A stretch of 64,000 nt of DNA from Glycomyces tenuis DSM 44171 (lineage in GTDB: Bacteria > Actinomycetota > Actinomycetes > Mycobacteriales > Micromonosporaceae), in assembly GCF_000427885.1 (NCBI RefSeq), contig NZ_ATYW01000001.1:364699-428698 (forward strand), read 5' to 3'. Below are positions 1-64,000 of this stretch, one piece after another. A model generated the notes under the pieces. It ran no database searches and had not been told where the DNA came from. It worked only from the letters and a program-made list of their open reading frames with translations. Numbering within the stretch: the stretch's first letter is position 1; each line of letters starts with the position of its first letter. Position numbers and translations under genes: made by a program.

Positions 1-343
1 TCGAGGCGGGTGCGGTCGCGTTCGAGGACCCAGTCGCGGCGGGTGGTCTCGCAGTGCCGCAGTTCGGGTTCGGCGAGGCACCGGATGCGAGGCCGCCACC
101 GTGGTATGGGGCCGTCCCGGGATGAACTGGTCGGCCGAGCGGCCACTCCCATGCACATGCCGGGACCACCCGGTCGGGGCTGCGGTTCGCATCCGGGCGC
201 AGCCGATTGGCGACGTCCACGGCCAGGACGATCCGGCAGGTGAACGACCGCCCCGGCCCTGTTCGTGTCAGCCCGGCCTGCCATGGGCGGAGCAGCCCGC
301 GATCGGCGTCGAGTGCGTCGGCGCCCGGCCCGGTCTCCGGCAT
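1..343 (-). pseudogene. Decayed transposase fragment (IS701-like)
   Basis: Read on the minus strand from an ATG at 343, a strongly G/C-third-position frame gives a stretch containing SFTCRIVLAVDVAN followed by RLRPDANRSPDR. This resembles the DDE-core start (VLAVDV...LRPDA...DR) that I recall from IS701-type actinobacterial transposases. Similarity stops at about 165, where the conserved continuation of such proteins is missing. Further left, a different minus frame (about 1 to 90, containing RHCETTRRDWVLERD) looks coding and runs off the window edge. The whole looks like a truncated, frameshifted relic rather than a working gene. The family name is from memory of the motif, not a search; the left-edge fragment could belong to another gene. 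Confidence 0.45.
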
Positions 344-376
344 GCCGGCCCTGGACAGGTACGCGGAGGGGCGCGG

Positions 377-997
377 TCAGCCCGCTGTGCGCATCAGCGG
401 CATGACGATCACGTCGACGACCTCATCGATGTCGGAGTGACTCGGCACCCCTTTGCCCATCACGAGATCGTGTCGGAGCAGCTTCATGGGGAGCGTCAGG
501 ATGCGGTCCGAATACGGTCCGGGACGGACCTCGCCGCGTTCGGCGCCCCGCTCGAAGATCGCCCTGAAGACGTCCTCGAATCGGTGCGAGCCGATCCGCT
601 CGCTGATCTGCCGCGCGAGTTCGGGATTCTGGACGGTGCTCGCGACCAAGCCCGGGATGGCGTCGGGTGGCAGATCGGCGAGCAGGCCACACGCCTGCAT
701 GAGGAATTCGCGGAGGTCGTCGCGCACGCTGCCGGTGTCGGGGACCTCGAGGTCGAGGCTGCGTCGGCGCAGGAGGTCCAGCACCAGTTCGGACAGGTTC
801 GGCCAGCGCCGGTACAGGACCGCCTTGCCGGTTCCGGCCCGCTCGGCGATGCCTTTGACGGTCGTCTTCGTGAAGCCGCGTTCGGTCAGTTCGGATTCGG
901 CCGCCGCGAAGATCGCGTCTTCCAGCGCCGTACCTCTGCGCCGCACGACGTTCGCGTCTGCGGCAGCACCCATCCTTTGAGTGTCTGCGTCAGTCAT
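377..997 (-). CDS. TetR-family transcriptional regulator
   Basis: A 206-residue one-component repressor. The N-terminal third carries the TetR helix-turn-helix: a helix ending FAAAESELTERGF, then TTVKGIAERAGTGKAVLYRRW, the standard recognition-helix pattern with YRRW. The C-terminal ligand-binding helices are family-typical in length but not diagnostic of a ligand. ATG 997 is preferred over the adjacent GTG at 1000 because AGGAAAG lies at a good distance upstream. It is divergent from the damaged small gene at 1090 and the adenylating enzyme at 1497. A large inverted repeat between them is its likely operator, so it probably represses that rightward unit and itself. Family assignment is sure; the target is inferred from position. 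Confidence 0.9.
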   Translation of the reverse strand: MTDADTQRMGAAADANVVRRRGTALEDAIFAAAESELTERGFTKTTVKGIAERAGTGKAVLYRRWPNLSELVLDLLRRRSLDLEVPDTGSVRDDLREFLMQACGLLADLPPDAIPGLVASTVQNPELARQISERIGSHRFEDVFRAIFERGAERGEVRPGPYSDRILTLPMKLLRHDLVMGKGVPSHSDIDEVVDVIVMPLMRTAG

Positions 998-1020
998 CAC
1001 ACTTTCCTAAGGAACCTTGC

Positions 1021-1083
1021 GTCTCTTATCGGTCAAATTTACCCTCTCAAATAAGAGACCAAGTGTCTCCTATTTGAGAGGGG
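1021..1083. promoter_or_regulatory. Large inverted-repeat operator in divergent region
   Basis: Two 18-bp arms, 1042-1059 and 1065-1082, are inverted with one mismatch and a 5-bp spacer; the core half-site is CTCTCAAATAAGAGAC. A further nine-base copy of the half-site (GTCTCTTAT) stands at 1021-1029. The block fills the space between the TetR gene and the rightward start codon at 1090, and its right arm runs into the GAGGGG ribosome-binding site. It is most simply a TetR-type operator with an extra half-site. Confidence 0.75.
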
Positions 1084-1089
1084 AACTTC

Positions 1090-1500
1090 ATGGACCGCAG
1101 CATCGCAGACAACCCGTGCCGCCGAACACTCATCGACACCGCCCCCAGACCCCCGCGCCGGCCGATCGGCCGAACCTGCCATTTCACGCCGCCGCGCATG
1201 CGACGCCATGCGCGAGCAGGAGACCAGCCTCGTCACACTGGCGGACGGCAACCGGGCCCGGCTCATCACCGGCCATGCCCCGGCCCTCGAGGTGCTCACC
1301 ACTCCCACCACCTCCAGCTTCCTCGCCGCACCCCGATACCCGCAGTCCACTCCCGCGGTCAGCAAGGCCACAAAGCAGCGGCAGGGCTGCCATCCCCCAC
1401 CGGGACCGCGACGCTGATCGCCATCGCCGAGCCAGGTGACCGCACACCGTCCCGGTCTGCGATCGTCGGCGACACGCACCTCGGGGAGGCGGAGCGGTGA
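1090..1500 (+). pseudogene. Frameshifted small gene upstream of the PaaK-like enzyme
   Basis: An ATG at 1090 follows a good GAGGGG site directly after the operator, and the same frame ends at 1500 overlapping the next start (GTGA). The coding signal does not stay in this frame. Third-position G/C bias is in frame from 1090 to about 1200, shifts to the frame of the ATG at 1208 (product containing SLVTLADGNRARLITGHAP) to about 1380, then returns to the first frame (TATLIAIAEPGDRTPSRSA). Two compensating frameshifts, one forward and one back, would explain this. The composite would be about 136 residues; I do not recognise its family. Either a real decay event or two sequencing indels is possible. 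Confidence 0.5.
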
Positions 1501-2870
1501 CCGGTTCGAGGAGACCCTCGCCTGTTCGGGCGCTCACCGATGCGCGGGCCGCCGAACGGGGTGGCGAGCGGGCGATGGTCGAGCGGCAGCGGACCCGGCT
1601 GGCCGCGCTGATCGCGCACGCGCGCACCCGCTCTCCGTTCTACCGCGAGCTGTACCGAGGCGTGCCCGCCGAGACGAGCGAGCTGGCCGCGCTGCCGGTC
1701 ACCGGCAAGCGCGAGCTGATGGCCGCCTTCGACGACTGGGTCACCGACCCGGCCGTCACGCTGAAGGCGGCGCGGGCCTTCACCGCCGACCCCGCGGCGA
1801 TCGGACACCCGTTCCTCGACCGCTACACGCTGACCACCACCTCCGGCACCACCGGCCACCACGGCATCTTTCTGCAGGACGCCCATGCGGCCGCGGTGAT
1901 CCCCGCGATGCTGGCGCGCATGCTCGCCCACTGGCTGACCGTCCGCGACGCCGCCAAGATCGCCGCCGGGGGCGGACGCACAGCCTTGGTCGTGCCCGAG
2001 GGCGGGCATTTCGCCTCCACTGTGGCCGCAGAACGGCTGCGGGGCCGCTCCCGTACGGCCGTCTTGAGCGTGCACCGGCCGCTGGCCGAACTGGTCGAGG
2101 CGTTGAACGCGTTCCGCCCGGCGCTGCTGGCGCCCTACGCCACCATCGGCGCGCTCCTGGCCGACGAAGCCGAAGCGGGGCGGCTGCGCATCGATCCGAC
2201 GCTGGTCACTTTGAGCGCCGAAGGCCTGCCGGTGCCCGAATACGAACGCATCAGCCGCGCCCTCGGAGCGAAGGTGTGCACCAGCTACGCCGCCAACGAG
2301 TGCCCCTTCCTCAGCTACGGGTGCCGTGAGCGCTGGTTGCACGTCAACGCCGACTGGGCCGTCCTCGAACCGGTCGACGAACGCCACCGGCCCGTGCCGC
2401 CGGGCGAGGCCTCCCACACCGTGCTGCTGACCAACCTCGCCAACCGCGTCCAGCCGATCCTGCGCTACGACCTGGGCGACGCCGTGACCGTCAGGCCCGA
2501 CCCCTGCCCATGTGGCAGTCCCGGGCCGGCCCTGCGCGTCCAGGGCCGTGCCGCCGACACGCTCGCCTTCCACGGCCCCGACGGGACATCGGTCACGCTC
2601 GCACCGCTGCCGCTGTCGACGCTGCTGGAAGCCGTCCCCGGCCTGGAGCTGTTCCAGATCGTCCAAACCGGTCCGGCAAGACTGCGGCTGCGCATGCGCG
2701 CCGCGCTCGGCGCCGACCCCGACACGGTGTGGCGCACCGCCGAGGTGCGGCTGCGCGAACTGCTGACCCGCCACCGCCTCGAAACCGTCCAGATCGAACA
2801 CGCCACCGAGGCACCCCGGTACAGCGCGGGCGGCAAAGTGCGCACCATCATCCCCACCGACCAGATCTGA
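1497..2870 (+). CDS. PaaK-like acyl/aryl-CoA ligase family protein (ANL superfamily)
   Basis: A 457-residue protein of the phenylacetate-CoA ligase branch of adenylate-forming enzymes, which activate a carboxylate with ATP and often pass it to CoA. Visible motifs are RSPFYRE near the N terminus, the P-loop-like TTTSGTTGHHG at about 113-123, YAANECPFL in the middle, RYDLGDAV followed by a Cys-rich CPCGSPG, and a C-terminal GGKVRTI lysine region. Length and motif order fit PaaK relatives. GTG 1497 overlaps the stop of the broken upstream frame. The substrate cannot be read from sequence. The neighbouring TetR gene suggests inducible use, and convergent transketolase-like genes follow. Coenzyme A as acceptor is family knowledge only. 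Confidence 0.85.
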   Translation: MTGSRRPSPVRALTDARAAERGGERAMVERQRTRLAALIAHARTRSPFYRELYRGVPAETSELAALPVTGKRELMAAFDDWVTDPAVTLKAARAFTADPAAIGHPFLDRYTLTTTSGTTGHHGIFLQDAHAAAVIPAMLARMLAHWLTVRDAAKIAAGGGRTALVVPEGGHFASTVAAERLRGRSRTAVLSVHRPLAELVEALNAFRPALLAPYATIGALLADEAEAGRLRIDPTLVTLSAEGLPVPEYERISRALGAKVCTSYAANECPFLSYGCRERWLHVNADWAVLEPVDERHRPVPPGEASHTVLLTNLANRVQPILRYDLGDAVTVRPDPCPCGSPGPALRVQGRAADTLAFHGPDGTSVTLAPLPLSTLLEAVPGLELFQIVQTGPARLRLRMRAALGADPDTVWRTAEVRLRELLTRHRLETVQIEHATEAPRYSAGGKVRTIIPTDQI

Positions 2871-2911
2871 CCGAGACCACGATCCCACCGAACACCGCCG
2901 CCGACTGTCGT

Positions 2912-3853
2912 TCAGGCATCGGCGGGATCCAGGAACCGCCGTATGCGGGCGGCGATGCCGTCGGGGTCGAGTCCGTGGAGGCGTTCGTGTTGGGCCGCAG
3001 TGCCGTAGCGGCGGAGTTCGTCGCGGCCGACCCCGATCGACAGTAGGCGGTGGGGCCGGTCGGCGAGCGCCCGGGTGATCAGCCAGTCCGAGGTTCCCTC
3101 CAGGTAGGGCTCGACCATGACCACGGTGTCGCCGGTGAGTGCGGCCAGGTGTCGCAGGCCCGTCGAGTCGAGGGGGCGGGGCGTGTTGGTGTAGGCGATG
3201 GTGACGTCGACTCCGGCCGTCGCGGCGAGGACGTTGTCGAGGACCGGTCCGACCGCGACCACCGTGGCGCGGGTGCCGCTGCGCAGCACCGTGAGGGTGT
3301 CGTCGGCGTCGCCGTGGGGTACCGCGTTGTGGCGCAGGGACAACCGCAAATAGGCGCCCTGGTCGGAGTCGACGGCCCGGTCCAGGAGCGCCGGCACTTC
3401 GGCGGCGTGGCCGGGGACGAACACCCGCCAGCCGGGCAGGGTGTCGAACAGTGCGACGTCGCGGGGGCTGAAGTGGGTGAAGCTGCCCTCGGCCCAGTCA
3501 TAGGAGGCGCCGACGCTGACCAGTACCCCGCTGGTGCCCTGGTGCTCGAAGTCGAGTTTGACCTGCTCGAAGGCGCGCTCGACCAGGAACGGGGCGTAGG
3601 TGTGAGCGATGGGGCGCATTCCGGCGAGCGCCAGGCCGCCGGCGACGCCGATCATGAGTTGTTCGCGGATGCCGACGTTGATCACCCGGTGGGGGTGGAT
3701 CGCGGCGGCGGCGCGGAAGCGGTCGGCGGAGATGTCGGCCAGAACCACGGCGGTGCGCGGGTCGGCGTCGAGCAGATCGGCGGCGTGTGCGGCGAAGGCG
3801 TCGCGCATGGTCGGTTGCTGGTGATCGTCGGTCAGCGGGTCTGAGCGGAACAT
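2912..3853 (-). CDS. Transketolase C-terminal subunit (pyrimidine-binding and C domains)
   Basis: A 313-residue half-transketolase, the partner of the gene starting at 4549. It contains the pyrimidine-binding domain with INVGIREQ, which supplies the glutamate that activates thiamine diphosphate, then GGLALAGMRPIAHTYAPFL, FTHFSPRD and a transketolase C-terminal domain (TVVMVEPYLEG). Full-length transketolases are near 650 residues; here the function is split over two genes 21 bp apart, as in archaeal and some specialised-metabolism enzymes. The acceptor and donor sugars are unknown. The pair would form a heterotetramer by family analogy. The second gene of a probable two-gene unit driven from the SoxR box. 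Confidence 0.9.
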   Translation of the reverse strand: MFRSDPLTDDHQQPTMRDAFAAHAADLLDADPRTAVVLADISADRFRAAAAIHPHRVINVGIREQLMIGVAGGLALAGMRPIAHTYAPFLVERAFEQVKLDFEHQGTSGVLVSVGASYDWAEGSFTHFSPRDVALFDTLPGWRVFVPGHAAEVPALLDRAVDSDQGAYLRLSLRHNAVPHGDADDTLTVLRSGTRATVVAVGPVLDNVLAATAGVDVTIAYTNTPRPLDSTGLRHLAALTGDTVVMVEPYLEGTSDWLITRALADRPHRLLSIGVGRDELRRYGTAAQHERLHGLDPDGIAARIRRFLDPADA

Positions 3854-3874
3854 GGTCGGTCCTCGGTCGGGAAG

Positions 3875-4549
3875 TCAATGGCGGACGGCGGCGACCGTGA
3901 CCTGCGGCCGGTCGTGGTGTGGTGCGGTGAATGCCGCATGGAGCGCGTCGTGGTCGCCCATGTCGGCGGTGGCGGCGGCCCAGCCGTGGACCTCGAACCG
4001 GGAGGCGATGCCGCCGGGCCACCCGTGCGTGGCCGAGGCGTTGTCGGCGACGACCACGTTGAGGTTCGCGAGCCCGATGGCGCCGGCGTAGGCCATCGCC
4101 TCGTGGTTGGAGCCCTCGTCGAGTTCGGCGTCGCCGATGAGGACGTACACCTGCGCATCGGCATATCGGGTGGCGCGCAGACCCAACGCGACGCCGACCC
4201 CGAGGGGCAGGCCGTGGCCGAGCGATCCGGAGGAGATTTCGGCGCCCGGTACCAGCGTGGCGTCGGGGTGCGATCCCAATGGCGATTCCAAGGCGGCGAC
4301 GGTGTCGAGCCAAGCGACCGGGATGAATCCTTTGGCGGCCAGGACTGCGTAGAAGGCGCTGGGGCCGTGGCCTTTGGACAGCAGGAATCGGTCTCGCGCC
4401 GGATCGTCGAGGCTCTCGGGGTCGACTCGCAGGACACGGTCGTAGAGCACCCAGATCGCATCCAGCGTGTAGGTGCTGATGTGGGGGTATCGCGCATCGA
4501 CGACGGTGCGCCTGGCCAGTTCTCGGGCCTCTTCGAAGGTGGCGGTCAT
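3875..4549 (-). CDS. Transketolase N-terminal subunit (thiamine-diphosphate binding)
   Basis: A 224-residue N-terminal half-transketolase. The thiamine-diphosphate/Mg motif is clear: GDAELDEGSNHEAM with downstream LANLNVVVADN. LLSKGHGPSAFYA and GSLGHGLPLGVGVALG are also standard transketolase segments. ATG 4549 is chosen rather than the in-frame ATGs at 4561 and 4558: those lie against the SoxR box with no room for a ribosome-binding site, while 4549 sits about 7 bases after a CATGAT hexamer and fits a leaderless transcript. A TTTACT hexamer at 4582-4587 (minus strand) with a 19-bp spacer fits a MerR-family promoter. SoxR control of a split transketolase is inferred from this geometry. Confidence 0.88.
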   Translation of the reverse strand: MTATFEEARELARRTVVDARYPHISTYTLDAIWVLYDRVLRVDPESLDDPARDRFLLSKGHGPSAFYAVLAAKGFIPVAWLDTVAALESPLGSHPDATLVPGAEISSGSLGHGLPLGVGVALGLRATRYADAQVYVLIGDAELDEGSNHEAMAYAGAIGLANLNVVVADNASATHGWPGGIASRFEVHGWAAATADMGDHDALHAAFTAPHHDRPQVTVAAVRH

Positions 4550-4564
4550 ACCGGGCATCATGTA

Positions 4565-4584
4565 ACTTCAAGTCGACTTGAAGT
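4565..4584. promoter_or_regulatory. SoxR box in a 19-bp-spaced divergent promoter
   Basis: ACTTCAAGTCGACTTGAAGT is a perfect 20-bp palindrome and matches the CAAGT-N2-ACTTG core of SoxR operators. It lies between soxR (ATG 4608) and the transketolase pair. On the minus strand TTTACT and CATGAT flank it with 19 bp between them, the over-long spacing typical of MerR-family activated promoters. Repression and activation of the leftward unit and autoregulation of soxR are expected. Confidence 0.85.
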
Positions 4585-4607
4585 AAAGGATCTGTGAGGA
4601 CCGCCAT

Positions 4608-5063
4608 ATGACCGCGCTGGACGCCCGGGCACTGCTCTCGATCGGCGATTTCGCCGCGCGTGCCGGACTGGCCACTTCGGCGATCCGCTACTACGAGTCG
4701 CTCGACCTGATTCATTCGGTGCGCACCGGCGGGAACCAGCGCCGCTACCACCGAAGCGAGTTGCGCCGGGTGGCGTTCATCCGGGCGGCCCAGTCGGTGG
4801 GCCTGTCGCTCGACGAGATCAAGGACGCCCTCGACCAGCTTCCCGAGCGGCGCATCCCCGTCCGGGCCGACTGGCAACGCCTCTCCGCTTCGTGGCGGCA
4901 GCGCCTGGACGACCAGATCGAACGTCTGCGCAAACTGCAGGACGACCTCGAAAGCTGTATCGGCTGCGGCTGCCTCTCACTCGACCACTGCTCGATCTAC
5001 AACCGAGACGACGCCCTGAGCGCCGACGGCCCGGGTCCCCGCCGCGGATTCAGCACCACATGA
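4608..5063 (+). CDS. soxR: Redox-sensing regulator SoxR
   Basis: A 151-residue MerR-family activator with the SoxR [2Fe-2S] signature. The winged helix covers about residues 9-75 (LSIGDFAARAGLATSAIRYYE). A dimerisation coiled coil follows to about 112, and four cysteines at 117, 120, 122 and 128 give the exact C-X2-C-X-C-X5-C cluster motif. In non-enteric bacteria SoxR senses redox-active metabolites such as phenazines and quinones rather than driving soxS. A GTGAGGA site precedes ATG 4608. The divergent split transketolase is its most likely target, because the perfect SoxR box is the only one seen nearby. Identification is firm. Confidence 0.95.
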   Translation: MTALDARALLSIGDFAARAGLATSAIRYYESLDLIHSVRTGGNQRRYHRSELRRVAFIRAAQSVGLSLDEIKDALDQLPERRIPVRADWQRLSASWRQRLDDQIERLRKLQDDLESCIGCGCLSLDHCSIYNRDDALSADGPGPRRGFSTT

Positions 5064-5346
5064 CGTCCCCGAAGAACCCTCACCGCCGGTGACGACAAGT
5101 GCCGCAGTGGTACTGGAGCTGGGAATTCGCGCACCGCACGCGAAGACCATCAACACGCGCGATCTTCCGATTCCAACGGCCGCAGCGCGGTCATGGTGGT
5201 CGCACCGAATTGCCGCAATGCAAAAGCGTTTGATACGCGGGAGATCCAGGGCCGCCGGTCCGATCAGAGGACCGTGAGCCGGGGATTGAGTGGAAGCGGG
5301 GCCGTAGCGTTGAAAGGTCAGTGACTCCTGCCCGCAAGGAGGCCGC

Positions 5347-5835
5347 ATGCCGCAGGTCGAGGTCCGTCGGACGGTGGAGGTGCCGATCCGTGTCGCGTTC
5401 GCGGTCTCGCAGACGACCGGACCGGTGCGGGCGCAATGGGATCCGTTCATCCACTCGCAGTCCTTGATGGATGGCGCCGAGCGCCCCGGCAAGGGCGTGC
5501 GCACGCTTACCCGCCACCGACTCGGATGGCGGATGGTGAGCGAGTACGTCTCCTATCAACCGCCTCGCAATGTCGGCATGACGATGCGCGAGGGGCCGTG
5601 GTTCTTCCGCGTCTTCGGCGGCGGATGGCGGTTCACCGAGGACGCGCCCGATCGCACCACCGCCATATGGAAGTACACCTTCTCGTGCCGCCCGGGATGG
5701 CTGAGGCCGATCGCCGAGCCGATCGGGATGCGGCTGCTGCGCAGGGACATCGAACGCCGCATCGACGCCTTCGTCAAGGCGTGCAACGACCCGGACGTGG
5801 TCGCGGCGGCCGTCGGGCCCGACGCCGACGACTGA
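5347..5835 (+). CDS. SRPBCC-fold (START/cyclase-like) protein
   Basis: A 162-residue protein of the SRPBCC hydrophobic-cavity fold. It begins with the usual first strand (VEVRRTVEVPIRVAFA), has a GPVRAQWDPF segment, and ends with a long C-terminal helix (RRDIERRIDAFVKAC). Such proteins bind lipids, polyketides or other hydrophobic ligands; no catalytic assignment is possible. An excellent AAGGAGG lies 5 bases before ATG 5347. It seems monocistronic, followed by the glyoxalase-fold gene about 100 bp downstream. The 283 bp between soxR and this gene show no convincing gene. The fold is a fair call; function unknown. Confidence 0.75.
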   Translation: MPQVEVRRTVEVPIRVAFAVSQTTGPVRAQWDPFIHSQSLMDGAERPGKGVRTLTRHRLGWRMVSEYVSYQPPRNVGMTMREGPWFFRVFGGGWRFTEDAPDRTTAIWKYTFSCRPGWLRPIAEPIGMRLLRRDIERRIDAFVKACNDPDVVAAAVGPDADD

Positions 5836-5942
5836 CCTGAAAGGACGCCATCTGGAGCACGGTTCGGGATGGACGGCCGGGCGGCGGCGGTTGCTACCAT
5901 CCCGGGAAGCGATCCGAGTGGAATGACGGCGAGGTGCGGGCG

Positions 5943-6338
5943 ATGGTCATGGGCGAGCGGCAGCTCAAGGTCGGGCTGCGCGTCCGCGATCTGCGCCGGT
6001 CGGCGGACCTGTACCTGCGCCTGGGGTTCAAGGAGATTCCGAACCTGGAGCAGCCGAATCTGCGGTATCTGACCTTCGGCCATACCTGGCTGATCCTCTC
6101 CGACCTCACCGCTCACGGCTACCACACCGAGGAAGCCGAACGGGCCGCCCGCTCGCAGCGGTTGGGCGTCGGCTTCGTCCTGACGATCCCCACGACCGAC
6201 CTCGACCGGTCCTACGCGGTCTGGCGTGAGGAAGGCCTGGCGGTCACGGTCGAGCCCGAGGACGCGGGGTGGGCGCGGATCTTCTACGGCCGCGATCCGG
6301 ACGGCTACGAGGTCATGTTCGAGGAGTTCCGCGCCTGA
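5943..6338 (+). CDS. Glyoxalase/bleomycin-resistance fold protein
   Basis: A 131-residue vicinal-oxygen-chelate (VOC) protein made of two beta-alpha-beta-beta-beta modules. The first starts LKVGLRVRDLRRSADLYLRLGF; the second has VLTIPTTDLDRSYAVWREEGL and ends FYGRDPDGYEVMFEEF, the typical final strand with a glutamate in the metal-ligand position. Family members include glyoxalases, dioxygenases and drug-binding proteins, so the substrate is open. ATG 5943 is preferred; GTG 5934 in the same frame is an alternative with little upstream support. A TACCAT hexamer near 5894 could be the -10 element. Confidence 0.8.
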   Translation: MVMGERQLKVGLRVRDLRRSADLYLRLGFKEIPNLEQPNLRYLTFGHTWLILSDLTAHGYHTEEAERAARSQRLGVGFVLTIPTTDLDRSYAVWREEGLAVTVEPEDAGWARIFYGRDPDGYEVMFEEFRA

Positions 6339-6684
6339 AGCCGACGGCCGGGGCCCGGGCGTCCTCACGTCGACTGGCCTGTCGGGGACCGGGCTCGGAA
6401 GTCCCGGATCAGCGGTTCTCGCGCCGATCCGGTCGCGGCGCCGCGCGGTGCGGCGGCGGTTCCCCGAACGGCTTGGCGCGCAAGTCGTGAAGGGCGCGTT
6501 CCGCCGCACGGGGAAAGTCTGCGACGCGCGCCTCCCCCAAAGGTCGCAAGCCGATTTCCGACTCGCGCCAGAAGCCGCCGACCACCCCTCCAAGTGAGTA
6601 TGGATCTGTTCGAACGCAAGGGTTTCCCGCCCGATCGCATCAGCGGTCAACCGAAAAGGACAGACCAACTCACCAGGAGCTGAC
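6339..6684. other. Intergenic region with a possible 27-residue leader ORF
   Basis: No conserved gene is seen in these 346 bp. Near the right end an ATG at 6600 opens a 27-codon frame that closes with TGA at 6681-6683, one base before the start of the lipoprotein gene (6685). The short frame has no strong ribosome-binding site and may be chance. CCAGGAGCTGAC before 6685 supplies the downstream gene's site. Confidence 0.4.
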
Positions 6685-8685
6685 ATGCCCGCCATCCAAG
6701 CCGCGCCCCGCCGGAAGGCGAGCGGCGTCGCGACCCGGATCGGAGCCGCGTTCGGCGTCGCCGCGATCCTCGCGACCACCGCCGCCTGCGGCCAGACCGA
6801 CCCCGAACTGCCCGAACCGCCCTCCGGCGACGGCGCCGCACCCGAGGAGCTCACCCAGGCGAACGTCGACGCCTGGCTCGACGAGACACTCCCCGAAGAG
6901 CTGGAACGCAACGGGATCGCCGGAGCCGTCGTCTCGGTCGTGAACGACAGCGCCGTCCTCACCAACCGCGGCTTCGGCTACGCGGACACCGGCGAAGACG
7001 GCTCCGAGCCGGTCGAGGCCGACCCCGAGGACACCCTGTTCCGCGTCGCGTCGGTCTCCAAGGTCTTCACCGCCACCGCCGTGATGCAACTGGTGGAACA
7101 GGGCGAACTCGACCTCGACGCCGACGTCTCGGAGTACATCGACTTCGAGCTGGAGCGCGAGTACGACGACGACATCACCCTGCGGCACCTGCTCACCCAC
7201 ACCGCGGGCTTCGAAGAGCGCATCTTCGGCCTCATCGCCTACGGCGACGACCCCGTCGACCTCCGCGCGGTCCTCGCGACCGACCCGCCCGAGCAGGTGT
7301 ACCGCCCCGGCACCACGCCCTCATACTCCAACTACGGCAACGCCCTCGCCGGATACATCGTCCAGCGCGTCAGCGGCGAGACCTTCGAGGAGTACACCGA
7401 GAACCACATCTTCGAGCCGCTCGGCATGGACTCCTCCACCTTCCGCCAGCCGCTGCCCGACCACTTGAGCGACCGCGTCTCGAACGGCTACCTCGACGGC
7501 TCGGGCCCCGCCCGGGAGTTCGAGATGGTCGGCACCCCGCCGGCCGGGTCCCTGTCGATCTCCGCGAACGACATGTCCCAGTTCATGCTCGCGCAGCTCG
7601 GCTCCCTCCCCGAGCAGTCCCTGCTGCTGAGCGACGAGACCCGTGAGCAGATGTACACCCCGGCGCTGACCGAGGAGTCCCTCGGCGCCTTCGCCGAGTC
7701 GGAGCGCATGACCCTGGGATGGTTCCAAGAGGACCGGGGCGGCCACCGCATCGTCGGCCACGGCGGCGACAGCAACTTCTTCCACTCCCACCTCCAGCTC
7801 TACCCCGACGACGGGACCGGGATCTTCATCTCGCTCAACAGCTCCGGCAGCGAGGGCGCCGACACCGTCGCCCTGCGCGCGGACTTCATGGACGAGTTCA
7901 CCGACCGCTACTTCCCCGCCGACGCCGAGAGCGCCGAGACCGTCGACGAGGCGGCCATGAAGGAGAACGCCGAGCGGATCGCCGGGACCTACGTGACCTC
8001 GCGAGGCTTCCAGAGCACCTTCATGTCCGCGCTCGACCTGCTCATGAACACCGAGATCACCGCCCTCGACGACGGCCGCCTGTACTTCGAGGCCGACCCC
8101 GGCACCGGCAAGCCCGGCGTCTACGAGCAGATCGACGAGTTCACCTGGCGGGAGGTGGGCGGCGACCGCACGATCGCCGTCCGGATGGAGAACGGCGAGG
8201 TGACCGGCATCGTCCACGACGCGGCCTTCACCCTGCTGCCGCTCGACATCGACCGGGCCATCGGGCTGCCGCTCCTCATCGGAGCCGCCGCGCTGCTCGT
8301 CCTCGGGCTCCTCGCCTGGCCGGCCGGCGCGATCCACCGCAGACTGCGGAAGCGCCCCGCCCCCGAGCGCGAAGGCCGACTCATGCGGGTCCTGGTCCGC
8401 GTCGGCGCCGCCTGCACCGTGCTCGCCATCGCCGGATGGGTGGCGATCGTGGTCGCCATCATGGGGCTCACCGATCCCCCCGCCGCCGCGATCCGCGCCG
8501 TGCAGGCGCTCCAGCTGATCGGCGCGCTGGGCATGGCCCCCGCGGTGGTCAAGCTGGTCGGGGAGATCCGGCGCAAGTCCGGTTGGAAGCCGATCACCGG
8601 AACCGTGCTGACGTTGCTGGCCCTGTCGGCCGTCGCCAACTTCGCCATCGAGTTCCAGCTGCTGTCCCCGAACATCTCCTACTGA
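6685..8685 (+). CDS. Serine hydrolase (beta-lactamase/DD-peptidase class C fold) lipoprotein with membrane tail
   Basis: A 666-residue exported protein. The N-terminal signal ends at Cys35 (TTAAC, a slightly unusual lipobox). The class C penicillin-binding fold follows: Ser123-Val-Ser-Lys126 as the SxxK nucleophile motif, Tyr214-Ser-Asn216 as the YxN motif, and a GHGGDSNFF motif in the third position. After the catalytic domain comes a beta-rich linker (about 430-540) and then roughly four hydrophobic segments at the C terminus. Similar proteins are peptidases or esterases acting on peptidoglycan peptides or D-amino-acid compounds; the true substrate is unknown. It sits 38 bp before a histidine kinase, so a sensing or resistance role for the locus is plausible but unproven. 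Confidence 0.85.
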   Translation: MPAIQAAPRRKASGVATRIGAAFGVAAILATTAACGQTDPELPEPPSGDGAAPEELTQANVDAWLDETLPEELERNGIAGAVVSVVNDSAVLTNRGFGYADTGEDGSEPVEADPEDTLFRVASVSKVFTATAVMQLVEQGELDLDADVSEYIDFELEREYDDDITLRHLLTHTAGFEERIFGLIAYGDDPVDLRAVLATDPPEQVYRPGTTPSYSNYGNALAGYIVQRVSGETFEEYTENHIFEPLGMDSSTFRQPLPDHLSDRVSNGYLDGSGPAREFEMVGTPPAGSLSISANDMSQFMLAQLGSLPEQSLLLSDETREQMYTPALTEESLGAFAESERMTLGWFQEDRGGHRIVGHGGDSNFFHSHLQLYPDDGTGIFISLNSSGSEGADTVALRADFMDEFTDRYFPADAESAETVDEAAMKENAERIAGTYVTSRGFQSTFMSALDLLMNTEITALDDGRLYFEADPGTGKPGVYEQIDEFTWREVGGDRTIAVRMENGEVTGIVHDAAFTLLPLDIDRAIGLPLLIGAAALLVLGLLAWPAGAIHRRLRKRPAPEREGRLMRVLVRVGAACTVLAIAGWVAIVVAIMGLTDPPAAAIRAVQALQLIGALGMAPAVVKLVGEIRRKSGWKPITGTVLTLLALSAVANFAIEFQLLSPNISY

Positions 8686-8723
8686 CCGGTGCGGCCGTCG
8701 CCGATTCGAAAGGGCGAGTGAAG

Positions 8724-10043
8724 ATGAACCACATGACCAAGAGCCCCGACGAACCCGCGACGGCCGCACCGGCCGGCGGCCGACGCCACGAGGAGCTGTT
8801 GTCCCGCTTCGGGGCCCGGGGGATCTTCGCCCAGGACGCCGTCCTGGCGCTGGTCGTCGCCGCGCTCACCTTCGGGATGTTCGTGGCCCTGGCCAACGTG
8901 GCCCCCACCGACCCGACGATCGACCTGTCGGGCGCCGAGGCCCGGGCCGTCACCGCGGTCGGCGTCGTCCAGTCGCTGCTGCTGTGCCTGCGGCGTCTGC
9001 GGCCCGTGCTGTGCGTCGCGGCGGTCATGGCCTGCCAGACCGTCATGATCGCCCTCGCGCCCGACATCTCCGGCAACGGCATCGGCCCGGCCGTCGTCAT
9101 CTACACCGTCGGCACCATCGCGACGCTCTGGCTCACGATCGCCGTCGTCGCCGCGGCGGTGCTCGTCCAGACTGCCGCCGCGGCGGCAGTGAGCCTGGGT
9201 GAGGACGACATGCTCACCGTGGTGGCGAACCACCTGAGCTCGAACGCGGTGATATTCACCGCCGCCGCCTTCATCGGCGTGTACGCCGCGGCCCGGCGCC
9301 GCAACAGGACGCTCGAACGCGAACGCGCCGCCGAGGCGGTCCGGGCGCAGCGCGAGCGGGCCGAGGCCGCCGTCGTCTCCGAACGCGCCCGGATCGCCCG
9401 CGAACTCCACGACGTGGCCGCGCACCACCTGTCGGGCATGGTCATCCAGGCCGCGGCGGTGGAGCGGCTGATCGGCCGGGACGCCGAGGCGGCCAAGTCC
9501 GGGGCGGCGTGGATCCGCTCGCAGGGCAAGGCGACACTGGAGAACCTCCGCCAGGTCGTCGGGCTGCTGCGCGACCGGGGCGGCGACGGCGACGGCAACG
9601 CCCCGATCCCGGGGGTCTCGGCGCTCCCGGCGCTGGTGGCCGAGGCCCGACAGCTCGGATCTGAAGTGGACTTCGAGTGTTCGGGAGATCCGCTGCGGCT
9701 GCCGCCGATCGCCGACATCTCGCTCTACCGGATCGCCCAGCAGTCGCTGACCAACGCCAGGCAGCACGCGCCCGGCGCGGGCGTGCGGGTCAGCCTCGCC
9801 TACGGCGACGAGGACGTGACGCTCGAAGTGGCGAACGGCCCCGCCGCCCGCGGCGAGCTCGCCGACGTCGGACGGGGCGGGACGGGCCTGGTCGGCATGC
9901 GCGAACGCGCCGACCTGGTCGGCGCCGACCTCACCGCCGGTCCGAGCGGCGACGGCGGCTGGCGCGTGAAGGTGGAACTGCCGGTCCGCGACGCCGAGCG
10001 GCGGGCCGAGGACGTCGAGTTCGAGACGGGAGACCGGACATGA
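8724..10043 (+). CDS. Two-component sensor histidine kinase (HisKA_3/NarL type)
   Basis: A 439-residue membrane kinase. Four or five hydrophobic segments cover about residues 36-190, followed by a short coiled coil and the HisKA_3 dimerisation helix with phosphoacceptor His229 in RIARELHDVAAHHLSGM. A HATPase_c domain follows, with the N-box YRIAQQSLTNARQHAP and a GTGLVGMRERADLVGA glycine box. ATG 8724 or 8733 can be the start. The gene ends inside the start of the response regulator (ATGA overlap at 10040), so translation is coupled. No extracellular sensing domain of known type is visible. The lipoprotein hydrolase just upstream may provide or respond to the signal. Confidence 0.92.
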   Translation: MNHMTKSPDEPATAAPAGGRRHEELLSRFGARGIFAQDAVLALVVAALTFGMFVALANVAPTDPTIDLSGAEARAVTAVGVVQSLLLCLRRLRPVLCVAAVMACQTVMIALAPDISGNGIGPAVVIYTVGTIATLWLTIAVVAAAVLVQTAAAAAVSLGEDDMLTVVANHLSSNAVIFTAAAFIGVYAAARRRNRTLERERAAEAVRAQRERAEAAVVSERARIARELHDVAAHHLSGMVIQAAAVERLIGRDAEAAKSGAAWIRSQGKATLENLRQVVGLLRDRGGDGDGNAPIPGVSALPALVAEARQLGSEVDFECSGDPLRLPPIADISLYRIAQQSLTNARQHAPGAGVRVSLAYGDEDVTLEVANGPAARGELADVGRGGTGLVGMRERADLVGADLTAGPSGDGGWRVKVELPVRDAERRAEDVEFETGDRT

Positions 10044-10696
10044 TCAAGGCACTGCTCGTGGACGACCAGGCGGTGGTGCGCGCGGGGTACCGGGTGCTGC
10101 TCGAAGAGGTCGGGGACATCGAGGTCGTCGGCGAGGCCTCGAACGGCCCTGCCGCGGTGAAGGAGGCATCGCGCCTGCGCCCCGACGTCGTCTGCATGGA
10201 CGTGCGCATGCCCGGCGGCGACGGGATCGAGGCGACCCGCCGCATCGTCGCCGAACGGGATGGGGACCTGCCCGCGGTCCTGGTGGTCACCACCTTCGAC
10301 CTCGACGACTACGTCTTCGGCGCTTTGGAGGCGGGCGCGAACGGCTTCATCCTCAAAGACTGCGAACCGGAGGAGCTGGTCGAGGCGGTCAGGAGGCTCG
10401 CCGCCGGCGAGGGCCTGGTCGACCAGGCGGTGACGCGGCGGGTCATCACCGAGTTCGCCAGGCGCCGCAGGAAGGCCGAGCCCGAGCCCGGCGTGACCGG
10501 AGTCCTCACCGCTCGGGAGACCGAGATCGTGCTGCTGCTGGCCCGCGGCATGTCCAACGCCGAGATCGCGCGGGAGCTGTTCGTCGAGACCAGCACCGTC
10601 AAGTCGCACCTGGGCCGCGCCATGACGAAGATCGGCGCCAGGGACCGGGTCCAGACGGTGGTGTGGGCCTACCGCAACGGGCTCGTCGAGCAGTAG
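10040..10696 (+). CDS. NarL/LuxR-family response regulator
   Basis: A 218-residue DNA-binding response regulator and cognate partner of the preceding kinase. The receiver domain has the acidic pair Asp8/Asp9, the phosphoacceptor Asp54 (VCMDVRMPGGDG), the switch threonine in VVTTFD and the conserved lysine in GFILKDC. The C-terminal LuxR helix-turn-helix reads LTARETEIVLLLARGMSNAE and then STVKSHLGRAMTKIG. The start overlaps the kinase stop by four bases. Target genes are not identifiable here; the adjacent hydrolase is the first candidate. Annotation is firm. Confidence 0.95.
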   Translation: MIKALLVDDQAVVRAGYRVLLEEVGDIEVVGEASNGPAAVKEASRLRPDVVCMDVRMPGGDGIEATRRIVAERDGDLPAVLVVTTFDLDDYVFGALEAGANGFILKDCEPEELVEAVRRLAAGEGLVDQAVTRRVITEFARRRRKAEPEPGVTGVLTARETEIVLLLARGMSNAEIARELFVETSTVKSHLGRAMTKIGARDRVQTVVWAYRNGLVEQ

Positions 10697-10717
10697 ACGT
10701 CCCACCCCGGACGGGGG

Positions 10718-10751
10718 CGTGGGGGCGCGCCGCATGCGGCACGCCCCCACG
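10718..10751. terminator. Bidirectional hairpin terminator
   Basis: CGTGGGGGCG at 10718-10727 pairs with its exact complement at 10742-10751, and the intervening bases are themselves palindromic (GCCGCATGCGGC). It lies between the convergent response regulator and symporter genes. No T-run follows, as is common in high-GC actinobacteria. Confidence 0.8.
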
Positions 10752-10770
10752 GTTCGGGAGAGAGAAAGAC

Positions 10771-12117
10771 CTATGTGGCCGGTTGCGGTTCCGGCCTGAG
10801 GGCCCGGCCCTCAGGCTCGGGCGCCTCCTCGGCCTCGTCGGGCGCGTCCAGCGGCCGCGGCGGGGCGTCGTAGACCTGCTGGTCCAGCAGCCCTTCGGAC
10901 TTCGCCACCAGGACCGGCACGGTCATCTGCCCGGCCACGTTCGTGGCGGTGCGGATCATGTCCATGATCGGGTCGATCGCCAGCAGCAGGCCGACGCCCT
11001 CCAGCGGCAGGCCCAGCGTGGACAGCGTCAGCGTCAGCATGACCGTCGCGCCGGTCAGACCGGCGGTGGCCGCCGAGCCGATGACCGAGACGAACGCGAT
11101 CAGCAGGTAGTCCTGCACGCCGAGCGTGATGCCGTAGACCTGCGCCACGAAGATCGCGGCGATCGCCGGGTAGATCGCGGCGCAGCCGTCCATCTTGGTC
11201 GTCGCGCCGAACGGCGAGGCGAAGGAGGCGTAGTCGCGGCTCACCCCGAGCCGCTCGACGACGGTGCGCTGCGCCAGCGGCATCGTGCCCACCGAGGAGC
11301 GGGAGACGAAGGCGAACTGGATCGCCGGCCACGCCTTCTTCAGGAACTGGAGCGGGGAGACCTTCGCGACCAGGCGCAGCAGCACCGGGTAGACCACGAG
11401 CATCACCAGCAGGGCGCCGACGTAGATGTCGATGCTGAACACCGCGAAGCGGCCCAGCAGGTCCCAGCCGTAGGAGTACACCGACTTGCCGATCAGCGCG
11501 GCGGTGCCGACGGGCGCCAGGCGGATGACCCACCACAGCGCCTTCTGTATCAGATCGAGCGCGGACTGGTTGAACTTCAGGAACGCCTCGGCCTTGTCGC
11601 CGACCTTCGCGGCGGCGGCGCCCACGATGATCGCGATGAACACGATCTGGAGGACGTTGACGTTCACGAAGGCGTCGACGACGTTGGTCGGGATGATCCC
11701 GGTCAGGAAGTCGGTCCACGAGCCGGTCGTTTCGGGCCGCTCGGCCGCGTCGTCGAGGGCGATGCCCCCGCCGGGGTTGGTGGTGAGGCCGATCGTCAGG
11801 CCGATCGCGACGGCGATCAGCGACGTGGCGAGGAACCAGCCGAGCGTCTTGGCGACCAGCCGCCCGGCGTTGGCGAGGTTGCGCAGGTTCGCGATCGCGG
11901 CGACGATCGCGGTGAACACGAGGAACGGGACGACGAGGAACAGCAGCTGCACGAACAGCGTGCCGACCGTTTCAAGGGCGGTGCCGAGCCAGGCGAGCGA
12001 CCACTGCCGGGCCGCGTAGCCCAGGGTGAGGCCGAGCGCCAGACCGATCAGGAGCTGCGCGGCGAAGGGGATCTTCCACCACCGCTTCGGCTCGACCGCG
12101 GCATCGGTTTCGGACAT
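10771..12117 (-). CDS. Dicarboxylate/amino-acid:cation symporter (DAACS/SLC1 family)
   Basis: A 448-residue polytopic transporter with about eight membrane helices and two re-entrant loops. The first loop shows the serine-rich SRSSVGTMPLAQR; the transport domain shows DMIRTATNVAGQ, the conserved substrate/Na-binding helix of glutamate and C4-dicarboxylate symporters. FGATTKMDGCAAIYPAIA is the family's unwound TM7 region. A start at ATG 12117 with AGAGGTG upstream is preferred to an ATG at 12153, whose extra 12 residues are not family-like. It ends in a proline/acid-rich cytoplasmic tail. Substrate (glutamate, aspartate or C4 acids) cannot be settled. Convergent with the response regulator. 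Confidence 0.92.
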   Translation of the reverse strand: MSETDAAVEPKRWWKIPFAAQLLIGLALGLTLGYAARQWSLAWLGTALETVGTLFVQLLFLVVPFLVFTAIVAAIANLRNLANAGRLVAKTLGWFLATSLIAVAIGLTIGLTTNPGGGIALDDAAERPETTGSWTDFLTGIIPTNVVDAFVNVNVLQIVFIAIIVGAAAAKVGDKAEAFLKFNQSALDLIQKALWWVIRLAPVGTAALIGKSVYSYGWDLLGRFAVFSIDIYVGALLVMLVVYPVLLRLVAKVSPLQFLKKAWPAIQFAFVSRSSVGTMPLAQRTVVERLGVSRDYASFASPFGATTKMDGCAAIYPAIAAIFVAQVYGITLGVQDYLLIAFVSVIGSAATAGLTGATVMLTLTLSTLGLPLEGVGLLLAIDPIMDMIRTATNVAGQMTVPVLVAKSEGLLDQQVYDAPPRPLDAPDEAEEAPEPEGRALRPEPQPAT

Positions 12118-12520
12118 AAGGAGAGCACCTCTGCATATCGGGCAGGCGGGCACGGCGCGGCGCGACTGCCGGAACTGGATGATCGCTGGAGTGGGCCCGG
12201 TCCAGCTGAGAAGAGAGGATTACGTCGGCGAGCCCGCCGGTGGGGTCGATCGAGCTAACGACACAGGAGGGTGGACACGCGGCAGAAGTCGAGGTGACGC
12301 CTGCGTGTCAGATGCTGGTTCGTAACGGTGTAGCTCATCGCTCGGCAAGTCTACGGACCGCGCCGCCCCGCGCGCAAGCCTCGGTGAGCGAAGGCATAGG
12401 GCACCACTCGCCGCCGCCGCTTTCGCGCCCGTTCACGCGACACGCCGAGCCCGGATCCGCCGCCCGCGCCCGCCCATGCCCGACGATCGGGGTCCTGCCA
12501 CCGAACGGAGAGGACCCCCG
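12118..12520. other. Divergent intergenic region, no gene seen
   Basis: These 403 bp separate the symporter and the subtilase starts. I see no convincing gene or known riboswitch. A 7-bp inverted repeat (GACACGC at 12274-12280 and its complement at 12303-12309) could form a weak hairpin. A CGGAGAGGA ribosome-binding site for the protease lies at the right end. Confidence 0.5.
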
Positions 12521-14992
12521 ATGCCGGGTCAACGCCCTCTGGCGCTCGCCGCCGCCCTGCTCATGCCCCTCGTCGCGCTGCCCGCCGCGGCGCAGGAGAC
12601 CGACTCCGAGGCGACCCGGGGCGTCTGGCTCGTCGAGTTCGACCCCGGCGTCTCGGCCTCCGACTTCGAGGACGCCGTCGCCGGGATGGACGTGACGATC
12701 CGCCACGACTTCGAGCGGGTGTGGAACGGCGTCTCCATCGGCACCGACGCGGCCACCGCCCGCCGCCTCGAATCGCTCGGCGCGGTCGACCACGTCTGGG
12801 CCGACGTCGAGTTCGCCGCCCCCGACCTGCCCGAGCAGCGGACCGAGCTCGCGCTCGCCACCGAGACCACGGGCGCCGCCGAGGCGCACGAGCACGGCAT
12901 CGACGGCAGCGGCGTCCGCGTCGGCGTCATCGACACCGGCATCGACTACACCCACCCCGACCTCGGCGGCTGCTTCGGCGACGGCTGCCGCGTGGTCACC
13001 GGCACCGACTTCGTCGGCGACGACTACAACTCCGACGACCCCGAGCACGCCGAACCGGTCCCCGACGACGACCCGGCCGACTGCGGCGGCCACGGCACCC
13101 ACGTCGCCGGGATCGTCGGCGCCGACGGCGAGGTCACCGGCGCCGCCCCCGATGTCGAGTTCGGCGCGTACAAGGTCTTCGGCTGCGAGGGCAGCACCAG
13201 CGCCGAGGTCGTCATGCGGGCCTTGGAGGCCGCCCTCGTCGACGACATGGACGTCGTCAACCTCTCACTGGGCCAGGCGTTCCAATGGCCCGGCTACCCG
13301 ACCTCCGAGGCCGCCGACACGCTCACCGAGCAGGGCGTCACGGTCGTCGCCTCGATCGGCAACGACGGCGAGTCCGGCGTCTGGGCCGCCGCCGCGCCCG
13401 GCGTCGGCACCGACGTCATCGGCGTCGCCTCCACCGACAACCCCGCCGAGCGCTTGAGCGCCGCCCGCGTCGAGGCCCTCGACCGCAGCATCGGCTACAA
13501 GCCCATCGCCACCGTCCCCGAACCGGAGGCGGGCGCCGTCACCGACCCGCTCGCCTGGCTCGGGCGGGCCTGCGCCGACGACGCCTCCGAGAACGACGTC
13601 GCGGGCAAGACCGCCTTGATCGTGCGCGGCACCTGCACCTTCAAGGAGAAGTACGAGCGGGCCGTCGCCGAGGGCGCCACCGCCGTCGTCATCTACAACG
13701 ACCGCTCCGGGCCCTTCGGCGGCGCGGGCGTCGACGACCTCGGCGTCCCGGCGGTGGGCATCACCGACACCGACGGCGAGGACCTGCGCGACCTGGCCGC
13801 GATCGGCGCCGAACCGCGCCTCGAGTTCACCGGCGGCACCGTCATGGTCGATCTGCCGCGCGCCGGGCTCGCCTCGGAGTTCACCTCCTACGGGCCCGCC
13901 CCGGACCTGACGTTCAAGCCCGACCTGTCCGCGCCCGGCGGCGGCATCTGGTCGACCTACCCGGTCGAGGACGGCTCGTACACGTCCCTGTCCGGTACGT
14001 CGATGGCCTCGCCGCACGTGGCCGGCGCCGCCGCGCTGCTGCTGGAGGCCGAACCGGGCCTCGACCCGGCGGCCGTGCGGACCCGCCTTGCCAACACCGC
14101 CGAGCCCGTCGAATGGGGCGAGGACCCGGACCTCGGTCATCTGGAGGCGACGCACCGCCAGGGCACCGGCGTCATCGACGTGATGGCCGCGCTCGGCGCC
14201 GAAGGGGCCGTCACTCCCAGCGGCGTCAACGTCGGCGACGGCACCGGCACGCGCACCTTCGAGCTCGAACTGGCCTCGCGGCCGGGAGCGGAGTGGCCGG
14301 GCGAGACCTACCGCCTGCGGCACCAGACCGCCGTGGCGACCACCGGCGACATCCGCGCCACCGAATTCCACGTCGCCGAGCCCGAGGTGTCGTTCGAGCC
14401 CGAGACCGTCGAGCTGCGCCCCGGCGAGAGCGAGACGGTGACGGTGACGGTCACCCCGGGCGCCGAACTGCCCGAAGGGAGCGTCTTCGGCGGGCGCGTC
14501 GTCGCCGAACCCGAGGACGGCGGCGTGCCGCTGGCGGCCGCGTACTCCGGCTACTTCGGCGACTACCTCGCCATCCCGGTCCTGGAGCACCCCGACTACC
14601 CGAAGCTGGCCGTCGAGGTCGCCGAGGACCCCGAGACCGGCGAGGCCGAATACCGCGACCTCGAGGAGGGCGAGACCTTCGGCATCGCCGCGGGCCCGCT
14701 GCCGACCGCGCTGCTCTTCCTCAACCACCACCCGGCCGTGGTGGAGGTCGACGTCGAGCACGTCGACACCGGCGAGGTCGTCGAGTGGCACCGCGAGGAG
14801 TTCGTGGGCCGCTCGGCGGGACCCGACGACACGGTCGCCGTGGACCTCGCCCGCTTCGCCGAGGAGCTGCCGGGCGTGCTGGAGCCCGGCGAGTGGCGCA
14901 TGGAGGTCCGCGCGCTCAAGGCGCTCGGCGACGAGTCGAACCCCGAGCACTGGGAGACGTGGCGCTCCCCGGCGTTCACGCTCACCGCGTGA
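12521..14992 (+). CDS. Secreted subtilisin-like serine protease with PA domain
   Basis: An 823-residue S8 protease. A Sec signal peptide ends near AAAQ (residue 25). An inhibitor-I9-like propeptide covers about 35-100. The catalytic triad is Asp138 (VIDTGIDYTHPDL), His191 (GGHGTHVAG) and Ser494 (SGTSMASPHVAG). A protease-associated (PA) domain is inserted between His and Ser at about 340-440 (RGTCTFKEKYERAVAEGA). The region after 560 is beta-rich and ends in Fn3-like folds. This order matches Vpr/C5a-peptidase-like enzymes. Extracellular protein degradation is expected. ATG 12521 follows GGAGAGGA. The gene ends 5 bp before the convergent SDR. Strict acidic composition suggests an extracellular product. 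Confidence 0.94.
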   Translation: MPGQRPLALAAALLMPLVALPAAAQETDSEATRGVWLVEFDPGVSASDFEDAVAGMDVTIRHDFERVWNGVSIGTDAATARRLESLGAVDHVWADVEFAAPDLPEQRTELALATETTGAAEAHEHGIDGSGVRVGVIDTGIDYTHPDLGGCFGDGCRVVTGTDFVGDDYNSDDPEHAEPVPDDDPADCGGHGTHVAGIVGADGEVTGAAPDVEFGAYKVFGCEGSTSAEVVMRALEAALVDDMDVVNLSLGQAFQWPGYPTSEAADTLTEQGVTVVASIGNDGESGVWAAAAPGVGTDVIGVASTDNPAERLSAARVEALDRSIGYKPIATVPEPEAGAVTDPLAWLGRACADDASENDVAGKTALIVRGTCTFKEKYERAVAEGATAVVIYNDRSGPFGGAGVDDLGVPAVGITDTDGEDLRDLAAIGAEPRLEFTGGTVMVDLPRAGLASEFTSYGPAPDLTFKPDLSAPGGGIWSTYPVEDGSYTSLSGTSMASPHVAGAAALLLEAEPGLDPAAVRTRLANTAEPVEWGEDPDLGHLEATHRQGTGVIDVMAALGAEGAVTPSGVNVGDGTGTRTFELELASRPGAEWPGETYRLRHQTAVATTGDIRATEFHVAEPEVSFEPETVELRPGESETVTVTVTPGAELPEGSVFGGRVVAEPEDGGVPLAAAYSGYFGDYLAIPVLEHPDYPKLAVEVAEDPETGEAEYRDLEEGETFGIAAGPLPTALLFLNHHPAVVEVDVEHVDTGEVVEWHREEFVGRSAGPDDTVAVDLARFAEELPGVLEPGEWRMEVRALKALGDESNPEHWETWRSPAFTLTA

Positions 14993-14997
14993 GCGGG

Positions 14998-15738
14998 TCA
15001 GCCCTCGACGCGGTGGACGATCTGCGCGGCGGCCTGGTCGCGCGGCATGATCGTGAGCCGGTCGACGTTGACGTGCGCCGGGCGGGTCGCCACCCAGGCG
15101 ACCGACTCGGCGACGTCGTCGGCGGTCAGCGGCGTCATGCCGCGGTAGACGGCGTCGGCGCGATCGCGGTCGCCCTCGAAGCGGACGAGGCTGAACTCGG
15201 TGTCGACCATGCCGGGGTCGATCTCGCACACGCGCACCGGCCGCCCGAGCAGCTCCAGGCGCAGCACGCGGGTGAGCGCGGCCTCGGCGTGCTTCGCGGC
15301 GTTGTAGCCCGCGCCGCCGGGGTACGGCTCGTGCGCCGCGATCGAGGCGATGGTGATGACCTGCCCGTCGCCGGAGGCGAGGAGCAGCGGCAGCAGGGCC
15401 TTGGTGACGCGGACGGTGCCCAGGACGTTGACGTCGTACATCCGCTGCCAGTCGTCCAGGTCGGCCTCGGCGACCGAGGCGAGGCCGAACGCGCCGCCCG
15501 CGTTGTTGACCAGGACGTCGCAGCGGTCGAGCCGGGAGGCGAAGGCGGCCACGGACGCCTCGTCGGTGACGTCGAGCGGCAGCGGCGTCCCGCCGCACTC
15601 GGCGGCCACCTCGATCAGGCGGTCCGCGCGCCGCGCGCCGAGGACCACCTCGAATCCGGCTCGGGCCAGCGCTCTCGCCGAGGCGGCGCCGATGCCGCTG
15701 CTGGCTCCGGTGACGACGGCGACGGGACGATCGCTCAT
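14998..15738 (-). CDS. Short-chain dehydrogenase/reductase
   Basis: A 246-residue classical SDR. The cofactor motif is TGASSGIGAASA near residue 10, NNAGG sits at about residue 80, the catalytic serine is in ITIASIAA, and the YNAAK motif (Tyr and Lys four apart) follows. The arginine pair after the first strand (GARRADR) suggests NADP preference. It resembles the YdfG/NADP-dependent 3-hydroxy acid dehydrogenase group, but the substrate is undetermined. GGAGGAA precedes ATG 15738. Monocistronic, convergent with the protease and divergent from the riboswitch of metE. Confidence 0.9.
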   Translation of the reverse strand: MSDRPVAVVTGASSGIGAASARALARAGFEVVLGARRADRLIEVAAECGGTPLPLDVTDEASVAAFASRLDRCDVLVNNAGGAFGLASVAEADLDDWQRMYDVNVLGTVRVTKALLPLLLASGDGQVITIASIAAHEPYPGGAGYNAAKHAEAALTRVLRLELLGRPVRVCEIDPGMVDTEFSLVRFEGDRDRADAVYRGMTPLTADDVAESVAWVATRPAHVNVDRLTIMPRDQAAAQIVHRVEG

Positions 15739-15870
15739 GGTTCCTCCGTGGGTGGTGCGGTTCCGCCCGTGACGATACCGATCCCGCCCAATGGGAACCG
15801 TGGCGCGCAACCATATTCACGTCGGTCGAATGAACGGGGCCCGACCCGCCGCCCGTACCATCGGAGTCGA

Positions 15871-16098
15871 CGCCGGTTCCGGGACGGCGGCCAGCCGCCC
15901 CGGCCAAGAGGGAACTCTGGTGCGAATCCAGGACTGCCCCGCAGCGGTGAGAGGGAACGAAAGTCGCCATGAGCACTTGGCCCGCGTCTCGAACCCCACG
16001 GGGAGCAACCCGTGGGCCCGCGGGACCGGCCTGGGAAGCGACGGCCGGTAGGCGCCCGGAGACGGGCATGCCCTCGAGTCCGAATACCTGCCGACGTA
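15871..16098 (+). promoter_or_regulatory. Cobalamin riboswitch controlling metE
   Basis: The conserved cobalamin-aptamer blocks are present in order. GCCGGTTCC stands at the 5' end, then AAGAGGGAA at 15906-15914, GGTGCGAATCCAG ending at 15931, GACTGCCCCGCAGCGGTGA at 15932-15950, and CCGAATACCTGCC at about 16079-16092 closing the core. It ends about 50 bp before the metE start. With B12 present the aptamer should shut off metE, because the B12-dependent MetH can then make methionine. Boundaries are approximate to about 10 bp. Confidence 0.93.
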
Positions 16099-16150
16099 CC
16101 GCGCGCACGGGCGCGCGGTCCAGCTGTCGCACGTTCGAGGGAACTGACAC

Positions 16151-18382
16151 ATGAACGACTCGAAGCAGACCGTGCACGCCACGGTCCTCGGCTACCCGCG
16201 CATCGGCGCGGACCGGGAACTCAAACGCGCCGTGGAGGCGCACTGGTCCGGGCGGCTCGACGAGGCGGGCCTGGAGGCCGCCGCCGCCGCGATCCGCTCC
16301 CAGATGCTCGATGACCTCGCCTCGGCGGGCCTGGACTCCGTCCCGACGGGCGTGTTCTCGCTGTACGACCACGTGCTCGACACCGTCGTCGCGGTCGACG
16401 CGCTCGCGCCGAGGCACCGCCGCGAGAGCGAGACGGCCGCCTACTTCGCCGCCGCGCGCGGCGACGCCGAGGCCGCGCCGCTCGAGATGACGAAGTGGTT
16501 CGACACGAACTACCACTACCTGGTCCCCGAGATCGGGCCCGGCACCGCGTTCCGGGCCCGGCCCGGCAAGGCCCTGGCCGAGTACCGCGAAGCGGTCGGG
16601 CGCGGCCTGAACGCCCGCCCGGTCCTGCTTGGGCCGGTCTCATTCCTGCTGCTGGCCAAGGCGAGCGACGACGCGCCGATCGGCTTCGAGCCGCTCGACC
16701 GGATCGGGGACCTGGTGCCGGTCTACGCCGAGATCCTGTCCGCGCTCGCCGAGGCGGGCGCCGAGTGGGTCCAGCTCGACGAGCCCGCGCTGTGCGCCGA
16801 CCGCGGCGCCGTCGAACTCGAAGCGGTCAGGACGGCCTACGAGCGCCTGAGCTCGATCGCGGAGCTGCTGGTGACCGGCGGATACGGGCCTTTCGGCGAA
16901 TCGCTGCCGGTGCTCCTCGAATCCGGCGTCCAGGGCCTCGCGCTCGATCTCGTCCGAGGCGGCGTGGACGTCGACGTCCTTGAGTCGCTGAACGTTTCAC
17001 GTGAAACATTCATCTCGGCCGGGGTGGTCGACGGGCGCAACATCTGGCGCACCGACCTGCTCGCCGCCGCCGCGGAGCTCGAGCGGCTGCACCGCCTCAC
17101 CGACCGGCTCGGCGTCTCGTCCTCGTGCTCGCTGCTGCACGTCCCGGTCGACCTGGACGCCGAGACGGAGCTGCCCTCGTCCCTGACCGAGCGGCTCGCC
17201 TTCGCGCGGCAGAAGCTCCGCGAGGTCGTGAGCCTCGCCGAGGCGGACGCGCCGCGCCTCCAGCGCCCTCCCGCTCCCGACGACTGGCACAGCGAGACCG
17301 TGCGCGCCCGCCTCGACGCCCTCCCCGAGGACGCCGACCGCCGCGTCGACTACGCCGAGCGCGTTGCGGCGCAGGACGAGCTGCCGCCCCTGCCGACCAC
17401 CACCATCGGCTCCTTCCCGCAGACCGCCGAGCTCCGCAGGGCCCGCGCCGCCCACCGGAGGGGCCTGATGATCGACGCGGACTACCACGCCCGCATGAAG
17501 GCCGAGGTCGCCGCCGTCATCGCCGAGCAGGAGAAGCTCGGCGTCGACGTCCTCGTCCACGGCGAGCCCGAGCGCAACGACATGGTGCAGTACTTCGCCG
17601 AGCAGCTCACCGGCTTCGCGACCACCGCCGCCGGATGGGTCCAGTCGTACGGCTCGCGGTGCGTGCGCCCGCCGATCCTCTACGCCGACGTCGTCCGGAC
17701 CGGGCCGATGACCGTCGAGTGGACCTCGTACGCGCAGTCGCTCACCGACAAGCCGGTCAAGGGCATGCTCACCGGGCCGGTGACGATCCTCGCGTGGTCG
17801 TTCGTCCGCGACGACCAGCCGCTGGCCGACACCGCCGAGCAGGTGGCGCTGGCGCTGCGCGATGAGGTGGCCGACCTGGAGGCGGCCGGGACGGCGATCA
17901 TCCAGGTCGACGAGCCCGCGCTGCGCGAGCTGCTGCCGCTGCGCCGCGACGGCCGGGCGGCCTACGCCGCGTGGGCGACGCGCGCGTTCCGCATCGCCAC
18001 GTCCGGCGTGAAGCCGGAGACGGCGATCCACACGCACCTGTGCTACTCGGAGTTCGGCGACGTCATCGACGCGATCGCCGAGCTCGACGCGGACGTGACC
18101 TCGATCGAGGCGTCCCGTTCGAAGATGGAGGTCCTCGCCGACCTCGACCGGGCCGACTACCGGCGCGGGGTGGGGCCGGGCGTGTGGGACATCCACTCGC
18201 CGCGGGTGCCTTCGGTCGAGGAGATGGCCGCCTCGCTGCGGCTCGCGGTCGCCGCGGTCGACCCGCGGCGGATCTGGGTCAATCCCGACTGCGGCCTGAA
18301 GACCCGCAGGTACGAGGAGGTGCGGCCCGCCTTGGCGAACATGGTCGAGGCCGCCCGCCTCGTCCGGTCCGAACTCGCATAG
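16151..18382 (+). CDS. metE: Cobalamin-independent methionine synthase
   Basis: A 743-residue 5-methyltetrahydropteroyltriglutamate-homocysteine methyltransferase, close to the usual length. The N-terminal barrel starts [18 protein letters not shown]. The C-terminal catalytic barrel has [29 protein letters not shown] and the zinc ligands in [11 protein letters not shown] and NPDCGLKTR. It transfers the methyl group of methyl-folate directly to homocysteine, without B12. It is preceded by a cobalamin riboswitch, which fits repression when B12 is available. GAGGGA sits before ATG 16151. A canonical parS site is embedded in the coding sequence (at LNVSRET). A long hairpin terminator follows. Confidence 0.97.
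16994..17007. promoter_or_regulatory. parS centromere-like site inside metE
   Basis: GTTTCACGTGAAAC is a perfect 14-bp palindrome and equals the ParB-binding parS core used across actinobacteria and Bacillus; the flanking bases extend the match to 15 of 16 of TGTTTCACGTGAAACA. It encodes VSRET in metE. ParB loading at such sites organises chromosome partition, and they cluster near the replication origin. Confidence 0.9.
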
Positions 18383-18393
18383 CTCTGAAACAC

Positions 18394-18431
18394 CCACCGG
18401 CCCGGCGGTCGAACGACCGCCGGGCCGGTGG
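18394..18431. terminator. Bidirectional terminator after metE
   Basis: An 18-bp perfect stem (18394-18411 with 18414-18431; CCACCGGCCCGGCGGTCG and complement) around AA. It lies between convergent metE and the gene at 18439. Confidence 0.88.
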
Positions 18432-18438
18432 CTGACGG

Positions 18439-18810
18439 TCAACCGACGCAGGCCCGAACGCAGTCCTCCCACACTCTGACGGCGGCCGTCTTGATCTGCG
18501 TGGTGTGGTCGCCCTCGCGAATCCAATCTTCATGCGCGTAGTCCGAGATCCACAGGTCAGGATCACCGGAGGACAGTCCGGTGAGGAACCAGAACGGTCG
18601 CAAGCCATCTTGCTCGAAGCCGACCCACAGCCGAGGACTGGCGGTGAAGGTGCAGAAGGCCAGGTCCCCGCCCGCGACGGTTGCGGTGGCGAGGACGGTC
18701 AGCTGTACGGGATCGGGCATGCAGGCCGACCGCTCGGGGATCGGCAGCGCGGCCAGCGCTCGCAGGTAGGCCTCGCGGACCCGATGCGGGGCAGTGCGTC
18801 CTACGCCCAT
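18439..18810 (-). CDS. Unrecognised protein, second gene of an overlapping pair
   Basis: A 123-residue soluble protein that I do not recognise. It begins MGVGRTAPHRVREAYLRAL and continues with a beta-rich core (LTVLATATVAGGDLAFCTF, then RLWVGFEQDGLRPFWFL) and an acidic WISDYAHEDW segment. Its ATG at 18808-18810 overlaps the TAG of the upstream gene (18801-18803), so translation is likely coupled. Longer in-frame starts upstream exist but lose the coding signal. A small all-beta partner next to a larger Pro-rich protein resembles toxin-immunity or chaperone pairs only in layout; there is no motif evidence. Convergent with metE. Confidence 0.6.
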   Translation of the reverse strand: MGVGRTAPHRVREAYLRALAALPIPERSACMPDPVQLTVLATATVAGGDLAFCTFTASPRLWVGFEQDGLRPFWFLTGLSSGDPDLWISDYAHEDWIREGDHTTQIKTAAVRVWEDCVRACVG

Positions 18811-19706
18811 GCGGCCACCCCGGCCCGAGCCCGGCGAGCTCCGGCGACGGCGCGGGCCATGGCGGCGGCCCCCCGCGGCCCGGTCGACGGGCCCCGCCTG
18901 GCGCGGCAAGCTCGGTTTCGCCGCCGATCCTGCTGCGGCCGGGAGTCCCTTGTGCCCGTGTCTTCTGACCGACTTCGGACGAGTGACCCCGCCCGCGAAA
19001 GAGAGCGGCTCCGCCGCTCGCCTCGCCGGTGCGGCGAACCGGCGAGCAGGGCGACCAGCCATCGGGCCAAGCTGATCCACAATGCCCACCCGAGCCCGGC
19101 TTCACGTGCCATCGCCGAGCGTCGGCGCGAAGGCGTGTGGTGCGCGGCGGCCAGTGGCGTGGAGTCGATCAGCCAGCGGTCCCAGGCGTCCTCACGGAGC
19201 CGGTCGAATCGGTGCGGCTCATCGGCTTCTGTCCCGAGACGCCGCCGCCCGCGCGGGCTCGGACTGGGTCTGTCCTGTTCGGCCGGAAGCGGGTCGGGCA
19301 GTTCTCCCCGCCGATGGCGGCCGGTGCGCTGGTCCTGGTACCAGCCGGGCGTGCCGTAGGGGCCGGGGCCGTCGGCATCGTATGGTTTCCCGCCGATCTC
19401 CCAGTGGTCGCCGGGCTGGTGGCGCAGGTGCGGCGGCTCGTAGCGCGGATTCGCCGGATCGGTCTCGGGCGCTGTGGGGTCGCAGGTGTCGGGGTCGTGC
19501 CGGTAGCGGTAGGCGCCGGGGGTGTCCGGGTCGGGGGAACCGTCCGGCAGGAACAGCCGCCGCCCGGCGGCGTCGTGGCAGCCCGAACCACCGACCCATC
19601 CGAGGGCAGGGTTCGGCCCGCTCACTCGGTAGTGGTGAGCTGGGGAAACGATGGCGTTTTGGTCTGGCGCGGCCGCCTGGTTCTGGCGTACGCTGATGCT
19701 TACCAC
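18801..19706 (-). CDS. Unrecognised Pro/Asp-rich protein, first gene of an overlapping pair
   Basis: A 301-residue protein of unknown family. After a short N-terminal stretch (APDQNAIVSPAHHYRVSG) comes a Pro/Asp/Tyr-rich region with repeated short motifs (YEPPHLRHQPGDHWEIGGK; GTPGWYQDQRTGRH), then a hydrophobic helix (GLGWALWISLARWLVALLAG) that could insert in the membrane, and a basic Arg/Ser-rich end with weaker coding bias. GTG 19706 is chosen because GAGAGGAAA precedes it; an ATG at 19781 is an alternative. The N-terminal coding region lies in a 65-bp sequence repeated at 22456. The weak C-terminal codon bias may mark decay. No function assigned. Confidence 0.5.
   Translation of the reverse strand: MVSISVRQNQAAAPDQNAIVSPAHHYRVSGPNPALGWVGGSGCHDAAGRRLFLPDGSPDPDTPGAYRYRHDPDTCDPTAPETDPANPRYEPPHLRHQPGDHWEIGGKPYDADGPGPYGTPGWYQDQRTGRHRRGELPDPLPAEQDRPSPSPRGRRRLGTEADEPHRFDRLREDAWDRWLIDSTPLAAAHHTPSRRRSAMAREAGLGWALWISLARWLVALLAGSPHRRGERRSRSLSRAGSLVRSRSEDTGTRDSRPQQDRRRNRACRARRGPSTGPRGAAAMARAVAGARRARAGVAAWA
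19607..19671 (+). repeat. 65-bp direct repeat, left copy
   Basis: Aligned with 22456-22520 without gaps, about 57 of 65 bases agree, with the 3' half nearly identical (CTGGGGAAACG then TGGCGTTTTGGTCTGGCGCG). The left copy lies in the 5' coding region of the gene at 18801-19706. The two copies bracket the accessory genes at 20249-22447. Confidence 0.85.
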
Positions 19707-19921
19707 GGGAGGTTTCCTCTCTGGTGAAGGTAGGCGGGCCGCCACTGCGATTGGCGTTGTTAGGGGCGGCCCGCCGCCCATGTGGAATTAAGTCGATGGG
19801 ACGTGCCACTGGCACGTCCCATCAGGGTTGCACAACGATCTGTCACAGAGCAAGCGCGACACACGTTCGCGTCCAGAAGCGTCTAGGTCCACAGTCGTGT
19901 GACTGAGCGGGTTCGTCTGTA

Positions 19922-20180
19922 CCCCACCCGTAGCGGCGACCCGTTATGATCAGGATCGATTACCCCCGATTCGTCACCCCTGGAGGCCCTGTCGTGGCCC
20001 AGCACGTCCTTGATCCGGAACACCTGTTGGTGCTCTCTGACCGGCCCGATGCCCGTTCCACGCTCCTCACCGAAACCCTCGACAGGGTTTCGACGGTGAT
20101 CCCCGACTGTTCCGTAGACCACTGCCCCACACTGACTGTCGCTCGCCCTCGGTCAAATTGACCGGACGCTACGGGTGGGG
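19922..20180. repeat. 14-bp inverted repeats around a small ORF
   Basis: CCCCACCCGTAGCG at 19922-19935 is exactly inverted at 20167-20180. The arms bracket about 230 bp that contain the 55-codon frame at 19994-20161. The rest of the 19707-20248 interval shows no other gene. The arms could be paired operators, a looping element, or the ends of a tiny mobile unit. Confidence 0.6.
19994..20161 (+). CDS. Possible 55-residue small protein
   Basis: A GTG at 19994 has a strong GGAGG site seven bases before it and opens a 55-residue frame ending TGA at 20159-20161. The product contains HVLDPEHLLVLSDRPDARST and an acidic DCSVDHC pair of cysteines; I do not recognise it. G/C third-position bias is moderate, consistent with the lower-GC island downstream. 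It is flanked by 14-bp inverted repeats. The ribosome-binding site is the main argument that it is real; nothing else supports a function. Confidence 0.4.
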   Translation: MAQHVLDPEHLLVLSDRPDARSTLLTETLDRVSTVIPDCSVDHCPTLTVARPRSN

Positions 20181-20248
20181 CGGACTCCAGATATACCGGC
20201 TTCACTTCGGCGATTAAGGGATCCGATTGCAATAACAAGGAGGATTTG

Positions 20249-20653
20249 ATGTCCAGAGAGTATGACATCGACGAGATTCGAGAGATCGGCAGTACCGCCT
20301 GTCCCGCGATCGCCGAGAGCTACGAGGATGTCGCCGCGCGCGTCAGCCATGTGAGCATCGATTCAGACGGTCTCTTCGGCAACCACTCCGCAGGGGAGAC
20401 CTGGCATGAACTCTACAAGCTCATCAAGACCGCCATGGACGAGTCGGTCATCAGCATTGACGCCATGGGTCAGACTTTGGTCGCGATCGCGGACGGGTAC
20501 CAAGCGGATGAGGACCAGACTGTCGTCGACCTTGACGAAGTGATGAGCGACAGCGAAACTCACTACAATGACACGGAGAGGCCGGAGACGGAAGGCGAAT
20601 ACCTCAATCCGATCGATGAATCCAACCGCTACGCGGACCAACTCACCGAATAG
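20249..20653 (+). CDS. EspC-like type VII secretion substrate (small helical protein)
   Basis: A 134-residue acidic, all-helical protein with a WH-turn (GETWHELYKLIKTAMDESV) and an ADGYQADEDQTVVDLDEV tail, the pattern of EspC/ESAT-6-like proteins exported by type VII (ESX) systems. AAGGAGG lies before ATG 20249. Base composition is visibly lower in GC than neighbours. The next gene starts 8 bp downstream, so they are one operon. No ESX ATPase or membrane component is in this window. It parallels the pair at 30056-31286. The family is inferred from layout and motif; secretion is not proven. Confidence 0.6.
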   Translation: MSREYDIDEIREIGSTACPAIAESYEDVAARVSHVSIDSDGLFGNHSAGETWHELYKLIKTAMDESVISIDAMGQTLVAIADGYQADEDQTVVDLDEVMSDSETHYNDTERPETEGEYLNPIDESNRYADQLTE

Positions 20654-20661
20654 GGATCCCG

Positions 20662-21717
20662 ATGAGTGAAGACTACACGCTGGACGACGTCCCCCCGAGA
20701 TACAAGTACACGGACATGATCGACGGATTGGAGCCGGCTTTCGTAGAGGCATACAGCCGCAAGGAAGGCGCGGACAGGTATCCCGATATCGCCTTTCTCA
20801 TCAACAAGTCCCAGGAGCAGATCGACTCACTCCTCGGGGGAGGAGAGATCGAATACTATGGGGATGGACTGTACAAGTCCTTGGGCCAGGAGGTGCGATG
20901 GTCCGAGATCACGAATTTCTTCCTGCCTTATGATGCCGACACTTCAGTCGACAGCGAAATCATGAGTATTGCGGAAGAGCAGGCATCCTCTGACATCACG
21001 TCGATTCATGAGGAGTTTCTGGCCCTTTTGGATGAATGCGACGTCATCGCATCGAAGAGTACCCTATCGAGGCTCACTCATGTAGCCGATTCGCTGACGG
21101 AGCTGATCGAGAAGCATGAGAACAACGAGTTCGCACAGGTTGAAGAACTGTTCGAAACATGGAAAGGCGATGACGCTGACAGTTGCTTCGAGACGTTCGG
21201 CTCGCGCCTGCGGGGCGCCACGGGCCTTCAGCGGAGAATGCTCGCCGATTTGATCAGCGCCGCCAGCGCGGAGGCGAGTGCACAGGCCATGGCACTCTGT
21301 ACCGCGTACAATACTTTGGTCGGGGCATACGAAGTACTCGCTGAGCTGCAGAACAGCGCCGTGTCCAAAGATGCGTTCGCTCGGCTTGTCGGAACGTTTC
21401 TGGTGAATCGGGTCCCATATCTGGGCGACGCGGTCGCGCTTGCCGATTTCACCATCGAAGTCCACAGCGACGGGGCGACACAGGGTGGAGCATCAGGGAT
21501 GATATCGAGGCTTATCTCCAAGATTCTCAAGACGGTGACGATTCCGCCTCCACCGGACATCGACACCCAGATCGGAGAATGGCTTCGATGCGCGCCCGCC
21601 GGTTACCTGGCGACACTTGAAGATGAGAGAGCATCGATCGCCTCGGAATTGGGAACGGCGCTTTCCGACTGGAGCGCTCAGGATCTGTGCTCGATAGCGC
21701 CGGGCGCGAAGGACTGA
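20662..21717 (+). CDS. Unrecognised helical protein of the EspC-like operon
   Basis: A 351-residue, mostly helical protein without a signal peptide. A WKG turn (VEELFETWKGDDADSCFETFG) in the middle resembles the WxG bend of WXG100-type domains. A hydrophobic stretch follows (LVGTFLVNRVPYLGDAVALADF), and the C terminus is acidic. Larger relatives of WXG100 proteins next to an EspC-like gene are commonly type VII effectors or their partners, but no toxin domain is recognisable. It sits 8 bp after the small gene and 7 bp before a lipoprotein gene. Codon usage is less G/C-biased than the chromosome average here, consistent with recent acquisition. Confidence 0.6.
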   Translation: MSEDYTLDDVPPRYKYTDMIDGLEPAFVEAYSRKEGADRYPDIAFLINKSQEQIDSLLGGGEIEYYGDGLYKSLGQEVRWSEITNFFLPYDADTSVDSEIMSIAEEQASSDITSIHEEFLALLDECDVIASKSTLSRLTHVADSLTELIEKHENNEFAQVEELFETWKGDDADSCFETFGSRLRGATGLQRRMLADLISAASAEASAQAMALCTAYNTLVGAYEVLAELQNSAVSKDAFARLVGTFLVNRVPYLGDAVALADFTIEVHSDGATQGGASGMISRLISKILKTVTIPPPPDIDTQIGEWLRCAPAGYLATLEDERASIASELGTALSDWSAQDLCSIAPGAKD

Positions 21718-21724
21718 CGGATAG

Positions 21725-22447
21725 ATGGGCCACAGGCTGAACCGATGGGTTTACACAGGGCTCATCCCGTTGCTGCTGGGGGCGTCCTGCACGTCCGGCT
21801 CTCCCGAGGTAGACGAGGACGGGACGAGTACGGGGACCAGCGATCCGGTGATCGAGAGTCCCGAGCGCGCCGCTGAATGGGATGACCTGTGCGGCACCCT
21901 CGGCCTCACGGTCGTCGAGCGAGACTTCGGCGTCAATTCCTATGCCGTTGACGAGTCGGAAGAATTCGATGATGCCTTGGGATGCGGGTTGTCCATCTCT
22001 CAGGACGGCCGCAACTCGCTGCAGTTCAATATATTCCTCGAGACGTTCACGACAGCAGAGGAAGCGGTCGATGAGTTTCATTCGATGACCGATCCCGAGT
22101 ACGAAGGCCTCGATGGCGAAGGTGGTCAGTCTTATCGGATGGGTCTGCCCCACGAGAACATCGTCGACGAATATTTCGATGACCCATGGCATCTTGGAAT
22201 GATCAGAGCCGGCACCGACTCCACCGAGTATGACGAGGTTCATGGAGTAGGCCAATACGATGCCATCGTCCTTGGCACGGTCACGCGGTTCTATTCATCT
22301 TCCGACAACGTGTGCGAGCACGGCCTTGAGGAGCCCGGTGCGGCCGACTGCGCGATAAGCGCCGAACATTTCCAGACATGGATGAGCGAAGTCTACATGC
22401 CGGAAGTGCTCCCGCTGATTCTCGCGCGTTATGACGGTTCTGACTGA
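21725..22447 (+). CDS. Putative lipoprotein
   Basis: A 240-residue exported protein. The N-terminal signal ends at a typical lipobox, LLLGASC, followed by a Ser/Gly/Asp-rich linker. The mature part is acidic with paired cysteines (LCGTLG, LGCGLS, NVCEHG, ADCAIS) and an ATYEAV-like helix (FTTAEEAVDEFHSM). This general outline resembles the actinobacterial DUF3558-type lipoproteins, but I cannot confirm it. It is the third gene of the EspC-like operon and is likely cell-surface attached. It ends just before the right copy of the 65-bp repeat. Confidence 0.7.
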   Translation: MGHRLNRWVYTGLIPLLLGASCTSGSPEVDEDGTSTGTSDPVIESPERAAEWDDLCGTLGLTVVERDFGVNSYAVDESEEFDDALGCGLSISQDGRNSLQFNIFLETFTTAEEAVDEFHSMTDPEYEGLDGEGGQSYRMGLPHENIVDEYFDDPWHLGMIRAGTDSTEYDEVHGVGQYDAIVLGTVTRFYSSSDNVCEHGLEEPGAADCAISAEHFQTWMSEVYMPEVLPLILARYDGSD

Positions 22448-22758
22448 CGAGCCGTCAGGGTCCGACCCGCTCACCCAGTGGTGGTGATCTGGGGAAACGT
22501 TGGCGTTTTGGTCTGGCGCGACTGCTACGTCTGCGGCGTTGCGGCCCCGGACTCGTGCCCCGCCCGGTCCGCTGCGTTCGCTTCCATCGCCGCACCCCCG
22601 CCGCATCGAGTCACGACGACCTTTCGGCCACGCCCCGGGCGGCGCGACCGCCGTCACTCCTCGGGGCGGGGGCGGTGAGCTGCGGGTTCGCTTGAGATGC
22701 CGCTTCGGGCTCAGCGTGCCCGGATGTGGCTCGCCGTTCGGGCACGTAATCTTGATGT
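22448..22758. other. Intergenic region with a gene remnant
   Basis: The right copy of the 65-bp repeat is here (22456-22520). On the minus strand a frame through it reads APDQNANVSPDHHHWVSG, closely matching the N terminus of the protein encoded at 18801-19706. Upstream of this it continues for only a short Arg-rich stretch. It is best read as the leftover 5' end of a duplicated paralogue. The last 15 bp hold the alr promoter element TAATCT. Confidence 0.55.
22456..22520 (+). repeat. 65-bp direct repeat, right copy
   Basis: Same orientation as 19607-19671, about 88% identical without gaps; contains CTGGGGAAACGTTGGCG and the shared TTTTGGTCTGGCGCG end. Confidence 0.85.
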
Positions 22759-23927
<1,169 letters not shown>

Positions 23928-23931
<4 letters not shown>

Positions 23932-25172
23932 GCCGTCGGCCCGGGCTGCGGGGCCTCGCCGTGGCCGGCGGCATAGCCGCCGGGGCGGCGATCGCCATCG
24001 GCCTGCCCCGCTACATCGCCCGGCGCACCCGCGCCTCGTCGAAGGACCCGTACGCGAGCGAGCCCTTCGAGCTGCCGCCGACGAACTCCGTGCGCACGGT
24101 CGTCAACCACGACGGCGTCCCGGTCCACGTCGAGACCGTCGGCGCCGAGGACGCCGGGCTGACCGTGCTGTTCGCCCACGGCTACCTCCAGGACTCCTCC
24201 ACGTTCTACTTCCAGCGCAAGGCGATCGCCGCGGCCGCCTCAGCGGGGGCCTCGCTGCGGGCGGTGTTCTACGACCAGCCGGGGCACGGCCGCTCGGGGC
24301 CGCTGCCGCGCACCGAGTACTCCATCGACGAGCTCGCCGAGACCATGCACGACATCATCGCGGCCGTCGCCCCCCGCGGCCCGCTCCTGCTCGTCGGGCA
24401 CTCCATGGGCGGCATGACCGTCCAGGCCCTCGCCCGCCGCCGCCCCGACTTCTTCGCCGACCGCGTCAAGGGCGTCGCGTTCCTGTCGACCAGCCCCGCC
24501 GGGCTCGACACCGTCGAGACCAAGCCGATGCGGGCGCTGCGGCGGGTGCGGCGCACCGTCCTGCCGACGCTCCAGCAGATCACCGGCTGGACGCCGCAGC
24601 TCATCGACCGGGCCCGGCTGCTGTCGGGCGACATCGGCTACCTCGTCACCCGCCGCAACGCCTTCGCGCACGCCGACCCGCCCCATTCCCTGATCAGCCT
24701 GGTCGAACGCATGAACCGCCACACGCCCGTGCAGAGCGTCGTGGGCTACGTGCGCGCTATCCTCGACCACGACGAGACGGCGGCGCTGCCGCGGTTCGCG
24801 GGCATCCCGGTGCTCGTCGTCGTGGGCGACAGCGACCTCTTGACGCCGCCGCAGCATTCGCGGCGGCTCGCCGACGCGATCCCCGGATCCCGATTCGTGG
24901 TCATAGCCGAAGCGGCCCACTCGCCACAGCTCGAGTATCCTGGTGAGATCTCACAACTGTTGTTGGAGATGATCGACAAAATCATGGTCTCGGTCGATGC
25001 GGCAAGAGGCCGTGAGGCCGAGACGGACCAGGCCGGCGCCACCGGGCTCGGCGGGGCGAACCGCGCGCGTCCGAGGCGCGCCAGAGACGGATCGCACCCG
25101 TCGCCGAGGCGGAGCTGGTCCCCGTTCTCCCGTCATGCCGAACGCGGAACCCATACGCATACAGAGGAGTGA
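23928..25172 (+). CDS. Membrane-anchored alpha/beta hydrolase
   Basis: A 414-residue protein with one N-terminal membrane helix (LRGLAVAGGIAAGAAIAIGL) followed by RYIARR, then an alpha/beta hydrolase fold. The nucleophile is Ser159 in GHSMGG, the acid probably in VVGDSDLLTP, and the histidine in EAAHSPQ. HGYLQDS before the first catalytic segment marks the oxyanion region. GTG 23928 overlaps the alr stop. The C terminus after about residue 355 is Arg-rich and low in complexity. In many actinobacteria this hydrolase stands between alr and tsaE, so the order is conserved. The substrate is unknown. Confidence 0.88.
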
Positions 25173-25176
25173 CATC

Positions 25177-25656
25177 GTGAGGCTGAGCATGCCGACGGCC
25201 GAAGACACCCACGAATTCGGGAAACGCCTCGCAGGGCTGCTGCGCGCGGGCGACCTCGTGATCCTCACCGGCCCCCTCGGCGCCGGGAAGACCGCCCTCA
25301 CCCAGGGCATCGGTGCCGGCCTCGGCGTCGACGGCCGCATCACCAGCCCCACCTTCGTCATCGCCCGCACCCACCGCGCCGGAGAGGCGGGCCTGCCGCT
25401 CGTCCACGTCGACGCCTACCGGCTCGAAAGCCTCGACGAACTCGACGACCTCGACCTCGACACCGACGTCGCCACCTCCGTGACCGTCGTCGAGTGGGGC
25501 GCCGGACTCGCCGAGCGCCTCGCCGAGTCCCACCTCGAGATCGCCATCGACCGCGCCGCCGACGAGACCCGCGAGCTCGTCCTCCACGGCCGCGGCGGCG
25601 ACTGGACCGCCCGCCTCGAAGCCTTCGACGCCCCGGTCGGTGCGGCCGCATGCTAG
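25177..25656 (+). CDS. tsaE: tRNA threonylcarbamoyladenosine biosynthesis ATPase TsaE
   Basis: A 159-residue P-loop ATPase. The Walker A motif is GPLGAGKT at 32-39 and TSPTFVIARTH and VEWGAGL are standard TsaE segments. It works with TsaB and TsaD in forming N6-threonylcarbamoyl-adenosine at position 37 of ANN-decoding tRNAs. GTG 25177 follows GAGGAG; a longer frame upstream has no coding signal. Its stop overlaps the tsaB start by seven bases. Both other t6A genes of the complex lie downstream. Confidence 0.94.
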   Translation: MRLSMPTAEDTHEFGKRLAGLLRAGDLVILTGPLGAGKTALTQGIGAGLGVDGRITSPTFVIARTHRAGEAGLPLVHVDAYRLESLDELDDLDLDTDVATSVTVVEWGAGLAERLAESHLEIAIDRAADETRELVLHGRGGDWTARLEAFDAPVGAAAC

Positions 25657-26288
25657 TCCTCGCGGTCGACACCGCCACCAGCGCCGTCCAGGCCGCGCTC
25701 GTCGAGGTCGACGGCGACGAGCTGTTCCTCGGCGCCTTCCGCCGCGAGATCGACAGCAGGGGCCACGTCGAGCGGCTCGCCCCCTTCATCGAGGAGTGCC
25801 TGGCCGAGTCCGGGCGCTCGAAGAGCGAGATCGCCGCCGTCGTCGCCGGGATCGGGCCCGGCCCGTTCACCGGGCTGCGCGTGGGCATGGTCACCGCCGC
25901 CGCCTTCGCCGACGGGCTCGGCGTCCCCGTCTACGGCGTCTGCTCGCTCGACGGGATCGGCGGGAACACCCGCGGCCGGGCGCTCGTGGCGACCGACGCG
26001 CGCCGCAAGGAGATCTACTGGGCCGTCTACCACAGCGGCGAGCGCCAAGGCGAGCCGCAGGTGGGCAAGCCCGCCGAGCTGCCCGACCTCGACGTCGACT
26101 ACGCGATCGGCGAGGGCGCCGGCAAGTACGCCCAGGAGCTGGCGATGCCGGCCGAACCGGAGGCGGCCTACCCGGACCTGGTGAAACTCGTCGAACTGGC
26201 CGGGCCGCGCATCCGCGGCGGCGAGCCGAGCGAGAAGCTCACGCCGCTGTACCTGCGCCGCCCCGACGCGAAGCCCGCCCGTGCCTGA
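25650..26288 (+). CDS. tsaB: tRNA threonylcarbamoyladenosine biosynthesis protein TsaB
   Basis: A 212-residue TsaD paralogue of the ASKHA fold, without its own catalytic metal site. It starts VLAVDTATSAVQAAL and has GIGPGPFTGLRVGM, both diagnostic, and DARRKEIYWAVY. TsaB acts as the scaffold that pairs with TsaD. The ATG at 25650 overlaps tsaE, and rimI follows after about 40 bp. Confidence 0.93.
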   Translation: MLVLAVDTATSAVQAALVEVDGDELFLGAFRREIDSRGHVERLAPFIEECLAESGRSKSEIAAVVAGIGPGPFTGLRVGMVTAAAFADGLGVPVYGVCSLDGIGGNTRGRALVATDARRKEIYWAVYHSGERQGEPQVGKPAELPDLDVDYAIGEGAGKYAQELAMPAEPEAAYPDLVKLVELAGPRIRGGEPSEKLTPLYLRRPDAKPARA

Positions 26289-26327
26289 GCCGGGGGACGC
26301 GCGGCCCCGGTCCGTGGTAAAGCTGGG

Positions 26328-26773
26328 ATGATGGACGGCGAGTTGCGCATGGGCCGGCTGCGCTGGTGGCATCTGACGGCCGTGGCGCGCATGGAGCGGG
26401 TGGTCTTCGGGCCCGAGGCGTGGAGCGAAGGTCTGCTGTGGACCGAGCTGGCGGCCGGGCACGATTACCGGGCGGTGTTCGACGCCGACCGCGTCGTAGG
26501 CTACGCCGGGGTGGCCCTGGGCGGGCACGAGGCCTGGATCAACAACATCGCCGTCGACCCGGAGCGGCGGCGGCGAGGCGTCGCGACGATGCTCATGGAC
26601 GACATCGTCGCCCGCGCCCGCGCGGCCGGCGCGAAGGCGGTGTTCCTGGAGGTCGCCGTCGACAACGAGCCGGCCCAGCGGCTCTACGACCGTTACGGCT
26701 TCTACGGCATCGGCGTGCGCAAGAACTACTACCAGTTCACCGGCACCGACGCCGCGGTGATGAGGATGGATCT

Positions 26774-26777
<4 letters not shown>
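26328..26777 (+). CDS. rimI: Ribosomal-protein-alanine N-acetyltransferase RimI-like GNAT
   Basis: A 149-residue GNAT acetyltransferase. The acetyl-CoA pyrophosphate motif is [11 protein letters not shown] (R/Q-X2-G-X-G/A). [20 protein letters not shown] is the RimI signature. It acetylates the N terminus of ribosomal protein S18 in E. coli; here rpsR lies in another operon. The double ATG at 26328/26331 leaves the exact start open; TAAAGC lies 4 or 7 bases upstream, so a leaderless transcript is possible. The stop overlaps tsaD. The tsaB-rimI-tsaD order is widespread in bacteria. Confidence 0.92.
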
Positions 26778-27835
<1,058 letters not shown>

Positions 27836-27853
27836 CCGGGCCGCGGGGCCGCC

Positions 27854-28663
27854 TCAGACGGCGGCCTCCGCCTCGATCGCCGCGGCCATCGCCGTGAGGA
27901 CCTTGAACTCGTCCCCGGTCGAGGCGTCCGAGCCGCCGAACCAGATCTCCACGGAGAGGTACATGTTCCCCGAGGCCGCCAGCAGGCGGTGCGTGTGCCC
28001 GAGGATGACGCAGTCCTCCGCGCCGGTGAAGTACACCGAGCGCTCCCAGATATCGGCGGCGGCGTCCTCGGTGACCTCGCAGCCGCCGCCGATGACGGTG
28101 GTCTGGAACTCCAGCTCGGCGACCCCGCCCGCCGGGTCGTCGGGGAAGACGCTCTGGGTGACGTAGATGCCGGGGCGCTCGAAGGCGTCGGTGAACTCGC
28201 CGACCATCTCGCATCCGGAGTCGTCGCCGGTCCGCTCCGGCACGGTGCCCTCGGAGTCGACCGTCATGTATTCGGCGGCGATCGGCTCGATCACGGCGCA
28301 GACGTTCTCGAGCGAGGTGTAGGCGGCCGTCTCGGCTGCCGCCGTCTCCTCCGGCTCCGATGTCTCCGCTGCCGCCGTCGTCGGTCCGGCCTCGGCCGTC
28401 GCGGACTCGGTGCCGGGCGCGGTCACCGCGCCCTGCTCGTCCTCGCCGAGCACGCCCGTGACGAGCACCGTGCCGAGGACGCCGAGGGCCACGCCCGCCG
28501 CGAGCGCGGCCGCCGCCAGCGGCCACCGCGGTCGGCCCGGCCGCGCGGGCGGCGGGAAGCCGCCGGGGACGGGGCCGGGCGGAAGCGGTTGCGGCCGGTA
28601 CGAGCCCGGCGCGGGCGCGCCGGGGTTCGCCCCGCCGCCGGGGGGATCCATCGGGTACTGCAA
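27854..28663 (-). CDS. Membrane-anchored extracytoplasmic protein of unknown function
   Basis: A 269-residue protein with a Pro/Gly-rich cytoplasmic N terminus (PPGGGANPGAPAPGS), one membrane helix (ALAAGVALGVLGTVLVTGVLG), an Ala/Thr/Glu-rich linker, and an external domain with spaced cysteines (NVCAVI, GCEMVG, GGCEV, DCVIL). TTG 28663 is preferred because GAAAGGAAG stands at correct distance; starts at GTG 28702 or ATG 28651 are possible. The layout is common in actinobacterial lipoprotein-like or DUF-type proteins. The upstream region is occupied by a hairpin element, so its promoter may lie inside it. Function unknown. Confidence 0.75.
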   Translation of the reverse strand: MQYPMDPPGGGANPGAPAPGSYRPQPLPPGPVPGGFPPPARPGRPRWPLAAAALAAGVALGVLGTVLVTGVLGEDEQGAVTAPGTESATAEAGPTTAAAETSEPEETAAAETAAYTSLENVCAVIEPIAAEYMTVDSEGTVPERTGDDSGCEMVGEFTDAFERPGIYVTQSVFPDDPAGGVAELEFQTTVIGGGCEVTEDAAADIWERSVYFTGAEDCVILGHTHRLLAASGNMYLSVEIWFGGSDASTGDEFKVLTAMAAAIEAEAAV

Positions 28664-28708
28664 CAGGGCTTCCTTTCGCGGAGCGGGGCCCACCGGGGCC
28701 ACAGCGTT

Positions 28709-28874
28709 TAGGGCCTGTCTTGTGAATCAGACCGGGCGTTATCCGGCCTATTCGCCCGCTCGCTGCGTTGTCGGGGCGCCCAGATCCAACACCGGGATCT
28801 GGGCGCCCCTCCGCCTTGCGAGCGAACAAATAGACTCGGATACCGCCTCGCCCTGATTCACAAGACAGGCCCTA
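28709..28874. mobile_element. MITE-like 166-bp hairpin element
   Basis: Perfect 22-bp terminal inverted repeats (28709-28730, TAGGGCCTGTCTTGTGAATC...; 28853-28874) enclose a centre that is itself an inverted repeat: GGGGCGCCCAGATCC pairs with its complement around a short AACACCG loop. The arms in between are also imperfectly complementary, so the whole folds as one long hairpin. Both ends carry TA, which may be the target duplication. No gene is inside. This is the form of a non-autonomous transposable element. It lies directly upstream of the gene at 27854-28663. Confidence 0.75.
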
Positions 28875-29014
28875 GAAGCCTCGGCCGCCGTTGCACGGAA
28901 ACGGCACGGGATCCGCACGCTCGCGCCGGGCACGGCCGAGCGCCGGGCGGGATGGTCCCGACCGGCGCTTCGACATGGTTCGGTTGCTGACGATGTGCAG
29001 TGGCCGAGCGGTGT

Positions 29015-29455
29015 TCAGCGGCCGATCAGCTCGAGCAGCCGCCGGTTCTGGTCGCGGCGGTACCAGGCGATGGCGGCGAAGGCGGCGGCGAACACGATCG
29101 TGTTGACGCCCGCCCACAGCGGCATGTCCAGCGGGACCTGGTTGACCCAGGTGGCGCAGAGCATCACGATCGCCAGGCCGGCGGCGGCCAGGCTCGACAG
29201 CCTCGGCACGACCAGGCCGATCGCCCCGGCCAGCTCGACCAGGCCGGTGACGACGCGGAACCACTGGCCCGCCCCGATCTGCTCGAACGAGGCGACGTTG
29301 GCGTCGTCGCCGAGGATCTTCGGCACCGAGGCGAAGACGAAGAAGGCCGCGAAGAGCGCCTGGGCGACCCAGACGGTGATGTTCAGGCCGCGGCGGCGGC
29401 CCTTCGCGGTGGAGGCGGCGGGGGAGGTGACTGAGGTGTAGGTCTGAGCGGTCAT
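29015..29455 (-). CDS. DoxX-family integral membrane protein
   Basis: A 146-residue protein with four predicted membrane helices: VWVAQALFAAFFVFASVPKI, a long GLVELAGAIGLVVPRLSSL helix, LAIVMLCATWVN and NTIVFAAAFAAIAWY. FASVPKILG and the following TGLVELAGAIGL are the DoxX/DoxX-like signature. Members take part in thiosulfate oxidation, membrane redox complexes or have unknown roles. ATG 29455 follows AAGGAC. The upstream NTF2-fold gene is in the same direction 129 bp away. Family clear, function unknown. Confidence 0.85.
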   Translation of the reverse strand: MTAQTYTSVTSPAASTAKGRRRGLNITVWVAQALFAAFFVFASVPKILGDDANVASFEQIGAGQWFRVVTGLVELAGAIGLVVPRLSSLAAAGLAIVMLCATWVNQVPLDMPLWAGVNTIVFAAAFAAIAWYRRDQNRRLLELIGR

Positions 29456-29583
29456 TGCGATCACGTCCTTGTCGAGGCGTTGTGTTTCGTGCTTCTGCCT
29501 CTAGGTCGATCGGTGCGACGCGATTTCGACGACCGCCGCGGATGTTCTTCGAGAATTCTTTCGCGACCGCCGCTGCCGTGCCG

Positions 29584-29943
29584 CTACCTCACCTCCGGGC
29601 GGTCGATGATGCGCTTCCAGGTGCCGTCGGATTGCTTGCGCAGCACCTGGACGCGCATGCCGGTGCCGTCGGCGGCGGTCGTCGAGGCCAGCGCCAGGTC
29701 CTCGAAGCGGACCGTCGGCAGCTGCTCCTCGTCGGTGGCGAACCGGACGTTCTGCTCGGCCATCGCCCGATAGATCGCCTTGATCGACTCGACGCCGGAG
29801 GTGGGGTCGTCCGGCGGGTAGGCCAGGACCGCGTCGGTTTCGTACAGTTCGGCTATCCCGTCCACGTCGCCCGCGTTCAAGCGCTCGGCGATCAGCCGCG
29901 TCACCTGCTCGGGCTCGGTGGCCCGCTTGCCGTCCGCTGCCAT
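29584..29943 (-). CDS. SnoaL/NTF2-like fold protein
   Basis: A 119-residue protein of the SnoaL-like or DUF4440 type: a first helix (QVTRLIAERLNAGDVDGIAELYE) and then the DAVLAYP strand, a helix (VESIKAIYRAMAEQN), and antiparallel strands ending TWKRIIDRPE. These small alpha+beta cones act as polyketide cyclases, isomerases or ligand-binding proteins; here no catalytic residue set is diagnostic. AAAGGAG lies at ideal distance from ATG 29943. Not in a specialised-metabolism cluster that I can see. Confidence 0.82.
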   Translation of the reverse strand: MAADGKRATEPEQVTRLIAERLNAGDVDGIAELYETDAVLAYPPDDPTSGVESIKAIYRAMAEQNVRFATDEEQLPTVRFEDLALASTTAADGTGMRVQVLRKQSDGTWKRIIDRPEVR

Positions 29944-30055
29944 CGGAGCTCCTTTCGTCGGTTCGGAGTCGTTCCCGTTCAGCTTCGCACCGGACGCGGG
30001 CGACGGGGCGGAAACGCGGACGCCGCCGGGCCCGCTCGCAAGACGCGGCGCGGCC

Positions 30056-30967
30056 TCAGTTCGGGGCTTCGGACATCCGCGTCAGCAGCGGCAGGGCACT
30101 CTCGAATGTGGACTGAATCGCGGCGCCGGCCTCCGCCAGCGCCAGGAAGACGCGGGCGGCCCTGATGGCGAGGTCGACCAGGAGGCACACGGTCTTGCAG
30201 ATCCTGAGGCCCAGCGCGGCGATGGCGCCGGGGAGGCTGAGGGGGTCGACGGTCGACCATATGACGCCGATGAACGAGCTGACGATGTCGGCCAGGTTCT
30301 GTATCGAGAAGTTCATCAGCGCCTCGGCGAGCGCGGCGGTGTGCTTCATCGTCGTCTTGACGAGGTCGCAGACGACGGCCACGGTGTGGACGGCCTGCTG
30401 GAACTCGCCCAGGCGCAGCGCCGCCGAAGCCGCCGCCCCGCCGGACCAGGAGGGCAGGATGCCCTCGATGGTGACCTTCCCGATGTGCTCGGCGAGGTCC
30501 ACCAGCGCCTCAGAGGCGGTGCCCCACATCTGCCCGGAGACGCCGATGCGGTCCGGGTTGCCGGAGAACATGCCGATGATGTCCTCCAGCGGCTGGAACA
30601 GGGAGACGATGGCGTCGAGTCCGGTCTTCGCGATCAGGCCCAGCCAGTACGCCGGGTCCGGCGGGAAGGGGATCGTCGAGACGGCCATGTCCGCGATCTC
30701 GATGCCCGCGCTGAGCAGGCCCGTGAGCTGCTGCGCGTGCGCGAGCAGGTCGTCCAGGACGAGTTCCCCGTCGAACAGCTTGCCCACCAGCGAGGCGGTC
30801 TCGTCGCAGACGGCCATGACGTTGTTGACCAGCGCCGCGGGAGGCGTCTTGCCGTAGGCCGACATGAGCGCGTCGGAGGCCGAGCCGGAGGTCGCATCCC
30901 CGGTGTCCTCCCCCGGGCCGGTGTGCCGGGGAGCGTCGGACAGGTCCACTATGCCTTCATCGGACAC
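30056..30967 (-). CDS. Unrecognised helical protein, partner of an EspC-like gene
   Basis: A 303-residue helical protein rich in Ala, Leu and Ile with several amphipathic or mildly hydrophobic helices. A PSWSGGAAASAALRLGEF turn resembles the WxG bend of type VII substrates. There is no signal peptide. Its start lies inside the end of the small gene upstream (11-bp overlap), so both are translated together. A C-terminal toxin domain is not visible. The small/large helical arrangement matches the locus at 20249-21717 although the sequences are clearly diverged. Type VII export is inferred from this arrangement only. Confidence 0.6.
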   Translation of the reverse strand: MSDEGIVDLSDAPRHTGPGEDTGDATSGSASDALMSAYGKTPPAALVNNVMAVCDETASLVGKLFDGELVLDDLLAHAQQLTGLLSAGIEIADMAVSTIPFPPDPAYWLGLIAKTGLDAIVSLFQPLEDIIGMFSGNPDRIGVSGQMWGTASEALVDLAEHIGKVTIEGILPSWSGGAAASAALRLGEFQQAVHTVAVVCDLVKTTMKHTAALAEALMNFSIQNLADIVSSFIGVIWSTVDPLSLPGAIAALGLRICKTVCLLVDLAIRAARVFLALAEAGAAIQSTFESALPLLTRMSEAPN

Positions 30968-31286
30968 CGTCGGCTCCCTCGCCGCGGTCCTCGATCTCCC
31001 CCGCCGCGCGGTCGTCGGTGTCGCCGTAGTCGTCGCAGGCGCGTCCGATCCGGACGGCCACGCCCTCGACGGCCGGGGCGAGCATGCCCATCAGGACGCG
31101 CAGCGAGTTCGCGGTGACCTCGTACTGCATGGCGAACGCCGCACCCGGCGCACCCCACATCCAAGACTCGGGGTCGGCTTCGGCGGCGTACCGGAAGACC
31201 TCCTCGAAGTCCGGGCTCAGTGATCCCAGCCGTTCGCACGCCTCTCGCACGGGGCCGGTGTCGATCGCGAATCCGTCTTCGGACAT
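30957..31286 (-). CDS. EspC-like type VII secretion substrate
   Basis: A 109-residue helical protein: GPVREACERLGSLSPDF, SWMWGAPGAAFAMQYEV, then LAPAVEGVAVRIGRACDDYG followed by a DDRAAGE end. The middle aromatic turn and the C-terminal ACDDYGDTDDRAA helix are the pattern of EspC (ESX-secretion) proteins. GGAG precedes ATG 31286. It overlaps the next gene by 11 bp. Divergent from the large SARP-type regulator with 173 bp between them, which suggests regulatory linkage. No secretion machinery is present in this window. Confidence 0.7.
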   Translation of the reverse strand: MSEDGFAIDTGPVREACERLGSLSPDFEEVFRYAAEADPESWMWGAPGAAFAMQYEVTANSLRVLMGMLAPAVEGVAVRIGRACDDYGDTDDRAAGEIEDRGEGADGVR

Positions 31287-31459
31287 GGCTCACTCCTTCA
31301 GGGGTCGGCGGCCGGTCCGCCGTCACCGGGCGTCCGCCGAGCATTCCGCGCGAAGGCACGGGAACCGCATCGAATCGGCACGCGCATCGAGGCGAACAAT
31401 GAGGGCTTGGCCTGCGTCGATACGATGAGCAGGGATGTCGGTGCGCTCCAAGGAGGACG

Positions 31460-34222
31460 ATGCGGTTTCGGGTACTCGGCTCGCTCGAGGTGACGCACGG
31501 GGACGGGCGCGTCCCCGTGACGGGCATGAAGGCCAAAGCGCTGGCGCAGCTGCTGCTCGAATCCGGGCGATGGCTGCCCGCGCACCGCTTCGTGGACGTC
31601 CTGTGGGACGGCGAGCCGCCGTCGACCGCGCTGCGGCAGGTGCAGAACACGCTCGCGGCGCTGCGGCGGCTGCTCGCCGCGAACGGCGGCGACCCGATCG
31701 AGCGCTCCGGCCTGGGATACCGGCTGCGCTCCGAGGAGATCGACCTGGCCCGCTTCGAACGCGACACCGCCCGCGCCCGCGAGGCGATGCGCTCGGGCGA
31801 CCCGGCCGCCGCCGTGGAGCTGCTGCGGGCGGCGCTCGAGCTGTGGCGCGGAGCGGCCCTCGCCGACCTGCGCGGCGACCGGATCGAGGCCGCGGCGGCC
31901 CGCTTGGAGCGCGAGCGCCTCGACGTGCTCGAAGTCCTCAACGATGCCGAACTCGCTTTGGGGCGCAACGAATCGGTCGTGCTCAGAGCCGGCGAGCTGC
32001 TCGGCGCCGACCGGTACCGCCAGCGGGCGGCCGCCCAGCTCATGCACGCCCTGCGCGGACAGGGCCGCGCCGCCGAAGCGCTCGAGGTGTACGCCGAGGT
32101 CCGCGCCCGCCTGGTCGAGGAGCTCGGGCTCGACCCGGACACCGAACTGCGGGAGGCGCAGCGCCGCGTCCTGGAGGCCCGGTCCGAGGCGGCGGCCCCG
32201 CCGCCCTCCTGGACGGCGGCCGTCCCCGCGCAGCTGCCCGCCGCGCTCGGCGGCTTCTGCGGCCGCGGCGCCGCGCTGAAGGAGCTGGACGACCTGCTCG
32301 ACGCGGAATCCGAGGCGCTGCGGATCGCCGTGGTCTCCGGTCCCGGCGGGGTCGGCAAGACCTCGCTCGCGGTCGAATGGTCCCACCGGGTCAGGGACCG
32401 CTTCCCCGACGGCCAGCTCTATGTGGACCTCCGCGGGTTCCACCCGAGCGGGGCCGCGCTCGCCCCGGCCGAGGCGCTGAGCGGATTCCTGACCGCGCTC
32501 GGGGTCAGCGCCTCGTCGCTGCCCCGCGGCCTGGAGGCGCGGGCCGATTTGTACCGGAGCCTGGTGGCCGACCGGCGCGTCCTGGTGGTGCTCGACAACG
32601 CGCGCGACGCCGAGCAGGTGCGTCCGCTGCTGCCGGGGGCGCCGAACTGCGCGGTGCTGGTGACCAGCCGCAGGCTCATGCCCGGCCTGGCCGCCCGGCA
32701 CGGCGCGCGGCAAATCCGGCTCGAGGTGTTCGAGCGAGCCGAGGCGCGGGCGCTGCTCGGCCTCAGGCTCGGGGAGGCGCGCGCCGCCGCCGAGCCCGAG
32801 GCCGTCGACCGCATCCTGGGCTCGTGCGCGGGCCTGGCGCTGGCGCTGGCGGTCGTCGCGGCTCGGGCGGCGACCGAGACGCGGTTCCCCTTGAGCGTGC
32901 TCGCCGAGCGGCTGAGCGCGGCCGACAGCGCTTTGGACGCTCTGGCGAGCGACGACGCGCTCGGCGACGTCCGGGCGGTGTTCTCCTGGTCCTACGACGC
33001 GTTGAGCCCGGACGCGGCCCGCCTGTTCGCGCTGACGGGCCTGCACCCGGGCCCGGACTTCTCGGCGGCCGCGGCCGCGAGCCTGGCGGGGGTGCCGCTG
33101 CGGCGGGCACGGGCGCTGCTGCGGGAGCTGACCGGCGTCCACCTGCTCACCGAGCACCAGCCCGACCGGTACGCCGCCCACGATCTGCTGGCCGCCTACG
33201 CGCGGGAGATGGCGGCGGGCGAGGACGAGTCGGAGCGCGCCGCGGCGAGGCGGCGCATGTTCGGCCATTACACGGATTCGGCGTACCGCGCCTCGAAGAC
33301 CGTCGACCGCTTCCGCGAGCCGCTGCCGATGCCCACCGCCGAGCCCGGCGTCGTCGCCGAGCCGTTCGAGGAGTCCGAGGCCGCGATGGCCTGGGTGCTG
33401 CGGGAGCTGCCGGTGCTCGGCAACATGGTGCAGTGCGCCGAGGACACCGGTTCGGACCGGTACACGACGGCGTTGGCCTGGGCGATCGCCGGGATGCTGC
33501 ACAGGAACGGCAATTGGGATGTCGGTGTGGCGACGCAGCAGTGCGCGCTCCGCGCCGCGCGGCGGCTCGGCGACCGCGCCCACGAGTGCACCGCGCACGT
33601 GTACACGGCGATGTTCCTGTTCTCGTGCGCCGCGTTCGAGGAGGCCGAGCGGCATCTGCGGCGGGCGCGGGCGCTGTGCGACCCCGAACGCGACCGGAAG
33701 CCGCTGGCCCGGGTCAACCACCAGTTCGCGGTCGTGTTCAACGAGAGCCGGCGTTTCGAGGAGGCCCTGGATCACTGCCGGGAGGCCTATCGGCTGTACC
33801 TGGAGGCCGGCGACGACAACGGCCAGGCCAACACGCTCAACGGCATCGGATGGCTCCAAGCCAAACTGGGCAGGCTCGACGAGGCCCTGGAGCACTGCCG
33901 CAAGTCGCTGGCGCTGAGCGAGGCGATCGGGGCGCACAGCGCGCAGTCGGCGGTCCTCGACACCATCGGATTCGTCCTGCACCGGCAGGGCCGGAACGCC
34001 GAGGCCGTCGCCTACTACCAGCGGGCGATCGACTTGAGTCGGCGGATCGGGTTCCGCTACAACGAGGCCGAGGTGTCAGACCACCTCGGCGACCTGTACC
34101 GGGCGATGGGCGATCCGGCGTCGGCGCGCGAGACCTGGCGGCGCGCGCACGCGATCTTCACGGAGGTGCGCGAGTTCCGCGCCGCCCAGGTGCACGCGAA
34201 GATCCGCGAACTGGAGGTGTAG
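31460..34222 (+). CDS. SARP-family transcriptional regulator with NB-ARC and TPR domains (AfsR/DnrI/RedD-like)
   Basis: A 920-residue multi-domain regulator. An OmpR-like winged helix covers about 1-95, followed by the bacterial transcriptional activator domain (BTAD) to about 245 with YAEVRARLVEELGLDPD. An NB-ARC ATPase domain starts at about 265, with Walker A GPGGVGKTS at 295-302 and a hhhDDhD-like RRVLVVLDNARDAEQ. A run of tetratricopeptide repeats fills about 690-910 (NQANTLNGIGWLQAKLGRLDE-like units). Such proteins are global or pathway regulators of specialised metabolism. AAGGAGG precedes ATG 31460. A TACGAT hexamer at 31421-31426 is a possible -10. No biosynthetic cluster is seen in the window. 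Confidence 0.95.
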   Translation: MRFRVLGSLEVTHGDGRVPVTGMKAKALAQLLLESGRWLPAHRFVDVLWDGEPPSTALRQVQNTLAALRRLLAANGGDPIERSGLGYRLRSEEIDLARFERDTARAREAMRSGDPAAAVELLRAALELWRGAALADLRGDRIEAAAARLERERLDVLEVLNDAELALGRNESVVLRAGELLGADRYRQRAAAQLMHALRGQGRAAEALEVYAEVRARLVEELGLDPDTELREAQRRVLEARSEAAAPPPSWTAAVPAQLPAALGGFCGRGAALKELDDLLDAESEALRIAVVSGPGGVGKTSLAVEWSHRVRDRFPDGQLYVDLRGFHPSGAALAPAEALSGFLTALGVSASSLPRGLEARADLYRSLVADRRVLVVLDNARDAEQVRPLLPGAPNCAVLVTSRRLMPGLAARHGARQIRLEVFERAEARALLGLRLGEARAAAEPEAVDRILGSCAGLALALAVVAARAATETRFPLSVLAERLSAADSALDALASDDALGDVRAVFSWSYDALSPDAARLFALTGLHPGPDFSAAAAASLAGVPLRRARALLRELTGVHLLTEHQPDRYAAHDLLAAYAREMAAGEDESERAAARRRMFGHYTDSAYRASKTVDRFREPLPMPTAEPGVVAEPFEESEAAMAWVLRELPVLGNMVQCAEDTGSDRYTTALAWAIAGMLHRNGNWDVGVATQQCALRAARRLGDRAHECTAHVYTAMFLFSCAAFEEAERHLRRARALCDPERDRKPLARVNHQFAVVFNESRRFEEALDHCREAYRLYLEAGDDNGQANTLNGIGWLQAKLGRLDEALEHCRKSLALSEAIGAHSAQSAVLDTIGFVLHRQGRNAEAVAYYQRAIDLSRRIGFRYNEAEVSDHLGDLYRAMGDPASARETWRRAHAIFTEVREFRAAQVHAKIRELEV

Positions 34223-34283
34223 GCGCTGTGGCATCGGCCTCCACTCGGGTTGGGCTCCTTCGGTATCCGGCTAGGCTTAGCGC

Positions 34284-34805
34284 ATGACGCGAATCCCTCA
34301 CGGTCTCATCTACCGTCGTGCCGCACGGGTCCTCATCGTCGACGAGGACGACCGGGCGCTGCTGTTCTTCGGCGGGGGGCTGGTCCGGCAGGACGCCGAC
34401 TACTACTTCACCGTCGGCGGCGCCGTCGACGAGGGCGAGTCCCTGGCCGAGGCCGCCGCCCGCGAGGTGCTCGAGGAGACCGGCCTGCGTGTCACTCCGG
34501 AGGAGCTCGGGCCGCTGGTGGCCCACACCGAGGGCGCCTGGACCACCCACGACGGGGTGCGCTTCTACTCCGACGACAACTTCTTCTTCCTGCGCACGAG
34601 CCACTTCGAGGTGAGCCTCGACGGCCTGGAGGCCGGCGAGGAGAAGGAGATCAGCCGCTACGAGTGGCTCAGCATGGAGGACCTGCGGTCGACCGACGCC
34701 TACGTCTTCCCGATCGGCCTGGCCGGCGTCCTCAAGCGGCTCATCTCCGGCGAGGACGTGACCGGCCCGATCGAACTGCCCTGGGTCGACCAGAGCTCGC
34801 GGTAG
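34284..34805 (+). CDS. Nudix hydrolase (first of three tandem genes)
   Basis: A 173-residue Nudix enzyme with the complete box G46-X5-E52-X7-R60-E61-X2-E64-E65-X-G67-L68. It hydrolyses a nucleoside diphosphate linked to another moiety; the exact substrate is unknown. The frame begins ATG 34284 six bases after TAGGCT, without a ribosome-binding site, so the mRNA is probably leaderless. It shares long nearly identical DNA with the next gene around the box (from about GAGGGCGAGTCCCTGGCC on), which shows tandem duplication. It follows the SARP gene by 61 bp. Confidence 0.92.
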   Translation: MTRIPHGLIYRRAARVLIVDEDDRALLFFGGGLVRQDADYYFTVGGAVDEGESLAEAAAREVLEETGLRVTPEELGPLVAHTEGAWTTHDGVRFYSDDNFFFLRTSHFEVSLDGLEAGEEKEISRYEWLSMEDLRSTDAYVFPIGLAGVLKRLISGEDVTGPIELPWVDQSSR

Positions 34806-34837
34806 CCGCCGGGGGCCGCCGCGCGGATACTCGAACG

Positions 34838-35410
34838 GTGAACGCCGCACCAGAGCCCCACATCGTCAGGCGCCGCTGCGCGCGGGTGCTCCTCGTCGAC
34901 GAGGACGACCGGCTGCTGCTGTTCTACAGCAACGGCTTCGTCGCCCCGGGCGTGGAGTACTACGTGACCGTCGGCGGCGGTGTCGAGGAGGGCGAGTCCC
35001 TGGCCGAGGCCGCCGCCCGCGAGGTGCTGGAGGAGACCGGGCTGGCCCTCGACCCGGCCGAGCTCGGGCCGGTCGTCGCCCGCGCGGCCGGCATCTGGTC
35101 GGATGCGCCCGACACGCCGATGCACAACGACGAGTCGTACTTCTACCGCCGCGTCCCGCACTTCGAACCCGTGCGCGACGGGCTCGAGGAGGTCGAGCGG
35201 CGGGAGTTCGCCGAGGCCCGCTGGCTCACCGCCGAACAGCTCGAGGCCGTCGACCGCCTCGTCTTCCCCGCCGGGGTCTCCGGCCTCCTCAAAGCACTCA
35301 ACGCGGGGACGGTTCCCGTTGTGCCCGTTGAACTCGAATGGGGCGCTTGGTGCTGGGACGGGAATAGGGGGTGGACGGCGACCGAGCGTCCCGGGATACT
35401 CGAGCGATGA
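34838..35410 (+). CDS. Nudix hydrolase (second tandem copy)
   Basis: A 190-residue Nudix enzyme with an intact box beginning GGGVEEGESLAEAAAR. Its core repeats the preceding protein (VRRRCARVLLVDEDDRLLLF compared with YRRAARVLIVDEDDRALLFF). The C-terminal end is longer and Trp-rich (WGAWCWDGNRGW). GTG 34838 lies exactly six bases after GATACT, again a leaderless layout. Its end overlaps the third copy's start. The duplication is ancient enough for clear divergence outside the box. Confidence 0.92.
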   Translation: MNAAPEPHIVRRRCARVLLVDEDDRLLLFYSNGFVAPGVEYYVTVGGGVEEGESLAEAAAREVLEETGLALDPAELGPVVARAAGIWSDAPDTPMHNDESYFYRRVPHFEPVRDGLEEVERREFAEARWLTAEQLEAVDRLVFPAGVSGLLKALNAGTVPVVPVELEWGAWCWDGNRGWTATERPGILER

Positions 35411-35928
35411 GCGTGACCGAACCGACACAGCGAATCGACCGGCGCGGGGCCCGGGGGATCGTGATCGACGAGCAGGACCACGTCCTGTTCATCGGCCGGT
35501 CCGCGACGGCCGAGCGGCCCGCGGGCTGGCTCCTGCCCGGCGGCGGCATCGACCCCGGCGAGTCGATGGCCGAGGCCGCCGCCCGCGAGCTGTTCGAGGA
35601 GACCGGCCTGCGCGTCGCCCCCGCCGAGCTCATCGGCCCGGTCGCCCGCCAGCTCTACCGCGGTCGGCGCGAGGACCGCCCGTGGACCCAGCAGAACCAC
35701 TTCTTCTTCACCCGCGCCGAACGCTTCGAGCCGCGCAACTGCGGCGGCGACGCCTACGAGCAGGACCTCGAGTTCCAGTGGGTCGCCGTCGACGACTTCG
35801 CCGCGACCGAGGGCCTCGACCGCATCGACGGCCTGCTCGGCCTGGTCAAGCGGCTCGTCAGTGGCGACATCCCCGCCGAACCGGTCGAACTCGACCCCAC
35901 CGGCCGCCGAAGCGAAGCCGCCGAATGA
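35407..35928 (+). CDS. Nudix hydrolase (third tandem copy)
   Basis: A 173-residue Nudix enzyme with an intact box (GGGIDPGESMAEAAAR then ELFEETGL). It is more diverged than the first two but has the same length and order. ATG 35407 lies six bases after GATACT (35395-35400), and the ATG overlaps the TGA of the second copy, so it could be read from its own leaderless mRNA or by coupling. Substrate unknown. Confidence 0.92.
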   Translation: MSVTEPTQRIDRRGARGIVIDEQDHVLFIGRSATAERPAGWLLPGGGIDPGESMAEAAARELFEETGLRVAPAELIGPVARQLYRGRREDRPWTQQNHFFFTRAERFEPRNCGGDAYEQDLEFQWVAVDDFAATEGLDRIDGLLGLVKRLVSGDIPAEPVELDPTGRRSEAAE

Positions 35929-35980
35929 GCATCGAGACCGAGACCGGCGCCGCTTGAAGTCGAGTGATTCCCCAGCGTAG

Positions 35981-36000
35981 TGTTGTAGTATTATCTCTAC
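35981..36000 (+). promoter_or_regulatory. Leaderless promoter and small dyad of the HicA-like gene
   Basis: TATTAT at 35989-35994 stands six bases before ATG 36001, a near-ideal -10 element. TGTAG and CTACA flank it as a short inverted repeat (TGTAGTATTATCTCTACA), which could be the operator for autoregulation by the HTH partner. Confidence 0.65.
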
Positions 36001-36240
36001 ATGCCGAAGCGCCCCAATAAGGACATCCGGGCGGCAATCGAGTACTTGGAGGCGGCGGGCTGGTTCATCGAGAAGGCGGACGGGCACGCATGGGGGCGTG
36101 CGTACTGCCCGGGAGGGCGCGACGGCTGTCGTCCACCGACGTCCATATGGTCGACACCGAGGTCGGCCGAAGGCCACGCAAGGCGTCTTCGGCGCCTTGC
36201 CGACCAATGTCCGCATGGCTTCGCATCGGAGGATGAGTAA
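36001..36240 (+). CDS. HicA-like small protein
   Basis: A 79-residue basic protein. It begins KRPNKDIRAAIEYLEAAGW, the helix-strand start of HicA-type mRNA interferases, and continues GHAWGRAYCPGG, in which a His-containing strand sits where HicA has its catalytic histidine. The Cys-rich stretch (YCPGGRDGC, QCPHG) and the C-terminal SAEGHARRLRRLADQC helix are not typical of standard HicA. I recall a family of actinobacterial small proteins with the same layout. It is leaderless (TATTAT six bases upstream) and followed 13 bp later by an HTH protein, the order toxin then antitoxin as in hicAB. Toxicity is a guess. Confidence 0.6.
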   Translation: MPKRPNKDIRAAIEYLEAAGWFIEKADGHAWGRAYCPGGRDGCRPPTSIWSTPRSAEGHARRLRRLADQCPHGFASEDE

Positions 36241-36253
36241 GGAGGCTGAGCTC

Positions 36254-37129
36254 ATGACCGTCTACGCTTTCGAGCTGCGGTTCTCGGCTCCGGCCGGGCA
36301 CGAGGTCATAGATGCCTTGTACGAAGCCGGTTGGGACGACGCCGTGGTCTCGTTCGATCCGGAGGCCGGTGGTGAAGGGACCGCGATGTTCGACCGGGAG
36401 GCCGCTTCGGCCGTCACAGCGGTGGCATCGGCCATCGCCCAGGGGCGCGGCGCCGGTGTCGAACTCACCGGCGTCACCGAAGACCTGGTCACCCTGAAGG
36501 AGATCGCCGAACGCACTGGCAGGAGTTTCGCGTCTGCGGATCACTGGGCGGTGGGGCGGCGCGGCCCAGGCGGATTTCCGGCACCTCGGATCCCCCGGGC
36601 GAGAGTCAGCCTGTATTCGTGGGCCGAGGTGGCGGTATGGCTGCACGAACACGGTCTTGCGCGCGTTTCGCCGGCTGATGTGGAGATCGCCCGCGTCTGC
36701 GAGGTGGCCGATTCGATGATTCGGGCGCATCGTCTCCAGGCCGGTCTGCCCGAACGGGACCGCCGCGAGTTGTGCCGGGCGGTCGCCTTATGCGTTCGGC
36801 CGGCCGCTGAAACGGAGCGGGAGGCGCGGGCCGGAGCCCGCGCCTCCCGTGGCGTTCGCTCAGACTTCGCCTTCGGTGCGGTCGCCGGACCAGTCGGTGT
36901 GGAAGACGCCCTCGCGGTCGACGCGCTTGTAGGTGTGGGCGCCGAAGAAGTCCCGCTGGCCCTGGATCAGGGCCGCCGGGAGGCGCTTGGAGCGCAGGCC
37001 GTCGTAGTAGGCCAGCGCCGCCGAGAAGCCCGGCGTCGGGATGCCGGCCTGCACCGCGGCGGCGACGACGCGGCGCCACGCGTCCTGCGCCTCGGTCACG
37101 ATCCGGGTGAACTCGGGGGCGGCCAGTAG
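36254..37129 (+). CDS. HTH-domain protein paired with the HicA-like gene
   Basis: A protein of up to 291 residues. The N terminus (MTVYAFELRFSAPAGHEVID, then a helix-rich segment DREAASAVTAVASAIAQ) is HicB-like in outline. It is followed by a helix-turn-helix of the MerR/AlpA type (LVTLKEIAERTGRSFASADH and RRGPGGFPAPRI, SWAEVAVWLHEHG). AAGGAGG precedes ATG 36254. The coding signal is strong to about 36810. Beyond that the frame runs through gnd's terminator stem and 270 bp antisense into gnd before a stop. The tail may be a read-through extension after loss of a stop codon. It is the likely antitoxin or repressor of the pair. Confidence 0.6.
   Translation: MTVYAFELRFSAPAGHEVIDALYEAGWDDAVVSFDPEAGGEGTAMFDREAASAVTAVASAIAQGRGAGVELTGVTEDLVTLKEIAERTGRSFASADHWAVGRRGPGGFPAPRIPRARVSLYSWAEVAVWLHEHGLARVSPADVEIARVCEVADSMIRAHRLQAGLPERDRRELCRAVALCVRPAAETEREARAGARASRGVRSDFAFGAVAGPVGVEDALAVDALVGVGAEEVPLALDQGRREALGAQAVVVGQRRREARRRDAGLHRGGDDAAPRVLRLGHDPGELGGGQ
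36818..36849 (-). terminator. gnd terminator hairpin
   Basis: A 14-bp perfect stem (36818-36831 with 36836-36849; CGGGAGGCGCGGGC and complement) with a CGGA loop, just after the gnd stop on the minus strand. It lies inside the plus-strand frame of the HTH gene. Confidence 0.85.
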
Positions 37130-38290
37130 GGTCGGCAGCTCGGGGTTCTCGCGCCACGCGGCGGTGATCTTGTCCAGGAAGCGCGCCCGGATGATGCACC
37201 CGGCCCGCCACAGCGCCGCGCACGAGCCGAGCTCGATGTCCCAGCCGTACTCCTCGCTGGCGGCGGCGATCTGGTCGAAGCCCTGGGCGTAGGCGACGAT
37301 CTTCGAGGCGTACAGCGCCTGGCGGACGTCGTCGACGAAGCTCTCGGGCAGGTCGATCTTCCCGTCCGGGCCGGTCAGGACGCCGACGGCGCCTTCGCGC
37401 TGCTTGGCGCCGCTGGAGAGGGCCCGCGCGAACGTGGCCTCGGCGATGCCGGTGACCGGGACGCCGAGGTCGAGGGCGTTCTGCACGGTCCAGCGCCCGG
37501 TGCCCTTCTGCCCGGCCTGGTCGAGGATGACGTCGACCAGGGGCTTGCCGGTGGCCGCGTCGGTGTGCCCGAGGACTTCGGCGGTGACTTCGATGAGGTA
37601 GGAGTCGAGGTCGCCCGAGTTCCACTCGGCGAAGATCTTCGCGAGCTCCGAGGGCTCGATGCCCAGGCCGCGGCGCAGCAGGTCGTAGGCCTCGCCGATG
37701 AGCTGCATGTCGGAGTACTCGATGCCGTTGTGCACCATCTTGACGAAGTGCCCGGCGCCGTCGGGGCCGAGCCTCGTGCAGCACGGCGTGCCGTCGGGGG
37801 CCTTGGCGGCGATGGCCTCCAGGATCGGGCCGAGGCTCTCGTAGGACTCCGCGGAGCCGCCGGGCATGATCGCGGGGCCGAGCAGCGCGCCCTCCTCGCC
37901 GCCGGAGACGCCGGTGCCGACGAAGTGGATGCCCCTGTCGCGCAGGGCGGCCTCGCGGCGCCGGGTGTTCTCGAAGTGGGCGTTGCCGCCGTCGATGATC
38001 ATGTCGCCGGGCTCCATCAGCTCGGCGAGCGAGTCGATGACGGCGTCGGTGGCCTTGCCGGCCTGCACCATGATCATGGCCTTGCGGGGCCGCTTCAGCG
38101 AGGCCACGAAGTCGGCGAGCTCCTCGGAGGGCACGAAGTCGCCCTCGTCGCCGTGCTCGTCGATGAGTTCGGTGGTCTTGGCGTAGGTGCGGTTGTAGAC
38201 CGCGACGGTGAAGCCGTGGCGGGCGAAGTTGCGGGCGAGGTTCGAGCCCATGACGGCCAGCCCGACCACTCCGATGTCGGCGGTGCTCAT
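36860..38290 (-). CDS. gnd: 6-phosphogluconate dehydrogenase, decarboxylating
   Basis: A 476-residue enzyme of the long, dimeric type that oxidises 6-phosphogluconate to ribulose 5-phosphate and makes NADPH. The Rossmann motif is GLAVMGSNLARN and the NADP-specific arginine lies in YNRTYAKT. The catalytic lysine and nearby residues are in GHFVKMVHNGIEY. IIDGGNAHF and SGGEEGA are also conserved. TAGGGAGA precedes ATG 38290. It converges with the HTH gene with a 270-bp overlap, and its own hairpin terminator follows the stop. Confidence 0.96.
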   Translation of the reverse strand: MSTADIGVVGLAVMGSNLARNFARHGFTVAVYNRTYAKTTELIDEHGDEGDFVPSEELADFVASLKRPRKAMIMVQAGKATDAVIDSLAELMEPGDMIIDGGNAHFENTRRREAALRDRGIHFVGTGVSGGEEGALLGPAIMPGGSAESYESLGPILEAIAAKAPDGTPCCTRLGPDGAGHFVKMVHNGIEYSDMQLIGEAYDLLRRGLGIEPSELAKIFAEWNSGDLDSYLIEVTAEVLGHTDAATGKPLVDVILDQAGQKGTGRWTVQNALDLGVPVTGIAEATFARALSSGAKQREGAVGVLTGPDGKIDLPESFVDDVRQALYASKIVAYAQGFDQIAAASEEYGWDIELGSCAALWRAGCIIRARFLDKITAAWRENPELPTLLAAPEFTRIVTEAQDAWRRVVAAAVQAGIPTPGFSAALAYYDGLRSKRLPAALIQGQRDFFGAHTYKRVDREGVFHTDWSGDRTEGEV

Positions 38291-38499
38291 GCCTTATCTC
38301 CCTACTGTGTCGAGCGGCCCTCGGCGACGCCTGCGGAGCCGTCAATCGGTACGGCGTGTGTCCCCGTGATTCTCGCGGAGCCGCCTCGCGGTGGCGCCGC
38401 CACGGCACATCGTATCCACGCTGCGGGATCGGCTCGGCCCCGCCGATGACACGGCCCCGACTGCGGACGGCTCGCCCGCCCGGGGCTTAGGCTGGGGGC

Positions 38500-39867
38500 G
38501 TGCAGTATTACGACTCAGTGCTCGACCTCATCGGCGACACCCCGCTGGTGCGGCTGGGCTCGGTCACCGACGGGGTGGCCGCCACGGTGCTCGCGAAGGT
38601 CGAGTACCTCAACCCGGGCGGTTCGGTCAAGGACCGCATCGCCCGGCGCATGATCGACGAGGCCGAGGCCTCCGGGGCCCTGAAGCCGGGCGGGACGATC
38701 GTGGAGCCGACGAGCGGCAACACCGGCGTCGGCCTGGCGATGGTGGCCCAGCGGCGCGGCTACCGGTGCGTGTTCGTCTGCCCCGACAAGGTCTCCGAGG
38801 ACAAGCGGAACGTGCTCAAGGCCTACGGCGCCGAGGTCGTGGTGTGCCCCACCGCGGTCGACCCGGAGGACCCGCGCTCCTACTACAAGGTCTCCGACCG
38901 GCTCTTGACCGAGATCGAGGGCTCGTGGAAGCCCGACCAGTACTCGAACCCGGCGAACCCGGCCTCGCACTACCACCAGACCGGACCGGAGCTGTGGGCG
39001 CAGACCGAGGGCCGCATCACGCACTTCGTGGCGGGGATCGGCACGGGCGGGACGATCACCGGCACCGGCAAGTACCTCAAGGAGGTCTCCGGCGGCGCGG
39101 TCAGGATCGTCGGCGCCGACCCCGAAGGATCGGTCTACTCAGGAGGGACCGGCCGCCCGTACCTGGTGGAGGGCGTCGGCGAGGACTTCTGGCCCGAGAA
39201 CTACGACGCGGGCCTGCCCGACGAGATCGTGGAGGTCACCGACGCCGAGGCGTTCGAGATGACCCGGCGCCTCGCCCGCGAGGAGGGCCTGCTGGTGGGC
39301 GGCTCGTCGGGGATGGCCGTGGTCGGCGCGATCGAGGTCGCCCGCAAGGCCACGCCCGAGGCGGTGATCGTGGTGATCCTGCCCGACGGCGGGCGCGGCT
39401 ACCTCTCGAAGATCTTCAACGACGGGTGGATGACCGAGTTCGGCTTCATGGGCGCGGGCAAGGGCGACACGACCGTCGCCGAGGTCCTGGCCGCCAAGGA
39501 CGGCGAGATTCCCGAGCTGGTCCACGTGCACCCCAACGACACCGTGCGCGAGGCGATCGACATCATGCGCCAATACGGGGTCAGCCAGATGCCGGTGCTC
39601 AAGGCCGAGCCGCCGGTGATGAGCGGCGAGGTCGCCGGGGCGGTGGCCGAGCGGCACTTGATGGACGCGCTGTTCAAGGGCGAGGCGACGCTGCACGACC
39701 CGATCGAGGGGCACGTCGGCGGGCCGCTGCCCACGATCGGCAGCGGCGAGCGGGTCGAGCGGGCGGTCGAGGTGCTCCAGGACCACGACGCGCTCATGGT
39801 CTTCGCCGAGGGCAAGCCGACCGGGGTGCTGACGCGGCAGGACCTCCTCGGCTACGTCGAAAGGTGA
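38500..39867 (+). CDS. Cystathionine beta-synthase (PLP enzyme with C-terminal CBS pair)
   Basis: A 455-residue fold-type II PLP enzyme. The PLP lysine is Lys44 in LNPGGSVKDRIA; PTSGNTGVGLAM and GIGTGGTITG bind the cofactor. A C-terminal pair of CBS modules starts at about 325 (VLAAKDGEIPELVHVHPNDTV). Such proteins condense serine and homocysteine to cystathionine, the first step of reverse transsulfuration; the CBS pair makes this more likely than cysteine synthase. GTG 38500 stands six bases after TAGGCT (leaderless). Divergent from gnd. metE in the same window makes a methionine-homocysteine link plausible. Confidence 0.92.
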   Translation: MQYYDSVLDLIGDTPLVRLGSVTDGVAATVLAKVEYLNPGGSVKDRIARRMIDEAEASGALKPGGTIVEPTSGNTGVGLAMVAQRRGYRCVFVCPDKVSEDKRNVLKAYGAEVVVCPTAVDPEDPRSYYKVSDRLLTEIEGSWKPDQYSNPANPASHYHQTGPELWAQTEGRITHFVAGIGTGGTITGTGKYLKEVSGGAVRIVGADPEGSVYSGGTGRPYLVEGVGEDFWPENYDAGLPDEIVEVTDAEAFEMTRRLAREEGLLVGGSSGMAVVGAIEVARKATPEAVIVVILPDGGRGYLSKIFNDGWMTEFGFMGAGKGDTTVAEVLAAKDGEIPELVHVHPNDTVREAIDIMRQYGVSQMPVLKAEPPVMSGEVAGAVAERHLMDALFKGEATLHDPIEGHVGGPLPTIGSGERVERAVEVLQDHDALMVFAEGKPTGVLTRQDLLGYVER

Positions 39868-39942
39868 TACAAGCGTCACCGAATCGGCGACACGCCGGCT
39901 GAAAGACGAGGGCTCGCACGGGAAGTCGCTTAACCTCCGGCC

Positions 39943-40815
39943 ATGCCGAAAACTCCCCATGAGGCGCTGCACCACATCTTCCGTGAGGACCCCGATCTGG
40001 TCCGGCGGGCGCTCAAGGAATGCCTGGACGAGGACTTCCCCGCTTTCCGGAGCGTCGCCGTCATCGACTCCGACCTGACCGAGATCAAGGCCATCGCCCG
40101 CGAGGTGGACACGGCGCTGATGGTCGAGACCGACGAGGGCGCCGAGATCCTCGTCATCGAACCGCAGTCCACGCCGCCCACGCAGGCCAAGCAGCGGGCC
40201 TGGCACTGGTACCTGTCGTACTTCGAGGCCTATTTCGACGTGCCGTCCACCCTGATCATCCTCACGGCCGAGAAGGCCACGGCCGCGACTTGCCGGAAGC
40301 CGATGACGCTCGGGCCGGAGCGGCGGGCCTCGGCCACCGTCCACCCGTTCGTCATCGGCCCCGACAACACGCCGTTCATCACCGACCCGGCTCAAGCCGA
40401 CGACATCATGCTGGCGGTGATGGCGGCGCTGGCCCATCGCAAGAACCCCGAGATCAACACGGCGCTCGACACGCTCGCCGAGGCACTCGACGGCATCGAG
40501 ATCGAATCCGCCGAGTTCTTCGCCCATTACGTCGAGGTCGGCCTCGGTGAAGGTAGCGCATACGATCACTGGAAAGGCATAATCATGACCATGACCTACC
40601 CGTTCGCCTCCAAACTCCGCGACGAGCTCGAGGCCCGCGGCCGCGTTCAAGGGCGAGCGGAGACCTTGTTCGAGCTGCTCGCCGCCCGCGGCATCGAGCT
40701 CAGCGAGCCGCAGCGCGAACTCGTGTCGACCTGCGAGGACGAGACGACCTTCTTCCTGTGGGTCCACCGGAGTCTGACCGCCGAGAGCGCGGAGGACGTC
40801 TTCGGCGAAGAGTGA
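39943..40815 (+). CDS. Rpn-like putative nuclease (PD-(D/E)XK fold)
   Basis: A 290-residue protein resembling the Rpn/PD-(D/E)XK family that is frequent in actinobacteria. Candidate active-site residues are Asp56 (VDTALMV), Glu73 and Gln75 (LVIEPQ), and Lys83 followed by an AWHWYLSYFEAY helix. The C-terminal half is a helical region with FELLAARGIELSEPQRELV. ATG 39943 lies six bases after TAACCT, a leaderless layout. Related E. coli Rpn proteins promote recA-independent recombination. Family is inferred from motif order. Function in this organism unknown. Confidence 0.6.
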   Translation: MPKTPHEALHHIFREDPDLVRRALKECLDEDFPAFRSVAVIDSDLTEIKAIAREVDTALMVETDEGAEILVIEPQSTPPTQAKQRAWHWYLSYFEAYFDVPSTLIILTAEKATAATCRKPMTLGPERRASATVHPFVIGPDNTPFITDPAQADDIMLAVMAALAHRKNPEINTALDTLAEALDGIEIESAEFFAHYVEVGLGEGSAYDHWKGIIMTMTYPFASKLRDELEARGRVQGRAETLFELLAARGIELSEPQRELVSTCEDETTFFLWVHRSLTAESAEDVFGEE

Positions 40816-41000
40816 GGACACGCCGAGCGGTGACGAAATGGTGAGCAGTCCGTACTGATGGCGGCCGCCCTGCCGTGGGAGCGTTGGGCAAATCGGGCGA
40901 GAGGGAATTATCCGCTCCGAAGGGCTTGACATCGCATCGCTGTATGGACAACCATGATTGTAATTTCTGTAAGGGATGTTTACGAATCATGGAGGGCGCC

Positions 41001-42200
41001 TTGAACCGCATCCGAAGAGCGGCGCTGATCGCCGCCTCCGCCCTGGTGGCCGCGGCCGCCGCGGCCGTCCCGATCGCCTTCGCCACGGGCGCCTCCGCGC
41101 AGGCCGCGTGCGAGGGCGCCCCCTGGCAGTCCAGCGAGGTCTACACCGGCGGCGACCTGGTCAGCCACGACGACCACGAGTACCGCGCCAAATGGTGGAC
41201 CACCGGCGAAGAGCCCGGCACCACCGGCGAATGGGGCGTGTGGGAGTCCCTCGGCGCCTGCGACGGCGCCGGCGAACCGACCGACGAGCCCACCACCGAC
41301 GAGCCCACGGACGAACCCACCGACCCGCCGGGAGGCGAGGCCGGCGCGGACACCCTCACCGGCTACTGGCACAACTTCGAGAACGGCTCGGGCACGATGC
41401 ACCTCTCGGAGGTCCCCGCCGAGTACGACATCATCGCCGTGACCTTCGCCGAGGCCGTCGCCAGCCCCGTCGGCGCCGTCGACTTCACCCTCGACCCGGT
41501 CCTGAACTACTCCGAGGCCGACTTCAAGGCCGACATCGCCGCCGTCCAGGCCGAAGGCCGCGAGGTCGTCATCTCCGTCGGCGGCGAGCGGGGCAACGTC
41601 ACCATCAACGACACCGCGAGCGCGAACGCCTTCGCCGACTCGATCCTGTCCCTGATGGACGAATACGGCTTCGACGGCGTCGACATCGACCTCGAACACG
41701 GCATCGACGCCGGGGCCCTGGAGACCGCGATGCGCCGCATCCACGCCTCCGCCGGCCCCGACCTGGTCTACACGATGGCCCCCCAGACCATCGATTTCCA
41801 GTACACCAGCGGCGGCTACCGCGAGCTCGCGGTCAACACCAAGGACATCCTGACCATCGTCAACATGCAGTACTACAACTCCGGCACCATGCTCGGATGC
41901 GACGGCCAGGTCTACGGCCAGGGCGACATCGACTTCATCACCGCCCAGGCGTGCATCCAGCTCGAAGCCGGACTCGCGCCCGGCCAGGTCGGCCTCGGCC
42001 TGCCGGCCGTCCCGAGCGCCGCCGGCAGCGGCTACGTTGACCCGTCGATGGTCAACGACGCCCTCGCGTGCATGGAGACGCTCCAGCGCTGCGGCGACTT
42101 CGTCCCCGATCAGGCCTACCCGGGCATGGGCGGGGCGATGACGTGGTCGATCAACTGGGACGCCACGAGCGGCTACGACTTCGCCAACACCGTCGGCTGA
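41001..42200 (+). CDS. Secreted GH18 chitinase with CBM5/12 module
   Basis: A 399-residue secreted enzyme. The signal peptide (RRAALIAASALVAAAAAAV) ends near residue 35. A CBM5/12 carbohydrate-binding module covers about 37-88 (PWQSSEVYTGGDLVSH, KWWTTGEEPGTTGEWGVWE). A Thr/Asp/Glu/Pro linker leads to a GH18 catalytic domain with D225-G-V-D-I-D-L-E232, the DXXDXDXE motif whose glutamate is the acid. It should cleave chitin outside the cell. TTG 41001 is chosen because GGAGGG lies 4 bases before it; ATG 40989 is an alternative. TATGGACAACCAT upstream may be a regulatory dyad. Confidence 0.94.
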   Translation: MNRIRRAALIAASALVAAAAAAVPIAFATGASAQAACEGAPWQSSEVYTGGDLVSHDDHEYRAKWWTTGEEPGTTGEWGVWESLGACDGAGEPTDEPTTDEPTDEPTDPPGGEAGADTLTGYWHNFENGSGTMHLSEVPAEYDIIAVTFAEAVASPVGAVDFTLDPVLNYSEADFKADIAAVQAEGREVVISVGGERGNVTINDTASANAFADSILSLMDEYGFDGVDIDLEHGIDAGALETAMRRIHASAGPDLVYTMAPQTIDFQYTSGGYRELAVNTKDILTIVNMQYYNSGTMLGCDGQVYGQGDIDFITAQACIQLEAGLAPGQVGLGLPAVPSAAGSGYVDPSMVNDALACMETLQRCGDFVPDQAYPGMGGAMTWSINWDATSGYDFANTVG

Positions 42201-42224
42201 CCGCCGACGCCTTCCCCCGCAGGT

Positions 42225-42257
42225 GGACCGGCCCCGCTCGACGAGCGGGGCCGGTCC
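42225..42257. terminator. Bidirectional terminator between chitinase and MHYT gene
   Basis: A 16-bp perfect inverted repeat (42225-42240, GGACCGGCCCCGCTCG; 42242-42257) with a one-base centre between convergent genes. Confidence 0.85.
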
Positions 42258-42300
42258 CGTGCGCGGCGGACCCCCCTTTTCCGCCGCGGCCGGACCGGGC

Positions 42301-43089
42301 TCAGCGAGCCCGGCCCGTCGACGGACCCATCTCGTGCTCGATCGCCGTCAGCCGCTCCTCTGTCCGCAACTCCTCGGCTGTCGGGACGGTGACCACCGTG
42401 AAGATCAGGAGCAGCAGCACGATCGCCGTCAAGGTCGCCATCGGGAAGATCAGCTCGATCGAGTGCACGCCGTGGATCTCCTCGCTGATGGTCCCGCCGA
42501 CTCGCACCCCCATCATCGCCGTGTAGTGCATGAGGTTGACCGCCAAGGCCATCACGGCCGCGGCCAGCCACATCGACACGGTCCGCTCCAGCCGCCACGC
42601 CATCCACAGCGCCACCGTGGTCGCCACGACCGCGATCGCCACCGAGGCGATCATGTACGAGGTCTCGTCGCTCATCTCGACGTCGGCGCTGATGGCCGCC
42701 ATGCCGGTGTAGTGCATGGCCGCCACGCCGACACCGGTGAGCGGACCGGCCACGAGCAGTTTCGGCACCGAGTAGCGGCCCAGCCCGATGACCAGCAGCC
42801 CGCAGGCGACCACGGCGACGGCGATGAGCGCGCTGAGCGCGGTCAGGGCCGGGGAGTAGAGCAGCTCGGCGTCGACGACGTTGAAACCGAGCATGGCCAC
42901 GAAGTGCATGGTCCAGATGCCGGGGCCGCCGATGGCGAAGGCGGCCAGGCACAGCCACAGGGCCCGGCGTCCCGCCTCCTCCTGGCGGCGGGCGTGGCGG
43001 GCCACGAGCAGTCCGAGGGCGGACCCGGTCATGGAGACCAGGAACCCGATCGGGAGCGTGATGTATCCGTAGGAGAGGTGTTCGATCAT
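42301..43089 (-). CDS. MHYT-domain membrane sensor
   Basis: A 262-residue membrane protein with seven predicted helices and the MHYT sensor motifs repeated in it: TMHFVAML, AAMHYTGM and NLMHYTAMM. The conserved Met, His and Tyr residues are proposed to bind copper and sense diatomic gases or redox changes. Only a short acidic C terminus follows, so any signalling output domain is missing. CGGAG precedes ATG 43089. Monocistronic. Standard family member; the lack of an effector domain is common in actinobacteria. Confidence 0.92.
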   Translation of the reverse strand: MIEHLSYGYITLPIGFLVSMTGSALGLLVARHARRQEEAGRRALWLCLAAFAIGGPGIWTMHFVAMLGFNVVDAELLYSPALTALSALIAVAVVACGLLVIGLGRYSVPKLLVAGPLTGVGVAAMHYTGMAAISADVEMSDETSYMIASVAIAVVATTVALWMAWRLERTVSMWLAAAVMALAVNLMHYTAMMGVRVGGTISEEIHGVHSIELIFPMATLTAIVLLLLIFTVVTVPTAEELRTEERLTAIEHEMGPSTGRAR

Positions 43090-43497
43090 ATCGGGCTCCG
43101 GGGCAACGGAAGAGGGATCGGAAAGGCTGCGTTTTGGGCGCCGGGCAGTCCCTTGAATCGTACAGCGAATAAGACCGGCGCACTATACCCGCCTTTTCTG
43201 GAATGGAGCGCTTCCATTCACCGAGAGAACGTCGCAAATGTCGCCCACATGTCGTTTTGCCAGGGAAAACACCCTGTCATAAACCGTGAAGAACGGCCCG
43301 AAAAACCACCGGCGCCGACAATGGAATAGCGCCTCGGCGACGAAGTGATGAACCGATTCCGGCCGTTCGAATTGAACCGGGCAATTGCCTTTGCGCATTT
43401 CGGTCCCCGCCGTTCGCTCCGACCGGGCCGGCCCGGTCGGCGAAGCCGGGCCGCACCGGTGCTCGCCGGGCCCCGAGCCGAGAGGTTAGGGTCCCGT
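43090..43497. other. Divergent intergenic region, no gene seen
   Basis: These 408 bp between the MHYT gene and the gene at 43498 show no convincing ORF. A 7-bp inverted repeat (GAATGGA then TCCATTC around 43202-43219) and AT-richer promoter-like stretches (TATACC near 43184, TACAGCGAAT) are present. The last 11 bases hold the TAGGGT element of the next gene. Confidence 0.5.
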
Positions 43498-43923
43498 ATG
43501 GCCATGAATGATGACGAACAGATCGTGCGCTCGGCCCTCGCCGCGCCCGCCAGACTCCCCGAGGACGTCATGGACCGGCTCGGCGACGAGCGCGTGACCG
43601 TCCTCCTCAGCGCCGCCACCGCGCTGGCGCTGCGACGCAGGTTCCAGACGCACCCCGGCCGGACCCGGATCCTCGAATTCACCGAGGCGCTCCAGGCCCG
43701 CTTCCCCGACGCCGCCCCCCTCATCAAACCCATCGTGATCGAAGCGCTGGTCGGCTTCGCCTTCGGCGAGAGCGAACTCGCCGACGGCGCCTCCCCCGAC
43801 GACCTCCGCACCGCCCTGCTCGTGCTGCCCTACGCGGTCATCTCGGAAGAGGACCTCGAAGGCGAGGACCTCGACCGCTTCGTGACCGAAGTGCTCCAGT
43901 CCGTCTACGCCTCAGAGCAGTAG
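43498..43923 (+). CDS. Conserved-looking hypothetical helical protein
   Basis: A 141-residue acidic helical protein that I do not recognise. Segments such as VTVLLSAATALALRRRFQTHP and TALLVLPYAVISEEDLEG suggest four or five helices. Strong third-position G/C bias and a TAGGGT element five bases before ATG 43498 (leaderless) support a real gene. Convergent with fumarase and separated by a hairpin terminator. No context clue to function. Confidence 0.65.
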   Translation: MAMNDDEQIVRSALAAPARLPEDVMDRLGDERVTVLLSAATALALRRRFQTHPGRTRILEFTEALQARFPDAAPLIKPIVIEALVGFAFGESELADGASPDDLRTALLVLPYAVISEEDLEGEDLDRFVTEVLQSVYASEQ

Positions 43924-43931
43924 ACGCCGAA

Positions 43932-43956
43932 GGGCCCGCCGCTTCGCGGCGGGCCC
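43932..43956. terminator. Bidirectional terminator
   Basis: GGGCCCGCCG at 43932-43941 pairs with 43947-43956 around CTTCG, between convergent genes. Confidence 0.83.
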
Positions 43957-43971
43957 CGCACGTCCGCGCGT

Positions 43972-45633
43972 TCAGGACACGGTGATCTTCGGCTTGCGGC
44001 CCACCGTCAACACCGGCTGCCGCGTGTCCTCGAAGAAGTCGTTGCCCTTGTCGTCCACCACGATGAACGCCGGGAAGTCCTCCACCTCGATCTTCCAGAC
44101 CGCCTCCATGCCCAGCTCCGGATACTCCAGGACCTCCATGGCCTTGATGTTGTCCTGCGCCAGCTTCGCGGCCGGGCCGCCGATCGAACCGAGGTAGAAG
44201 CCGCCGTGGGACTTGCACGCGTCGGTCACCTGCTGCGAGCGGTTCCCCTTCGCCAGCATCACCATCGAACCGCCCGCCGCCTGGAACCGGTCCACGTACG
44301 AGTCCATCCGCCCGGCCGTGGTCGGGCCGAACGAACCCGAGGCGTAGCCCTCCGGGGTCTTCGCCGGGCCCGCGTAGTACACCGCGTGGTCCCGCAGGTA
44401 GTCCGGCATCGGCTCGCCCGCGTCCAGGCGCTCCTTGATCTTCGCGTGCGCGATGTCCCTCGCCACCACCAGCGGCCCCGACAGCGACAGCCGCGTCTTC
44501 ACCGGGTGCTTCGACAGCTCCTCGCGGATCTCGGACATCGGCCGGTTCAAGTCGATGCGGACGACGTCCCCCTCCAGATCCGTCTCCTCGGTGTCCGGCA
44601 TGTACCCCGACGGGTCGGTCTCCAGCCGCTCCAGGAACACGCCCTCGGCGGTGACCTTCGCCAGCGCCTGCCGGTCGGCCGAGCACGAGACCGCCACCGC
44701 CACCGGCAGCGAGGCGCCGTGGCGCGGCAGCCGGATCACCCGCACGTCATGGCAGAAGTACTTGCCGCCGAACTGCGCCCCGATCCCGAAGTTCCGCGTC
44801 AGCTCCAGCACCCGCTGCTCGAGCTCGACGTCGCGGAAGCCGTGCCCCGCGGCCGAGCCCTCGAGCGGCATCGAGTCGAGGTACTTCGTCGAGGCGTACT
44901 TCGCGGTCTTGAGCGCGTACTCCGCGCTGGTGCCGCCGATCACGATCGCCAGGTGGTACGGCGGGCACGCGGCCGTGCCGATCTGCCGCAGCTTCGCGTC
45001 CAGGAAGGCCATCATCGCCTCCGGGTTCAGGATCGCCTTGGTCTCCTGGAACAGGAACGACTTGTTCGCGCTGCCCCCGCCCTTCGCGATGAACAGCAGT
45101 TTGTAGGCGTCGTCGCCCTCGGCGTACAGCTCGATCTGCGCCGGCAGGTTCGAGCCGGTGTTCTTCTCGTCCCACGTCGTCAGCGGCGCCATCTGGCTGT
45201 AGCGCAGGTTCAGGTCCCGGTAGGCCTGCCACACGCCCCGCGAGAGGTGCTCGGCGTCGCGCCCGTCGGTCAGGACGTGCCGGCCCCGCTTGCCCATGAC
45301 GATCGCCGTGCCGGTGTCCTGGCACATCGGCAGCACCCCGCCCGAGGCGATGTTGGCGTTCTTGAGCAGGTCCATCGCCACGAAGCGGTCGTTGCCGCTC
45401 GCCTCGGGGTCGTCCAGGATCGAGCGCAGCTGCGCCAGGTGCGCCGGGCGCAGGTAGTGGGAGATGTCGTGGATCGCCTCCGCGGCGAGCTCCGTGAGCA
45501 CCTGCGGCTCGACGGTGAGGAACCGCCGCCCGGCGGCCTCGGTCACACCGACCCCGTCCTTGGTCAGCAGCCGATACTCCGTCGTGTCGGGTCCGATGGG
45601 AAGCAGGTCGGTGTATTCGAACGCGCCAGTCAC
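43972..45633 (-). CDS. Class I fumarate hydratase
   Basis: A 553-residue iron-sulfur fumarase, of the one-chain type in which alpha and beta domains are fused. Cysteine positions expected to ligate the [4Fe-4S] cluster are in [25 protein letters not shown] and [11 protein letters not shown]. The C-terminal domain has [13 protein letters not shown] and KGNRS. It interconverts fumarate and malate in the TCA cycle. GTG 45633 stands six bases after TAAGTT on the minus strand, a leaderless layout. Convergent with a small hypothetical gene. No second fumarase is in the window. Confidence 0.95.
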
Positions 45634-45909
45634 CGTTCCAACTTAGCGCGCGGGGCACTCCCCGCCGGGCGGGGAGCGCCCCGCCTCACGCGCGATGCGG
45701 GCGGAGGCCGCGCACCCCGACTTGTCGGTGCCCATTGGTAGCGTCACATGGACGCGGTCCGGCAGAATCGGACCACGTCAACGCAGGTACGATTGCCAGG
45801 TTGTCCACCCGGCCGCCTCCGGTGAGGTGTGGCCCGGCGGGCAGCGAGCAAGTGACCCTCCTGCCGCGGAGAGACCGCGGCCGATGAGACCAGAGGAGGT
45901 GGAGCGATC

Positions 45910-46200
45910 TTGCGGCATTACGAACTCATGGTGATCTTCGACCCGAACGTCGAGGAGACCCAGGTCAGCCCGACGCTGGAGCGGTTCCTGAAGGGCGTCA
46001 AGGACGCCGGAGGCGCGGTCGACAAGATCGACGTCTGGGGCCGGCGTCGTCTCGCCTACGAGATCGAGAAGAACAGCGAAGGCATCTACGCCGTCGTCGA
46101 CCTGCAGTCCGAGCCCGCTCCCGTGGCGGAGATGGACCGGCAGCTGCGGCTCAACGAGTCGGTGCTGCGGACCAAGGTGCTGCGGCCGGAGCTTCGGTAA
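45910..46200 (+). CDS. rpsF: 30S ribosomal protein S6
   Basis: A 96-residue S6 protein: [12 protein letters not shown] at the N terminus, [14 protein letters not shown] in the middle and [11 protein letters not shown] near the end, all typical. The start codon is TTG 45910 with AGGAGGT upstream. It opens the rpsF-ssb-rpsR-rplI operon. S6 binds S18 (rpsR) in the small-subunit platform. The 275 bp upstream to the fumarase start hold no gene and probably contain the operon promoter. Confidence 0.97.
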
Positions 46201-46239
46201 CCCGACATTGCAACTGCGAGACCTTAGGGAGAAGAGGTC

Positions 46240-46749
46240 ATGGCAGGAGAGACAGTCATCACGGTTATCGGCAACCTCGTCGACGACCCGGAACTGCGTT
46301 ACACGCCGTCCGGTGCAGCCGTCGCGAAGTTCCGGATCGCCTCGACCCCGCGCACCTTCGACCGCGAGTCGAACCAGTGGCGCGACGGCGAGGCGATGTT
46401 CCTGACCTGCAGCGTCTGGCGCCAGTACGCCGAGAACGTCGCCGAGTCCCTGTCACGCGGCACCCGCGTGATCGTGCAGGGCAAGCTCAAGCAGCGCAGC
46501 TACGAGACCCGCGAGGGCGAGAAGCGCACGGTGTACGAGCTCGACGTCGAGGAAGTCGGCCCGGCGCTGCGATTCGCCACGGCGAAGATCAACAAGTCCG
46601 GCGGCGGAGGCGGCGGCCGCTCCCAGTTCGGGGGCGGTGGCGGCGGCGGTGCCGTTCCGGACGACCCTTGGGCCTCGGCCGCCCCGGCCGGTCAGAGCTC
46701 CGGCTCTGCATCCGGCAGCCAGGGCTTCGACGAGGACCCGCCGTTCTAA
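46240..46749 (+). CDS. ssb: Single-stranded DNA-binding protein
   Basis: A 169-residue SSB. The OB fold covers about 1-110 ([38 protein letters not shown]). A Gly-rich disordered linker follows, and the protein ends in the acidic tail FDEDPPF, the docking tip for DNA-repair and replication partners. ATG 46240 follows a GGGAGAAGAGG stretch. Second gene of the rpsF operon. Confidence 0.97.
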
Positions 46750-46790
46750 CCGGGCCAGACCCGGATCGATCCAAGTAAGGCAAGACATCA

Positions 46791-47036
46791 ATGGCCAACC
46801 CGAAGTCGGCTCCCCTGCGGAAGCCGAAGAAGAAGCCCAACCCTCTTGAGAAGGAGGGCATCGAGTACGTCGACTACAAGGACACGGCGCTGCTGCGGAA
46901 GTTCATCTCCGACCGCGGCAAGATCCGTGCCCGCCGTGTCACCGGCGTCACCTCGCAGCAGCAGCGGCAGATCGCCGCGGCCGTCAAGAACGCCCGCGAA
47001 ATGGCGCTGCTCCCGTACACCAGCCAGACCCGTTAA
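46791..47036 (+). CDS. rpsR: 30S ribosomal protein S18
   Basis: An 81-residue S18 of the non-cysteine (zinc-free) type: the N-terminal region lacks the CXXC pairs of the zinc-binding paralogue. [21 protein letters not shown] and [15 protein letters not shown] are the standard core. S18 is the acetylation substrate of RimI in E. coli. Short 41-bp gap from ssb. ATG 46791. Confidence 0.97.
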
Positions 47037-47051
47037 GGAAGGAGCGCACTT

Positions 47052-47513
47052 ATGAAGATCATCCTGACTCATGAGGTCGCCAACCTGGGCTCGGCCGGTG
47101 ACGTCGTCGAGGTCAAGCCCGGCTACGGACGCAACTACCTGCTGCCCCAGGGCCTGGCGATCGCCTGGACCAAGGGCGGCCAGAAGCAGGTCGACTCGAT
47201 CCAGCGCGCCCGCGCGGCCCGCGAGGTCCACGACCTCGACCAGGCCCGCACCATTTCCGAGCGGCTGAAGCAGACCGACGCCCACATCGTCGCCCGCGTG
47301 GGCGACGCGGGCCGGCTCTTCGGCTCCATCACCGCGGCCGATGTCGTCAAGGCCGTCGACGAGGCCGGCGGCCCGAAGATCGACCGCCGCCGCGTCGAGC
47401 TGCCGGGGACGATCAAGTCCATCGGCACGTACGACATCTCGGTGAAGCTGCACCCGGAGGTGACCGCGAAGTTCAAGCTTCAGGTCACCCCGGCCAAGCG
47501 CCGCAAGAAGTAG
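47052..47513 (+). CDS. rplI: 50S ribosomal protein L9
   Basis: A 153-residue L9: N-terminal KIILTHEVANLGSAGDVVEV and GYGRNYLLPQGLA, the L9 signature, then a long connecting helix and a C-terminal domain (LFGSITAADVVKAV). AAGGAAGGAG precedes ATG 47052. It ends the ribosomal-protein operon; a strong palindromic terminator follows directly. Confidence 0.97.
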   Translation: MKIILTHEVANLGSAGDVVEVKPGYGRNYLLPQGLAIAWTKGGQKQVDSIQRARAAREVHDLDQARTISERLKQTDAHIVARVGDAGRLFGSITAADVVKAVDEAGGPKIDRRRVELPGTIKSIGTYDISVKLHPEVTAKFKLQVTPAKRRKK

Positions 47514-47518
47514 CGCCG

Positions 47519-47566
47519 AACGAAGTGGAGGCGGGGTCGCGTACGCGACCCCGCCTCCACTTCGTT
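47519..47566. terminator. Perfect 48-bp palindromic terminator
   Basis: Two exact 24-bp arms (47519-47542, AACGAAGTGGAGGCGGGG..., and 47543-47566) with no spacer lie between convergent rplI and a membrane gene. It works in both directions and has an extreme length. Confidence 0.9.
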
Positions 47567-47606
47567 CCCGCCTTCGAGTGAACCTCTCGGGTCCGCCGGC
47601 TCAGGG

Positions 47607-47996
47607 TCAGATCACCCAGCCGGCCGTCCGCAGCACCACCGTCACCAGGCCCGCGCCCAGGATCGCCGCGGCCGTTCCCGCCACCCCCGCGCGCCAGCCC
47701 GCGCGCGGCAGGCGCAGCAGCACCGCCACCAGCAGGCTCGCCGTCAGCGAGGAGCCCAGCCACGCCCACCCGCCCGAGAGCGTCGCCGAGATCCGGGCCG
47801 CCGCCGAGCAGCCCGTGTCGGCGCAGTTCGCCTCCACCGCCGGGTGTGAGACCACCCACACCAGGTACACGAGCCCCGGCACGACGTACCACGCCAGCGT
47901 CACCAGCAACGTCGGAGTGAACGCCCGCTCCCCGGGCCGGTCGTCGCCCTCGGGATCCAGGCGCGGTCGCCGCTCGGGGCTCTCATTCGAGGTCAT
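47607..47996 (-). CDS. Small membrane protein of unknown function
   Basis: A 129-residue protein with a cytoplasmic charged N terminus (ESPERRPRLDPEGDDRPGE) and three predicted membrane helices (FTPTLLVTLAWYVVPGLVYLV, WLGSSLTASLLVAVLL, AAILGAGLVTVVLRT). It stands between rplI and dnaB in the opposite direction and so breaks the usual cluster. ATG 47996 follows GAAAGG. I do not recognise the family. Confidence 0.7.
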   Translation of the reverse strand: MTSNESPERRPRLDPEGDDRPGERAFTPTLLVTLAWYVVPGLVYLVWVVSHPAVEANCADTGCSAAARISATLSGGWAWLGSSLTASLLVAVLLRLPRAGWRAGVAGTAAAILGAGLVTVVLRTAGWVI

Positions 47997-48096
47997 CTCG
48001 GGCCTTTCGTCACGGCGGGGCCCCCGGGCCGGTGGCGAGCGCGGGGTGCGGCGAGCGCTGTCCCCACCATCATGCCAAGTTGGCACGAAGAAATTC

Positions 48097-48236
48097 TCAT
48101 CCACAGGCGGTGGATGAAGAATCCGCAGATCAGACGCGCAACATGAGCAGGAATTCCGTTTCTGTCCACAGCTTGTCCACAGGCCGAGCCGAGTTATCCA
48201 CAGCTTGTCCACAGCCTTGTCCACAGCTTGTCCACA
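48097..48236 (+). promoter_or_regulatory. DnaA-box array upstream of dnaB
   Basis: In one orientation stand TCATCCACA (48097), CTGTCCACA (48162), TTGTCCACA (48173), TTATCCACA (48194), and three more TTGTCCACA (48205, 48217, 48228). TTATCCACA is the classical box and TTGTCCACA the actinobacterial one. The last six start 11, 21, 11, 12 and 11 bp apart, near helical phasing, so bound DnaA could polymerise along one face. It ends about 70 bp before the dnaB promoter region. Either DnaA-controlled dnaB transcription or DnaA titration fits. Confidence 0.88.
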
Positions 48237-48314
48237 GGGTTGTTTGCGCCGACGGCCCGAACGACATAGCGTCATTGACGCCGCTCGGTGTCGTACCCGG
48301 GCGGTAGATTCTCC

Positions 48315-48350
48315 ATGAACGCACGGTGTCCGGAGGGGGTGGCGAAATGA
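48315..48350 (+). CDS. Possible 11-residue leader peptide before dnaB
   Basis: ATG 48315, four bases after a TAGATT hexamer (48305-48310), opens a frame of 11 codons (MNARCPEGVAK) whose TGA (48348-48350) overlaps the dnaB ATG. The frame contains the dnaB ribosome-binding site. It could couple translation of dnaB to a leaderless upstream start. The short length means chance cannot be excluded. Confidence 0.35.
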   Translation: MNARCPEGVAK

Positions 48351-51061
48351 CCGACGTGTCAACCGAAGGCGGCTACTCGCGAGGTTCGAACGGGGCGCGA
48401 ACCGCCGGTCCGTACTTCGACGACCCGCCGCAGGACGACCCCTTCGGCGGCGCCCGCGCCTACGAGCGCACCCCGCCTCAAGACCTCGCGGCCGAGCAGT
48501 CGGTCCTCGGCGGCATGCTCATGAGCAAGGACGCCATCGCCGACGTCCTCGAGACCCTCAAGTCGAGCGACTTCTACAAGCCCAGCCACGGCATCATCTT
48601 CGACGCCATCCTCGACAAGTTCGGGAACGGCGAGCCCGCCGACGCGGTCACCATCGCCGCCGCGCTCGCCGACTCCGGCGACCTCGGCAAGGTCGGCGGC
48701 GGCCCCTACCTGCACGACCTCCTCGACGCGGTCCCCACCGCCGCGAACGCCGGCTACTACGCCCGCATCGTCAAGGACAAGGCGATCCTGCGCCGCCTCA
48801 TCGAGGCCGGCACCAAGGTCGTCCAGTACGGCTACGGCGGCGGCCAGGGCGGCCGCGACATCGACGACCTGGTCGACCTCGCCCAGCAGGCCGTCTACGA
48901 CGTCACCGACAAACGCCAGAGCGAGGACTTCTCGATCCTGTCCGACCTCCTCCAGCCGGCCATGGACGAGATCGAGGCGATCGGCGCCAACCAAGGCGTC
49001 CTGACCGGCGTGCCCACCGGCTTCGCCGACCTCGACCGGCTCCTGTCGGGCCTCCAGCCCGGCCAGCTCATCATCGTCGCCGGCCGCCCCGGCCTGGGCA
49101 AGTCCACCGCCGCGATGGACTTCATGCGGCACGCGTCCCTCCACCACCGGCACGCCGCCGCCCTGTTCAGCCTGGAGATGAGCAAGCTCGAGATCGTCAT
49201 GCGCCTGCTCAGCGCCGAGACCCGCGTCCCGATGCACGTCCTGCGCTCGGGCGATCTGTCCGACGACGACTGGACGCGCCTGGCCAAGCGGATGGGCGAC
49301 ATCTCCGAGGCGCCGCTGTTCGTCGACGACACCGCGTCGATGACGATGATGGAGATCCGCGCCAAGGCCCGGCGGCTCAAGCAGCGCCACGACCTCAAGC
49401 TCATGGTGGTCGACTACCTCCAGCTGATGACCTCGCCGAAGAAGGTCGAGTCGAGGCAGCAGGAGGTCTCCGAGATCAGCCGCGGCCTCAAGCTGCTGGC
49501 CAAGGAGATCGAATGCCCGGTGATCGCGGTCGCCCAGCTCAACCGCGGCCCCGAGCAGCGCACCGACAAGCGCCCGCAGCTGTCGGACCTCCGCGAGTCC
49601 GGCTGCTTGACCGCCTCGACAAGGCTGCTGCGAGCCGACACCGGCGCCGAGACCACCCTCGGGGAGCTGGTGTCGTCGGGCGCCGAGGACGTGCCGGTCT
49701 GGGCCGCCGATGAGCGGCTGCGGATCGAACCGCACACGCTCACCCACGCCTTCCCCAGCGGCCGGAAGGAGGTCTTTCGAATGACGCTGACCTCCGGCAA
49801 GGAGATCGAGGCCACGGCCAACCACCGGTTCCTCACCGTCGACGGATGGGTGGAGCTGCGCGATCTCGCCGTCGGCTCCCGGATCGCGACCCCCCGCGAG
49901 GTGCCCGAGCCGCTCAAGGCCGAGGAATGGCCGGAGGCGGAGGTCGTCCTCCTCGCCCACATGATCGGCGACGGCTCGATGGTGAAACGCCAGCCCATCC
50001 GCTATGCCAGCGTGGACGAGGCGAACCTCGAAGCGGTGACCAAGGCGGCGGAGCACTTCGGGGTCACGGCTGTCCGCGACGATTACGCTGCGGCCCGAGT
50101 GGCGACACTCAGACTCCGGGCGCCGTACCGTCTCACTCACGGCAAACGGAACCCGATCGCCGCCTGGCTCGACTCGCTCGGGCTGTTCGACAAGCGCTCA
50201 CACGAGAAGTTCGTGCCCGCCGGGGTCTTCTCCCTGCCGAACGATCAGGTGGCCCTGTTCCTGCGGCACCTGTGGGCGACCGACGGGAGCGTGCGTTGGG
50301 ATGCCAAGGGAGGCCAGGCTCGGATCTACTACGCCTCGACCAGCAGACGGCTGGTGGACGACCTTCGCCTGTTGTTGCTTCGATTCGAAATCCAATCTTC
50401 TATCACCGTGGGGAAGAAGGGCGGTTATCGCGATCAGTATCAGCTATGGATTCATGATGGAGCAGACCAGCTGAAGTGGTTGCGACAGATCGGTGTCCAC
50501 GGGGAACGCGGTGCACGAGCGGAAGTGTGCAAGGCAGAACTCGAAGTTCGTCGGAGGCGGATTGGGCGTGACACTCTGCCTGCGGAGGTCTGGAACCGCA
50601 TTCGTGCGTTGATGGCCGATCGCGGGGTGAGTCGTGCGCAGCTGTGCCGACAGGTCGACATTGCCAATCGCGGGGATGCGATGTGGAAGAGCGGGCCGAG
50701 CAGGCCACGCCTGGCCAAGATCGCCGAGGTCCTGTCCGATCAGGATCTGACTCTTCTCGCAGTCAATGACGTCTTCTGGGACAAGGTCGAGTCGATCGAG
50801 CCGATCGGCGAGCAGGACGTCTATGACGCTACCGTGCTCGGGGTTCACAACTTCATCGCAAATTGTGTCATAAGTCACAACTCGCTTGAGCAGGATGCGG
50901 ACGTGGTCATCCTGCTGCACCGCGACGACTACTACGACAAGGAGTCGCCGCGCGCCGGGGAGGCCGATTTCATCGTCGCCAAGCACCGCAACGGGGCCAC
51001 CGACACGATCACGGTGGCCGCCCAACTGCACCTGTCCCGCTTCGTCGACATGGCGGTGTGA
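48347..51061 (+). CDS. dnaB: Replicative DNA helicase DnaB with intein
   Basis: A 904-residue precursor; after removal of the 426-residue intein it gives a 478-residue helicase. The N-terminal DnaG-binding domain starts at about residue 44 (PQDLAAEQSVLGGML). The helicase domain has Walker A GRPGLGKST at 246-254, the Walker B region LMVVDYLQLM and VAQLNRGPEQR. The extein breaks at DLRESG/SLEQDAD. GGAGGGGG precedes ATG 48347. It unwinds the chromosomal fork. Both the upstream DnaA boxes and the adjacent ribosomal operon fit an origin-proximal location. The window shows no dnaA or dnaN. Confidence 0.97.
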   Translation: MTDVSTEGGYSRGSNGARTAGPYFDDPPQDDPFGGARAYERTPPQDLAAEQSVLGGMLMSKDAIADVLETLKSSDFYKPSHGIIFDAILDKFGNGEPADAVTIAAALADSGDLGKVGGGPYLHDLLDAVPTAANAGYYARIVKDKAILRRLIEAGTKVVQYGYGGGQGGRDIDDLVDLAQQAVYDVTDKRQSEDFSILSDLLQPAMDEIEAIGANQGVLTGVPTGFADLDRLLSGLQPGQLIIVAGRPGLGKSTAAMDFMRHASLHHRHAAALFSLEMSKLEIVMRLLSAETRVPMHVLRSGDLSDDDWTRLAKRMGDISEAPLFVDDTASMTMMEIRAKARRLKQRHDLKLMVVDYLQLMTSPKKVESRQQEVSEISRGLKLLAKEIECPVIAVAQLNRGPEQRTDKRPQLSDLRESGCLTASTRLLRADTGAETTLGELVSSGAEDVPVWAADERLRIEPHTLTHAFPSGRKEVFRMTLTSGKEIEATANHRFLTVDGWVELRDLAVGSRIATPREVPEPLKAEEWPEAEVVLLAHMIGDGSMVKRQPIRYASVDEANLEAVTKAAEHFGVTAVRDDYAAARVATLRLRAPYRLTHGKRNPIAAWLDSLGLFDKRSHEKFVPAGVFSLPNDQVALFLRHLWATDGSVRWDAKGGQARIYYASTSRRLVDDLRLLLLRFEIQSSITVGKKGGYRDQYQLWIHDGADQLKWLRQIGVHGERGARAEVCKAELEVRRRRIGRDTLPAEVWNRIRALMADRGVSRAQLCRQVDIANRGDAMWKSGPSRPRLAKIAEVLSDQDLTLLAVNDVFWDKVESIEPIGEQDVYDATVLGVHNFIANCVISHNSLEQDADVVILLHRDDYYDKESPRAGEADFIVAKHRNGATDTITVAAQLHLSRFVDMAV
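49604..50881 (+). mobile_element. DnaB intein with LAGLIDADG homing endonuclease
   Basis: A 426-residue in-frame insertion at precursor residues 420-845. Splicing block A starts at Cys420 (CLTASTRLL), block B is ATANHRFLTVDGW, blocks F and G are VYDATVLGVHNFIA and the terminal SHN, with Ser as the first C-extein residue. The two LAGLIDADG helices are VVLLAHMIGDGSM and LFLRHLWATDGSV, each with its acidic residue, so the endonuclease looks intact. The site (ESG/SxEQ) is the same as in the well-known Synechocystis DnaB intein. The last third (about 50340-50880) has lower G/C third positions than dnaB, a sign of separate origin. Confidence 0.93.
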
Positions 51062-51139
51062 GCGCGGAGCGTCCCGCGCTCACGGCGACGGTTTCGGAAT
51101 CCGGGCCCGGCGCTGCGGTCGAGGTCCGGTCGCTCGGGG

Positions 51140-51475
51140 TCAGTCGTCGAAGAGCTCGGAGAAGAGGGAGCGCTTCTTCTTTTTCTTGTAGTAGTAGTCG
51201 TCGCGGCGGTAGTGGTCGTCGTGGTGACGGCGGTCGTCATAGCGACGGTCGTCGTATCGGCGCTCCTCGCGGTACTGCGGCGCGGGCGCCGGCGCCGCCG
51301 GGGGCGCCACGGGCGCGCCCTGCGGGTTGTTGAAGGCCGCCTCGGCGTCCATGAGGTGTTCCAGCTCGCCCCGGTCGAGGAAGATCCCTCGGCACTCGGT
51401 GCACTGGTCCACAGTGACGCGGTTCCGTTCGTACTGGCGCATCATAGCGCCGCATTTAGGACAGGTGAGATCCAT
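51140..51475 (-). CDS. TFIIB-type zinc-ribbon protein
   Basis: A 111-residue protein. The N terminus has a zinc ribbon with CPKCG and CTECRGIF, about 20 residues apart, with FLDRGELEHL following. The rest is a Pro-rich link and a charged tail full of Arg, Asp, His and Tyr (RRYDDRRYDDRRHHDDHYRRD), ending in a poly-lysine run and SLFSELFDD. Such zf-TFIIB proteins are common but uncharacterised. TACGGT lies 7 bases before ATG 51475 (leaderless). The low-complexity tail is striking. Convergent with dnaB. Confidence 0.85.
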   Translation of the reverse strand: MDLTCPKCGAMMRQYERNRVTVDQCTECRGIFLDRGELEHLMDAEAAFNNPQGAPVAPPAAPAPAPQYREERRYDDRRYDDRRHHDDHYRRDDYYYKKKKKRSLFSELFDD

Positions 51476-51560
51476 GGGCGCCACCGTACATGCAAAAGTC
51501 GTGATCCGCTAATGGGCGCACCCGATCGTCCAGGCGAATCGGTCGTCGCGCCATCATTCG

Positions 51561-52814
51561 TCAGCGCCACCATTCGACGGTCAGGGACGGCCCGGGGCTT
51601 TCGGATCTACCGGGCGGGGGCGCGGTGGCGGCGGCGTCCCGCAGCGGCAGCCACCACCCGAGGAGGACGACCGGGTAGAGGAGGTAGCCGAAGCGGGTCG
51701 ACGGCATGAGCAGGAACGCCGCCGACAGCCCCGCGGCGCCCCACAGCGCCGCCGCGGCGGCCGTCGTCGGCGGGCGGCGCCACAGCAGCGTCGCGATGAG
51801 CAGTGCCGCCGCGCCGAGCAGGACGGGCGCGATCACTTCGCCGCCGGGGACGTATTGGGCCACAAGGAATCCGGGCAGCGGCGACTGGGCGGGCGATTCG
51901 ACCGCGCCGTGGCCGAGGCCGAAGGCGATGACGTTGTCGTAGAAGCCGCGCGGGTCGGTGGCGAGCACCGGGACCATCGTCGCCGCCACGGGGACGGCGA
52001 AGCCGAGCAGGTAGCGGCGCAGGGCCGACGGGGAGCCCGAGCTCCGCCACACCAGGAACGCCAGGACCACCGCCACCGGCCAGGCGAACAGCTTCAGCGC
52101 CCCGGCCGCGCCGATGGCGAGTCCGGCGGAGAGGCGGCGTCCGCGCGCGCAGAACGCCAGCGCCAGCACCATCAGGCCGACCACGGGCATGTCGTCGCCG
52201 CCGGTGGTGAGCGTCAAGGCGCACACCGGGAAGAGGACGCTCGCCTGGAGCGCGCGCAGCAGCGTGCCCTTGCCCGCGAGGCCGCGCAGCAGCCAGACCG
52301 CGGCGGCCAGGCAGGCGGCGGTGGCGAGCGCGAAGTACAGGCGCGCGTCGGTCCACCAGTGCTCGCCGAACAGCGCCGCGGGCAGCCCGAACAGGGCCAT
52401 GCCCGGCTGGTAGGGGTTGTAGCCGAGGAGCGGTTCGGGCAGGGCGGCGATGGCGTCGGCGTGCAGGTAGGGGCTGCCGGTCTCCAGGAGGCGCTCGCCG
52501 GAGGCCTCGACGACGAGGACCTCTTCCTGGGCGCGGCCGCTCGCGCCGTCGGCCCGTTCGACCGCCTGCGCCGTCAGGGGGATGGCGACGACTGCGGCGG
52601 CGGTGGCTCCGGCGACGAGCGCGCGTTTGAACCAGGTCACGCCCAATTGCGTGAGCAGCATCGCGATGACGAGCGCGGCCGGGCCGTAGCCGCCGACGGC
52701 GACGGCGCCCCAGTGCTCGTGCGGGACCAGCGTCGTCCACAGCGCGGTGGCGCCGGCGAACAGCGCGGCGGTGCCGTAGAAGAGGAGGTCGAGGATCAGG
52801 GGTCGCTTGGACAC
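51561..52814 (-). CDS. Polytopic membrane glycosyltransferase-like protein (GT87/DUF2029 type)
   Basis: A 417-residue protein with about ten hydrophobic segments. The first extracellular loop holds short conserved motifs (GSPYLHADAIAAL, YNPYQPGMALFGLP), and GAAGALKLFAWPVAVVLAF is typical of polyprenyl-phosphate-sugar-dependent mannosyltransferase-like proteins. These use lipid-linked sugars on the outer face of the membrane to make cell-envelope glycans. GTG 52814 stands six bases after TACGCT (leaderless). It follows the ATPase gene by 4 bp. Acceptor and sugar not known. Confidence 0.75.
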   Translation of the reverse strand: MSKRPLILDLLFYGTAALFAGATALWTTLVPHEHWGAVAVGGYGPAALVIAMLLTQLGVTWFKRALVAGATAAAVVAIPLTAQAVERADGASGRAQEEVLVVEASGERLLETGSPYLHADAIAALPEPLLGYNPYQPGMALFGLPAALFGEHWWTDARLYFALATAACLAAAVWLLRGLAGKGTLLRALQASVLFPVCALTLTTGGDDMPVVGLMVLALAFCARGRRLSAGLAIGAAGALKLFAWPVAVVLAFLVWRSSGSPSALRRYLLGFAVPVAATMVPVLATDPRGFYDNVIAFGLGHGAVESPAQSPLPGFLVAQYVPGGEVIAPVLLGAAALLIATLLWRRPPTTAAAAALWGAAGLSAAFLLMPSTRFGYLLYPVVLLGWWLPLRDAAATAPPPGRSESPGPSLTVEWWR

Positions 52815-52818
52815 AGGC

Positions 52819-53220
52819 CTAGCGTACGGGGATGCGCGCCCAGACCTCCTGCGTGCCATCGCCGCGGGAGCGCGAACCCCAGTCACTGGCTAGTTTGGAC
52901 ACGATGAACATGCCTCTGCCGTGGGCGGAGTCGAAGCTGACCGAGCATACGCGGGGGCGGGTGGGGCCGCCGCCGTCGACGACGCGGACCTCGACGTCGC
53001 GGGAGCCGACGCTGCACGCGACGCACAGGTCGCCGGCGGGCAGGGGGCGGGCGTGGCGCACGGCGTTGGAGACCAGTTCGGTGGCGCACACGAGCAGGTC
53101 GTCGCGGCAGTCCTCGGGCAGGTCGGGGAGGGATTCGCGGAGCCATTGGCGGACCATGGTGGGGGCGTCGGCCTGGTGGGGGACGCGGAGGCGCTCAGGC
53201 GCCGGTGTCGCCGCTGGCAT
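52819..53220 (-). CDS. Anti-sigma-factor-type ATP-binding protein (HATPase_c_2)
   Basis: A 133-residue GHKL ATPase of the RsbW/SpoIIAB type. The N-box is ATELVSNAVRHA, the G1 region VVDGGGP, and a GRGMFIVSKLASDWG G2 box follows. Such proteins bind sigma or anti-anti-sigma factors and act as serine kinases; many stand-alone copies exist in actinobacteria. ATG 53220 is 8 bases from GGAGG; the adjacent ATG 53223 is 5 bases away. The GT87-like gene follows after 4 bp. Confidence 0.88.
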   Translation of the reverse strand: MPAATPAPERLRVPHQADAPTMVRQWLRESLPDLPEDCRDDLLVCATELVSNAVRHARPLPAGDLCVACSVGSRDVEVRVVDGGGPTRPRVCSVSFDSAHGRGMFIVSKLASDWGSRSRGDGTQEVWARIPVR

Positions 53221-53354
53221 CATGAACCCCTCCCACCGCGGTCCGCAACGTCGAAAGCTATACAGCAACCTACCTGCTCGGTGGCCCTGACGCCAGCATT
53301 ACAGACGGACCCCCAGTCCGTCGTCCGCGGCCGGTGCGGGAGGGTCGGAGGCGG

Positions 53355-54095
53355 TCAGCCGACGGTGCCGAGGAGCGCTTCGCGCATCGCGGCGGGCCGG
53401 TCGGTGAAGATGAGCTCGGCGCCGGCCTCGGCCATTCTGCGTGCGGTGTCGGCGTCGTTGACGGTCCAGACCCACGCCTGGTAGCCCTGCTCGTGGGTGC
53501 GTTCGATGAACGCGGGGGCGGACTCGACGTGGTCGACGCGGGAGCTGAGGACCTGGACGCCTTCGGGCGGGCGGCGGAAGGGGTATTCGAAGATCCACAC
53601 CAGGGGGGTGTCCTGGTCGAGTTCGCGCCAGGTCCTCAGGGCGGCCCGTGAGAAGGACATCACGGTGGCGTCGATCTTCGGCCAGCGGTTCAGGGTCTCC
53701 CACAGCCGCATCTCCAGGCGCGGCCCGAACTTGGAGGGGTGTTTGGCCTCGATGAGGAGTTTGAGGTCCTTGCCGGAGTCGGCGACGAGGCCGAACAGGT
53801 CTTCGAGGGTGGGGATGCGGGCGGCCTCGGGGTCGTCGCCGCAGTCGGGGTGGAGGGCGGCGAAGTTGAACTCCCGCAGCTGGGCGAGGGTGAGATCGGA
53901 CACGGCGCCCTTGCCGTCGGAGGTGCGTTTGACGGTGCGGTCGTGGTGGAGGACGAGATGGCCGTCGGCGGTGAGCCGGATGTCGCATTCGAATCCGTCG
54001 GCGCCTTCGACGATCGCCTGCCGGTAGGCGGCCAGGGAGTGCTCGGGGAGGAATTCGTTGGCGCCGCGGTGGGCGGCGATCAGCGGTTGCGACAC
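53355..54095 (-). CDS. Glycerophosphodiester phosphodiesterase
   Basis: A 246-residue GDPD barrel. The first catalytic histidine-arginine is in IAAHRGANEFLPEHSL, the metal-binding region is GFECDIRLTADGHLVLHHD with the second histidine. LLIEAKH and WTVND are further conserved elements. It hydrolyses glycerophosphodiesters to glycerol 3-phosphate and an alcohol. No signal peptide is seen, so it is cytoplasmic. GTG 54095 lies six bases after TATCGT (leaderless). It is divergent from larB across a tandem repeat array. Confidence 0.93.
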   Translation of the reverse strand: MSQPLIAAHRGANEFLPEHSLAAYRQAIVEGADGFECDIRLTADGHLVLHHDRTVKRTSDGKGAVSDLTLAQLREFNFAALHPDCGDDPEAARIPTLEDLFGLVADSGKDLKLLIEAKHPSKFGPRLEMRLWETLNRWPKIDATVMSFSRAALRTWRELDQDTPLVWIFEYPFRRPPEGVQVLSSRVDHVESAPAFIERTHEQGYQAWVWTVNDADTARRMAEAGAELIFTDRPAAMREALLGTVG

Positions 54096-54141
54096 ACCAT
54101 GACGATAACCGCTTCGCGTGGACGGGGCACCACGTAACGGT

Positions 54142-54406
54142 GTCGGGATCGGTGGTGGTGGAGAACCAGCCGGTTGGGTGGTCTTCAGTCGGGTTCGGGT
54201 GGTGGTGGGAGACGGGCCGGTTGGGTGGTCTTCAGTCGGGTTCGGGTGGTGGTGGGAGACGGGCCGGTTGGGTGGTCTTCAGTCGGGTTCGGGTGGTGGT
54301 GGGAGACGGGCCGGTTGGGTGGTCTTCAGTCGGGTTCGGGTGGTGGTGGGAGACGGGCCGGTTGGGCGGTCTTCAGTCGGGTTCGGGTGGTGGTGGGAGA
54401 CGGGCG
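54142..54406 (+). repeat. Tandem 47-bp repeat array with G-quadruplex motifs
   Basis: Five nearly identical 47-bp units start at 54172, 54219, 54266, 54313 and 54360; a degenerate partial unit precedes from 54142. Each unit holds GGGTTCGGG followed by TGGTGGTGGGAGACGGG, that is four G3 tracts with loops of 3, 7 and 4 bases, a canonical G4 motif on the plus strand. The only change seen is in the last units. It lies in the divergent interval between the GDPD gene and larB. Confidence 0.93.
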
Positions 54407-54423
54407 GGTGACAGGATCGGATC

Positions 54424-55110
54424 GTGCAGCACGATGAGCAGGGATACACGGACCTCGGTTGGGCCAGGATCGACACGGGCCGTCCGGCGCGGACCGGGGC
54501 GGCCGAGGCGGTCTACGCCGCCGGGAAGACGCCGGAGCAGGTGGTCGCCGCGCTCCGGGCGCTCCGCGAATCGCACCCCGGCAGGGTCGCGGTCGCCACG
54601 CGGTGCGACGCGGCCTGCGTCGAGCTGATCGAGGCGTCCTTCGGCGCCGAGGCGCGCTGCGAGGCCGGGGTCGCCGCGGTCGGCGACTTCCCCGAGCCGG
54701 AGGCCGGGCCGCTCGCGGTGGTGTGCGCCGGGACCTCGGACCTGCCGGTGGCGAAGGAGGCCGAGATCGTCGCGAGGGCGAACGGGCTCGACGCGCACCT
54801 GGTGGCCGACGTCGGCGTCGCGGGCCTGCACCGCCTGCTGGGCGAGCTGCCGAGCCTGCGGGAGGCGGCGTGCGTGGTCGTCGTGGCGGGCATGGACGGG
54901 GCGCTGCCGAGCGTGGTGGCGGGCCTGGTGAGCGCGCCGGTGGTGGCGGTGCCGACGTCGGTGGGCTACGGGGCGGCGTTCGGCGGGCTGGCGCCGCTGC
55001 TGACGATGCTGAACTCCTGCTCGCCGGGGGTGACCGTGGTGAACATCGACAACGGGTTCGGCGCGGCGATGGCCGCGGTCCGCATCATGGGTGTGAAGGC
55101 GGAGCGGTGA
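54424..55110 (+). CDS. larB: Nickel-pincer cofactor biosynthesis protein LarB
   Basis: A 228-residue PurE-like protein. LarB carboxylates and hydrolyses nicotinic acid adenine dinucleotide to make the dicarboxylated pyridinium precursor of the nickel-pincer cofactor. VVCAGTSDLPVAKEAE, DVGVAGLHRLL, VVVAGMDGALPSVVAGL and VPTSVGYGAAFGG are the diagnostic PurE/LarB stretches. GTG 54424 has a CAGGAT six bases upstream. Its stop overlaps the larC start (GTGA). The G4 repeat array ends 18 bp before the start, so it lies in the promoter or 5' leader. Confidence 0.92.
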   Translation: MQHDEQGYTDLGWARIDTGRPARTGAAEAVYAAGKTPEQVVAALRALRESHPGRVAVATRCDAACVELIEASFGAEARCEAGVAAVGDFPEPEAGPLAVVCAGTSDLPVAKEAEIVARANGLDAHLVADVGVAGLHRLLGELPSLREAACVVVVAGMDGALPSVVAGLVSAPVVAVPTSVGYGAAFGGLAPLLTMLNSCSPGVTVVNIDNGFGAAMAAVRIMGVKAER

Positions 55111-56276
55111 CGGTCGCGTGGTTGGACTGCTCTGCTGGTGCGAGCGGTGACATGTTCCTGGGCGCCTTGGTCGGCGCCGGTGTCGATCTGGCCGTCATGC
55201 AGGACGCCGTGGACGCACTCGGCGTCGAGCGGATCCGGCTGAGCTCGCGGACGGTGCGGCGGCACGGCCTGGAGGGTGTGAAGGTCGACGTCGAGGTCCC
55301 CGACGTGGCGGTGGACCGGCGCTGGCGGGCGATCCGCGATCTGATCGCGGAGGCCGATCTCGGCGGCGAGGTGCGGCGGAGGGCGACCGAGGCCTTCCGG
55401 CGCCTGGCGCAGGCCGAGGCCGCCGCTCACGGCATCGACGTCGACGAGGTGCACTTCCACGAGGTGGGGGCCCTCGACTCGATCGCCGACGTCGTGGGCG
55501 CCGCGGCGGGCCTGGAGGCGCTCGGGGCCGAGCGGGTCACCGCGTCGACGGTGACGGTCGGCGGCGGGACGACGCGCGGCTCGCACGGGTCGATTCCGCT
55601 GCCCGCGCCCGCGGTGCTGCGGGTCCTGGCCGACGCCGAGGCGCCGTCGGTCGGCGGTGTGCCGTATGAGGCGTGCACGCCGACCGGCGCGGCGATCATC
55701 GCGGCGAACGCCGACGCGTTCGGGCCGATGCCGGAGATGGTCGTGGAGCGCGTGGGCGTGGGCGCGGGCGGGCGCGACCCCGAGGAGCGGGCGAACCTGC
55801 TGCGGATCGTCGTGGGCCGCGAGGTGGGCGCGGCGGTGCGCCGACCGGTCGTCATCGAGACCAATGTGGATGATCTGGATCCGCGGCTGTGGCCGCAGGC
55901 GCTGGCGGCGCTGCTGGAGGCGGGGGCCTCGGACGCGTGGCTGACGCCGATCCTGATGAAGAAGGGCCGTCCGGCGCACACGGTGCACGTGCTGTGCCGG
56001 GCCGAGGCGGTGCGGGCGGTGCGCTCGGCGCTGGTGCGGCATACGACGACGATCGGGATGCGCTCCTACGAGGTCGACAAGCACGCGCTCGAGCGGCGGT
56101 ACACCTCGGTGGAGGTCGACGGCTACGAGATCGGCGTGAAGGTGGCGCTCGACGACGGCGAGGTCGTGAACGCCTCGGTGGAGTACGAGGACGCGGTGGC
56201 GGCCTCGGCGGCGCTCGGGCGGCCGGTCAAGGTCGTGATCGCGCAGGCGAGCGCGCTGGCGGCCGAGCGGTACTGA
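55107..56276 (+). CDS. larC: Nickel-pincer cofactor nickel-insertion protein LarC
   Basis: A 389-residue LarC in one continuous frame, without the frameshift that splits it into LarC1/LarC2 in Lactobacillus. It starts WLDCSAGASGDMFLGAL and has EVHFHEVGALDSIADVVG, ETNVDDLDPRLWPQALAALL and MKKGRPAHTVHVLC, all LarC signatures. It inserts nickel into the pyridinium bis-thioacid using CTP. The GTG start overlaps larB. LarE, which adds the sulfur atoms, is not in the window, nor is a LarA racemase, so the enzyme that uses the cofactor lies elsewhere. Confidence 0.94.
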   Translation: MTVAWLDCSAGASGDMFLGALVGAGVDLAVMQDAVDALGVERIRLSSRTVRRHGLEGVKVDVEVPDVAVDRRWRAIRDLIAEADLGGEVRRRATEAFRRLAQAEAAAHGIDVDEVHFHEVGALDSIADVVGAAAGLEALGAERVTASTVTVGGGTTRGSHGSIPLPAPAVLRVLADAEAPSVGGVPYEACTPTGAAIIAANADAFGPMPEMVVERVGVGAGGRDPEERANLLRIVVGREVGAAVRRPVVIETNVDDLDPRLWPQALAALLEAGASDAWLTPILMKKGRPAHTVHVLCRAEAVRAVRSALVRHTTTIGMRSYEVDKHALERRYTSVEVDGYEIGVKVALDDGEVVNASVEYEDAVAASAALGRPVKVVIAQASALAAERY

Positions 56277-56286
56277 GCCGCGCCGG

Positions 56287-56505
56287 TCAGCAGCCGCCTC
56301 CGCCGTCGCCTCCACCGCCGCCTCCGCTGGAGCCGGTGTCGCAATTGGATCCGCTGCCGTCGCTTCCGGTGGACCCGTGGAAGAACGTGCCGCTGTGGTA
56401 GGTGGAGCCGCCGGCGGGCCTTCCGGTGCCGCCGGCCTTCACCGCGAAGACGGCGATCAAGGCCATGATGGCCAGCAGCCCGCCGAATACGATGACTATG
56501 AGCAT
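56287..56505 (-). CDS. Small membrane protein with Gly/Cys-rich tail
   Basis: A 72-residue protein: one membrane helix (MLIVIVFGGLLAIMALIAVFAV) and a soluble tail of Gly, Ser, Thr and His that ends in a CDTGSSGGGGGGDGGGGC stretch with two cysteines. ATG 56505 lies six bases after TACACT on the minus strand, an exact leaderless layout. The Gly-rich Cys tail recalls small membrane-tethered metal or disulfide proteins; no family recognised. Converges with larC, 10 bp away. Codon bias supports a real gene. Confidence 0.7.
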   Translation of the reverse strand: MLIVIVFGGLLAIMALIAVFAVKAGGTGRPAGGSTYHSGTFFHGSTGSDGSGSNCDTGSSGGGGGGDGGGGC

Positions 56506-56542
56506 GAGCTCAGTGTAGGGCGGATCCGCTCGACCGAGGGGA

Positions 56543-56588
56543 CAGCGCCGGGCCGGCCTGGGTGCCTACGGTGGCCGGCCCGGCGCTG
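56543..56588 (-). terminator. Terminator after the multicopper oxidase gene
   Basis: A 16-bp perfect stem (56543-56558, CAGCGCCGGGCCGGCC, with 56573-56588) and a 14-base loop lie just past the stop codon of the minus-strand gene. Confidence 0.85.
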
Positions 56589-56592
56589 GGCT

Positions 56593-58122
56593 CTAGGAGT
56601 GGTCGTGGGCGCTCGAAGTCCGCGGGACGGTGCCGATCTCCTCGCCTTCGCCGAGGACGACGAACTGGCCCATCATCCCCTGGTCCTCGTGGGTGAGCAG
56701 GTGGCAGTGGTACATGTACGGCAGGTTCGGGTCGGTGTAGTCGCTGAAGCGCATCGCCAGCCGGTACTTCCGCTGCGGGATCAGCCGCACGGTGTCCTTC
56801 CAGCCGCGCAGGTGCGGCGGCGGGGTCTCGTCGTCGACGCTGAGCACCTGGTACTGGACGTCGTGAACGTGGAAGTTGTGCAGGTAGCCGTCGTTGTTCG
56901 ACACCTCCCACACCTCCACGCTCCCTTCGCGGACGCCGAAGTCGATGCGGTCCATCGCCATCTTCTCGCCGTTGATCGAGGTGCCCGAGAGTTTGAAGGA
57001 CCGCTCTTCGGCGACGTCGGCGCCCTCGAGGTCCGGGGCCGTGCCCATCGAGGCGGGGATCTCGGTCTCGTCGGTGAGGGAGCCCGCGGCCCGGAACTGG
57101 ACCACGTCGAAGCGGTCGTCGGCGCCGTTGAACCGCCCCAGGCCGAAGACGTAGCCCTCCTCAGCCGGGTAGGAGCGCAGTTCGACGGTCTCGCCGGGCT
57201 CGAAGGCGACGACGATCTCGGCCCGCTCCCCGGGGGAGAGCTCGATCCGCTCGGTCTCGTGCGCCTCGGGCAGCAGGCCGCCGTCGGTGGCGATGAGGTG
57301 GAACGGCCGGTCGTCGCTGAAACCGAAGTTGTACAGCCGCGAGTTCGAGCCGTTGAGCAGCCGCAGCCGCACCAGGCGGGTGCCCACCTCGAAGTACGGG
57401 CCGATCGTGCCGTTGACGAGGATGTGGTCGCCGAGCACCCCTTGGGAGGACAGGAACGCGCCCGAGTCGTCGAACTGGTTCCCGTCGTCGAACTTGCGGT
57501 CCTGGACGATGAGGGGAACGTCGTCGACGCCGTACTCGCCGGGCAGGTTCAGGCTCTCGGACTCGTCGTCGTCGACGATGAACATGCCGGCCAGGCCGCG
57601 GTAGACGTGCTCGGCGGTGCGCCCGTGCGGGTGCGGGTGGTACCACAGGGTGGCCGCGGGCTGGTTGACCGTCCACTGGGGCGTCCAGGTCTCACCGGGC
57701 GAGACGGCCTGGTGCGGGCCGCCGTCCATGACCGCGGGCAGGTGCATGCCGTGCCAGTGGATCGAGGTCTCCTCGTCGAGGCCGTTGCCGATCGCGAAGG
57801 CGACCTCCTCTCCTCGCTTGGCGCGGATCGTCGGCCCGAGGTAGGAGCCGTTGAGGCCCCATGTCCGGGTGGCGGCTCCACTGCGGAACTCGGTCTCGCC
57901 GGACTGCGCCTCCAGGGTGAACACCCGCGCCCCCGAGGAGTCCTGTTCGGACTCGGCCAGCGGGGGGACCGCCAGCGGCGAGTCGAAGTCGACCTTGCCG
58001 ACCGTGTCGACCTTGGCCTCGTTGTAGAGGTAGGCCACCGTGCCGCCGCCCCCGAACACGAGGGCGCCGACGCCGCCGCCGCCGCCGATGAGGGACCACT
58101 TCAAAGCCTTACGCCGTTCCAT
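56593..58122 (-). CDS. Multicopper oxidase (CueO/bilirubin-oxidase-like)
   Basis: A 509-residue exported three-domain multicopper oxidase. The N terminus (ERRKALKWSLIGGGGGVGA) looks like a Tat-type or membrane-anchored signal. The copper ligands appear as HWHG and WYHPHPHG in the first domain and HNFHVHDVQ and YHCHLLTHEDQGMM in the last; the latter contains the His-Cys-His motif with the type 1 copper. The type 1 axial methionine in GMM is present. Such enzymes oxidise Cu(I), Mn(II) or phenols; which one is not decidable. Start ATG 58122. Confidence 0.95.
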   Translation of the reverse strand: MERRKALKWSLIGGGGGVGALVFGGGGTVAYLYNEAKVDTVGKVDFDSPLAVPPLAESEQDSSGARVFTLEAQSGETEFRSGAATRTWGLNGSYLGPTIRAKRGEEVAFAIGNGLDEETSIHWHGMHLPAVMDGGPHQAVSPGETWTPQWTVNQPAATLWYHPHPHGRTAEHVYRGLAGMFIVDDDESESLNLPGEYGVDDVPLIVQDRKFDDGNQFDDSGAFLSSQGVLGDHILVNGTIGPYFEVGTRLVRLRLLNGSNSRLYNFGFSDDRPFHLIATDGGLLPEAHETERIELSPGERAEIVVAFEPGETVELRSYPAEEGYVFGLGRFNGADDRFDVVQFRAAGSLTDETEIPASMGTAPDLEGADVAEERSFKLSGTSINGEKMAMDRIDFGVREGSVEVWEVSNNDGYLHNFHVHDVQYQVLSVDDETPPPHLRGWKDTVRLIPQRKYRLAMRFSDYTDPNLPYMYHCHLLTHEDQGMMGQFVVLGEGEEIGTVPRTSSAHDHS

Positions 58123-58213
58123 GAGGGCAATCCTGGTCGTCAGGGAAGGCGCGCGGCATCGGGCCGTGGACGTGAATCGGCGTACGCCCAGAGGACTACG
58201 CGCGCGAGCGGCG

Positions 58214-61200
58214 TCAACCGCTGGTGGTGCCTCCCCCGTCGGCGGCGAGGTAGCCGCGCAGGTGGGCGGCGTTGACGGCCTCGGCGCGGTTGGCGGCGCC
58301 GAGCTTCGACATCGCCCGCGAGAGGTGCACGCTGACGGTCTTCTCGGAGATGTACAGCTCCGAGCCGATCTGCCGGTTCGTCAGGCCCTTGGCGACCTGG
58401 CGCAGCACGTCCAGCTCGCGCGGGGTGAGCGGCCCGGCCGCCGGCGAGGCGATGTCGAGCCTGGCCCGCGCGGACAGGGCGGACACCCGATCGAGCAGCG
58501 GCTTCGCGCCGAGCCGCTCGGCGGTGTCCTTGGCGGCGGCGAGGCGCTCGCCGGCCTCGGCGCGGTCCTCGGCGCCGCCGCGCGCCAGCAGCGCCTCGGC
58601 CAGGCGCCAGCGCGCGTACGCCCGCCGGTAGGGCTCGCCGTCGCCGGTCTCGCCGTACGTGAACGCGTCGATGACCTCGCGCCACCGCTCGGGCTCGCCG
58701 TCGCAGTCCAGCCGGGACGCCTCGGCTTCGAGCGCGGCGGCCCACGCCCGGCCCTCGGGCCCGAGCGTCCCCGACAGGGTCCTGCCGTGGCTCAGGAAGA
58801 ACCGCCCGCGTTCGGCGATGTGCTCGCCCGCTCCTACGGCGTCCTTGGCGGCGGCGAGGTCGCCGCGGCTCCGGGCGGCCTGGGCGAGGTCGCCGGCGGC
58901 CGCGACTCCGGCGACGCACACCGAGACGCCGGCCATGTAGTAGGCCGGGAGGTGCTCGATCCGCCTGATGGTCCGCTTCGCGGCCCCGACGGCTTCGGCG
59001 GGGCGGCCCCGCCAGCACTCCAGCTCGGTGCCGCACAGCCCGGTGAGCGCCAGGACCTGGCCGTCGACCTGCCAGCGGTCGGCGAGGTAGGCCAGGCGCC
59101 GGTCGGCCGCCTCGAAGCGGCCGCGCGCGACGTCGACCAGCAGCGCCGCGGCGGCGAGCCGGGTCATGACCACGCCGGGCACGACGGTGGCGGCCATCTC
59201 GGCGGCGGCTTCGGCGGCGTCCCAGTCGCCGAGCATGTAGTTGCAGATGACCTGGCGCACGGCGGTCTCGGTGCCGTAGGCGCTCCACTTGTAGCCGGTG
59301 TCGCGGGCGCGGGCCATGCCCTGGTCGAACTCGGCCAGGGCCAGGGCGATCTGCGCCTTCTCGAGGTGGGCGAGGCCGGCGCTGAAGTGGGAGCGCAGTT
59401 CGACCTCGTGCCAGCCGGTGCCGCGCACCAGCTCGCGGCCCTGATCGTGGAGCCGCAGGGTCTTGTCGATGTCGCCGCCCTGCCGGAAGAGGGCCGAGCC
59501 CGCCGAGAGCAGGGCGTCGGCCTTGGCGGCGACGTGCCCGCCGGGGCCGTCGATCGCGTCGGCGGTGGCGATGGTCCGCTCGGCCCAGGCGGCGGCCTCG
59601 TCGTAGTCGCGCATGACGTGGTGGGTGCGGGCCAGGATCGCCTGGGTCCACGCCTTCGTGGCGTGCGGCGGGTCGTCCTTGACCAGCTCCCACGCCTCTA
59701 GGGCGACGCGGTGGGCCTCGGCTTCGGTGCCCTCCATGACGAGCAGGTGCTTGGCGTACTTGCGGCGGGTCCCGGCGGCCTGGATCGGGTCGCCGCCGCG
59801 GTCGGCGAGGGCGACCGCGGCGCTGGAGTAGGACAGCGCCCGCTTGAACTCGCCGCTGGCCTCGGCCTGGCCGCTCGCTCCCAGCGTGAGGCTCAGCTCC
59901 GAGCATCCTTTCGGGCGTTCGTCCTCGGGGACGCTGTCCAGCAGGCGCAGCGCGCGCTCGAAGTGCAGGAGCGCCTCGGCTGGCGCCGAGAGCTCGTCGG
60001 CCTCGTGGGCGGCCTTGACGGACGCGGCCAGCGCGGTGGGCAGGTCGCCGGACTCGTGCGCGTGGTGGGCGAGCTCGGCGGCGGCGCCCTTGCCGGTGTC
60101 GCCGGCGAGCGATTCGGCGATGCGCTGGTGGTAGCGGCTGCGCTCGCCCGGGAGGAGGTCGGTGTAGACGGCCTCGCCGAGCAGGGCGTGCCGGAAGGCG
60201 TAGGTGTCGGCGCTCTTCTGGACGATGATGCCGTGGGAGATCGCGGCCCGCAGCGCCTGGTCGAGTTCGCGCTCGTGCTTGATGCCGGTCTCGTCGAGCA
60301 GCGACCAGGCGGCGGCGTTGAGGCGCCGGTGGGTGAACAGGCGGCCGATGACGGAGGCGAGGCGCACCACCTGCTGGGCGGTGTCGGGGAGGCGTTCGAG
60401 GCGGGAGAGGAGGACCTCGGCGAGCTCGAAGGTGACGGTGTGGGTCTCGGCGGCGGCCAGCTCTTCGGCGAGGAAGGCGTTGCCCTCGCTGGCGGCGGCG
60501 ATCTTGGCGACGCTCTCCTCGTCGAGTCCGGTGTTGAGCTCGCGCACGAAGTCGGCGGTGCGCTGGGGGTCGAAGGGGTTGAGGTGGAGGCGTTCGACGG
60601 CGGGCAGGCGCACGAGCTCGGCGATGAGGGGCCGCAGCGGGTGGGAGCGGTGGAGGGCGTCGGCCCTGTAGGTGCCGAGGACGAGGACGGGCTGGTCGGT
60701 CAGGCGGGAGGTGAGGAAGGCGAGGAGGTCGCGGCTGGAGCGGTCGGCCCAGTGGAGGTCCTCCAGGACCAGGACGAGGGGCTGGGCGTCGGTGACTTCG
60801 GCGAGCGCGGCGCTGAACGCCTCGAACAGGCCGAGGCGGCCGAGCTCGCCTTCGGCGCGGTGGGTCTGCCCGGGCAGGAGCGGTCCGAGGCCGGGGAATC
60901 TGTCGACCACGTCGGGGTACCGGCGGGCGAGCGTGCCGATCACCTCGGCGAACGGCAGGTAGGGCAGGGCCGAGTCGGCGGTGTCGAGGCAGTGGCCGGT
61001 GGCGGTGAGCACACCGCCACCGACGCCGGTGGTGAATTCCTGCATGAGCCGGGATTTCCCGACTCCCGCGTCGCCCGAGATGAGGATCGTGGCGGGCTTG
61101 CCGTCCCGGGCCTGGTCCAGGGCGCACCGCAGCGTCGCGAGCTCGTTGTCGCGGGCGAAGAGCGGGAGATCGGAACCGAGTCGCGGCATGTCCGTAATCA

Positions 61201-61219
61201 TGACACGGCCTCGTGACAT
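58214..61219 (-). CDS. Large ATPase LuxR-family regulator (LAL type)
   Basis: A protein of up to 1001 residues with an N-terminal AAA ATPase domain, Walker A GDAGVGKSRL at about 49-58 and a LVLVLEDLHWADRSS Walker B. A long helical, TPR-like middle follows. A C-terminal LuxR helix-turn-helix begins PLTPRELDVLRQVAKGL and ends KTVSVHLSRAMSKLG. LAL regulators often activate specialised-metabolite clusters or sugar utilisation. ATG 61219 or ATG 61201 (starting MITDMPRL) are possible starts; neither has a strong ribosome-binding site. The target genes are not seen here, although the multicopper oxidase lies just downstream. Confidence 0.93.
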   Translation of the reverse strand: MSRGRVMITDMPRLGSDLPLFARDNELATLRCALDQARDGKPATILISGDAGVGKSRLMQEFTTGVGGGVLTATGHCLDTADSALPYLPFAEVIGTLARRYPDVVDRFPGLGPLLPGQTHRAEGELGRLGLFEAFSAALAEVTDAQPLVLVLEDLHWADRSSRDLLAFLTSRLTDQPVLVLGTYRADALHRSHPLRPLIAELVRLPAVERLHLNPFDPQRTADFVRELNTGLDEESVAKIAAASEGNAFLAEELAAAETHTVTFELAEVLLSRLERLPDTAQQVVRLASVIGRLFTHRRLNAAAWSLLDETGIKHERELDQALRAAISHGIIVQKSADTYAFRHALLGEAVYTDLLPGERSRYHQRIAESLAGDTGKGAAAELAHHAHESGDLPTALAASVKAAHEADELSAPAEALLHFERALRLLDSVPEDERPKGCSELSLTLGASGQAEASGEFKRALSYSSAAVALADRGGDPIQAAGTRRKYAKHLLVMEGTEAEAHRVALEAWELVKDDPPHATKAWTQAILARTHHVMRDYDEAAAWAERTIATADAIDGPGGHVAAKADALLSAGSALFRQGGDIDKTLRLHDQGRELVRGTGWHEVELRSHFSAGLAHLEKAQIALALAEFDQGMARARDTGYKWSAYGTETAVRQVICNYMLGDWDAAEAAAEMAATVVPGVVMTRLAAAALLVDVARGRFEAADRRLAYLADRWQVDGQVLALTGLCGTELECWRGRPAEAVGAAKRTIRRIEHLPAYYMAGVSVCVAGVAAAGDLAQAARSRGDLAAAKDAVGAGEHIAERGRFFLSHGRTLSGTLGPEGRAWAAALEAEASRLDCDGEPERWREVIDAFTYGETGDGEPYRRAYARWRLAEALLARGGAEDRAEAGERLAAAKDTAERLGAKPLLDRVSALSARARLDIASPAAGPLTPRELDVLRQVAKGLTNRQIGSELYISEKTVSVHLSRAMSKLGAANRAEAVNAAHLRGYLAADGGGTTSG

Positions 61220-61229
61220 TCCGGTGTTC

Positions 61230-61436
61230 TTATTTCGCGGTCTGGAGGCGGCGGGCCGCCTTGGCGGGCCGCTCTTCCTTGCGGCCGAAGGCCTTCCCGA
61301 CGCGGGCGGCCAGGCGCTCGCGCCGCTCGGCCTTCGCGGCCTTGTGGACGCGCTGCGCCTCGCGGGCGCGCTCGGCCTCGGCGATGAGCTCGCGGGAGCG
61401 GGCGTAGTGCAGGTAGTGGAGTTCGTGGTCGTTCAT
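61230..61436 (-). CDS. Small basic helical protein
   Basis: A 68-residue, strongly basic and Ala-rich helical protein (SRELIAEAERAREAQRVHK, ERRERLAARVGKAFG) beginning MNDHELHYLHYARS. AAGGGAA precedes ATG 61436 at a normal distance. It stands between the MMPL gene and the LAL regulator, in the same direction. It resembles the short actinobacterial proteins with an N-terminal EL-H-Y motif but I cannot name a family. Nucleic-acid contact is possible from charge alone. Confidence 0.65.
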   Translation of the reverse strand: MNDHELHYLHYARSRELIAEAERAREAQRVHKAAKAERRERLAARVGKAFGRKEERPAKAARRLQTAK

Positions 61437-61568
61437 GGTGCTTCCCTTGGTGTCGTTCTCGCTTGTGGCACCAAGTCTTCGGCTGAGGCCGCCGGTGCGG
61501 CATCAGCACATCGCGCAGGACCACGCCTGAGGGACCCTTACTCTCGGCTCCGCGGGCGCGCGGGGCCC

Positions 61569-63659
61569 TTACTTCGGCACCCGGTCCCTTACCCCGAGGC
61601 GCGAGGGCCACCAGATGCCGCGGCCGATGTCGACGGCCAGGGCGGGCACGAGGAGCGACCGCACCAGGATCGTGTCGAGCATGACGCCGAAGGCGACGAC
61701 GAACGCGATCTGCGCCAGGAACAGGATCGGCAGCACCGCCAGCGCCGAGAACGTCGCGGCGAGCACCACCCCGGCGGAGGTGATGACGCCGCCGGTGGTG
61801 ACCAGGCCTCTCAGGGTTCCGGCCCTGGTGCCGAGGCGCTGGGCCTCTTCGCGGACGCGCGTCATGAGGAAGATGTTGTAGTCGATGCCGAGGGCCACCA
61901 GGAACACGAAGCCGAACAGGACCACGGCCGGGTCGGCGCCGGGGAAGCCGAGCAGGTGGTTGAACACCAGCGCCGAGACGCCCATGGTCGCCCCGAAGGA
62001 GAGCACGACGGTGGCGACCAGCAGCAGCGGCGCGACGATCGAGCGCAGCAGCAGGACGAGGACCACGAGGACGACGGCCAGGACGATCGGGATGATGACC
62101 TTCTCGTCGCGCTCGGATGTCTGGAGGGTGTCGAGCTGGACGGCGGTGGCGCCGCCGACCTTCGCGTCGGCGCCGTCGACGGCGTGCACGGCCTCGCGCA
62201 GGCGCTCGACGGTGTCGATCGCGGCGTCGGAGTCGGGCGCGTCCTCCAGGACGGCCTCGATCATGACCAGGCCGCCCGCGACGACCGGCTCGCCGGACTC
62301 GTCGGCGCCGACCGTGACCTCGGCGACGCCGTCGACCTCGGCCGCCGCGGCGACCGCCTCGGCCTCGTCCGCGTCGGCGATGATCACCGCCGGGGCCCCG
62401 GCGCCGCCGGGGAAGTGCTCGGCGAGGACCTCCTGGCCGGTCACGGAGTCGACCTCGGTGAGGAACACGTCGGTCTGGGCGGTGCCGTCGGCTTTGAGCT
62501 TGGTCATGAACGCGGCGGCGATGAGCAGGACCGCGGCGGTCGAGGCCCACACCAGGCGGGGCCGGGCGGCCACGAGCGCGGCGACGCGGCCCCACAGCTT
62601 CGAGCGGTGCGCCCGCCCGTCGGCGGCGGGCCTGCGCGGCCAGAACGCGGCGCGGCCGAGCAGCGCGAGCATCGCGGGCAGGAACGTGACCGAGGCCAGG
62701 AAGGACGCGCCGATGCCGATCGCGGCCACCGGGCCGAGGCCCTGGTTCGACTCGAGCTCGCTGAACAGCAGGCAGAGGACGCCGAGGACGACCGTTCCGG
62801 CGGAGGCGGCGATCGGCTCGATCGTGCCGCGCAGCGCGCTCCGGACGGCGCGGAGCCGGTCGGGCTCGGCCCGCAGCCGCTCGCGGAAGCGGGCGACCAG
62901 GAGCAGCGCGTAGTCGGTGGCGGCGCCGAACACGAGGATGAACAGGATGCCCTGGCTCTGGCCGTTGAGGTCGACGATTCCGGCGTCGGCGAGGAGGTAG
63001 ACGGTGAAGCTGGCCAGGCCGAGCGCGAAGACGCCGGAGAGCAGGACGACGAGCGGCAGCAGCGGGGAGCGGTAGACCAGGACGAGGATCACCGCGACCA
63101 CGGTGGCGGCGACCAGCAGCAGGAGCCCGTCGACGCCGCCGAAGGCCTCCCCGAGGTCCGCGCCGAGCGCGGCCTGGCCGGTGACCAGGGCGGTGAGGCC
63201 GTCGGGGCGGTCTTCGGCGAGGATCTCGCGGATCCGTTCGACCGCCCCGTCGGTCTCCCCGGAGTCGTCGACGAGGACGACGATCCGGGCCGCCTCGGGC
63301 GCCTCCCCCGATGAGGGGACCGGCGCGGGCGGCGGGCCGACATTGGACGCCAGCTCGGCCAGTTCGGCGGATACGGCCTCCAGGTAGGCGAAGTCCTCGC
63401 CGGTCAGGCCGCCGGAGCGCTCGGCGACGACGACCACCGGGGTCGCCTCGGTGTCGCTGAACGCGGTCTGGAGCTCGCGGACCTCGGTCGACTCGGCCGA
63501 GGACGGCAGGAAGGCGGAGCTGTCGTTGACGGCGACCTCGCTGAGCTTGCCCGCGTAAGGGCCGCTGAAGGCCCCGACCGCCAGCCAGGCGAGCGCCAGC
63601 AGGGCGGGCACCAGCCAGCGCAGGCGGCTGACGGGTTCGGGGGATCGCTGTTCGGTCAT
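61569..63659 (-). CDS. MMPL-family RND transporter
   Basis: A 696-residue membrane transporter with twelve predicted helices in two halves, each preceded by a large external loop. FGAATDYALLLVARFRERL and FLVALGIDYNIFLMTRVREE are the paired GXXXDY motifs in helices 4 and 10 of MMPL/RND proteins, with the proton-relay Asp-Tyr. Mycobacterial homologues export lipids; the cargo here is unknown. ATG 63659 follows GAGGAAG; longer frames to 63821 lack support. The 132 bp after the gene before the small basic protein have no other gene. Confidence 0.93.
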   Translation of the reverse strand: MTEQRSPEPVSRLRWLVPALLALAWLAVGAFSGPYAGKLSEVAVNDSSAFLPSSAESTEVRELQTAFSDTEATPVVVVAERSGGLTGEDFAYLEAVSAELAELASNVGPPPAPVPSSGEAPEAARIVVLVDDSGETDGAVERIREILAEDRPDGLTALVTGQAALGADLGEAFGGVDGLLLLVAATVVAVILVLVYRSPLLPLVVLLSGVFALGLASFTVYLLADAGIVDLNGQSQGILFILVFGAATDYALLLVARFRERLRAEPDRLRAVRSALRGTIEPIAASAGTVVLGVLCLLFSELESNQGLGPVAAIGIGASFLASVTFLPAMLALLGRAAFWPRRPAADGRAHRSKLWGRVAALVAARPRLVWASTAAVLLIAAAFMTKLKADGTAQTDVFLTEVDSVTGQEVLAEHFPGGAGAPAVIIADADEAEAVAAAAEVDGVAEVTVGADESGEPVVAGGLVMIEAVLEDAPDSDAAIDTVERLREAVHAVDGADAKVGGATAVQLDTLQTSERDEKVIIPIVLAVVLVVLVLLLRSIVAPLLLVATVVLSFGATMGVSALVFNHLLGFPGADPAVVLFGFVFLVALGIDYNIFLMTRVREEAQRLGTRAGTLRGLVTTGGVITSAGVVLAATFSALAVLPILFLAQIAFVVAFGVMLDTILVRSLLVPALAVDIGRGIWWPSRLGVRDRVPK

Positions 63660-63813
63660 GTCGGTGACTTCCTCATCGCCGGATCCGCGGACGAGTAATT
63701 CCATCATCGAGCGATTCGGCGCTCGAACGCCGCCCGAACCCGCGCGTCCGCTTCCCTCCCGCGGCCGGTAGGTTCTGCGGGCGGCTCGAACCGCGGACAG
63801 AGAGGACACCTCC

Positions 63814-64000
63814 ATGCGCAAGCTCGTCTACTACGTGGCCACGACCCTCGACGGCCACATCGCCGGGCCCGGCGGCGGCGACCCCACGGGCGAGTCCTAC
63901 TTCCCGGTGCCGCAGGACCTCGTCGAGCACATCGTCGCCGAGTACCCCGAGACGCTGCCGGGCCCGGCCCGCGCCGCGATGGGGATCGAAGGCCCCGGGA
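63814..64000 (+). CDS. Dihydrofolate reductase/RibD-C family protein (5' part)
   Basis: The first 62 codons of a gene cut by the window end. The start RKLVYYVATTLDGHIAGPGG is the conserved nucleotide-binding strand and turn of the RibD C-terminal/DHFR-like family, and EHIVAEYPETLPGPAR follows as in common actinobacterial members. ATG 63814 follows AGAGAGGA. A TAGGTT hexamer at about 63769 is a possible -10. Such proteins are NADPH-dependent reductases of unknown substrate. Confidence 0.85.
   Translation, partial: MRKLVYYVATTLDGHIAGPGGGDPTGESYFPVPQDLVEHIVAEYPETLPGPARAAMGIEGPG

Follow-up and report, generated by a model that had tools for sequence, protein, structure and literature searches.

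The intergenic region between larB and a divergently transcribed GDPD-family gene of Glycomyces tenuis DSM 44171 contains a tandem array of G-rich 47-bp units, which raises the question of whether the array is a device of the genes beside it or has an origin unrelated to them. A preliminary description had favored the former, proposing that both DNA and RNA quadruplexes may form in the promoter or leader of the nickel-cofactor genes and GDPD and that copy number could act as a phase or dosage switch. Our analysis of the window (the whole 64,000-nucleotide stretch of DNA) and of related genomes points to the latter. With a probability of roughly 80%, we consider the array to be a local tandem amplification of one small, genus-specific mobile repeat, whose family targets start codons. 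The original observation is right, and its regulatory reading is mostly unneeded.

Tandem Repeats Finder places the array at 54142-54409, with a period of 47, 5.7 copies, 96% matches and a score of 478; among its 15 rows for the window, the runner-up reaches 81. The five tandem units noted earlier are indeed present before larB (54170-54404), together with a decayed partial unit (Table 1). Units 1 to 4 are identical, and unit 5 differs from them by one base. The word GGGTTCGGGTGGTGGTGGGAGACGGG occurs once in each full unit, five times in the window, for a shuffle expectation of 0.00. All five full units also contain the canonical G-quadruplex motif that had been described, as a sequence motif. 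The number of such motifs in the window is close to chance (12 G3N1-7 motifs on both strands, versus a mean of 10.65 in 20 order-1 random runs at 70.6% G+C); the unusual part is that five identical motifs occur in register. The G-rich strand is the plus strand, and the sense of the family to which we assign the units (tail, then head) corresponds to the minus strand, directed toward the GDPD gene.

Elsewhere in the window, a cluster of TTGTCCACA/TTATCCACA words, which we take to be DnaA-box-like, occupies positions 48163-48243 and is also reported by Tandem Repeats Finder as an 11-bp repeat. The cluster lies about 83-163 bp upstream of the start (48326) of an ORF that is presumably dnaB-like. 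This ORF (48326-51061, 911 aa) looks intein-bearing, with a break after LRESG and a segment that opens with CLTASTRLL and closes with CVISHNS.

Table 1. Coordinates of features at the larB locus, numbered from the first letter of the window.
Feature	Position	Strand	Basis
Tandem array, short-form Glycomyces interspersed repeat (probable assignment)	54142..54404	-	Repeat finding and dispersed relatives
Decayed partial unit (GTCGGGATCGGTGGTGGTGGAGAACCAG), 28-nt remnant of a further unit	54142..54169	-	
Unit 1, G4 motif 54191-54216 on plus strand	54170..54216	-	
Unit 2, G4 motif 54238-54263	54217..54263	-	
Unit 3, G4 motif 54285-54310	54264..54310	-	
Unit 4, G4 motif 54332-54357	54311..54357	-	
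Unit 5, terminal, adjoins larB; one change; G4 motif 54379-54404	54358..54404	-	
larB, GTG start	54424..55110	+	NF033503, 246.6 bits (cut-off 175)
larC, GTGA overlap with larB	55107..56276	+	TIGR00299, NF052512, PF01969
GDPD-family phosphodiesterase gene, divergent, GTG start	53355..54095	-	PF03009
NAG(G/T)AT box, here CAGGAT, 6 nt 5′ of larB start	54412..54417	+	Conservation
TATCGT box, 6 nt 5′ of GDPD GTG	54102..54107	-	Conservation; putative function

The repeat is dispersed. A BLAST search with the array found 14 places in its own genome including itself, i.e., 13 others. Allowing up to three mismatches, the 22-bp core GGTTCGGGTGGTGGTGGGAGAC occurs at 21 places in this genome, the five of the array included, while the reversed control occurs at none. 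When up to two mismatches are allowed, the core pattern is present in 20 of 22 Glycomyces genomes, with controls at 0 throughout; there are 19 matches in the window genome, 15 in G010, 12 in G015, 7 in G020, 5 in G018 and 0-3 in each of the other 17. The exact core was found in 13 stretches in a scan of 84,980 species genomes, which may omit the window's own record. Eleven of these stretches belong to named Glycomyces and two to the MAG DX1.bin69, which a genome search placed in the genus Glycomyces.

Copies of the repeat occur in two forms that have a head and a CCCGTCGCCC block in common. On the C-rich strand, the family consists of a C-rich tail, a hairpin (in the long form only) and the head CCGAACCGGAGTGAACRCTG. 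The family head CCCGAACCGGAGTGAACRCTG contains a Shine-Dalgarno-like GGAGT(G/A)A. The short form is about 44 bp, and its G-rich strand reads, by eye, TGAGyACAGyGTTCACTCCGGTTCGGGTGGTGGTGGGnGACGGGnGGGC. The long form, which was discovered via model matches to the left half alone, is given on the other strand by CCCGCACCCGTCGCCCC(G/A)CCCA, a variable GC-rich hairpin and CCCGAACCGGAGT(G/A)AACRCTG. Of 25 copies measured, 24 span 62-74 bp and one spans 50 bp. Covariation supports the hairpin: 97.2% of cells are paired, compared with 78.6% after shuffling, and the covariation score is 0.417 compared with 0.110 (in each case, 0 of 500 shuffles were as high). Changes on both sides are confined to two of five pairs, and shuffled alignments yield as many.

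A model of the short form has 42 matches at E≤0.1 in the window genome, including the units of the array. The top match in the window is unit 5 (44.2 bits, 54367-54408), which is among the 34 rows from which this model was built. The long-form model, which uses sequence only, detects nothing in the window with an E value under 0.018, so it is the short form that ties the array to the family. Across the genus, the long-form model has 132 matches, which include a few short-form copies, in 21 of 22 genomes (0 to 16 per genome, with none in G004). It has no match in 39 genomes of other genera from the same family and order. In a class-wide sample outside the genus, 15 of 393 genomes each had one weak match (E 0.0018-0.0095), where about four were expected by chance; the counts of both model searches are lower bounds, given the strict filters applied to sets of over 40 genomes. 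The repeat family is genus-wide and, as far as searched, genus-only. We refer to it as GIRU (Glycomyces interspersed repetitive unit), a label that we coined for this report. At two loci (L151 and L220), copies begin right at the 3′ end of a tRNA-like gene (GGTTCGAGTCCTGGTGGGCCA).

Many copies of this family lie at start codons. With up to two mismatches, the head pattern has 120 matches in 21 of the 22 genomes, and its reversed control has a single match in total. We studied 89 distinct heads, the remainder being either not fetched or merged on the basis of identical 20 nt on both sides. In 55 of the 89, the head abuts, in a fixed register (ATG at the head end plus 0, or GTG at the head end minus 1), the start codon of an ORF that is at least 40 aa long, compared with 34 of 2670 random positions (1.3%); since many copies are orthologous to one another, the 89 heads represent fewer independent events. 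No start codon is present at 26 heads, and the remaining 8 have another register or a short ORF. Of the 49 heads that first came to light through loci retrieved with the head pattern, 41 abut a start codon. The genes downstream look unrelated to each other; judging by their N-termini, we take them to resemble aroK, response regulators, ilvN, tpiA, fur, argR-like genes and genes of sugar metabolism.

Such a distribution might also be expected of a family that does not move, in which CCGAACCGGAGTGAACGCTG is a favored ribosome-binding leader that selection keeps at start codons. GGAGTRA is positioned at the distance of a ribosome site from the start codons, and 75 of the 89 heads retain it. Nonetheless, we regard this explanation as very improbable, given the sites at which the element is absent. 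Joined-flank queries for seven insertions located the corresponding gene pairs in relatives, and both filled and empty alleles were recovered for six. At the tpiA site, the whole 70-bp stretch is absent from most orthologues: 19 of 22 genomes are without the element, and G012, G017 and G018 are filled. The presence of start regions on both sides of the element also argues against a selected leader. For example, the empty allele of site 5 reads ...CCTGGC ATGAGCAAATTC and the filled one ...TCTGGC ATGAGG(element)GCTG ATGAGTAAATTC, or, in brief, GGC|ATGAGCAAA versus GGC-ATGAGG...GCTG-ATGAGTAAA. In this allele pair, the element sits on the start codon, with a copy of the start region on either side. 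A start codon is found at both ends in 25 of 39 long-form copies. On average, 4.00 nt are common to the left and right start regions of a copy, versus 2.69 nt when pairs are shuffled (0 of 2000 shuffles were as high), and 3.91 versus 2.59 nt (1 of 2000) when three copies flagged with another copy of the element as right neighbor are left out. Five of the 25 share no nucleotide of the start region because one side has ATG and the other GTG. Since insertion sites are shared between species, many copies must be old.

In copies with two start codons, the old start would open a mini-ORF that traverses the element. In 24 of 25 copies, the stop of this frame falls in a range from 6 nt upstream of the next gene to 11 nt inside it, and in the other the frame continues for 117 nt. 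Nine copies end in TGATG (a 1-nt overlap), three have a 4-nt overlap, eight stop 5-6 nt short of the gene and four reach 8 or 11 nt into it. We rejected the idea of a conserved small peptide, as the frame and sequence of the mini-ORF vary between copies.

Other copies are located in frame inside protein-coding genes, where a leader is not needed. In recG, a 45-bp short-form insert adjoins the Walker A motif (ELAGTRPPVSHHHPNQSELCPPMHRLLQGDVGSGKT), and seven of seven aligned relatives are without the insert. The recG gene of the window's genome (L126) has a net in-frame insert of 15 residues immediately before the Walker A stretch. Inserts of 48 bp occur in a hemW-type gene, where five of five aligned relatives lack the insert, and in thrC of the window genome (G000), where G018 is also filled and six of seven aligned relatives are without it. 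In coaBC, there are in-frame copies in G010 (45 bp), G015 and G018, and none in four of four aligned relatives. The motif print recovered only the G018 copy; those of G010 and G015 are within open ORFs whose C-termini are nearly alike, and the G010 ORF matches both CoaBC domains. Finally, two-unit in-frame inserts are present in a LytTR gene and in a polymerase-A-type gene, each absent from the one aligned relative. The copies at the RecG Walker A motif and near the threonine-synthase-like start illustrate that such repeats can add peptide to conserved enzymes.

A mobile repeat could instead be a MITE-type element, i.e., fragments of a transposon with terminal inverted repeats that are moved by the transposase of an insertion sequence. 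At locus L003, the core indeed lies within a larger repeat with the ends TAGGGCCTGTTTAAGC and GCTTAAACAGGCCCTA, and L005 and L008 are similar inside. However, we see no terminal inverted repeats by eye in the printed copies, and the larger L003 repeat may simply carry an inserted small copy, so we consider a MITE-type element unlikely. The larger L003 repeat, which encloses the core, is in the window's genome, and the larger repeats at L003, L005 and L008 contain two or three core copies and a GC-rich hairpin spacer. The L003 type may be a MITE into which the small repeat has inserted.

The start-codon-targeting repeat thus described is amplified differently at larB in different species. In draft assemblies, where units may have collapsed, and with one genome per species, we count five units in the window genome, four in G015 and three in G020. 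These three genomes form one clade in a tree of larB DNA (support 98/97). The first unit is divergent in both G015 and G020. With first units included, mean unit identity within a genome is 0.991 in the window genome, 0.904 in G015 and 0.738 in G020, while the identity of the window genome's units is 0.861 to those of G015 and 0.770 to those of G020. When the divergent first units are left out, the G015 units are identical and the two G020 units differ by one base. These within- and between-species identities suggest that the units turn over within each lineage. The earlier proposal that copy number could vary therefore holds between species, at 5/4/3 units; for the phase or dosage switch that was attached to it, we claim no support.

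Near-identical units in one genome that differ between species are what slippage with turnover predicts, and the array could accordingly be seen as an ordinary minisatellite that arose from local sequence by replication slippage, without any mobile element. The chance of this being the full explanation is slim indeed, in that many other loci carry the unit sequence, and several arrays have a common core but different spacers and periods. Arrays with spacers of their own include L127 and L152 (three units of 55 bp each), L142 (four of 54 bp), L107 (three of 53 bp), L131 (two of 48 bp) and L210 (four of about 57 bp). The long form is also arrayed, with six model matches about 78 bp apart on contig 209 of G021 (12626-13082). 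Slippage explains the amplification step only, and the dispersed copies disfavor it as an account of the whole. By eye, internal units of several arrays end in GACGGG followed by the spacer, while the last unit has GACGGG followed by NGGG. This difference suggests that the breakpoint during duplication is at the end of the G block.

We now consider the surroundings of the array. A NAG(G/T)AT box occurs 6-7 nt ahead of the larB GTG in all 22 Glycomyces species, whether the array is present or absent, and the matching place before the GDPD start has TATCGT in 18 and TAAGGT in 2 of the 20 species whose GDPD start was located; the patterns were picked after these upstream regions had been viewed, and the figures are raw counts. 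We infer from this conservation that both boxes are -10 elements of leaderless larB and GDPD transcripts. Alternatively, the AGGA in the larB box could be a ribosome site. As the -10-like boxes are so close to both genes, the array is probably outside both mRNAs, which makes the RNA quadruplex previously envisaged in a larB leader unlikely. Downstream, larB and larC are probably coupled, since the larC start is inside the larB stop. Rfam has no match to 53900-54700 at E values up to 1. Three single units, folded as RNA, did no better than shuffles (z-scores of 1.15, 0.18 and -0.16, the third query carrying an error at its start), so we claim no RNA hairpin for the array unit.

At the array, a gap of about 19 nt separates the tail from the larB GTG, and one of about 46 nt separates the head side from the GTG of the GDPD gene. 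We see no start-codon insertion at the array itself, and its head (CCCGAACCCGACTGAAGACC) is without GGAGTGA. A translational role cannot work here given the loss of GGAGTGA, and, with no start codon abutted either, only the mobile origin and the amplification apply to larB.

The surroundings also bear on the regulatory reading, in which the array is a cis-regulatory element specific to larB or GDPD: its G-quadruplexes, or an operator present several times, would tune the nickel-cofactor genes, and the number of units would act as a dosage switch. Consistent with this reading, the array lies directly 5′ of the conserved -10-like box, and the unit number differs between species. A core-like GGTTCGGGTGGCGGCGGG also precedes larB in another clade, of 15 species, in six of them within two mismatches and elsewhere in weaker forms seen by eye; this may be an older insertion or a chance likeness. 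There is moreover a precedent in M. tuberculosis, where the length of tandem repeats upstream of fpg1 went with expression, according to excerpts of the source (PMC2734929). By contrast, the unit of the array is also present within or ahead of many genes unrelated to larB, and in G001, G003 and G021 the same gene pair is separated by just a few tens of bases, with the repeat absent. (In G010 and G019, the larB spacer is longer and, by eye, lacks the core.) Because the unit is a repeat dispersed throughout the genus, the array is probably no switch made for larB, and we consider regulation specific to this locus distinctly unlikely. A site for a larB-only regulator or the operator of a regulon is likewise disfavored, since copies are scattered over many unrelated locations and also lie within genes such as recG and hemW. 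The view of the array as a device of the nickel-cofactor genes is thus not upheld.

The G-quadruplex motif is a property of the wider family, not of this array alone. Four G-tracts are present in the tails of both forms, with different loops: GGG-TGGTGGT-GGG-nGAC-GGG-n-GGG in the short form and GGG-n-GGGG-CGAC-GGG-TGC-GGG in the long form. In loci from L202 onward, which were obtained by model, head pattern or flank search, the motif is kept in 37 of 46 long-form tails, whereas simulations that place an equal number of changes at random keep it in 19.4 ± 2.2 (maximum 27, 2000 runs). In the same loci, 51 of 73 copies have the motif upstream of the head; shuffling the letters yields it in 12.2 of 73, and 11 of 1186 control windows contain it. 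It is also present in 30 of 34 short forms, a biased set that was picked by hand from 82 rows (alignment A1) of a G-rich pattern search with free Y/N positions. The long-form tails are the fairer test of conservation. Two C positions outside the tracts diverge as little as the tracts themselves do (0.02 and 0.00), so the pattern may reflect a general mutational bias. We think it possible, although doubtful, that Glycomyces has an independently arisen class of mini-cistron elements that target start codons, and that these move or amplify by way of the conserved G-quadruplex (or i-motif) in their tail. Under that reading, the motif would mark the element for copying and would drive tandem growth whose breakpoints fall where the G4 block ends, as the arrays with differing spacers at several loci suggest.

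Our preferred explanation, a small mobile repeat amplified at larB, suggests how the copies would persist. At start-codon insertions, ribosomes that begin at the old start would translate the mini-ORF through the element, end near the displaced start and re-initiate there with the help of the element's own ribosome site, such that the gene would still be expressed. Copies inside proteins would be tolerated through the open frames of the element. Movement presumably depends on an enzyme. In the ancestor of the three species, a short-form copy would have inserted into the stretch that separates the divergent promoters of GDPD and larB, and tandem duplication at the unit ends would then have enlarged it into an array, with turnover of units. 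Its effect on larB would probably be limited to altered DNA upstream of the retained core promoter, and the array may be neutral for this gene.

Several known systems resemble the Glycomyces family in part. Among the titles and abstract openings listed in literature searches, two of which covered the top 15 of 42,034 and of 7,223 papers, none concerned interspersed repeats in Glycomyces or elements outside mycobacteria that resemble MIRUs (mycobacterial interspersed repetitive units). The family has in common with bacterial MITEs and REP-type repeats that it is tiny, non-autonomous and dispersed, with many copies beside genes, but no terminal inverted repeats are seen and it prefers start codons. 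G-quadruplex minisatellites consist of tandem G-rich units with canonical four-tract motifs. The larB array has the same type of motif, known here from its letters, but its unit is a dispersed element. As a caution, it is advisable to check for dispersed copies before G-rich promoter arrays are called regulators of the next gene.

RPEs (Rickettsia palindromic elements) are selfish repeats found in frame inside conserved protein genes and elsewhere, and measure 105-146 bp with terminal inverted repeats, according to excerpts of the sources (PMC2229807, PMC10969869 for their locations; PMC2229807 for size and ends). The in-frame Glycomyces copies in RecG, HemW-, ThrC-, CoaBC-, DNA polymerase A-type and LytTR genes are reminiscent of these. 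However, the Glycomyces element is shorter (about 44-74 bp), lacks visible terminal inverted repeats, and its single units, unlike RPEs with their long stem-loop, fold as RNA no better than shuffled sequences.

The closest likeness in described behavior is to the MIRUs, which were described from mycobacteria. To our knowledge, MIRUs contain no palindrome, and we know of no explanation so far for their movement or their preference for start codons. In the excerpts available from one source, MIRUs are 40-100 bp long; of their 41 loci in H37Rv, 12 are polymorphic in repeat number, and higher mRNA generally accompanies longer repeats before fpg1 (PMC2734929). Excerpts of another say that MIRUs are mobile and insert at start codons, their internal ORF being coupled to the gene (PMC12548453). 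The Glycomyces family matches the size range of roughly 40-100 bp (short form about 44 bp, long form 62-74 bp with one copy of 50) and inserts at start codons (55 of 89 heads). MIRU arrays vary in unit number between isolates at some loci; the Glycomyces data, with arrays at several loci and 5/4/3 units at larB, compare species. Its mini-ORFs have the MIRU-like 4-nt overlap in 3 of 25 copies, but the 1-nt TGATG is the commonest arrangement (9 of 25). Unlike MIRUs, the long form has an internal hairpin with apparent compensatory changes, and the family further differs in its conserved G4 motif in the tail, its copies inside proteins and its occurrence in another genus. We do not call the family MIRU, because the coupling register differs, the long form has a hairpin and the likeness was drawn from described behavior, not from a comparison of sequences. 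Nevertheless, the Glycomyces family appears to work like MIRUs. Found in soil actinomycetes, at sites that occur both filled and empty, such a MIRU-like family offers a second and, as far as is known, harmless test system for start-codon targeting, mini-ORF coupling and tandem growth.
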